Positions 1 to 29,951 of a stretch of DNA of 29,951 bases are shown piece after piece. The position numbers and the translations under genes are program-made. The notes under the pieces were generated by a model, which was not told the DNA's origin, did not search any database, and saw nothing but the letters and a program-made list of their open reading frames with translations. This DNA is from a virus, in the IMG/VR virus record IMGVR_UViG_3300027839_000051, positions 1 through 29,951 of that record. One strand, given 5' to 3'. The first letter of the stretch is position 1. Each line of letters starts with the position of its first letter.

Positions 1-649
1 CGACTAACTTGATATCCTTTTCCATCCGCTCGCCTAGCTGTCTCGGATCATAGTCAGATGCTCCGGTGTTCAGTCGCTTCGACCTGATGCCTTTTAGATC
101 GGGCTTGGTGCCGCCGTAGTATTTAGCGGGTGCTAAATATCCCTTGTCGGTCAACTCACTCGCAGTGATGGGCACAATCAGATCGTCATAGTGATTGCCC
201 AATCCCTTTGAGAATGGTGTAGCAGATAGACCGATCACAGGTACTCGACGGTACCTGTCCATGAGCGCGGTAGTCGTCTTATAGTGGACATGTGCCTCAT
301 CGACGATGATGAGCTTGGACAGGGGCCAGGTTCTGCGCCTTGCTAGCGTGTGAATCGAGGCTATTTGAATCGGTGCATGCCAGTTGGCGCGTGGATGATC
401 CCATCCCTGAATGACTCCCACCTCTATCCCCTGCTTGTCGAATTCGGCAATCGTTTGCTGAACCAACTTGATCCGGTCGCAGATGAAGATGCCTTCTTTC
501 CCCTTCTTTGCTGCGCTGGCCAGCATCTCAACAGCCACCCTGGTCTTACCGAAGGAACATGGCGCTGCCAGCATGATCCTCTTATTGCCATTCCTGATTG
601 AGTCCCGACACATCTCAATCGCCCTGGCTTGATGCTCTCTTAGTTCCAC
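1..649 (-). CDS. SF2 DEAH-box helicase, C-terminus beyond window
   Basis: This leftward frame begins at a GTG one base after the stop of the upstream gene, with GGGAG about 7 bases ahead, and runs off the left edge after 216 codons. The visible part is the first RecA-like domain of a superfamily 2 helicase. It has an LREHQ element at residues 3-7, a Walker A variant AAPCSFGKT at 28-36, DEAH at 117-120 and SATP (motif III) at 142-145. Such proteins use ATP to translocate on or unwind DNA. In phages they usually act in replication or recombination, in line with the recombination genes across the control region. The helicase C-terminal domain is not in the window, so the exact subtype is open. 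Confidence 0.88.
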   Translation of the reverse strand, partial: MELREHQARAIEMCRDSIRNGNKRIMLAAPCSFGKTRVAVEMLASAAKKGKEGIFICDRIKLVQQTIAEFDKQGIEVGVIQGWDHPRANWHAPIQIASIHTLARRRTWPLSKLIIVDEAHVHYKTTTALMDRYRRVPVIGLSATPFSKGLGNHYDDLIVPITASELTDKGYLAPAKYYGGTKPDLKGIRSKRLNTGASDYDPRQLGERMEKDIKLV

Positions 650-650
650 C

Positions 651-1103
651 TTATCTCCCGCTGATTTGTTCTAAATGTCTTGTATCAAATATCCAGCTTG
701 CCTTTGCGTTTCCCTGCTGGTCGTTCTTTCTGTTCTTGTATTCATGGCGCTTCGCTTTGCCTTCCTTTGCCAAATTGATGGCAGAAAACACTGGCAATAA
801 ATACACACCCGACCAGGCCACATCCAAGATCATGATTAGGTTCGGGTACAAATCTCGATAACGCCTCAAATCTTTCTCATTGATGCTGATTGCATACTCA
901 GGCGGTATTCCAAACATGCTTTCTGAATACCTCCACTGACTCATGATTGACTTTAAATCGCATGGAAGGTGAATAAGGAAATCATGCGTAAATTTATTTG
1001 ATGCCTTCTCTGGGTTTAGGGTGACAGGGAAACCCGCATCCAAAAAAACAGACTCCAGCTTCTCCCCATATTCGCACCAAGACCCTTTATCTTCGATGTC
1101 CAT
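651..1103 (-). CDS. hypothetical protein, possible PD-(D/E)XK nuclease
   Basis: A 150-residue protein with a good start: ATG with GGGGGTGAT just upstream. Its stop is one base from the helicase start, so the two are co-transcribed and probably coupled. I do not recognise the family firmly. The arrangement E14 in a predicted first helix, D41 in HDFLI, then D49-L-K51 after a short strand resembles the alpha-beta core of PD-(D/E)XK nucleases (E...D...[D/E]xK). A charged tail at about 113-132 is rich in Lys and Arg and could bind nucleic acid. A nuclease paired with an SF2 helicase would suit DNA processing, but the function is inference. Confidence 0.7.
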   Translation of the reverse strand: MDIEDKGSWCEYGEKLESVFLDAGFPVTLNPEKASNKFTHDFLIHLPCDLKSIMSQWRYSESMFGIPPEYAISINEKDLRRYRDLYPNLIMILDVAWSGVYLLPVFSAINLAKEGKAKRHEYKNRKNDQQGNAKASWIFDTRHLEQISGR

Positions 1104-1520
1104 ATCACCCCCAATTTATTTTAGGCACAGCTCCACTTTTTCCCTGTTGCAACACATAACCGTGGCTGGCGCTGGCAGCGTTAGGTCTTACTGTGTACAC
1201 CCGAAGATGTGGTACTCATAGCTTTCGCTTTCTGTATGACGCAACTCATACACCCCCGCTTGGGGTCTGCTGCATATAGGACGTGAGTCGGGTCAAGTGG
1301 ACAGACCTACAACATGCTCACGAATTACCGCTTTCTGGATTGGACGCACGGTTAAGCGCCACTTTCCATCGGCGGGAAGCTCTTTAACGGGGATTGCAGT
1401 TGTGGTAGGATCTGAATCGTGTCGGTTGTACAGCGATTCTTCCTGCCTTGCAATCGAACATTAAAGGGACTGGTAATCCCGCCGACACTTCAATCTACCA
1501 CTATCCGCTGATGTCTGCTA
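1104..1520. other. 416-base stretch without a convincing gene
   Basis: No frame of 60 codons with a normal start is credible here. On the minus strand several short frames lie end to end: an open stretch from 1460 to a TGA at 1293, a 21-codon GTG frame at 1253-1188 in the same frame after that TGA, and a 31-codon GTG frame at 1200-1105 that ends one base before the ATG at 1103. Their composition looks protein-like, so this may hold very small leftward genes or the remains of one decayed gene. A short CCCC-CGCTT-GGGG hairpin lies near 1252-1265. I see no tRNA and no clear terminator. Confidence 0.5.
1293..1433 (-). CDS. possible small leftward protein, start uncertain
   Basis: The minus-strand frame is open from just after a TAA at 1461-1463 to a TGA at 1293. 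It contains no ATG, GTG or TTG near its beginning. A CTG at 1433 follows an AGGAAG motif by about five bases, which would give 46 residues. An ATT at 1454 is another possibility but lacks a ribosome site. The peptide has a balanced, soluble composition with a Lys/Arg-rich middle. It could equally be the remnant of a gene whose start has been lost. No function is suggested. Confidence 0.27.
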   Translation of the reverse strand: MYNRHDSDPTTTAIPVKELPADGKWRLTVRPIQKAVIREHVVGLST

Positions 1521-1721
1521 CTACTGTTTTTCTTCCTCGTAGACGACCTTCTCTTTTACTAGCCGTATTGCGCGAACCTCCTCGCCCTCAAAATCGACCA
1601 GGCAATTGCAGTTGTGCCGCCAGTAGTGGACTTTAGGCGGCGACAATCTGAGTTCCACTGCAAACCGATGCAGGCTCTTCCCCGAATGCTCCAGAAACTC
1701 TGTTAATTCTAGCGTTCGCAT
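1521..1721 (-). CDS. small helix-turn-helix (Cro-like) protein
   Basis: A 66-residue protein with ATG at 1721 and a strong ribosome site (GAGGAG about 7 bases upstream). Residues about 16-36 fit a helix-turn-helix: a first helix HRFAVELRL, a turn at SPP, then a recognition helix with KVHYW. The C-terminal third is acidic. Size, fold and position beside a divergent promoter region match Cro or small XRE-type phage repressors, which choose between leftward and rightward early transcription. The operator is probably the repeat-rich DNA at 1740-1816. The regulatory role is inferred from context; no specific family is certain. Confidence 0.72.
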   Translation of the reverse strand: MRTLELTEFLEHSGKSLHRFAVELRLSPPKVHYWRHNCNCLVDFEGEEVRAIRLVKEKVVYEEEKQ

Positions 1722-1757
1722 AAACTTCTCCTCTGATTAATGTCTCTAGCTGGCTGC

Positions 1758-1786
1758 ACCTTATCAAACATCTGTTATAAAGACAA
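1758..1786 (-). promoter_or_regulatory. possible weak leftward promoter
   Basis: On the minus strand TTGTCT (1786-1781) and TAAGGT (1763-1758) are separated by 17 bases, abutting the rightward -35 box. The spacing is ideal but each hexamer matches the sigma70 consensus poorly (4/6 and 3/6). It would give the helix-turn-helix gene a leader of about 30 bases. A TTGATA at 1767-1762 paired with a weak box at 1744-1739 is an alternative, but its start point would fall inside the ribosome site. Confidence 0.25.
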
Positions 1787-1787
1787 G

Positions 1788-1816
1788 TTGACAGACACAT
1801 TTAATTAGATTATCTT
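1788..1816 (+). promoter_or_regulatory. rightward sigma70 early promoter
   Basis: TTGACA at 1788-1793 and TATCTT at 1811-1816 are separated by 17 bases, close to the sigma70 consensus. Transcription would start near 1823, just before a strong ribosome site (CAGGGGGA, 1828-1835) and the ATG at 1840. It drives the ERF/YqaJ operon. The same TTGACAG-N16-TATCTT pattern recurs at 26733. Confidence 0.75.
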
Positions 1817-1839
1817 TACATCTCAATCAGGGGGAAGAC

Positions 1840-2025
1840 ATGAGCAAGCTAACAGAAGAACTAAGTGATTTCGCATTCGAGATCGCCAGACTAGCGGATG
1901 GGGGATACATTGGTAAGGGCGACCTCGCCATCCTAGAGTTGTGCCATCGTGAGCTAGATCGTATCAGTGAAGATCTGATGGAAGGGGAGCGAGAAAATCA
2001 AATCAATCTGAGGGGGATTACGTGA
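1840..2025 (+). CDS. small early protein of unknown function
   Basis: A 61-residue acidic, mostly helical protein, first gene of the rightward recombination operon. ATG lies five bases after a GGGGGA ribosome site and about 17 bases after the expected transcription start. Its TGA stop overlaps the GTG start of the ERF gene (GTGA), which implies translational coupling. I do not recognise the family. Position suggests an accessory of recombination or early control, but nothing in the residues shows that. Confidence 0.7.
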   Translation: MSKLTEELSDFAFEIARLADGGYIGKGDLAILELCHRELDRISEDLMEGERENQINLRGIT

Positions 2026-2618
2026 AAACATCAACAGAACTCGGCGAGCTAGCAACAGCCTTATCAAAGGCGCAGGGAATTATCCAGAATCCCAACAAGG
2101 ATGCCGCCAATCCATTCTTCAAATCGAAGTACGCAGATCTTGCGGACGTGCTGAACGTCGTCCGCCCTGCCTTTTCTTCAGTGGGCCTGAGCGTGGTGCA
2201 GATGCCGGTCAACGCAGAGGGTAATGTGGGCGTGGTAACTCGCCTCATGCACAGTAGCGGTCAGTGGCTAGAAGGGGCAATAGACATCCCGATCCAAGGG
2301 AAGAACATTGCACAGGACGCGGGAAGTACGATTACTTACCTGCGCCGCTATGCGCTTGCCGCCGTAGCCGGAGTCTTTCAGGAAGACAACGATGCTAATC
2401 TGGGAAAAAACAACACTGCGCCAGTGCAGAGCATTCAGGCTTCGATCAAGCCCGATAAGATAAAAGTTATCGAGGATCTCATCGCCAAGACTGACACAGA
2501 CAAGGCGGCATTCTGTAATTGGCTATCCGTCTCTGACGCATCAGGCATCATGCCCAACCAGTACGACAAAGCTGTGTCCGCACTAGAGAAGAAGTGGGAG
2601 CAGATGAATGCAGATTGA
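2022..2618 (+). CDS. ERF-family single-strand annealing recombinase
   Basis: A 198-residue protein starting at GTG 2022, with AGGGGGA upstream and its start overlapping the previous stop. Hallmarks of the ERF superfamily (P22 Erf relatives) are visible: NPFFKSKYADLADVL at 30-44, where the family typically reads xNPFFKSKYAxL, and GSTITYLRRYAL at 101-112. These proteins form rings on single-stranded DNA and anneal complementary strands in phage recombination. The C-terminal region (about 120-198) is variable and more charged, as usual. It is paired with the YqaJ exonuclease next door, the classic exonuclease plus annealing-protein pair. The 3' end overlaps the next gene by 11 bases. Confidence 0.92.
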   Translation: MKTSTELGELATALSKAQGIIQNPNKDAANPFFKSKYADLADVLNVVRPAFSSVGLSVVQMPVNAEGNVGVVTRLMHSSGQWLEGAIDIPIQGKNIAQDAGSTITYLRRYALAAVAGVFQEDNDANLGKNNTAPVQSIQASIKPDKIKVIEDLIAKTDTDKAAFCNWLSVSDASGIMPNQYDKAVSALEKKWEQMNAD

Positions 2619-3423
2619 ACTAGAACAAGGCTCTCTCGAATGGCATGAGCACAGGGCCAAGTACCGCAATGCGTCAGAGGCTGGTGCAGTCATGGGGGTC
2701 AGTCCGTATCAGACTCCCCGCGAATTGTGGGAATCCAAGAACGGCATAGGAAAACCATTCCAAGGTAATGTCGCCACAGACTACGGTATTGCTATGGAAC
2801 CCGAAGCACTAGCCATGTTTGAGGAGCTATGGGAGACCGAGCTAGAGCCAACAGTATTCGTAGATGGGGAGTACAGTGCTAGCCTGGATGGATATAGTGT
2901 CAGTTCTATCATGGTCGAGATCAAGTGCCCGTACCAGAAGCAGCAATCTAAACTGTGGCAGACAGAGGAAATCCCAGAACATTATTACTGGCAGATGGTG
3001 CACCAGCAGATGGTTTGCAAAGCAAAGAGATGTTACTTCTTTGTGTACATCGACGATAACCATTACCGAGTGACACCTATGCTCCCTAATCAGGGCGACA
3101 TAGAAAAGCTACGCGCAGCTTGGGATGACTTCTATGCTAATCCGCCCGAGCCTAAGTTCCAGAATAGGGATGATCTGATCCCACTTGCCGAGGAGTACGC
3201 TGCGCTCAAAGCAGCAGCCGATGACGCCAATAAGAAACTAAAGGAGATAGAGACACAACTAAAGCGATCATGCGAGGTTAGTTCTGTAGCGGGTAACGTG
3301 CAGATACAGACCATCTGCAAGAAAGGCACTATCGACTACAAGTCTATTCCTGATATCAAAGAGGTAGATCTGGAGTCATATAGAAAACCAACCACCACTT
3401 ATCAGAAGGTAACAATTAAATGA
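2608..3423 (+). CDS. YqaJ-type (lambda exonuclease-like) 5'-3' exonuclease
   Basis: A 271-residue protein of the YqaJ/lambda-Exo nuclease family. The N-terminal signature NASEAGAVMGVSPYQTP (21-37) is typical. The catalytic core reads G60...E64 then SLDGY with D94 and VEIKCP with E104-x-K106, the PD-(D/E)XK set that binds divalent metal. The family resects double-strand ends to give 3' single strands for the annealing partner, here the ERF protein encoded immediately upstream. Residues about 195-240 are Ala/Lys/Glu-rich and look like a coiled coil, perhaps for oligomerisation. ATG at 2608 lies within the end of the ERF gene, and the stop overlaps the next start (ATGA). Confidence 0.92.
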   Translation: MQIELEQGSLEWHEHRAKYRNASEAGAVMGVSPYQTPRELWESKNGIGKPFQGNVATDYGIAMEPEALAMFEELWETELEPTVFVDGEYSASLDGYSVSSIMVEIKCPYQKQQSKLWQTEEIPEHYYWQMVHQQMVCKAKRCYFFVYIDDNHYRVTPMLPNQGDIEKLRAAWDDFYANPPEPKFQNRDDLIPLAEEYAALKAAADDANKKLKEIETQLKRSCEVSSVAGNVQIQTICKKGTIDYKSIPDIKEVDLESYRKPTTTYQKVTIK

Positions 3424-3683
3424 GCGAGAACGAATTTGTAGACGGGCTGTTTGTTAAGCCTCCACATGGAAACGCACCTGACTTTGTGAAGGTATCTATT
3501 AGCATTAATAAGCCGGTACTTATGGCTTGGTTAGAAAAACAGACCGGCCCTTGGGTAAACATAGATACCAATGAATCCCGCGCTGGCAATTGGTATTCCA
3601 AATTAAACACTTTCGTACCTAAACCACCTGAATTCCCTCAAGCGGATGATAAGGCACCAGCCTTCGATGACGTTCCGTTTTGA
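3420..3683 (+). CDS. small protein with SSB-like acidic C-terminal tail
   Basis: An 87-residue protein coupled to the exonuclease by an ATGA overlap. The body (about 1-70) contains an FVKVSISINKPVL segment and two Trp-containing stretches and is probably a small beta-rich fold. The tail, about residues 72-87, is acidic and ends exactly in FDDVPF, matching the DDxPF tip by which bacterial single-stranded DNA-binding proteins recruit partners. In a recombination operon this suggests either an SSB substitute or a protein that competes for SSB partners. DNA binding is not shown by the sequence; the tail is the evidence. The stop lies 4 bases from the stop of the convergent lysis gene. Confidence 0.78.
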   Translation: MSENEFVDGLFVKPPHGNAPDFVKVSISINKPVLMAWLEKQTGPWVNIDTNESRAGNWYSKLNTFVPKPPEFPQADDKAPAFDDVPF

Positions 3684-3687
3684 GGTC

Positions 3688-4035
3688 TTAGTACGTCCAG
3701 ACCACGGGTTCAGTGGTACGGGTATCCACATGCACGAAAGTCTTGTGTATGCCTATGCCGCTGAACCCCATCGCTATAGCATTCTTGACTATGGTGTAAC
3801 GCTCTCGCCCATCCGTAGTGCCTATGTCCGCAGCAATACCTTGGGTATGCGTTCCCGGCTTGGCCTTCCTCGCTTCAATTGAATGGCTAGGTGATCTGTA
3901 ACCACTGGTAATCCTAAAGCTAAACCCGCACTCGTGACGTAGCGTATCCAGCGAATGGATAAACTCATCTTGCATGTCATTCTCACCAGTCTGCTGGCAG
4001 TCGAATTCCTCGCGGGTGAAGTACCTGAATGTCAT
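3688..4035 (-). CDS. M15-family peptidase endolysin
   Basis: A 115-residue zinc peptidase of the M15_3 (VanY/D-Ala-D-Ala carboxypeptidase-like) type used as a phage endolysin. Visible marks are the FTREEF start, SGYRSP at 44-49, the metal-binding GTHTQGIAAD with H63 and D70, and FVHVD with H102 and D104. These are the full zinc and catalytic set. It would cut peptidoglycan stem peptides at the end of infection. No signal peptide or membrane segment is visible, so export depends on the holins encoded just upstream. The start ATG overlaps the preceding stop (TAATG). This is the last gene of the late operon. Confidence 0.9.
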   Translation of the reverse strand: MTFRYFTREEFDCQQTGENDMQDEFIHSLDTLRHECGFSFRITSGYRSPSHSIEARKAKPGTHTQGIAADIGTTDGRERYTIVKNAIAMGFSGIGIHKTFVHVDTRTTEPVVWTY

Positions 4036-4406
4036 TACTTCCTCATTAGCTTAGATACACCACGTATTCCAAACGAACTAGAAATGGCGATGAATAGGAG
4101 ATATTGATACCATTCTGGGAGTTGTGACAGCGCCTTGAACCCTGCGTCTACCCGATCAATAACAGTCACATCATTGGCCGCTATAGCATAGCCCACCATA
4201 AACAAGGGGATAGATAGTATGATCGTCCAGAACTCATCCTTCCAGGAATGGGCGCTGGCATCTGCCATCTTGCCTTCCCAGTTCGCATCGCTCTGGATCA
4301 CGCTCATCTTAGCCTGATGCTTGGCTTGCTTCTCCTCTGCTCTATTGTTGAGAAACGTCTTGCCGACATCGGCAATAGGCCCGAGCAGTGCAGTGAATAT
4401 ACTCAT
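4035..4406 (-). CDS. holin-like membrane protein (3TM/GTA holin type)
   Basis: A 123-residue membrane protein. An amphipathic charged N-terminal half (about 20-55, rich in Glu/Lys/Gln) is followed by WKDEFW and two hydrophobic segments at about 59-77 and 99-115, ending in a basic tail. This layout matches the phage and gene-transfer-agent 3TM holin family. It sits between a T7-type holin gene and the endolysin gene. It probably forms or regulates the lesion in the inner membrane that releases the endolysin, or acts as an antiholin or spanin-like partner. Family assignment is by pattern only. Confidence 0.75.
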   Translation of the reverse strand: MSIFTALLGPIADVGKTFLNNRAEEKQAKHQAKMSVIQSDANWEGKMADASAHSWKDEFWTIILSIPLFMVGYAIAANDVTVIDRVDAGFKALSQLPEWYQYLLFIAISSSFGIRGVSKLMRK

Positions 4407-4413
4407 GCCGAGG

Positions 4414-4614
4414 CTATGACCTCCATGACTTAATTCGCTTGATCATATTCTGAGCAGTATCAGACTCCCAAATCCTGAGAGCGAGCCAGACAATTGTAAA
4501 TAAGCTGGCCACACTTGGGAGCCAACCCGCTAGCGTTGCCACAGTACCACCTACCGCCAGCGAATCCATTACTGTTTTGGCTTCCTCCTGCATACCTATG
4601 TCAATGTCATCCAC
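4414..4614 (-). CDS. T7 gp17.5-like class II holin
   Basis: A 66-residue protein with an acidic N-terminus (DDIDIGMQEEAK), one clear hydrophobic stretch at about 31-48 and a weaker one at 18-30, then a basic tail (IKRIKSW). Size, topology and the position directly after the tail genes match the class II holins of T7-like phages (T7 gp17.5, 67 residues). It times lysis by permeabilising the inner membrane. The start lies inside the end of the preceding gene (19-base overlap). The next gene, a second holin-like protein, follows 7 bases later. Confidence 0.78.
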   Translation of the reverse strand: MDDIDIGMQEEAKTVMDSLAVGGTVATLAGWLPSVASLFTIVWLALRIWESDTAQNMIKRIKSWRS

Positions 4615-4895
4615 TTGGCGCCGAATCGGATGGTGACGTTGTCTCCACCAGCAAACTCTGCGGTCTTACAACCAGCCCGATAGAATAATAGCTCCGGCTC
4701 ATACCCTACGTTCTCACTGATAGATGTGAATGTATCTACATCCGCCCAGGTAGCGTCGTCGATGCTACGCTGTACAGTGACGGTGGTGCCAGCGGTCAAG
4801 GTTCCACGAACAGAGAAGTTAAAGTCTCCATCGAACCGGAATGATTCGCTGAATGTGTTAGCCGCAGTGATGTTCTTCTCAATTAGCGTAGTCAT
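4596..4895 (-). CDS. small beta-rich protein, probably virion-associated
   Basis: A 99-residue protein rich in Thr, Ser, Phe and Val with alternating patterns typical of beta sandwiches (FSVRGTLTAGTTVTVQRS, then DVDTFTS). It shares a coding boundary with the previous gene at base 4895 and overlaps the holin gene. Similar small proteins lie between tail fibre and lysis genes in many marine podophages, but I cannot name a function. A fibre-associated, decoration or receptor-binding role is a guess from position and fold. Confidence 0.7.
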   Translation of the reverse strand: MTTLIEKNITAANTFSESFRFDGDFNFSVRGTLTAGTTVTVQRSIDDATWADVDTFTSISENVGYEPELLFYRAGCKTAEFAGGDNVTIRFGAKWMTLT

Positions 4896-5146
4896 TATTC
4901 AGCCTCCTGAGAAGCAGCATAAGCAGCCTTCGCTTCGTCCGAGAATACTGTGTTAGCAATTGCTACAACATCAGCGTCTTCACCCGATAGATCTGCATCA
5001 GGGGTCAGTACATGACGGTGGAATGTACGCGAGATCTCTGTGTCATCACGCTTGATGATCGATGCAGTGCGAACTTGGATTACTGGATAGCCAGCTAGTT
5101 GTACTACCTCGATCTTGTCGTTTAATGTTTCTTCTGAAAGTGCCAT
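4895..5146 (-). CDS. small conserved phage protein, function unknown
   Basis: An 83-residue protein, ATG at 5146 with AAGGAGAT upstream. The first half (IEVVQLAGYPVIQVRTASIIKR) is beta-rich; the middle carries the ISRTFHRHVLTPDAD element, and the tail is acidic and Ala-rich. Proteins of this shape recur next to tail fibre genes in marine phages and may be virion or fibre assembly accessories. No catalytic motif is visible. Confidence 0.72.
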   Translation of the reverse strand: MALSEETLNDKIEVVQLAGYPVIQVRTASIIKRDDTEISRTFHRHVLTPDADLSGEDADVVAIANTVFSDEAKAAYAASQEAE

Positions 5147-5184
5147 TTTATCTCCTTGGTTGGACTGTCCACCCTCTAGGGGTA

Positions 5185-5433
5185 TTAAGCGTCTGTTGCC
5201 CCTGCAAATTCAGGAAGCGTTTTAACGTGTTGATATGCTTGCTTTATTGGATTATCGCCATCTAAATTGTAAGCACAGGAATGACTGGTACTATCAATCA
5301 TTTCATCATCGGACGATGAATGAACTCCCAGCCCAAAACTAACACTGTCTTTTGAAACGTTTACATTCCAAACTCGATGATAAGCGTCAGCAATTGTGCA
5401 TCCTTTAAAAGTAATTGTTTTTGAAATAGCCAT
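5185..5433 (-). CDS. small conserved phage protein, function unknown
   Basis: An 82-residue protein beginning MAISKTITFKGC, with beta-strand-like segments to about residue 40 and an acidic C-terminal part. It lies between the second tailspike gene and two further small genes, all leftward with short gaps. Similar small proteins sit in the tail fibre to lysis interval of other podophages. The function is unknown; a tail-associated role is inferred only from position. Confidence 0.7.
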   Translation of the reverse strand: MAISKTITFKGCTIADAYHRVWNVNVSKDSVSFGLGVHSSSDDEMIDSTSHSCAYNLDGDNPIKQAYQHVKTLPEFAGATDA

Positions 5434-5442
5434 GTTTATTCC

Positions 5443-6702
5443 TTATGTCTGTGTTCCGACGACAACACCATCGGTATCGGATGATGGTGCGCCAGATTTA
5501 ATTCTTAATCTAGCAGACCCGTCTACCCACAAATGATATCCACCTAAAATTAACGGATTAAATGTCCAAGCTGATTGGTCAATGTCTACCTGTTGGGAAA
5601 CATACATTTTACCAGTTGAAGTTACATGAAAACGATCAAGTCCATCTGACTTTCTTTCGCCTTTGATGATATATCCTGTGTCATTATCTCGACCACTTTC
5701 AACTAAAATTCCAAAACTGTTTCCTGATGCCGTGTATTCATCATCAACCCTTAGAACAGGATTAACACCACCACTGCCTATCCGCTTTAAGATTAAAGGT
5801 TGACTGTCATTGTTTGGTGTAACCAATTTATTTTCGTCAGATAACAATAAAGAATTAGATAGGCCATTGTCTGTTACTGTGGTGTACAGAGATCTACTGT
5901 CAACCGTATTGCGCTGAGTGTATGTTCCAAAAACAATATCGTCATTAACCCAAGTGCCCTCTGTCCTGCAATTCCAAATAACATTTGAGTGGCACGAATA
6001 CGCTGGCGCTAACGGTAATGCGTCTAAATAAAACGCTTGATCTCCAGCACCTTCGCAAGACATGGCTATAAAACGATTGTGATTCATGCCCATATCAAAA
6101 TATACATTGGTATTGGTATCAGAGGTTGTAAACATTCTGCCGCCAAGAAACACGTTTTCATTAAAAAACCCTGTCCCAGCCAACGCCCCTGTCATATTGT
6201 AATAACCACCAACTCCACTAATACTTATAAACGTGTTGTAAGCAACTCGCATTGCATTTTGTGGTTTAAAATACCAGTTATATTTAGAGTATCTGCTTGC
6301 TACATTTTCAAAAACCACACCACTTGCATCATACACGGCCCATCCAATATTCTCTGTAGCACCGTCATAGGTTGTGCGATCAATAACTATGTCTTTTATT
6401 GCGCCAGTAAATCTAGTGGTCGATCCAATTTTAGCGGCCTCTAACACAGAACTATCTGTTAAAGAAATAACCGTTGTATTAACGTCAGATCCAGCGCCTT
6501 CAATAATCTTTTTACCGTCAATCAATAAAGAAGAAGTTATCTTGTAGGTTCCAGCAGGGATATAGATTTTTAAAGCGGGACTATTAAAAGCACTGTTTAA
6601 GGCCGCAGTGCTATCTGCAACTCCGGTTGGGTCTGCACCAAAATCTAGGGCATTAGCAACAGCCCCTTCAATCATCCGGTTATGTGTTTTTGTTAATGTC
6701 AT
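5443..6702 (-). CDS. pectate-lyase-fold tailspike/receptor-binding protein
   Basis: A 419-residue protein without the gp17 tail-attachment domain. The N-terminus HNRMIEGAVANALDFGADPTG leads into the start of a right-handed beta helix (DSTAALNSAF...IYIPAGTYKI), the entry signature of pectate-lyase-like tailspikes. The body shows repeated short strands with Asn/Gly turns to about residue 290. After that come LRVDDEYTASGNSFGI and a C-terminal part resembling trimerisation or knob segments. Such proteins bind and often cut surface polysaccharide. With no gp17-type base it must attach through another tail protein, probably the 760-residue spike or the 293-residue fibre. The polysaccharide target cannot be predicted. 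Confidence 0.82.
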   Translation of the reverse strand: MTLTKTHNRMIEGAVANALDFGADPTGVADSTAALNSAFNSPALKIYIPAGTYKITSSLLIDGKKIIEGAGSDVNTTVISLTDSSVLEAAKIGSTTRFTGAIKDIVIDRTTYDGATENIGWAVYDASGVVFENVASRYSKYNWYFKPQNAMRVAYNTFISISGVGGYYNMTGALAGTGFFNENVFLGGRMFTTSDTNTNVYFDMGMNHNRFIAMSCEGAGDQAFYLDALPLAPAYSCHSNVIWNCRTEGTWVNDDIVFGTYTQRNTVDSRSLYTTVTDNGLSNSLLLSDENKLVTPNNDSQPLILKRIGSGGVNPVLRVDDEYTASGNSFGILVESGRDNDTGYIIKGERKSDGLDRFHVTSTGKMYVSQQVDIDQSAWTFNPLILGGYHLWVDGSARLRIKSGAPSSDTDGVVVGTQT

Positions 6703-6709
6703 AATAACC

Positions 6710-7591
6710 TCATATCATGTAAAACCCAGAAAATGAAATCTGGTTATCTACGGTGGTGTTGGCCATGTTGCTTGCTTGCAAGAAAGTAGAAGCGCCATTT
6801 GCTGAGGATCTTTCAGTCACATATATACGGCTTGTCCCAGCTTGAAATCTTCCAGAAGTCGGATAATTTGTCCCAAAAGCAACAACCTCACCTATTGTAA
6901 CTGCACTTCTAGTGCTTAACCCTGTGCCAGAACCTGTGGCGAAAGGAAGCCCCTCAATAGTTAAGCCGCCATCAACAGAGACTACTGCCGAGTCAGTAGT
7001 AATGTACCCAGAAACATAAACAACATTACCAACTTTTGTGTATACACCGCCTGTATAGGCATTATACGTTATGGATGAAAAAGATCCTCCTGTAATGGCA
7101 TAAGTCGGAGTCCATACACCCTCCTCGTAATCCGACAAAAGCTCGCTAGTGCCAGTGCCAGCGGTAGCAGAGAAGTCGATGCCTTTGCCAGAGGTGCCTA
7201 TTACTACGTTGCCTATGCCGACAGTAAAATCACCTCCACCAGCAAAATCATAGCGGCTACCAAAGCCAATCTTGGCTCCATAGCCATCTGGATCAATAGC
7301 AACTTGATCAGAAGCGTTACGGAGTATCATGTTAACTTCAGAGCCAGCAACAAGCTTTCCCTTAACTCCATAAGCATTGTCGAATACTAAATCACTGGCT
7401 ACCATCGTTTGTTTACTGCGAACCGTTAGCGTTCCAGTAAGATCTGAGTTTCCAGTAACATCAAGATCGCCATCAACTTTAAGATCAGAGTTAATATCAA
7501 TATCACCATCGAAGGTTAATTGACCCTCAATGGTTACATCATTGAATGTTGGATTGCGCCCAAAAACGCCACCTAATGGTTTGATAGTCAT
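6710..7591 (-). CDS. tail fibre protein
   Basis: A 293-residue protein. The N-terminal segment (GGVFGRNPTFNDVTIEGQLTF) is followed by short strand repeats (INSDLKVDGDLDVTGNSDLTG, about 34-54) typical of trimeric beta-prism fibres. The second half begins at SDYEEGVWTPTYAI (about 151-164) and continues as the compact C-terminal domain seen at the tips of many phage fibres, ending in ISFSGFYMI. It is probably a fibre shaft plus receptor-binding tip. ATG at 7591 has AGGAG upstream. It lies between two pectate-lyase-type spikes and may act as connector or third receptor-binding protein. Confidence 0.78.
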   Translation of the reverse strand: MTIKPLGGVFGRNPTFNDVTIEGQLTFDGDIDINSDLKVDGDLDVTGNSDLTGTLTVRSKQTMVASDLVFDNAYGVKGKLVAGSEVNMILRNASDQVAIDPDGYGAKIGFGSRYDFAGGGDFTVGIGNVVIGTSGKGIDFSATAGTGTSELLSDYEEGVWTPTYAITGGSFSSITYNAYTGGVYTKVGNVVYVSGYITTDSAVVSVDGGLTIEGLPFATGSGTGLSTRSAVTIGEVVAFGTNYPTSGRFQAGTSRIYVTERSSANGASTFLQASNMANTTVDNQISFSGFYMI

Positions 7592-7657
7592 TATTTACTC
7601 CTAAATATTGTTAGCAATAGATAACCTAATGTCATCTGTCTATGTTGCTCCGCCGGT

Positions 7658-9940
7658 CTACGCACTAATAGCGCCAAAAGTTTTCCATGTGCCTGGAGTG
7701 CCAGCAGTAACGCAAACAAATCCAATGCTACCAGATGCAGAAGGTTCTTCATTGTAAACAATATCCCCTCTAGTCCATGTCAATATTGTAGGAGCGGCGG
7801 GATACCTGACTTCTGCTTGATCATGCGTACTGCTTGTTCTGCTAAAAGCACTTAGCAAAAATGGTGTTGCGCTATCCCAAGAATTATCTCCAGCTTCAAT
7901 AGTTGAAGTTACATCGCCAGATTTGTTTAAACCTGCATCAGAGCTAGATAGTGTAGTGTTTCTAAATAACGCAATTGATGTATCGTCAATTGAAAATCCT
8001 CGATAAAACCCAGAAAGATAATTATCTCTATAAAAGTTTTTACCTGTGGCAGTAGTATTATCTATGCAAGTATCTGTTATACCTGTTCCGCCGTGAATAA
8101 ACCTGCAATTATTAACAAAAATATCTTCTGTTGGAATAATTAAACCATTTGCTACTCCGTTGCCAAAACAATTATCAATAGTGATGTTGGTTGAGCTTGA
8201 AGTAGAAAACGCTTGCGCCATATTTTCTACAGAGCAATTATTGATTGTGCAATAGTTAGCGTTATAGAAATTAAAACCGCAGTCAGTTCCAAAAGCCCCA
8301 GATTTATGAATATGATTATTAACGTAGGTATTAAAGTCACCATGCAAAACACATACAGTATTTAAGTCTGTAGTGTCAACGCTGCGATAAAAAATATTAT
8401 CTGAAATCACATTGCGCGATACAAAAGAAAACGCAACGCCTTCGTCATATAGAACCAAATCAGCGCGAGTGTTATCCAAAAACACGTTGCCCGTTACAAC
8501 GTTGTAGTTGCTAGTTGTTGTATCAGCAGCTTCGGAATAAATACGAAACCCATACTCTGTATTGAGGGATAGACGGTTGCCAGCAATATAGCAACTACGA
8601 GAACGCCACAACATAATGCCCCTACCACCTGTCGAGGTAGCTACGCCTGTGTCACCGTTCTCAGCGCAGAGATTGGCGAAAGCCTTGCAATCATCGGAAT
8701 CGCGGAACTCAAGACCATAGTAGTAGTTGTTTGATAGTTCGCAGTTTTCTACTTTTACAAAGGAGCAAGCAACAAAGTAAAGTCCAGTTGCACCAGATTT
8801 TGTAATTTTGCAGTTGTTAATGTATATGTTTGACGAATTATCTATATAAATAGTTGAATAGCCAGATGCACCATTACCTTCAATTTCCAAATTAACAATG
8901 GAAACATTTGAAATGCTAGTACCACGCAACACATAGGGTGTAACGCCCGCACCTAATAATATTTTTGCACCTATGTCTGCTGTAATAGAAAGATTAGATT
9001 TTAGATTAATTTGGGCAGATACAAGATATGTCCCGTAAGGAAAATACAACCCATTTGCATTATCAATAGCCGCTTGTATAGCCGCAGTGTCATCCGTCAC
9101 GCCATCACCAATTGCACCAAAGTCTTCGACCGATACTGTCTCTTGGAGCTTTAGCTGGACATTCCTACCGTAAGTAGAACTTGCTTGAGTGAAGGATACT
9201 TGTGACGCAGTAGTCGAGCCTACTGGTAATACCTCAATGACCATAACCTCAATAGTGCTGAGATTAGGTGGCGCAGCAGAGAATTGTACGACAGCACCAG
9301 ATACGTTGTAAGTATCTTTCTGCTGGTACACCCCGTCAATGTAGACCTGGGTATTGTTTTCCGCACCAGGCTCCATGCCCAGAGTGAAGTTGACCGTAGC
9401 CCCATCGCCAGTAAAGTTATAGTTGTTCAGACCAGCAGCGGTAAACAGAGCAGTTGGATCTGCGACTTCAGGATTACCAGTAGTCACATCAAACTTGAGG
9501 TATTTATCCAGACGATCAGCCTTAGCAGGGATCGTCATGTCTATGCTAGTAGGATCGGTATTAGGTGCTACTAAGGCTCGGTTTGATACACCAGTATTCT
9601 GCTGGAGTGCTAACCATAGACGGTCATAGTCATTGTTTACGTCTGCCGCTAGGAAATCACCAGCATTGGTGTAAGCAGTGAGACGCTCTAACGCCATATC
9701 CCGATAGATTGTAAGGACATCACCAGTAGTTGCACCAGTGACCAGCGTGACATTACCGCCAGTGTCTACGCCTACGCCACTAACTGCGTACTCGCCAGCA
9801 CCAGCGCCTTGATTGATAAGCGTACCATTCTGGAGTACCTTAATGTCTCCGGCAGCAGCGATCTCGAACGTATATGGGAATACGGTCTGGCCGCTAGTAG
9901 CGGTGTACTGGTCTCTCGGGGTACTGTCTAATACTGTCAT
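7658..9940 (-). CDS. tailspike with T7 gp17-type N-terminal domain
   Basis: A 760-residue protein in two parts. Residues about 1-120 match the T7 tail fibre N-terminal domain that anchors the fibre to the tail tube (TPRDQYTATSGQTVFPYTFE, then VLTIYRDMALERLTAY and NNDYDRLWLALQQ). From about residue 273 comes a pectate-lyase-fold beta helix (VEDFGAIGDGVTDDTAAIQAAI, then YFPYGTYLVS) with many Asn-rich coils to about 650. It replaces the fibre shaft and tip with an enzymatic or binding spike. The last 60 residues are a small terminal domain. The start overlaps the stop of the ejection protein gene (ATGA). It is the primary spike, on which the two following receptor-binding proteins may assemble. 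Confidence 0.9.
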   Translation of the reverse strand: MTVLDSTPRDQYTATSGQTVFPYTFEIAAAGDIKVLQNGTLINQGAGAGEYAVSGVGVDTGGNVTLVTGATTGDVLTIYRDMALERLTAYTNAGDFLAADVNNDYDRLWLALQQNTGVSNRALVAPNTDPTSIDMTIPAKADRLDKYLKFDVTTGNPEVADPTALFTAAGLNNYNFTGDGATVNFTLGMEPGAENNTQVYIDGVYQQKDTYNVSGAVVQFSAAPPNLSTIEVMVIEVLPVGSTTASQVSFTQASSTYGRNVQLKLQETVSVEDFGAIGDGVTDDTAAIQAAIDNANGLYFPYGTYLVSAQINLKSNLSITADIGAKILLGAGVTPYVLRGTSISNVSIVNLEIEGNGASGYSTIYIDNSSNIYINNCKITKSGATGLYFVACSFVKVENCELSNNYYYGLEFRDSDDCKAFANLCAENGDTGVATSTGGRGIMLWRSRSCYIAGNRLSLNTEYGFRIYSEAADTTTSNYNVVTGNVFLDNTRADLVLYDEGVAFSFVSRNVISDNIFYRSVDTTDLNTVCVLHGDFNTYVNNHIHKSGAFGTDCGFNFYNANYCTINNCSVENMAQAFSTSSSTNITIDNCFGNGVANGLIIPTEDIFVNNCRFIHGGTGITDTCIDNTTATGKNFYRDNYLSGFYRGFSIDDTSIALFRNTTLSSSDAGLNKSGDVTSTIEAGDNSWDSATPFLLSAFSRTSSTHDQAEVRYPAAPTILTWTRGDIVYNEEPSASGSIGFVCVTAGTPGTWKTFGAISA

Positions 9941-12255
9941 TGCATTGCCTCGGGTAATGGTTCACCTGGTTTCCACCAATAGCCCTGTTCATAATCTTTC
10001 TGGCGTTTACGCACAATACGATTGTACTTCTTTCGAGCATTCGGATCAGCAAGCATTTCGATTTGATCGAATAGAGCGTTCTTGAGTAAGTGTGTTTGCC
10101 ATATATCTGGCGTATATCTTTCGGCAAATCTAGCTGATTCACCTAAAACATTGGTTTCTTCGCCTCGTACAGCTTCTTGTAAGTTTCCTACTGTTAACTC
10201 TTCTATGTCATCTATTAGTTGCCCAGTAGGGCCAAACGCCGTTTCTACTATCCCACCACCAAACCTGTTTACATCTGAAAACGCATAATCTCCAAGTATT
10301 CCTAAACCACCACCTTGCGCTAATGCGGCAGCAAAAAACTTAATATTATCCATTCGACGCGGCTCTTTACCAGCAGCAATATCTTTGGCCTGTAATGCAA
10401 TGCCGCCCAATACGGTGGTACTTGCAAGCAACAATCCAGCGTATTGAATTTTTTGCCCGTTAGTCGCTTGGAATGCAAAAAGTCGATACAAATGCGTGTA
10501 AGCAATAGTTAAAGGAAAAGATTTAAACATCATGACAGATCTCCATGCCTGCCCTTCAATTGTACCTCTGCCTAATCCACCTGTTGTGATTGCTGTGACT
10601 CTAGCATCAGGAGTTGGCACCGCATAATCTGTTTCAGACATAACCATTTGATGAAATTTATCACCTCCAGGTTCTAACATATCTGCAAACTTTGCGCCTT
10701 TATGATCTAGTGGCTTGCTAGATCGAAACAGATCCCAATCTTTCTCTTTGATTCCGTAAGTGTTAAACGCACGTTTTACTGCATCATCTAGCTGATCAAG
10801 ACTTTTCCCAAAGTTATCAGCGAGCATAGATGAAAACTCCATGCCAAACGCTTTCCGGCCCATCTCTGTCCAAGGTTGCAATAATGACGCTCTCATCACA
10901 CCCTCAGCAATCTTAGTGCTCATGCCAGTACCATAGATATCTGAGTACCTATTGCCAGAAGATGCTCTCATTGCATTCTCTGATATCAACCCTATCTTGG
11001 TAGCAAAAATTCTATCTGCTTCGTTTGCAGGATTTAGCAAACTTAGCTTTCTGCTGATCACTTTGAATGCTGGGATGTTGTTGTAGTTGGCCGTTAGAGC
11101 GGTAAAGCCCTCATCTGATATAGCTGATAGAAACGCCTTCCCTAGAAATGCTGCTGTCAAAAGATTCCTAGTAGACTGCATGAAATCAGCAAGACCAGTT
11201 AGCTCGCCTTGATTTAGTTTTCCTGACACATTATTGTAGATACTTTCTGATAACCACTTCTCACTGTTAGTTAACGCTTTTTGACTTTCAGCTTTGGCCC
11301 TTAAAGCTCTAAATGTACTTTCTGGATTCGGCCCAAATACCTCCATCAAGGCTACGTCATTAGCCATAGAATTCATGTGATCTGTTAACGTAGTAAATAC
11401 GTCTCCACGACCAAATTTATTCTGGTAGGCTATCCATGAGTCCGCATCCTTAAAATACAAGAATCGTCTTTCGCCGCCTTTTCTTGATAACCTTTTGCCT
11501 AACCTTGGAGCCTTCAGCTCTTTAACCTTATTTAATCCATGCGTAGTAATTGTTTCAAATACGCTGTCCAAGGCTTCATCTACCTGATCAAATAACCAGC
11601 CTTGTTGTGTCAGTGGTTGACCAGCATCGTCAAACATGAAATTAGTATCAAGCAATGGTCTAATGTATGTCTTCCATTCCTCTAGCCCCATTTTTTCAAT
11701 AGCTCTAGCGTCATGGTGTTGCGGCAGAAGCCATCGCTCATTCTTAGAAATAGAGCCACCGCGAGCATTAAAGTCGGCTCGCATTACATCGGTTACTTCT
11801 AGCCACTCTTTCGCGAATTGTTGGATTTTAGGATCATCTATGGTTTCACCGTATATAGCTTTTACTAGCTTATTTAAGCCCTCTTCATCTTGGCTGAACC
11901 CGAACATTCTAGTCCTAAAATGGGACATTGCTTCGGCAAACATTGTGTGATATCTGCTTTCGTACCATTTGCCTCTAATCTGAATATTTCGATAACCAGA
12001 AAGTCCAGTAGGATCTTTTGTCATCAACGAGGCTAAGCCGTCATATAGACCCTTAGGATGAGACTGCATCTTGCTGTAGGCTTCATGTGTTCGTACGGCC
12101 TGAATAGCAGCCTCTCGACGTTGACGCGATAGATTGCCCAGCACATTATCAATGGCAGCGTTTTGATCATCTGCCGATAATATCTGTCGTGCGACATCTG
12201 CCGATATTCTTTTATCGTTTATCGCAATGTCGATACATTCTTTAAAACTAGCCAA
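9937..12255 (-). CDS. internal virion (ejection) protein, gp16 C-terminal-like
   Basis: A 772-residue protein starting at TTG 12255, with GGAG about 9 bases upstream, its start overlapping the previous stop. It is mostly helical with polar, charged helices. The C-terminal third carries hydrophobic segments (about 611-632, GLLLASTTVLGGIAL) and Gly-rich stretches (AAALAQGGGLGILGDY), as in the large core proteins of T7-like phages that cross the host envelope during DNA ejection. No lytic transglycosylase motif is seen. Together with the two genes before it (327 and 205 residues) the total is about 1,300 residues, close to T7 gp16 (1,318), so the three may be a split gp16 counterpart. Confidence 0.8.
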   Translation of the reverse strand: MASFKECIDIAINDKRISADVARQILSADDQNAAIDNVLGNLSRQRREAAIQAVRTHEAYSKMQSHPKGLYDGLASLMTKDPTGLSGYRNIQIRGKWYESRYHTMFAEAMSHFRTRMFGFSQDEEGLNKLVKAIYGETIDDPKIQQFAKEWLEVTDVMRADFNARGGSISKNERWLLPQHHDARAIEKMGLEEWKTYIRPLLDTNFMFDDAGQPLTQQGWLFDQVDEALDSVFETITTHGLNKVKELKAPRLGKRLSRKGGERRFLYFKDADSWIAYQNKFGRGDVFTTLTDHMNSMANDVALMEVFGPNPESTFRALRAKAESQKALTNSEKWLSESIYNNVSGKLNQGELTGLADFMQSTRNLLTAAFLGKAFLSAISDEGFTALTANYNNIPAFKVISRKLSLLNPANEADRIFATKIGLISENAMRASSGNRYSDIYGTGMSTKIAEGVMRASLLQPWTEMGRKAFGMEFSSMLADNFGKSLDQLDDAVKRAFNTYGIKEKDWDLFRSSKPLDHKGAKFADMLEPGGDKFHQMVMSETDYAVPTPDARVTAITTGGLGRGTIEGQAWRSVMMFKSFPLTIAYTHLYRLFAFQATNGQKIQYAGLLLASTTVLGGIALQAKDIAAGKEPRRMDNIKFFAAALAQGGGLGILGDYAFSDVNRFGGGIVETAFGPTGQLIDDIEELTVGNLQEAVRGEETNVLGESARFAERYTPDIWQTHLLKNALFDQIEMLADPNARKKYNRIVRKRQKDYEQGYWWKPGEPLPEAMQ

Positions 12256-12865
12256 GTGTACACTCCAGTACGCTATTTATACCTTCAATCTCATCGTCAA
12301 GCTGTTTCATGAAATCGTTAGCGTTAATAAATTCCCCGTCTACAAATAACTCAGGATCATCTATATTTCTGAACGCTTGTATTGCCGCATCATAATCTTC
12401 TGCTAGGCCGTTTCTTTCCAATATGTCTCGCTCTCTTTCTGTGACGGTTGCTGGTGCTGCCTTTTGAGGCTCTGGCTCAGCATAATTAATTACCGCCCTG
12501 GAAGGTTCGTTAAACCTTGCCATCTTAGCTTCGTATTCTCGCAGTAGCTCAATATCATCTTCCATATCTCGAACAACTGCTTGCTCGTAAAAGTCTGCCA
12601 GTTCTTCATCTGGCGCTTTGCTAAGACTATCAAAATTTTCATTTAGCACTGCAACTCTCATCTCTACTTCTGGGTCTACAAATCTGTTCCCATTTCGTAA
12701 CAGATCCTCTACAAACGCGATGGCTTCATTTCGGTCGTATGATGAAATAACCCCATCTTCATACAACCTTTCGGCCAACGCATCCGGTGCTAAACCTTTA
12801 TTGCCACTTCTCCAGAATGGCTTCTGATAGCCCCCCGGAAGTGTGCCAAATTCTTTATTGCTCAT
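12248..12865 (-). CDS. ejection-protein segment, start doubtful
   Basis: A 205-residue acidic, helical protein between two internal core genes. The ATG at 12865 has no ribosome site, and the frame stays open upstream to a TAG at about 12926, encoding a plausible continuation (EIAEEYGGLNQESWLRTAD) that overlaps the end of the preceding gene. This suggests the real product is joined to the upstream frame by -1 frameshifting, or that a frameshift mutation or sequencing error split one gene. Its own function is unknown; by position it is part of the ejection apparatus. Its stop overlaps the TTG start of the 772-residue gene. Confidence 0.65.
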   Translation of the reverse strand: MSNKEFGTLPGGYQKPFWRSGNKGLAPDALAERLYEDGVISSYDRNEAIAFVEDLLRNGNRFVDPEVEMRVAVLNENFDSLSKAPDEELADFYEQAVVRDMEDDIELLREYEAKMARFNEPSRAVINYAEPEPQKAAPATVTERERDILERNGLAEDYDAAIQAFRNIDDPELFVDGEFINANDFMKQLDDEIEGINSVLECTLG

Positions 12866-12894
12866 GTCGGCTGTTCTAAGCCAAGATTCTTGAT

Positions 12895-13878
12895 TTAAGC
12901 CACCATATTCTTCTGCGATTTCCTACCGTATTTCGGCTCCTTCCCTAGCACCTTAATTTCTTTTTCTATTTCGCGAATCAGCTTGTCTCTTGATTTAGCT
13001 AGAGTCTTGTTAATGTCATCAGCATATCTACCGTATGACGAGGCAGCTTCAGCATAATCAGCGGCCATGTCACTGTAAATTGTGCTTTTTTTGAACGAGT
13101 CTATATCTTCGGCAATTCGCTCTAACGCATTAATCGCCATGTCTTCCGGCGAATCTATGTCTGGATTTATAACTTCCCTAGACTTTTGACCGACCTTCCG
13201 AAAGTAACCCGCTAAACCACCAACAGCGCCACCAAGTAATGCGCCACCAACTGCAGCACCGCCAATAGCCATTAGTGCATCATCAGTACTATATGGTGAT
13301 TCTATATCTAGCTTGTGCGTGTAGACTAATGGCTGAATTGCTAGTTCAGCAGCAGTCGCTATTGCAGCTTCTCTGCCAGCCACATTCATAGCAGAGGCTA
13401 ATACACCTAACCCTTTCGCAGCAACACCAGCAGTAGCTATAGGCAACGTTGCGATGTTAATTGGATCAAGCATAAATCCAACAGCCATGCCAAAAAACTG
13501 TGCATAACCTGATCCGCGCTCTATAACGTCTTTAGCATACTCTCTACGTTGACGCAGCTTTTCATTACGTCTTTCTCGCAGCACCGCATCTGTTTGGATA
13601 AAGTCATCTGTATCCCTAGAAAGTCTATCGTAATCTAGCTTGCCAGCAAAATTTATATACTTAGGTACATCAAAACCTTCATCTCTAAGCTGCTTGACCC
13701 TAGAATCTCTTTCCCTGTACATCTCATTATTTAAGGCGCGAGATATAGACATAGATTCGTCTATCGCCAGCCCCACAGACGCATTGAATTCTTCTGAAAA
13801 ATCTGGAGTCTCAATATACTCGGCAGGAGTATACGTCTGCATTCTCTGTCTATTGTCTTTTTTAGAAATAAAAGGCAT
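12895..13878 (-). CDS. internal virion protein with membrane segments
   Basis: A 327-residue protein. A charged N-terminal half (1-120, Arg/Glu-rich, helical) leads to a hydrophobic region: about 125-160 and 205-225 (AIGGAAVGGALLGGAVGGLAG, a glycine-zipper pattern), then a charged C-terminal tail. Such Gly/Ala-rich membrane segments are common in podophage ejection proteins that form a channel through the cell envelope. The start ATG follows the stop of the 700-residue core gene by 5 bases. It ends at a TAA while coding continues in the -1 frame into the 205-residue gene, so it may be the N-terminal part of a larger ejection protein. Confidence 0.75.
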   Translation of the reverse strand: MPFISKKDNRQRMQTYTPAEYIETPDFSEEFNASVGLAIDESMSISRALNNEMYRERDSRVKQLRDEGFDVPKYINFAGKLDYDRLSRDTDDFIQTDAVLRERRNEKLRQRREYAKDVIERGSGYAQFFGMAVGFMLDPINIATLPIATAGVAAKGLGVLASAMNVAGREAAIATAAELAIQPLVYTHKLDIESPYSTDDALMAIGGAAVGGALLGGAVGGLAGYFRKVGQKSREVINPDIDSPEDMAINALERIAEDIDSFKKSTIYSDMAADYAEAASSYGRYADDINKTLAKSRDKLIREIEKEIKVLGKEPKYGRKSQKNMVA

Positions 13879-13883
13879 TTCTG

Positions 13884-15986
13884 CTACATCCTGGAAATGC
13901 TGGTACTGCTAGTACTCGCGATATAGGCATTGATTCGTGCTGCTTCCCTTGCTCTTTCCCGAGCAATGACAGTCGCATCATACGAGAACATAAATGGTTG
14001 GCCGTTATCCATCCTGACAAATACACTAGACCCGTTGGTAAACAAGTATTTAGTATTGTCATCGTTAGTTACTTGGCTGTTTTTAATTACCTTGTTAATG
14101 TACGTTTCAGGATACGAAACTTTTTTAAGCGTTAAAGGATCTTCTATGTACCCGAGGCCACCGTTTTCTTCAATAAATTGCGGGTCTATAGCATCTATAA
14201 ACTCAACAAACCTATCGGCATCTACGCCTCTAGGCAGTTGAGTCTTGTATCCATTAACTTCTGATATCCCGCCAGTGACAGCTTTGACAGCATCTACAAA
14301 CATGTCTACATCAAAGTCTTCGCCTGGGGTTTGCGTAGCGGCATAGTATGCTATTGCAGCTTGTGCAGTAGCAGCTCTATCTTCAGCACCATAAACATTG
14401 CCCACATAATCCTCAAACGGAGCAAGATACTCTGACCGCGTAGGAGGGGTTACATTTTTCATAGCAATGGCTTCTTGTCCAGAAAGAACACGATGCATAA
14501 TATCTTCATTGCCAATAGCCCCTACTTGAGCAAATACGGCTTGATTCTTGCCAGCTATAGATCCCCAGATTTCAGGTGCTTGCTGCAATGTTTTAGCTAG
14601 TACAATTTTTTCTGGAACTGTCATTTGAGTAATTTGATCAGACAGCACTTGAGCTTCGTTATCAGTTATGGGCGGAACAGAAACACCGTAATGAGCAGAT
14701 GCAATTTCAGCTTGGGCCAATCTATTAGTTAATGATTCTGGAGAAAAAGGATCAAACTCATCAAGAGTAACTATGCCTTGTTTATTGCCAAACGCTAAAG
14801 CATCTTCGGCTAATGCTTTTTGTATGTTTTGCTCAGTAGCAAGATGCTTTGCATATCGATCTGCATCAGCTAACACTCCAGTATTGAGTTCAGATAATCT
14901 TTCGTTGCGGACAATTGTTGACTCTAGCGAAAACATTGACAGTTGCCGAATATCTTCCAATTGTTTTGCTAATTCAGTTCCCGCAACCGCTTGCTCAACT
15001 TCGGCAGTTTCTGCTGGTGATACTTCCCAACCAAGACTTACAGCAGTAGCCCAATCGTCAAATAGCTTTTTAGCGTTTTGACCTGCTACCTCTTGAGAGG
15101 CATTGTAAATAGATTGATCTCTGCTAATGGCTGACGCAGCACTTGCTCTGAATGACTCCCACTCACTAGGAGTAAATGATGCTGGCTTGTCAAATTCCTG
15201 TAGCTTTTTATATGCCTCTACATGATTGTCTGACTCTAAATCAGCCTGTAATTCTGCCTTTAGCAACCCAGATTCTAGCTGGTTTCTAGCTGAACGTTTT
15301 TGTGTTTCTGCTACATCTAGGCTTATTGCATTAATAGCAACCTGGCTATCTAGCAATGTGTAAAGATTGGCTAAACTTACCTCTGCTTGAATTCTACTGC
15401 CAGTGGCTGAACGCTCTTCGATCTCTATTGCCAATACGTCAAGACGAGCATCGTCAGCGTCTTTTGCAACCTGTCTGTTTTTGGCTACCTGATTCTTGAA
15501 TACCGCAGTTTCAGCATTAGCTACATAGTTGTCAACTGTGGCTGCGATTGCATCTCTAAAGTCTTCACTAACAATGGCATCATCACCTTCCAGTAATCCC
15601 TTCCTGTACGCCTTAGCCTTTGTTAGAAATGCTTTAGTGTTGTCTGGATGTTCTGCAGCAATGCGCTCAATCTGTTCTTTGGCATCTGTAGATACTTCCG
15701 AAAGATAGCCAGATTGCATTGCCGTATTGTACGCCTGGGCCTCAATAGACATCGATGCTAGAAAACCTTTCTTGGTTTCTGCCGACGTTCCTGCTTCTGC
15801 CGCTTCTCGACCAGCCTTCTCGCCTTTCTCAGCGCCTATCTTCTCGGCACGTTTTGCGCCTATCTCAAAAGCAATATCGCCCACTTGATCTGCTAGACCA
15901 GCGAGCGCCTGAAACCTGCGAGCAGCAGATTGATCTACTCCCGTCGGCCTGAACTCTCCGTAATATCCAATAGGCTTTTGAGCCAT
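13884..15986 (-). CDS. internal virion protein, gp15-like
   Basis: A 700-residue, almost entirely helical, Ala/Glu/Lys-rich soluble protein beginning MAQKPIGYYGEF. Length and gene order (after a gp14-like gene, before the gp16-like set) match T7 gp15 (747 residues), which stacks in the core around the portal and is ejected to form a periplasmic tube. No catalytic motif, signal peptide or membrane segment is visible. ATG at 15986 has AAAGG upstream. Assignment rests on order, size and composition; sequence identity to gp15 was not tested. Confidence 0.78.
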   Translation of the reverse strand: MAQKPIGYYGEFRPTGVDQSAARRFQALAGLADQVGDIAFEIGAKRAEKIGAEKGEKAGREAAEAGTSAETKKGFLASMSIEAQAYNTAMQSGYLSEVSTDAKEQIERIAAEHPDNTKAFLTKAKAYRKGLLEGDDAIVSEDFRDAIAATVDNYVANAETAVFKNQVAKNRQVAKDADDARLDVLAIEIEERSATGSRIQAEVSLANLYTLLDSQVAINAISLDVAETQKRSARNQLESGLLKAELQADLESDNHVEAYKKLQEFDKPASFTPSEWESFRASAASAISRDQSIYNASQEVAGQNAKKLFDDWATAVSLGWEVSPAETAEVEQAVAGTELAKQLEDIRQLSMFSLESTIVRNERLSELNTGVLADADRYAKHLATEQNIQKALAEDALAFGNKQGIVTLDEFDPFSPESLTNRLAQAEIASAHYGVSVPPITDNEAQVLSDQITQMTVPEKIVLAKTLQQAPEIWGSIAGKNQAVFAQVGAIGNEDIMHRVLSGQEAIAMKNVTPPTRSEYLAPFEDYVGNVYGAEDRAATAQAAIAYYAATQTPGEDFDVDMFVDAVKAVTGGISEVNGYKTQLPRGVDADRFVEFIDAIDPQFIEENGGLGYIEDPLTLKKVSYPETYINKVIKNSQVTNDDNTKYLFTNGSSVFVRMDNGQPFMFSYDATVIARERAREAARINAYIASTSSTSISRM

Positions 15987-15998
15987 TATTTTTTACCT

Positions 15999-16490
15999 TT
16001 AATCTGGCACTTTATCTGGCACTTTATCTGGCGCTTTACCTGGAGCCGGCGCTTTAGTTGGCACTAATGACGCCACTTGTGCGCCAGTTTTCAACAATGT
16101 AGATGCGGCCTGTAATTTTCCAGTTTGATTTGCGGATTTGCCCTGTCTGCGTAGTTGAGCTTGTTTTAGCTTTTCTGATAAACCAATAGTAAGTTCACTA
16201 AGCCCTACTTTCTTTGCGCTAGCCAATGCAAGACTAGCTGGGGTGCCCTCTCCAGAAATACCAGACATAGCCTGACCGACTACATTAGCGGCCAATGCTT
16301 CGTTTAACTGTTCTCGACGTTGCAGTTCACGGCTTTGTGCAGAGATACGCTCTTCTTCAGCTTGACGCTCTAGCTCCATCTGCTGAGTCTTGCCAGCAAG
16401 ATATTGACCCCTAGCCGAAACAGCGCCAGCAGCAGCGGTTATCGCGACTAAACCTTTAACGGAAGTAATTGCAGTAATTATCCAGCTCAT
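15999..16490 (-). CDS. internal virion protein, gp14-like
   Basis: A 163-residue protein. A hydrophobic N-terminal segment (about 3-28, ITAITSVKGLVAITAAAGAV) is followed by a Gln/Glu/Arg-rich helix (30-75) and an Ala/Lys/Leu-rich helix, the pattern of T7 gp14-type proteins that insert in the outer membrane on ejection. The C-terminus is a Pro/Lys-rich repeat ending in PDKVPDKVPD, encoded by three 12-base repeats. The start overlaps the upstream stop (ATGA). Gene order before the gp15-like protein supports the call. Confidence 0.8.
   Translation of the reverse strand: MSWIITAITSVKGLVAITAAAGAVSARGQYLAGKTQQMELERQAEEERISAQSRELQRREQLNEALAANVVGQAMSGISGEGTPASLALASAKKVGLSELTIGLSEKLKQAQLRRQGKSANQTGKLQAASTLLKTGAQVASLVPTKAPAPGKAPDKVPDKVPD
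16003..16038. repeat. three tandem 12-base repeats
   Basis: Two exact copies of TCTGGCACTTTA (16003-16014, 16015-16026) are followed by a third with one change (16027-16038). They lie at the 3' end of the gp14-like gene and encode the Pro-Asp/Gly-Lys-Val/Ala repeat tail. Copy number may vary between related phages. Confidence 0.9.
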
Positions 16491-16855
16491 TCGGCCTCCA
16501 ATATCTCATCTGATATCTTGTCCACATCTGTTTCCTCGGTAACGTGGAACGTAGTCCATACCGTGTCCGTAATTGCGTATATCATTCGCTTCATGCCTGG
16601 ATGCGTCTGGCCCATATATGGAGCTTTGATTTCTTCTTTACCTTCATGTGTGACCGCTACACATTCACCTTTAGATACAGTGAATAGATGGTTCGTCTTG
16701 TGCAGCGCACCTACTAGACATACGCCAGCAGGGATGAATAGCTCTCTAGCGTAAATACCATCAGCAAAATGATGCGTGACCTCTGTCTCAGCTTGAGGCA
16801 TAGCCAGCATTACGTCTTGTGCTTTGTAGATATCACTCTGTAACGCTAGATTCAC
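16487..16855 (-). CDS. cupin-fold-like protein between tail and core genes
   Basis: A 122-residue protein starting at GTG 16855, overlapping the stop of the tail tubular B gene (GTGA), with GAGG about 10 bases ahead. Residues 27-110 read as a small beta barrel (ARELFIPAGVCLVGALHKTNHLFTV, then KGECVAV, then a turn and YAITDTVWTTFHV) with His28, His29, His52, His56 and His104. This resembles a cupin fold. It occupies the place held by gene 13 in T7 but is not similar to it. Phage cupins here may be assembly or structural proteins; metal binding is possible but unproven. Confidence 0.72.
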   Translation of the reverse strand: MNLALQSDIYKAQDVMLAMPQAETEVTHHFADGIYARELFIPAGVCLVGALHKTNHLFTVSKGECVAVTHEGKEEIKAPYMGQTHPGMKRMIYAITDTVWTTFHVTEETDVDKISDEILEAE

Positions 16856-19380
16856 GATGATTCGACCTCGTATTCAATCATCTGTATATTTACTGGAGTG
16901 GGATCGGGTGCAGTTATTGACGGCATTGCGTCCCTAGTCCAGCCTATTGTATTTAATACATCTTCTATTATGCCAGTTTTTGAGTTAGGAGAGGTATCCA
17001 GTGGCGAAACAGCCGAATAACCAAACTCTCTAATGGGTACAGGTTGACCATCTACATAGTAACCATACGACTGATAGACCCTGATGTTCATGCGAACGAT
17101 ACGCTTAATACGCATCTGGTTCTCACCGCTACCGATATTGGTATTGAGTGGCATGCCTGTGACTTCTACAAGGAAGTTTAGCCCAACCTCTACGTTGGTG
17201 TAGCCTATCTCCTCTGATGTGAGCGTTATCTGGCTACCGACTACTGTCCTCTCTGGCAGCACAATGCCATCCGCTACGATCTGAACAGTCTCGCCTTCTA
17301 AGTGACCCAAGCCAGCAATCGTTGTATCCGTTGGCCCTGGATTGAAGATAATAGAATCATCCATCAGGTGATCGAATGACCATCTTCCTAGGTGGTACTC
17401 GACATTCCCAGCAATAGTTCTCTTATCAATCATGTATAGCTGATCATCTACCACGGTGGCATTAGTAATAAAGCCAGAATTAGCGGATATCCATTGAGTG
17501 AATCCGTTGATGTCTTGGTCGCGTAGCGTGTTCAGGATAGTGACCGAACCATCTGTGTTGGGTATGAACAGCCAGTTAGCATCCTCGCTAGTCGTACCCG
17601 ATAGCATTGCCATGTCAGTAGGCTGCTTGATCAGATGAGACGAGAGTACAGATCTATCGTGCGTGACATAGGCATCTTCATTAAAAGAGTAGATGAAATC
17701 ATAGATCGTCTTGCCGTTTCTATCGACGAATATGGTAGAACCGTCTACATCCGCTACCTCGATATAGGATGCACCGTGATTGGTCTGTGGCGTAACACCT
17801 ACAGACGAAGGCGTAACGGGCGTACTGGTCACTGAGAACTCTGCACCAGATGTAAATACTTGCAGGTTCCGGCCTGGATACACATCAATGATCTCGTTTA
17901 GCTTGCGAGAGGATATGGTGGCGAATATACCTTCATCATCATCACCATCGTCAATCTCGTAGTCGAAGAACGATCCAGACTTGGAGAAGAATATAGATGC
18001 AGTCTTAGACTTAGTGCCGCCTAAAACTAATCTGCCCTGGAAGAAACATCCGGTCTTTGGGTATCCGCGAGCAAGAGACCAGACAGGTTCCTTTCTAGGC
18101 GATCCGTTAGCCACCTTTAGAAAAGTAATTGGTTTAGATGTGCCGCTAGTAGGGAATCCGCTATATAGCTCAAAGTCTTTAGCAGACTCTCCCGACACAT
18201 CAATCCTGTATTCGAAAGCGGACGTCCTAGAGACCGTTACACCAGTTTCACCGTATACAGGCATGTCTTGCAGATTTCTATGCATGTTGAATATGGTAGA
18301 GTTTCGCTCGTCAGGCGTCGTATCACCTGCAAAGGTAATGTTTTTAGAGAGTACGCCTTCAACATCTATCTGGTACTGATCACCAGATACGAATGTATTA
18401 TCAAAGGTAATACTCTGCTGATCGATAACAGGCACAGGACTCAGATCATCATCAAAGTCATAGGTAGGCACATTAGTAAATGGCACCTCGTCCAAGAACC
18501 AATCATAATCTGTGCCTAGATTAATCAGCCTCTGTGATGGTACGTCCTCATGAAAGAGCAGCATCACGCTTTCTGTCTGAGTATCTCGTACAGTAGAGAC
18601 CTGTGCAGCAGTAAGCGGAATCCGTACATCTGCGACATGGGTCACGGGCAAAGCGCCTGGATTCTTGAATATACGGATGTTGTTATCTGTAATCGACAGT
18701 AGATAGTTTCGGTCTGTAGTGACGCTAAAATCTACTAGCTTGGACTCTGACGGTTCGCCCGCTGTACTTGTTTGGGTGATTAGATTGAACTCACCCAGCG
18801 TTACTGTGGCCGATCCCAGATCAGTTGCGCCAACTCTCGCTAATCTGACATATTGTGCTGCCGAACCGATAGAAATTCTAAGGTTCTGCGGGTTAGTCCC
18901 TATGAGCGGTACTGGCGCTACCGTAGTCCACGATATCGCATCAGCAGAATCCTGTATAACAAACTCACTAGATGAGAACGCGGACAACTTAATCTGCCGC
19001 AGATCCGCAAATACTGCCGTAAATCCAGGGGAAGCGGTACGATCATACTGAGCAACAACATACGGATTCGTTGTGCCTATCACTACCGTAGTAGCTGCAG
19101 TGGTCGCATCATTCCCATCATTAATGTTAAGTCCAGTGCCACCGTTAGGCATTGTTGGATTCAGAGCGGCTAACGGTGCTGTTAGTCGCTCTAACTTATT
19201 CAGCACTGTGTCAATATGTTGGGTGCCAGGTCTCCTCTTAACACCACCCTGAGGAACCAAGACGATATTCTTAGCGGTCTGCAATCCTTGGTAATACTGA
19301 TCGATATCAGTACGGCCACGCAGTAAGGGTGATAGCTCGCCGCTAACGAAGTTATTCTGGATAAATCGTGACTTAGCCAC
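16852..19380 (-). CDS. tail tubular protein B (T7 gp12-like nozzle)
   Basis: An 842-residue protein with the N-terminal signature of the podophage tail nozzle (FIQNNFVSGELSPLLRGRTDIDQYYQGL then KNIVLVPQGGVKRRPGTQ). T7 gp12 (794 residues) is a hexamer closing the tail tip and carrying fibre contacts. The long middle is beta-rich, with a discoidin-like stretch at about 100-195 that could be an inserted carbohydrate-binding domain. GTG start with GAGG upstream; its first base is the last base of the tail tubular A stop. Confidence 0.92.
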   Translation of the reverse strand: MAKSRFIQNNFVSGELSPLLRGRTDIDQYYQGLQTAKNIVLVPQGGVKRRPGTQHIDTVLNKLERLTAPLAALNPTMPNGGTGLNINDGNDATTAATTVVIGTTNPYVVAQYDRTASPGFTAVFADLRQIKLSAFSSSEFVIQDSADAISWTTVAPVPLIGTNPQNLRISIGSAAQYVRLARVGATDLGSATVTLGEFNLITQTSTAGEPSESKLVDFSVTTDRNYLLSITDNNIRIFKNPGALPVTHVADVRIPLTAAQVSTVRDTQTESVMLLFHEDVPSQRLINLGTDYDWFLDEVPFTNVPTYDFDDDLSPVPVIDQQSITFDNTFVSGDQYQIDVEGVLSKNITFAGDTTPDERNSTIFNMHRNLQDMPVYGETGVTVSRTSAFEYRIDVSGESAKDFELYSGFPTSGTSKPITFLKVANGSPRKEPVWSLARGYPKTGCFFQGRLVLGGTKSKTASIFFSKSGSFFDYEIDDGDDDEGIFATISSRKLNEIIDVYPGRNLQVFTSGAEFSVTSTPVTPSSVGVTPQTNHGASYIEVADVDGSTIFVDRNGKTIYDFIYSFNEDAYVTHDRSVLSSHLIKQPTDMAMLSGTTSEDANWLFIPNTDGSVTILNTLRDQDINGFTQWISANSGFITNATVVDDQLYMIDKRTIAGNVEYHLGRWSFDHLMDDSIIFNPGPTDTTIAGLGHLEGETVQIVADGIVLPERTVVGSQITLTSEEIGYTNVEVGLNFLVEVTGMPLNTNIGSGENQMRIKRIVRMNIRVYQSYGYYVDGQPVPIREFGYSAVSPLDTSPNSKTGIIEDVLNTIGWTRDAMPSITAPDPTPVNIQMIEYEVESS

Positions 19381-19937
19381 TAGTACCTCACATTAACAAA
19401 TGGGTTACTTGTAATGGGAGTTATCGGGTACTGTTGCGAGTCAGTGTATCGCGCCATCCTGGAAGCATTAACGTACTCAGCAGACATCTCAACTCTGGAC
19501 GCAGAGCTATCCCTGATGCTAGTAGCAAAGTCTTTCGCCAGTGCATACTCGATCATCTTGGAGAAATAGAAAGGCCAACTAGCTTCAGGAACATCATAAA
19601 TATAGTCGCAATAAAGCGGCCCAGCATTATTGGTATACACTTTGTTGCCATATACCTGATATCTAACACTAGGATACAACTTGATGAGGAACAAAATATC
19701 AGCAGGTAGCTGGTAGATTGATTGCCATTCTTGATCGACAGGCACTTCAGTAGTGAGTGCTATTTGAGCCTTGGCCCTAGCGAACGCCCACCGATGCTTG
19801 GTCAGTTCATTCTTGACTATGCTGTCGTACAGGGTATTAGCAACTTGTTGCGCTCGTGAGTTACCGATCAGTGAATTAATTGGCGTATCGCCTATCAAGA
19901 CTAACGCAGCACTAACTAAATCAATTTTAGTTGCCAT
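19380..19937 (-). CDS. tail tubular protein A (T7 gp11-like adaptor)
   Basis: A 185-residue protein matching the T7 gp11 family (196 residues) in length, order and motif content: ALVLIGDTPINSL at 12-24, RWAFARAKAQIAL at 49-61, then Trp- and Tyr-rich helices and a Pro-rich C-terminus (PITPITSNPFVNVRY). It forms the dodecameric adaptor between portal and nozzle. ATG at 19937 has only a weak ribosome site. It is the first gene after the strong terminator at 19970-19991, so its expression needs read-through or a downstream promoter that I could not identify. Confidence 0.92.
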   Translation of the reverse strand: MATKIDLVSAALVLIGDTPINSLIGNSRAQQVANTLYDSIVKNELTKHRWAFARAKAQIALTTEVPVDQEWQSIYQLPADILFLIKLYPSVRYQVYGNKVYTNNAGPLYCDYIYDVPEASWPFYFSKMIEYALAKDFATSIRDSSASRVEMSAEYVNASRMARYTDSQQYPITPITSNPFVNVRY

Positions 19938-19969
19938 ATCATTACTCTGAGGTCATATCCCCCTGGGTA

Positions 19970-19991
19970 AGAAAGGGGGCCGAAGCCCCCC
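19970..19991 (-). terminator. strong leftward terminator after the capsid genes
   Basis: Read leftward, a GGGGGC-TTCG-GCCCCC hairpin (tetraloop TTCG) is followed by TTTCTT. It lies just after the stop of the 87-residue gene and before tail tubular A. It is the positional equivalent of T7 Tphi, which lies between the capsid gene 10 and gene 11. Confidence 0.85.
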
Positions 19992-19998
19992 AAATTAC

Positions 19999-20262
19999 TT
20001 ACGCTGTAATTGTAGTACCCGCCGCCGCAGTAATGCTTGAAGCGGTTTGGGTCTTAATGTAAGTAATGGTTACTATTGGAGCAGTCGGGGTAGTAGTATT
20101 TTTACAGATGACTAGGTCACCAATACTAAACTCGCTGATAGCCGCAAGAAAATAATCTGCGTCATCAACATCAGTTTTAGCATCAGTAGAAGTATACTGC
20201 CAAGTGCTTCCACCTGTTCCCGAACCGCCAATGCGGCATAAACCTGTTCGTGCAAAAGCCAT
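19999..20262 (-). CDS. small protein downstream of major capsid, possible head component
   Basis: An 87-residue protein with a strong ribosome site (AAGGAGAT) before the ATG. The N-terminus MAFARTGLCRIGGSG is Gly/Ser-rich, followed by WQYTSTDAKTDVDDADYF and a Thr-rich beta C-terminus. It is expressed with the capsid gene and ended by the strong terminator, so it is probably made at high level. A head decoration or minor virion role is likely from position, but I recognise no named family with certainty. Confidence 0.72.
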   Translation of the reverse strand: MAFARTGLCRIGGSGTGGSTWQYTSTDAKTDVDDADYFLAAISEFSIGDLVICKNTTTPTAPIVTITYIKTQTASSITAAAGTTITA

Positions 20263-20273
20263 GATGGATCTCC

Positions 20274-21107
20274 TTATGCAGTTTTGTCATATTGAACTTT
20301 AACCAGACCACCCTCGTCGCGAACGACAGAGCCACCCTTCAACATACCATTGCTTAACCAAGAAGTACGTTCAGGGATCCAGTTGATTTCAGTTTTCATG
20401 TCAATGCCGACAGCCAAGCCAACAGCAGGACGCTGATAGAACCAAGAGTCAACAATGTTGCCGGTCAGATTCAATCCACCTTCAACGCGAGTTTCAATAA
20501 TAATAAAGCTAAACCCTACCAGGGTGTTCACTTCACCAGAAACAAGAGCCTTGATAGCTTGATAATCAGCAGACGTTGCCTTCTCATCGTTCAAAAGTCC
20601 ACCCAAACCCTCTGCTTCAATAGCAGCAAACAGTTCAGAGTTAGGGACACCTTGGTCACGCAGTTCAACTTGAGCCTGAATAACCTTAGCAATAGTAAGG
20701 TTTGCCGCTCCAGTAGGAACCGTAGTGGTCAGCGGAGTAGAGGCATCCATAGCATCGATAACTAGCTGGTCAGAACGACGACCCAAGGCGCCAGCAATAG
20801 TCATTGCCAGTTCTTGCTTCTCATCGAAGTTAACATCAGCTTGGTCAAAGATGTCAGTGTACTCAGGTGCGTTCCAGTTGGTCAGAGTGGCCGTCTTGAA
20901 CTCATGAGACACATCCATCGGAGTAACGATGTCTGAAGTCGACTTTTGGTTAGCAAGGCCTTTGCCTTGACGACGAAATTTGTAGGTATCACCTACAACG
21001 TTGTTTCGGACAGTGACGGAATTCTTCAGCAAGCCCATGCCTTGGTAGGCATGCTTGACCATACTGTCAAACTCTGTTACTGCTACAGCAGAGAGATTCT
21101 TAGACAT
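20274..21107 (-). CDS. major capsid protein
   Basis: A 277-residue protein from ATG 21107, chosen because GAGGAAT lies about 10 bases ahead; the longer TTG frame from 21122 would consume that ribosome site. It follows scaffold, and its features fit podophage HK97-fold capsids: N-terminal arm with AYQGMGLLKNSVTVRNNVVGD, GLANQKSTSDIVTPMD, and the C-terminal KTEINWIPERTSWL element. It assembles the icosahedral head around the scaffold. It is preceded by a 155-base leader with three inverted repeats and followed by a terminator, in line with separately tuned, high expression. Confidence 0.9.
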   Translation of the reverse strand: MSKNLSAVAVTEFDSMVKHAYQGMGLLKNSVTVRNNVVGDTYKFRRQGKGLANQKSTSDIVTPMDVSHEFKTATLTNWNAPEYTDIFDQADVNFDEKQELAMTIAGALGRRSDQLVIDAMDASTPLTTTVPTGAANLTIAKVIQAQVELRDQGVPNSELFAAIEAEGLGGLLNDEKATSADYQAIKALVSGEVNTLVGFSFIIIETRVEGGLNLTGNIVDSWFYQRPAVGLAVGIDMKTEINWIPERTSWLSNGMLKGGSVVRDEGGLVKVQYDKTA

Positions 21108-21135
21108 TAGTCTATTCCTCAAATAATTTAACGAG

Positions 21136-21242
21136 AATGTTCCACATGAAACATTTGCATATTCTGAGGTTTTCGACCGAGTGCCCGACAGATCGGTCAG
21201 TCTACAACCTTAATCTGTCAGGCCCAAGATGGGGTATCTGAC
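21136..21242 (-). promoter_or_regulatory. capsid mRNA leader with three hairpins
   Basis: The 155-base gap between scaffold and capsid genes holds three inverted repeats: GTCAG/CTGAC with an inner CCC/GGG (21217-21242), GACCGA/TCGGTC (21175-21198) and AATGTT/AACATT with an 8-base loop (21136-21155). None has a following U-run, so they are not typical terminators. They may be RNA processing or stability elements, as RNase III sites are in T7. No good sigma70 promoter is visible here. Confidence 0.55.
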
Positions 21243-21277
21243 CCGCACATAATAACATTCAGTTATGCAAAAGCAAA

Positions 21278-22012
21278 CTATCCGAACTGTTGAGCATGTG
21301 GTTTATCACCACCAAACTCTTTCATCATGCCCTGGATCTTTCGCTCATGGTTTGCGTCTACCGATCTCATCAGGTTGCCATGCTCATCCTTGCGGAACAT
21401 CTCAGCCTCTATATCGGCCCACGTCATGCCTCCAGGTTGGATATGCCCATCAATAGGCAGCTTGGCCGGAGCAGTAGATTTGATTAACTCCTCTACCAGC
21501 TCGACGGATGCCGCGCTATTAACTGCATAGCGTAGACGTTCATAGGTATCGCTATCGAGACTGTTCTTCATAAACTGCTCGACGGTCTTGATTCGGGCTG
21601 TCCCGTTATCCCCAAGTTTCGCCATCTCGGCCTCAGCAGAAACCTCTTCTACTGCCTGTGATTGTGAAGATAACAGCTCCCATGCTTTATCAAAGTAGTC
21701 CTGAGACATTTTAGATTCACTTGCAAAACCGACTAGCTCTTGCATCAGCCCATCTTCTTTGTCGATACCTTCAGGCATTGAGTATCCATCTTTAGGGGCA
21801 CCCTTGAATGCGCCAAACTTTTTGGATAGTTCGTTGTATGCAGAAGCTTGGTCTGAAACTGACTTGTACTTATCGGACAAGTACCACTCTGGCCTATCGC
21901 CAACGCCCTTGATCCCATCGGTTAAGAAGTATTCACCTTCGCCTAGTTGCGGTTCAGCGGCATCTACCAGACTGACTGGCTCTTCTGAAGTATCGCTCTC
22001 TAGCTCGCTCAT
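21278..22012 (-). CDS. scaffolding (capsid assembly) protein
   Basis: A 244-residue acidic protein from ATG 22012, preferred over the GTG at 22024 because GGAGAT just precedes the ATG. It lies directly before the capsid gene, as T7 gene 9 does. Composition is helical and Glu/Asp/Ser-rich with a WYLSDKYKSVSDQASAYNEL segment near 45-65, shared in type with podophage scaffolds. The C-terminal 40 residues (RKDEHGNLMRSVDANHERK then GGDKPHAQQFG) are the usual capsid-binding end. It templates the procapsid and then leaves. Confidence 0.88.
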   Translation of the reverse strand: MSELESDTSEEPVSLVDAAEPQLGEGEYFLTDGIKGVGDRPEWYLSDKYKSVSDQASAYNELSKKFGAFKGAPKDGYSMPEGIDKEDGLMQELVGFASESKMSQDYFDKAWELLSSQSQAVEEVSAEAEMAKLGDNGTARIKTVEQFMKNSLDSDTYERLRYAVNSAASVELVEELIKSTAPAKLPIDGHIQPGGMTWADIEAEMFRKDEHGNLMRSVDANHERKIQGMMKEFGGDKPHAQQFG

Positions 22013-22014
22013 GT

Positions 22015-22362
22015 TTATCTCCACGGATATTGAATGACAGCCCGCCTAGGACTGACCGCTTGGTGCTTCAAACGGATTTCCTCAAGTCTGATACCCCCGT
22101 TGATCAGGGATAGGTCGTTGATATCTACCCAATCCAGATGCCTGTCTTCTTTGTAGCATCGGAACGCTCGGAACTTATGGAGATACTCAAACTTATCGAA
22201 TCCATATTGTTCCGCTAGGCTATTTAGCCATTCAAATTTGAATTTCTTTTCGATCAGGTAGGCTTTCTCATCGCAGAAAATTTTGGCTTCCTGCAGTCCA
22301 TCAACCTCTGCTTGTGACAATTCAAATTCCTCCATCCATTCCGTTGGTTTGGCCTTCTTCAT
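22015..22362 (-). CDS. hypothetical protein of the head module
   Basis: A 115-residue, helix-rich, charged protein coupled to the previous gene (ATGA) and overlapping the ribosome-site region of scaffold. ATG at 22362 has GGAGAAGTT before it. It has several aromatic residues (FKFEWLNSLAEQYGFDKFEYLHKFRAF compressed between 41 and 68). No motif gives a function. Its place between the Bbp19-like gene and scaffold suggests head assembly. Confidence 0.7.
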   Translation of the reverse strand: MKKAKPTEWMEEFELSQAEVDGLQEAKIFCDEKAYLIEKKFKFEWLNSLAEQYGFDKFEYLHKFRAFRCYKEDRHLDWVDINDLSLINGGIRLEEIRLKHQAVSPRRAVIQYPWR

Positions 22363-22634
22363 AACTTCTCCGCTTGCTGGATTTGATGAACAATGTATCG
22401 CATGACACCAGCCTCACCATTGTGATAAGCCGATTCATAGTTGATGTTCTGTGCGGAAAGGGAAGTGTCGTTCTCTAGTAGGAATCTTTTGGTCATGTCC
22501 TCTATGACTCTCGTGCCGTCGTCCGATGCAAAGCAGCGATTGTAAGCCTTAGCTAACTCCGCTTGCCTTTCTCTAATCGCGCCTTGGGCTTCCCTCGCCT
22601 GAGCGTCGTTGACTTCTAAATCATCCCAACTCAT
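22359..22634 (-). CDS. Bbp19-like small phage protein
   Basis: A 91-residue helical protein overlapping the portal stop (ATGA). It contains the pattern typical of Bordetella phage Bbp19-type proteins: AYNRCFASDDGTRVIEDMTKRF in the middle, then a variable region and NGEAGVMRYIVHQI at the end. These small proteins lie between portal and scaffold in related podophages. Their role is not established; association with the head or portal is inferred from conserved position. Confidence 0.75.
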   Translation of the reverse strand: MSWDDLEVNDAQAREAQGAIRERQAELAKAYNRCFASDDGTRVIEDMTKRFLLENDTSLSAQNINYESAYHNGEAGVMRYIVHQIQQAEKL

Positions 22635-24208
22635 TGCACCGCCTGTAGTGGTGGTTGCTCTTGGCCCTGCATCTCCATTTGCTTGACCTCTGCTCCAGCT
22701 TGGATGATCCTTGCTTTCTCTGCGTCATCTCGGACTAGTTCAGAACTCATGCCCGTCTTCTCTGCTACCCAAGTACCAAAGTCTTCTATCTTAAACGCCA
22801 TCTGTACCTGATCAGGCCCGGCAGTAGCTAGAACGAACTCCACCGCCTGCTGTACCGCTAGAACATCCTCGGAGTCTTGCGCCCTTGCTAGTGGAGATGT
22901 GAATTTAATCTCGACATCCCTACCATCTAGCTCGATAGGGGTGATTAAACCTCTACGGATTAGGATAGATACCACTCGCTTGAGTACAGGTATCAGCACT
23001 TCGGTCTGTAGCCGCCCGAATGCGGAGCCTATGCGCTTGGCTAGCTCTCTGGATTCAATAGCAATCTCTGTGGCAGTCCTTACTGGCCCTGCTGGATCAC
23101 GCAAGTCGTTAAACATGGCGATCTTGATAGAGTTTTGCAGCTCTACGATCTCGAACTGGGCTAGTGACAGGCTTGATGCTGTGTCTAAACGTTGTATAGA
23201 CGGATTATTGGTGTTGTTAGAGCCAACTGGAATAACAATGCCTGGCGCTATAACCATATTGTAGGGGTTAGTGACCCCATCGTCGGTGGCAGTGTACATA
23301 CCAGCTAGGTCTATAGCGGCCTTCTGCAATACGAACTCTTTCGCCTTGTTCAATGAGCGTACATCTGGCAGCGTTTGCATGGCTGGGCCTCTACCGCGTA
23401 CCTCACCAGAGACTTTGGTGTACCGTCCAGTGACCCACGGCGAAGAATTACCGAAATCCTCTACCCATGAGAACCTTTCTTCCTGCTTAACCCATATACA
23501 GCCATAGTATCTCTTGTCTTTCGGGTCGTAGATCACGCCTTCCGATACCTCTATCTCGGTAGCGGGCTTGTTATCGATAATACTCTGGACGTTAGACGAT
23601 GGTTGGAAGCCCTTCCACATTCGTTCGAGTAGCCTGGCCTTGACCTTGAACCGTCTCCAATGCGTTTCGATGGTGCCGTATGGCCCTTCCTCAAAAGCGA
23701 TGCCCCGTTGAGGAATGCAGTTAAAGACAATCGGCATTGAACCGTCATCGGTCTCATCAATCTTCAGCGTAGCAGTACCCACCAATAAATCTAGCGCGGC
23801 CTCATAGAACTGAGTACCGAAATTGGAGCGATTGATGTAGTCGAATACAACCACAGCCTGCTTCTCTAGGTTCTCTCTGATCTGTTCCTCGGTGACGTCA
23901 AAGTCACCGGACTCTAGCGCGTTGAGAACCTCGTTCGATGGGTTGAATGTGGCCCATCTAGCCCATATCGGAGCAATGTTCTCTTGTAACTTACTGGCAC
24001 CCTGCTGGATAGCGGTCAGAGACGTAGAATCAAAGATGCGATCCATCTTCTTCTGGCCATTACCTTGGGTCTCGAATAGATTTCGTTGAGGCAGGAAATA
24101 CTCGTACACGTCAGACAGTTGGTCGTGCCACATAGCCTCAGCATTGAATGCTTGGTTTTCTCTATCTTTCAGGTCTTGGATCGAGCCAAGATGCGGGGGA
24201 AGTTTCAT
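22631..24208 (-). CDS. portal (head-tail connector) protein
   Basis: A 525-residue portal protein of the T7 gp8-like head-tail connector family (T7 gp8: 536 residues). Signatures include AMWHDQLSDVYEYFLPQRN (25-43), KKMDRIFDSTSLTAIQQGASKLQENI (54-79), an FYEAALDLLVGTATLKI element and VSGEVRGRGPAMQTLPDVRSLNKAKE around 265-290. Its ring forms the DNA entry channel and holds the internal core. ATG at 24208 follows GGTGAG. The C-terminus is Gln-rich and likely disordered. It starts the head module directly after the packaging genes. Confidence 0.93.
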   Translation of the reverse strand: MKLPPHLGSIQDLKDRENQAFNAEAMWHDQLSDVYEYFLPQRNLFETQGNGQKKMDRIFDSTSLTAIQQGASKLQENIAPIWARWATFNPSNEVLNALESGDFDVTEEQIRENLEKQAVVVFDYINRSNFGTQFYEAALDLLVGTATLKIDETDDGSMPIVFNCIPQRGIAFEEGPYGTIETHWRRFKVKARLLERMWKGFQPSSNVQSIIDNKPATEIEVSEGVIYDPKDKRYYGCIWVKQEERFSWVEDFGNSSPWVTGRYTKVSGEVRGRGPAMQTLPDVRSLNKAKEFVLQKAAIDLAGMYTATDDGVTNPYNMVIAPGIVIPVGSNNTNNPSIQRLDTASSLSLAQFEIVELQNSIKIAMFNDLRDPAGPVRTATEIAIESRELAKRIGSAFGRLQTEVLIPVLKRVVSILIRRGLITPIELDGRDVEIKFTSPLARAQDSEDVLAVQQAVEFVLATAGPDQVQMAFKIEDFGTWVAEKTGMSSELVRDDAEKARIIQAGAEVKQMEMQGQEQPPLQAVQ

Positions 24209-24232
24209 TAGCTCACCATTTAGATATTGGGA

Positions 24233-24547
24233 TTACGTCTGGCGCAGAATTCGAGGATGCGCTACTGAGACTCCACCATAACCGGGGCCAGCATCTACTC
24301 CGCCTAGCATGGATCGTCCAGCACCAGCAGCAGCGCCCTTTGCGCCTCTGGAACCGGTAGCAGCTTCAGCCCGACTACGCGGAGCGCCACCAAGCAGCGA
24401 TACACTGCCTAGCTTTTTCCTGGCCATCGCCTTGAGTCGCTCTTCCTGTTCCTCTACTTCCTTGTCTAGCGCGGCTGTCTGTCGCATGGTTACTGCTAGT
24501 TCCTGCGCTGAAGGCTGCGGTTTCTTTGCTTTTTTCAAAAAGCCCAT
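24233..24547 (-). CDS. small basic virion-like protein (gp6.7/gp7.3 position)
   Basis: A 104-residue protein beginning GFLKKAKKPQPSAQEL, with a charged coiled-coil-like segment (VEEQEERLKAMARKK, about 31-45) and a Gly/Ala/Ser-rich basic tail. ATG at 24547 has TAGGATT upstream. It sits just before the portal gene, where T7 has the small virion proteins gp6.7 and gp7.3, one of which shares the Lys/Arg/Gly-rich low-complexity style. Homology is not shown. The first 173 bases overlap the frame of the preceding gene. Confidence 0.72.
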   Translation of the reverse strand: MGFLKKAKKPQPSAQELAVTMRQTAALDKEVEEQEERLKAMARKKLGSVSLLGGAPRSRAEAATGSRGAKGAAAGAGRSMLGGVDAGPGYGGVSVAHPRILRQT

Positions 24548-24887
24548 TTTGTAATCCTATGTATTTGTATAGTTGATATGGCGTCCAGATAAACGGCCTG
24601 TTAATTCCTAGCAATTGCTTAATGTGCCCGACGCATGTATTGAGCATGAATAAACCCTGACCGGACTCTGCTTTATTCCATCTGAGTAATCGATTATTCC
24701 CAATTTTATCATCGATTTCGTCAATTGTATAAACCCTAACTTCTGCCAGTCCTTTTTCAAAAATAATAATTCGGCCTCTATCCGGTCTCATTAGATAACA
24801 ATGATTAATGCTCGGATGAATGAATCTACTCCACCAATGATTAACGCCTTTCGTGAAAACGATGTAGTAAAAATTATCCGAATACAT
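24375..24887 (-). CDS. possible permuted papain-like protein, long 3' overlap
   Basis: A 170-residue frame starting at ATG 24887 (AGG upstream), 14 bases inside the terminase end. Residues 1-115 look like a real domain: WWSRFIHPSINHCYLMRP with H29, a strand pair, then NTCVGHIKQLLGI with C85 and a final WTPYQLYKYI. A histidine motif before a cysteine motif is the order of circularly permuted NlpC/P60 (YiiX/LRAT-type) hydrolases. After about residue 114 the frame overlaps the next gene for 173 bases, and that tail has an odd Ser/Arg/Gly composition; it is probably a by-product of the overlap. Function and enzymatic activity are inference. Confidence 0.68.
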   Translation of the reverse strand: MYSDNFYYIVFTKGVNHWWSRFIHPSINHCYLMRPDRGRIIIFEKGLAEVRVYTIDEIDDKIGNNRLLRWNKAESGQGLFMLNTCVGHIKQLLGINRPFIWTPYQLYKYIGLQNGLFEKSKETAAFSAGTSSNHATDSRARQGSRGTGRATQGDGQEKARQCIAAWWRSA

Positions 24888-26205
24888 TAAACCTAACTTC
24901 GGCCTGTCTTGGTTGGGGTCTACTTCCTGAGATCATCGACTCACGCCATCCTAACGCCAGCGTCTGAAGTGCATCGGCCCCATGTGATGCCCAGTCATGC
25001 ACAGGTGTGTCACGGAATACGTTACGCTTCTCATCGAACTCGCGGTGATAGGATGCGATGCAGTTCAGCCCATGCTCGGCCTTGTCTGGATCGAACCAGA
25101 AACGAGGGAACATCCTACGTACTGCCTGTATACCTTCGGCCTTGGTGCGCGGTCTTTGCACTGTACGGAATGAGATGCCCATCTCTCGTGCTACGTCCTT
25201 GCGTGATCTGCCTGACGTTAGCTCCCTGACCTCGATATCGTGCGGTGCTAGATGCTGACCTAACATGACGCCGTTGGTGGCTGCGTATTGGTTGAGCCAT
25301 TGGATGTAGTGCTCCATGCCTTTGCCTGTGTTCTCGTAGTACCCAATCACACGCACCTCTTTGCCTATGGCCTGGAATAGCCAGATGGACATTGCATCGG
25401 ATATGCCGAGATCCCATGCGGTGTGTACAGCTAGTGATGGCTCTATCGGTAGCCTAGTGACGCGGCCTTGGTCTTTGGCTGTGGCTATCTGGTCAGCGTA
25501 GTAGGCACCGGCTATCTGCGCCTCAAATGAGCCGTAGAATTCCTGTTGAATCAGCGACTCGTCCATCCCCTCCAGACGTTCCTGATCGATGATGTCCGAT
25601 GATATGACCGGTGACCCGTCTGCCCGTCTGGTATCGCGTACGGTGAGATTCTGACAGAACCACTCATTACTAGACCTCGCCATCTGGTACAGGCTATGGC
25701 CGTGATTCCTGCCGCGTGGCGTATAGATGAACACAGCCCATCCACCATTTTCTGCCAGTATCGGCCTGATATAGCCCCATGCGTTGGGGTCACATAGACT
25801 CCACTCGTCGAAGATCACGCCTACCGGGTTTGATCCAACGAGGTTGTTATAGTTGTCTGATCCGGTTAGCTGCCACGTCGACCCATTGACCAGCTCGATG
25901 AGCATTTCCTGAGCATTCGTCCGCTTGCGGATGGCTTGAGGAAATACCTGATCAAGGATAGGGCGTCCGTCTGAGTCGATACCTGACCAGATCGCTTTGC
26001 GTGCCTGTGTCTGGTGTGGGAAAAGATGCCAGTAGGTGCCGACGCGCTGGAACATGGACTTAGCTGTGAAATTGAGGGTTGCTGCCCCTTTCCCGGCTCT
26101 ACGGTGCCAGACTATGCAGGCTCTTTTAGCCCCGTTGTCCATAGCCCGGAAGAAGGCCAATTGGTGCTCTCTAGGCTCCCAGTCGTGGGGGATTGATACC
26201 TCCAC
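24874..26205 (-). CDS. terL: terminase large subunit
   Basis: A 443-residue packaging ATPase-nuclease. ATPase motifs: Walker A HRRAGKG at 34-40, Walker B VGVIFDEW at 128-135 (D133, E134), and the YTPRG coupling motif at 161-165. The RNase H-like nuclease has D265 and D270 in AWDLGISD, D323 in APHDIEVRE, and D404, H409, D411 in VHDWASHGAD. It translocates DNA into the procapsid and cuts concatemers. The start is uncertain: GTG 26205 has no ribosome site ahead, whereas GGAGG lies just inside it, five bases before an ATC codon. The frame is continuous with TerS apart from one TAA. Confidence 0.95.
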   Translation of the reverse strand: MEVSIPHDWEPREHQLAFFRAMDNGAKRACIVWHRRAGKGAATLNFTAKSMFQRVGTYWHLFPHQTQARKAIWSGIDSDGRPILDQVFPQAIRKRTNAQEMLIELVNGSTWQLTGSDNYNNLVGSNPVGVIFDEWSLCDPNAWGYIRPILAENGGWAVFIYTPRGRNHGHSLYQMARSSNEWFCQNLTVRDTRRADGSPVISSDIIDQERLEGMDESLIQQEFYGSFEAQIAGAYYADQIATAKDQGRVTRLPIEPSLAVHTAWDLGISDAMSIWLFQAIGKEVRVIGYYENTGKGMEHYIQWLNQYAATNGVMLGQHLAPHDIEVRELTSGRSRKDVAREMGISFRTVQRPRTKAEGIQAVRRMFPRFWFDPDKAEHGLNCIASYHREFDEKRNVFRDTPVHDWASHGADALQTLALGWRESMISGSRPQPRQAEVRFNVFG

Positions 26206-26223
26206 TACTGTGCATGCATACAG

Positions 26224-26523
26224 TTATGCATTCTTGAAATCCGATACTGTGATAGATAGCTCACCACCACCCTCACCAGTTAATTCAGTGGCTTTCAACT
26301 CAGGCAGATATTTGCCCAACATCCTATGTCGCACATCTGCAACCTTGGAATACTTAGCCAGTTCCTGATTAAACGTGTCAGATTCAGGGTCTAATTTTTC
26401 AATTCTCTCAATTATATCAAAAAGATACTGCACAGACCCACGCTCTTGCATGTACTCTCTGAGAGCCTCTTGTCTCACTAGTCTATTGCGTGTCTTTGTG
26501 TGCATTCCTTTGGTGCTGGTCAT
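26224..26523 (-). CDS. terS: terminase small subunit
   Basis: A 99-residue, helical, charged protein directly before TerL. The C-terminus MLGKYLPELKATELTGEGGGEL (68-89) is typical of small terminase subunits that recognise the packaging site and hand DNA to the large subunit. The N-terminus is basic (KTRNRLVRQEALREYMQERG), suitable for DNA contact. ATG at 26523 overlaps the stop of the preceding 57-residue gene (ATGA); an ATG seven codons in is also possible. Confidence 0.82.
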   Translation of the reverse strand: MTSTKGMHTKTRNRLVRQEALREYMQERGSVQYLFDIIERIEKLDPESDTFNQELAKYSKVADVRHRMLGKYLPELKATELTGEGGGELSITVSDFKNA

Positions 26524-26693
26524 TTGCTCTCACCCCTAGCGTTACCTCTACCAAAGATCCTAGCCCAGCCTTCTGCATAGGCCGATTTTGAGGCCGCATT
26601 GTACCGTCTAGCATGCGCCCCCTTACCCCCGTGATCGTACTCGGGAAAGTGCCGATTGGCTGTTGCCTTGTCTAGCGTGTGACGACTATCCAC
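26520..26693 (-). CDS. 57-residue basic protein at the head of the late operon
   Basis: A 57-residue protein from GTG 26693 (AGGG about 9 bases ahead) to a TGA that overlaps the TerS start (ATGA). The composition is basic and aromatic, with His, Arg, Tyr and Ala (HFPEYDHGGKGAHARRYN, then SAYAEGWARIFGRG). It is the first gene of the leftward late operon and translationally coupled to TerS, so a packaging accessory is possible, but no family is recognised. The size would make most gene finders skip it. Confidence 0.72.
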   Translation of the reverse strand: MDSRHTLDKATANRHFPEYDHGGKGAHARRYNAASKSAYAEGWARIFGRGNARGESK

Positions 26694-26732
26694 GTGGTTT
26701 GACCCTATACATAAATAATTTATAAAAAAGAG

Positions 26733-26761
26733 TTGACAGTGATCTGGGTGATCTATATCTT
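26733..26761 (+). promoter_or_regulatory. rightward sigma70 promoter with repeated spacer
   Basis: TTGACA (26733-26738) and TATCTT (26756-26761) are 17 bases apart. The spacer carries a direct repeat GTGATC-TGG-GTGATC (26739-26753) that could be a repressor site. It drives the rightward small-gene block. A matching leftward promoter for the late operon is not clear in this gap. Confidence 0.75.
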
Positions 26762-26803
26762 CGCTCCATCGAAGTATACATCAATCAGAACGGAGCAGCA
26801 CTA

Positions 26804-26899
26804 ATGAACGACAAGAACACCGGCGGAGACTTCTGGCTACTGGCGACCTTTCTCGTCTTTTTTTGCGCCATCATTTTCGCACCAGCTTTACTAAATTAA
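26804..26899 (+). CDS. 31-residue membrane peptide
   Basis: ATG at 26804 with CGGAG about 9 bases upstream. A polar start (MNDKNTGGDF) precedes one hydrophobic segment from W11 to about L30 (WLLATFLVFFCAIIFAPALL), so it is a single-pass membrane peptide. It is the first gene after the 26733 promoter. The first bases of the gene and its ribosome-site context repeat almost exactly at 28249. Function unknown; small early membrane peptides in phages often act on host or superinfection. Confidence 0.68.
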   Translation: MNDKNTGGDFWLLATFLVFFCAIIFAPALLN

Positions 26900-26916
26900 T
26901 CAGCACGGAGACACAC

Positions 26917-27216
26917 ATGAACAACGCAGCACATCTGACCCACAGCATCCAAGAAAAGCTCGGCCACGAATTCTACCGAGTCAACAACGACAGCAACGGA
27001 AACCCCCGTTATGTAATCCACTATCTAGCATTTGCCAACGAATACGAAGACGCCCGAGAGATCGCCAACAGCATCGGCTTTCACGTATACCGAGCGCGAG
27101 AGTTTGGCGGCGGTTTTGTCACTCAGTCATACAACATAGAAAATGACGCCGAGTTAATCATTGAGGCACGCCCTGCCAAACCTGCCGCAAAAATAGAAGG
27201 GAAAAGAGAGAAATGA
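26917..27216 (+). CDS. small early protein of unknown function
   Basis: A 99-residue protein; ATG 26917 is chosen over an upstream start because CACGGAGAC precedes it closely. The body is mixed alpha/beta with many Asn, Tyr and Glu (NPRYVIHYLAFANEYEDARE) and ends in a Pro/Lys-rich tail. No family is recognised. It is followed by a coupled gene (ATGA). Likely an early host-interaction or regulatory protein from its position only. Confidence 0.7.
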   Translation: MNNAAHLTHSIQEKLGHEFYRVNNDSNGNPRYVIHYLAFANEYEDAREIANSIGFHVYRAREFGGGFVTQSYNIENDAELIIEARPAKPAAKIEGKREK

Positions 27217-27416
27217 AAACAAAAAGAAGCATGAAGGAAAGGGACTGCCATGAGTGCGCCGCAACCATTCACAAAGGCGATCAATATGGAAAGCGTTCTG
27301 TGTCGCTCGGTAGACAGTCCTCATGGGGTATCGACGGAAGGCCAGCAGAAGAAATTCCTGCGTGGGCCTGGTCTGACTTTCGCGTCAAGGTCGATATCTG
27401 CGCTTCCTGTGCATAA
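27213..27416 (+). CDS. small zinc-binding (CxxC...CxxC) protein
   Basis: A 67-residue protein with CHEC (C12, C15) and CASC (C63, C66) pairs 47 residues apart, a probable zinc ribbon or treble clef. The N-terminal stretch CAATIHKGDQYGKR resembles zinc-finger starts of small regulatory or nucleic-acid-binding proteins. It is coupled to the gene before it (ATGA). In an early block a role in binding host transcription or nucleases is possible, but inferred. Confidence 0.7.
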   Translation: MKTKRSMKERDCHECAATIHKGDQYGKRSVSLGRQSSWGIDGRPAEEIPAWAWSDFRVKVDICASCA

Positions 27417-27447
27417 TGCAACCCCAAACCAAAAAGAGGATCAGATA

Positions 27448-27603
27448 ATGCAACTAGAAGACGCGCTCGAATGCACTGTCACACGCAAAGAAGCCATTGC
27501 CGAAATCATGAAGCATGACCTACCCGCCGACGAATTCTTCGACGACGTAGGCGACCGGCCAGAGTATCGCGGCTCGGAAGTCCTACTCTGGCTGGGCTAC
27601 TAA
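27448..27603 (+). CDS. 51-residue conserved phage protein
   Basis: ATG 27448 follows AGAGGAT by about 8 bases. The protein (51 residues) has a helical first half (RKEAIAEIMKHDLPADEFF) and ends DDVGDRPEYRGSEVLLWLGY, a pattern I recognise from small early proteins of many phages. No function is known. Its stop TAA overlaps the ATG of the next gene (TAATG). Confidence 0.75.
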   Translation: MQLEDALECTVTRKEAIAEIMKHDLPADEFFDDVGDRPEYRGSEVLLWLGY

Positions 27604-27761
27604 TGAGAATTTTGCTAGCGATCGCTCTCCTTCTGGCGGTGCTGTGGGTCAGCACAGAAGACCACGATTTCGAGGTAGAGCAGCACAAGCAATACGTCAA
27701 AGACGTCTGCGCTGGATTTCACCCCGATTACAAAAACGCCAAACCGGATTGCACCAAATGA
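27603..27761 (+). CDS. small exported or membrane-anchored protein
   Basis: A 52-residue protein starting at ATG 27603 (TAATG overlap). Residues 1-17 (RILLAIALLLAVLWV) form a signal or anchor segment, followed by an acidic region and two Cys (C36, C50) that could form a disulphide in the periplasm. It ends with an ATGA overlap onto the next gene. An envelope role such as superinfection exclusion is a guess. Confidence 0.7.
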   Translation: MRILLAIALLLAVLWVSTEDHDFEVEQHKQYVKDVCAGFHPDYKNAKPDCTK

Positions 27762-28021
27762 TCATGACACGAGAAAAAGTGGACGCGATGTTCCACCCGT
27801 ACGAACAGAAACTCAGGGACAGCCCCATGATCATACTGTTTGAAACTGTAACAAACGAGGACGACGGAATCGAGGCGCTGATAATGGACGGTACAACCGA
27901 TAGGCACAGCTATCGCGTAGTTTACCGCGACACGGATGCGGATGAGACAATCGGCGTCGTATTTTGTGACACGTACCTAGACGCTAAACGCTACGCAGAC
28001 GATTTCACTCGCAAAACATGA
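27758..28021 (+). CDS. small early protein of unknown function
   Basis: An 87-residue acidic alpha/beta protein; ATG 27758 is chosen because it overlaps the previous stop (ATGA), and starts further upstream would overlap the whole preceding gene. Strands such as IILFETVT and SYRVVYRDTD and the final helix YLDAKRYADDF are visible. No motif gives a function. Its stop overlaps the next start. Confidence 0.7.
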   Translation: MIMTREKVDAMFHPYEQKLRDSPMIILFETVTNEDDGIEALIMDGTTDRHSYRVVYRDTDADETIGVVFCDTYLDAKRYADDFTRKT

Positions 28022-28146
28022 AAATTAAAATGGCAAACGGGATTTACATAGCCACATTCAAGCATCGTAGCGGGAGCGTCTACTTCGGGTATAGCCCTAG
28101 ACTCAGCGAGGCGATGACATTTTGCGCAGGACTTATTCCAGAATAG
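28018..28146 (+). CDS. 42-residue protein, last of the small-gene run
   Basis: ATG 28018 overlaps the preceding stop (ATGA). The 42-residue product is basic and beta-like (IYIATFKHRSGSVYFGYSPR), then SEAMTFCAGL. It is too short for most gene finders, but the coupling and the terminator 24 bases after its stop support it. Function unknown. Confidence 0.65.
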   Translation: MKIKMANGIYIATFKHRSGSVYFGYSPRLSEAMTFCAGLIPE

Positions 28147-28170
28147 ATGCGCTAAACAACGCGAAACGAA

Positions 28171-28195
28171 GTCCGCTTGATTGCGGGCTTTTTTT
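28171..28195 (+). terminator. rho-independent terminator
   Basis: GTCCGC-TTGATT-GCGGGC stem-loop (one wobble pair) followed by seven T. It ends the 26733 transcript. A TATAAT box begins 16 bases further on. Confidence 0.85.
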
Positions 28196-28210
28196 GCCCC
28201 CAATATCGCA

Positions 28211-28216
28211 TATAAT
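28211..28216 (+). promoter_or_regulatory. -10 box of a rightward promoter
   Basis: A perfect TATAAT at 28211-28216 lies directly after the terminator. The -35 region falls in the T-run and is weak. A ribosome site GAGGAAGAGG and ATG 28249 follow. The arrangement recurs at 28684 and 29542. Confidence 0.6.
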
Positions 28217-28248
28217 CGCAGACTCACTAACGAGAGGAAGAGGCACTA

Positions 28249-28428
28249 ATGAACGATAAAAATATGCTGGCGGATCTTCACCAGCCCGAGCCCACTTTGG
28301 CGAAGCGTTTAAGATTTCACCTCGAATTCATGGGGGTGATGGGCATGGCTGGCCGGGAAGACGAGCGCGACAGACACTACACCAAGGCGCGGGAAATCGC
28401 GCAGCAACTAATAGATGAGGGCCGTTAA
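28249..28428 (+). CDS. 59-residue early protein of unknown function
   Basis: ATG 28249 with GAGGAAGAGG upstream; the first bases (GCACTAATGAACGA) repeat the start of the 26804 gene. The protein is helical and charged, Met/Arg-rich (FMGVMGMAGREDERDRHY, then KAREIAQQLIDEGR). Stop and next start are one base apart. No family is recognised. Confidence 0.68.
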   Translation: MNDKNMLADLHQPEPTLAKRLRFHLEFMGVMGMAGREDERDRHYTKAREIAQQLIDEGR

Positions 28429-28429
28429 A

Positions 28430-28606
28430 ATGGCGAAACTCAACAAAGCGCAGCGGGCCGCACTGGTCCGCAAATGGAAGCAGGACCCGCAGGGGATGAC
28501 ATACCGCCAATTCAGGGCAACCGTCCATGCAGGCTACGATTGCGTTATGGTCCAATGGTCCGGGATGTGGTTGGGGATCGAATCGGACGGTTACACGCAC
28601 AGCTAA
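28430..28606 (+). CDS. 58-residue conserved phage protein
   Basis: ATG 28430 follows GAGGG; start chosen over 28415 because the MAKLNKAQRAALVRKW opening is the conserved one. The protein then reads YRQFRATV and ends MWLGIESDGYTHS, an end pattern found in small proteins of many phages. Basic N-terminal helix and aromatic C-terminus may bind nucleic acid, but no function is known to me. A strong terminator follows 20 bases after the stop. Confidence 0.78.
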   Translation: MAKLNKAQRAALVRKWKQDPQGMTYRQFRATVHAGYDCVMVQWSGMWLGIESDGYTHS

Positions 28607-28626
28607 ACAGTTGCCCAGTAATACCG

Positions 28627-28654
28627 AAAGGCCCGCCATTGTGCGGGCCTTTTT
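28627..28654 (+). terminator. strong rho-independent terminator
   Basis: AAAGGCCCGC, a CATTGT loop, and GCGGGCC followed by five T form a 7-bp GC stem extended by A-T pairs. It ends the two-gene unit at 28249-28606. Confidence 0.92.
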
Positions 28655-28683
28655 GTGGGGTGGCTATTACGGCAACGTGCGCA

Positions 28684-28732
28684 TAGAATCGCATACGCGG
28701 GGGCATACCGCCGCCGCTCACTACAGGGCAAC
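28684..28732 (+). promoter_or_regulatory. -10 box and conserved GC-rich leader
   Basis: TAGAAT at 28684-28689, then CGGGGGCATACC, CGCCGC and CTCACTACAGGGCAAC. This leader closely matches the one at 29542-29596. The -35 region is weak. The AGGGC element may serve as ribosome site. Confidence 0.55.
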
Positions 28733-28747
28733 ATGGGGGCAACCAGA

Positions 28748-29494
28748 ATGCTGAAAACAGTCGAATACAGTGGAGCAACAAAAACGCGCGGTATCGCCGT
28801 GACCTATCGGGCAGGGGAGCGCGACACGTATGGGACGTGCCCGACATCCTGCGAAATGAATTGTTCAGGCAAGGGGGCGCAAAAAATAGATCCGGACTAT
28901 TTCGCCGCATTGCTGGTGGCCGTACCCCGTCGGGGCGTGGCCTTTACGTATACCCATTTTGATTGGAATCAATGGGCGGACCGGTCCAATAAACGAAGCG
29001 AAGGCCAGACGGTCGTCAACTTTTCCGCCAAGACGCTGGCGAGTGCGGCGGCGGCGTCGCGAGTAGTTCCGGCGGTAGTCGTCCTACCGGCTACCGAGTG
29101 GGTTAGGGGAAAGTATGCGACCGCCCCGGCATTGGGCGGGGACCTTGTCCAGACTGATGCCGTGCGGGTCGTCCGATGCCCGGCAGAATATAGAGCGGGC
29201 TTCTCTTGCGGCGATTGTGGCGGCGGCGTCCCCTTATGCGCACGGGCGGACCGTGATTACATCATTGGATTTACCGCGCACGGTGCGGGCAAACGAAAGG
29301 CGGCGGACCCTGACACCCCCGGCGGCTGCTACGCGAACGGTGGCCGTGTCCGCCTGCACTGGGACGCGACCGCGAAAAGCGACCAAGGCGGGGAGTCTGA
29401 CGGGGAGCGGCTCGCCCGGTTTGCGCGAGGGCTCCGCCCGGGGTCGATTCTGCGCCACCATGTGGCGGGGGATCTGGGGTCTAACAAAGCATAA
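28748..29494 (+). CDS. cysteine-rich protein with CX3CX3C motif
   Basis: A 248-residue protein from ATG 28748 (GGGGGC about 8 bases ahead; an in-frame ATG at 28733 is possible). C31-x3-C35-x3-C39 lies in TYGTCPTSCEMNCSG, and a second cluster C144, C154, C157, C164 in RCPAEYRAGFSCGDCGGG and VPLCARADRDY; C194 is extra. Between them are strand-helix units (VAFTYTH, QTVVNFSAKTLA, VVPAVVVLP) that could belong to an alpha/beta barrel. The first motif is one residue longer than the radical-SAM CX3CX2C. Metal or Fe-S binding is probable; the reaction is unknown. I recognise similar proteins in other phages but no function. It is GC-rich compared with the rest of the window. Confidence 0.75.
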   Translation: MLKTVEYSGATKTRGIAVTYRAGERDTYGTCPTSCEMNCSGKGAQKIDPDYFAALLVAVPRRGVAFTYTHFDWNQWADRSNKRSEGQTVVNFSAKTLASAAAASRVVPAVVVLPATEWVRGKYATAPALGGDLVQTDAVRVVRCPAEYRAGFSCGDCGGGVPLCARADRDYIIGFTAHGAGKRKAADPDTPGGCYANGGRVRLHWDATAKSDQGGESDGERLARFARGLRPGSILRHHVAGDLGSNKA

Positions 29495-29511
29495 AGTGCG
29501 GGCTTTTTTTG
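29484..29511 (+). terminator. possible degenerate terminator
   Basis: GTGCGGGC followed by seven T and GTGGGG copies the downstream half of the 28627 terminator, but the matching left stem is missing; only AAAGC/GCTTT can pair over an 11-base loop. It may be a decayed copy with reduced efficiency. Confidence 0.45.
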
Positions 29512-29517
29512 TGGGGT

Positions 29518-29602
29518 TTTACTTTCTATAAAGGTGTCCCATATAATCCCATTCACCGGGGGCAATTTCGCCCGCCGCTTCACTACACAGGGCAACTATA
29601 AG
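29518..29602 (+). promoter_or_regulatory. promoter with leader repeated from 28684
   Basis: TATAAT at 29542-29547 with TTTACT 18 bases upstream. Downstream come CGGGGGCA, a small GGGC/GCCC hairpin, CGCCGC, TTCACTACA and GGGCAAC, matching the 28684 leader block by block. ATG 29603 follows. Confidence 0.6.
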
Positions 29603-29951
29603 ATGAGCATTACACGAGCCGGATTGATCGAGATGCAGGACCAGTACAACGCGCGCGTGATCGATATACGTGACCCCCGCACCCGCCTGACGGCAAAACG
29701 GCGCGCCGCGTGGATAGATGAGGCCATGTCGCAGGCGGCCGCTATCGAGGGCAAGCGCCGCACCCGCCTGCTCGAGCGGGCCGACGTCGAGCGCCTTATT
29801 GACGCGGTGCGGGCGGTCGCGCGAACGGGACCTGAAGTCCGGACAGCTAGGTCGTACGCTGGGAACGGGCACTTCGTGCCGAACAGCTACGGCTACGCTG
29901 CTCCGATCACTGCGTGCGTGGTCGGTGCCAGAGGCCAGCCAGAGGCAGCCG
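29603..29951 (+). CDS. hypothetical protein, C-terminus beyond window
   Basis: ATG 29603 lies 14 bases after AGGGC in the repeated leader. The 116 visible residues have a basic, helical first part (RTRLTAKRRAAWIDEAMSQAAA, then a second RTRLLERADVERL) and from about residue 72 a looser segment (GPEVRTARSYAGNGHFVPNSY). Arg and Ala are frequent, with GC-rich codons. The end is cut off. Function unknown. Confidence 0.65.
   Translation, partial: MSITRAGLIEMQDQYNARVIDIRDPRTRLTAKRRAAWIDEAMSQAAAIEGKRRTRLLERADVERLIDAVRAVARTGPEVRTARSYAGNGHFVPNSYGYAAPITACVVGARGQPEAA

Follow-up and report, generated by a model that had tools for sequence, protein, structure and literature searches.

PeSL cassettes of T4-like phages were reportedly described by Arbiol in 2010 and by Comeau in 2014. 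In lambdoid phages, morons are extra genes that stand between conserved genes with a promoter and a terminator of their own, while the nut sites of lambda and P22 and the put sites of HK022 place a hairpin near the start of the message, shortly after a phage promoter. Authors who cite the PeSL (promoter early stem loop) work state that these elements mediate gene shuffling between T4-like phages (PMC4503421). The SAS and ESAS of Cluster K mycobacteriophages are short repeats that immediately precede the start codons of genes from different families; the SAS is a 13-bp sequence, GGGATAGGAGCCC, with a proposed role in translation initiation, and some copies are preceded by an inverted repeat (PMC3203893). 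Finally, De Paepe et al. reported that mosaics are formed from diverged sequences by Rad52-like phage recombinases, among them an Erf (PMC3945230).

We examined a complete IMG/VR viral fragment of 29,951 bases (hereafter, the window), and the box counts given for the window cover all these bases. A run of small rightward genes (26.7-29.95 kb) lies beside the leftward structural genes, and it contains three copies of a 14-base box, each of which begins a predicted small transcription unit (Table 1). We consider this region to be probably an early-gene island of interchangeable control cassettes, which would serve as homology for swaps of the genes behind them (the cargo).

The system appears to work like the PeSLs as the citing text portrays them: both are composite promoter-terminator units that recur in plastic accessory regions and are linked with the shuffling of genes from phage to phage. 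The composite of promoter and stem-loop terminator is repeated in the window at the sequence level, with an incomplete terminator in the third copy, and gene shuffling between phages emerges from the comparison of relatives only. What sets it apart is the non-T4-like genome, in which the terminase, head-tail adaptor and tail proteins resemble those of ZP6 and other non-T4 phages. Further differences from the PeSLs, as these are known from the citing text, are the podovirus-like character of the genomes, a box built as a 10-bp tandem repeat, a covarying hairpin after the promoter, and transfer across lineages. SAS/ESAS form the closest parallel to the leader part, to which the window unit adds a promoter-like box and usually a terminator; the 13-bp SAS sequence was not found upstream of the start codons, where the leaders carry ACTACGGAG or ACTACAGGGCAAC. 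The original prediction had likened the units to morons, and the anatomy of units 1 and 2 fits this, with cassette replacement seen between two cargo genes (TYRQF and DUF7227), but the control parts themselves are repeated and shared here, and we saw no sign of lysogeny or of a temperate phage. The cassettes share the position of the hairpin with nut and put but lack boxA, a likeness in anatomy only. The Rad52-like mosaicism of PMC3945230 involves ordinary shared sequence, whereas repeated control cassettes are involved here.

Table 1. Positions of the cassette features and recombination genes in the window.
Feature	Position	Strand	Details
Erf-like single-strand annealing protein	2022-2618	+	phrog_2324 E 2e-42; Pfam ERF E 1e-22
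RecE-like (YqaJ) exonuclease	2608-3423	+	phrog_434 E 5e-43; PF09588 E 1e-17
Cassette 1 control block (terminator and box)	28148-28225	+	78/78 identical to L002 3935-4012
Intrinsic terminator 1, GTCCGC-loop-GCGGGC, T7	28171-28195	+	-19.9 kcal/mol, z -4.9 vs shuffles
Box 1 and leader to start codon, without strong hairpin	28206-28245	+	95% identical to L002 5510-5549
Box 1, CGCATATAATCGCA	28207-28220	+	-10 hexamer 28211-28216
Cassette 1 cargo, 59-aa ORF	28249-28428	+	no relative found in fetched loci
Cassette 1 second cargo, 58-63 aa, TYRQF family	28415-28606	+	start more likely ATG 28430
Intrinsic terminator 2, GGCCCGC-loop-GCGGGCC, T5	28630-28654	+	-21.8 kcal/mol, z -3.7 vs shuffles
Cassette 2 control block (terminator 3' arm, box, leader)	28642-28732	+	93.6% identical to L002 4499-4592
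Box 2, CGCATAGAATCGCA	28680-28693	+	-10 hexamer 28684-28689
Cassette 2 leader hairpin, GCGG.GGC-loop-GCC.CCGC	28697-28717	+	from folding; homologous hairpins in L002, L160
Start-associated element CTCACTACAGGGCAAC	28717-28732	+	repeat D5; counterpart of AACTACGGAGG..AAC in relatives
Cassette 2 cargo, DUF7227 protein	28733-29494	+	Pfam PF23872 E 3e-30; start 28733 or 28748
Cassette 3 half terminator, 3' arm and T run only	29497-29511	+	z +0.4, no stable stem
Cassette 3 sigma-70-like promoter, TTTACT-18-TATAAT	29518-29547	+	10/12 in simple sigma-70 scan
Box 3, CCCATATAATCCCA	29538-29551	+	-10 hexamer 29542-29547
Cassette 3 leader hairpin	29557-29577	+	from folding
Cassette 3 leader end with TTCACTACACAGGGCAAC element	29572-29602	+	repeat D5; same in L002 6573
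Cassette 3 cargo, ORF open at window end, without known family	29603-29951	+	83% identical to L002 6638-6976

The boxes at 28207, 28680 and 29538 are the sole matches in the window at zero or one mismatch, against 0.13 expected by chance, and none of 100 shuffles reached three. The pattern was defined from these three copies and then tested in independent genomes. In the relatives of the region, which were fetched through the DUF7227 protein, the box recurs before gene after gene with the consensus C(G/C)CATANNATC(G/C)CA, and in 20 whole records its strict form had 24 matches, against one for the reversed pattern. The box consists of 10-bp units in tandem, C(G/C)CATANNAT, and the -10 hexamer sits within the repeat. 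We found the corresponding 10-bp-period form, C(G/C)CATANNAT(C/T)(C/G)CA, in 54 distinct contexts, against none for the reversed pattern and one in a control set of 80 terminase loci, while shifting the period by one or two bases left three contexts or none. Triple repeats occur at promoters with a TTGATC-like -35 (L016 670, L027 2040, L158 891 and others), and the reversed repeat was found at same-direction promoters, where it separates TTGACA from a -10-like hexamer 17 bases further along (L021 210, L167 4870, L173 4322, L169 19596). The CGCATANNAT repeats in the boxes look like an operator, because they are one helical turn apart and are used in both orientations; the reader of this putative operator would be a phage or host regulator. 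One candidate, an HTH_17 protein encoded near a reversed-box promoter (L167 3818-4291), was rejected since its distribution does not follow the box: it is present in the box-poor L007-L009, and neither the window nor L152 yielded it. We also disfavoured an extended -10 read by a special sigma factor, as the box occurs reversed between TTGACA and the -10-like hexamer.

Modules in the relatives run in the order terminator, variable -35 region, box, usually a hairpin where the message begins (for the most part with a GGGCAA loop), start-codon leader and gene. In the window, the half terminator of cassette 3 is identical at 15 of 15 bases to 28182-28196 of terminator 1 (TGCGGGCTTTTTTTG). The original prediction had described three terminator-promoter cassettes in series, each insulated and with its own promoter. 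The three boxes are real and terminators 1 and 2 are strong, but terminator 3 lacks its 5' arm, and insulation is accordingly retained for units 1 and 2 and not for unit 3. Cassette 3 passed the simple sigma-70 scan, but it was the only one to do so, the -35 hexamers of cassettes 1 and 2 being weak or absent. Transcription starts had been proposed at 28218, 28691 and 29549; the -10 hexamers move them a few bases to the right, and transcription would be expected to start at ~28223, ~28696 and ~29554, with presumably early timing. Separately, a promoter-like site without a box (TTGACA-17-TATCTT, 26733-26761) precedes the first rightward gene.

The leaders of cassettes 2 and 3 share repeat D5 (76% over 25 nt), and window positions 29497-29605 align at 74% (E 2e-8) with a leader of the cassette-2 type in L002 (4499-4600), which bears out the shared leader blocks proposed for these two cassettes. 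The proposal of one architecture throughout holds for the box and terminator of cassette 1 but not for its leader, which gave no strong hairpin on folding. The window hairpins of leaders 2 and 3 have loops other than GGGCAA and, one by one, are no better than shuffles (z -0.64 for cassette 2). Across distinct boxes, GGGCAA lies close downstream in 29 out of 53, and a stem of at least 5 pairs flanks 20 out of these 29. In the alignment of the 20 hairpins, whose rows were selected for GGGCAA (making loop constancy a matter of construction) and in several cases were found by pairing, 84% of cells were paired, against 51% in shuffles and 18-46% in slid controls. All six stem pairs show changes on both sides, and the covariation score was reached by none of 500 shuffles. 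GGGCAA is also the commonest non-palindromic hexaloop of 5-bp stems in the box loci, and the top loops of the control set do not include it; we count this preference as an independent sign.

Two roles for the hairpin were considered, both compatible with cargo exchange. It may merely protect the 5' end of the message or tune translation, which we regard as almost evenly balanced, if slightly on the doubtful side: the hairpin lies a few bases from the predicted 5' end and directly upstream of the start site, and its stem sequence is free while the pairing is kept, but the preference for one hexaloop is left unexplained. We think it unlikely that the hairpin is a nut/put-like antitermination signal, by which a modified polymerase would read through the terminators and the cassettes would be chained rather than insulated. 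The position at the expected 5' end of the message and the preferred GGGCAA loop speak for this role, as does the rrn-type boxA that follows the hairpin in three relatives (L013, L017, L021), but the cassettes themselves are without boxA, cassette 1 is without the hairpin, and an Rfam scan of six sources matched no family. In the window, rrn-type boxA showed no excess over chance. The three hairpin-boxA pairs of the relatives (L013 3924, L017 42, L021 257, with CGCTCTTTAACAATTTA or CGCTCTTTGACAATTTA) stand behind a TTGACA promoter with a reversed box and are possible antitermination leaders.

The nearest relatives of the cassette region were L002 and L019, two contigs from separate metagenomes that are 99.7% identical over 6.3 kb. 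Order in the window is permuted in six blocks with respect to L002, and homology switches at the stop codon at 28146, in the box and leader (28225 and 28245), and at the leader end (28732/28733). The cassette 1 block of L002 is flanked by genes that both differ from those in the window: to the left of cassette 1 the window has a gene that matches L002 1881-2274, and to the right a leader whose match, L002 5510-5549, lies in front of another gene. The L002 copy of cassette 2 precedes a gene unrelated to the DUF7227 cargo, and from 28733 the homology of the window jumps to L002 5764. L002 has five boxes, two of them within a 147-bp direct repeat (92.5%).

Among the relatives, BLAST assigned the cargo of 46 cassette units to 24 families; about 20 or more unrelated genes is the safer statement, because some families may be remote kin, and L158_3966 and L160_4734 are both GP88 by Pfam. 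This cargo includes DUF7227, GP88 and an ArdC N-terminal domain protein, together with many unknowns. Near-identical leaders stand before unrelated cargo in L015_4597/L015_4957 (97%) and L002_3658/L002_4538 (93%), and the 61-nt leaders of L024_4272 and L160_4734 are 98% identical with cargo unrelated by BLAST. The TYRQF protein has relatives at 69-76% in L003-L014, L024, L033, L154 and L164. TYRQF and DUF7227 are adjacent in the window and in L003-L012, where the order TYRQF-terminator-DUF7227 recurs; the pair is kept but the cassette between differs from that of the window in L006/L003, and therefore the cassette also turns over. Turnover of cargo between leaders, in L002 and across the 46 units, directly supports the original prediction of modular units that exchange cargo at repeated control elements. 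Direct DNA comparison with cultured phages recovered no cassette, just short terminator matches and one weak match of 41%.

Two further observations concern the genes of this region. In L002, the cargo at 4054-4413 combines an ArdC N-terminal (anti-restriction) domain with a relative of the small protein that the window encodes at 27444-27603. Within the window, 26798-26817 and 28243-28262 share a start-codon region, GCACTAATGAACGA(C/T)AA(G/A)AA (18/20). The two copies sit at the first gene of the rightward run (26804) and at the cassette-1 gene (28249), a pattern that would fit the joining of genes at start codons as well.

The repeats might instead be plain early promoters kept alike by selection, with genes moving by illegitimate recombination and the cassettes not acting as exchange sites. 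A regulon needs a common site, and the box is indeed conserved in relatives even where the flanking sequence diverges. We nevertheless hold this distinctly unlikely: the identity of the cassette 1 block covers terminator and spacer, which need no conservation, the block of 147 bp is duplicated in L002, and homology ends at the cassette edges.

We found that the terminase, head-tail adaptor, capsid and several neighbours in the window match L117 and L135, most at 60-93% protein identity, and that the terminase has Alteromonas phage ZP6 among its nearest cultured relatives. Contigs with the box encode another terminase, together with a DNA polymerase and a DUF932 protein, and are similar to phage DSL-LC04. 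When all viral contigs were scanned for TATCGCATATAATCGCA, 25 stretches were returned, nearly all from the DSL-LC04-like lineage, and the box was not found in the searched records of the ZP6-like lineage. The 17-mer matches in L174/L175 and L179 were outside recognisable cassettes and were taken as chance. Because the window core matches L117/L135 whereas the box contigs are nearly all DSL-LC04-like, the module is assigned to the DSL-LC04-like lineage, and the window cassettes most likely came across from there.

The absence of the box from the searched ZP6-like records, and of the 17-mer outside DSL-LC04-like contigs (chance matches aside), would also fit an assembly chimera, with the right end of the window being the join of a ZP6-like and an L002-like phage. 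Such a simple join is very unlikely, because the order against L002 is permuted in six blocks and the genes at 26892-27738 have relatives in other ZP6-like contigs (L099, L108, L115, L119, L121; some also in L002); in addition, the gene at 28249 is in neither the ZP6-like contigs nor L002. Metagenome assembly can join contigs at repeats, and cassette 1, with its 78 identical bases, is the most exposed, but there is 6% divergence between cassette 2 and its counterpart in L002, the agreement of L002 with L019 over 6.3 kb comes from separate metagenomes, and the TYRQF-terminator-DUF7227 order of the window is not unique to it.

A genome collection was scanned for a prophage or host, yielding one MAG contig (L164, binned Rhodospirillales); this is itself a phage contig, and no host was assigned. 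We also identified one or two perfect chromosome-type parS sites (TGTTTCACGTGAAACA, TGTTCCACGTGGAACA) in DSL-LC04-like phages (e.g. G002:C1:30229-30268 and G004:C1:11371-11410), with no matches for reversed controls. They were present in L003-L010, L013, L014, L020, L023, L024, L026, L027, L031, L032, L036, L037, L041, L043, L052-L054 and L155. Where inspected (L164, L167), the site lies just upstream of the large terminase gene, and it often follows directly on a CGCATATATT-like box. No ParB_N domain was found in the eight records searched, and these sites may recruit host ParB. At 21138-21153, immediately before the leftward major capsid gene, the window has a near-parS site with 1 mismatch (TGTTCCACATGAAACA), and the related record G015 (L117) has a similar site, TGTTTCACATGAAACA, at about the matching place.

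Taken by its sequence, the cassette system is real, widespread and well formed, and from it we infer promoter activity, an operator and recombination. In the exchange model that we prefer, a cassette would end the upstream unit through its terminator and restart transcription from a promoter of the sigma-70 type, with the -10 hexamer placed within the 10-bp tandem repeat; the new message would usually gain a short hairpin near its 5' end, followed by the start-associated leader. The same cassettes, standing before unrelated genes within one genome and across phages, would provide regions of homology, at which annealing-type recombination, probably by the phage Erf and RecE-like proteins, would swap cargo genes or whole cassettes, so that an incoming gene would bring a working promoter and usually an insulator. 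The homology switch points and the presence of the Erf and RecE-like genes point to recombination at the cassettes; these two proteins could drive the exchange, and cassettes that share 90-100% identity over 60-150 bp would suit Rad52-like recombinases as substrates. Next to the RecE-like gene, positions 3420-3683 encode an 87-aa protein whose terminal DDVPF resembles the acidic tip of single-strand binding proteins and which has relatives at 38-48% in both phage lineages.

Beyond the original prediction, sequence comparison thus indicates three further features: a box made of a 10-bp tandem repeat that occurs in either orientation, a leader that forms a covarying hairpin, and a module common to two unrelated lineages. 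It is a tentative and rather doubtful extension that unrelated podophage lineages sharing a host use the portable promoter, the 10-bp operator and the GGGCAA hairpin (for antitermination or stability) as an exchange format under a common regulator; if so, any gene behind the unit would join the early regulon, and the unit itself would supply the homology for the swap. The cassettes would represent a second case, outside the T4-like phages, of control cassettes acting as gene-exchange sockets, with an explicit and searchable consensus. They expose a conserved RNA hairpin and an operator-like repeat, and would help in studying how different phage lineages exchange small accessory genes without losing their expression.
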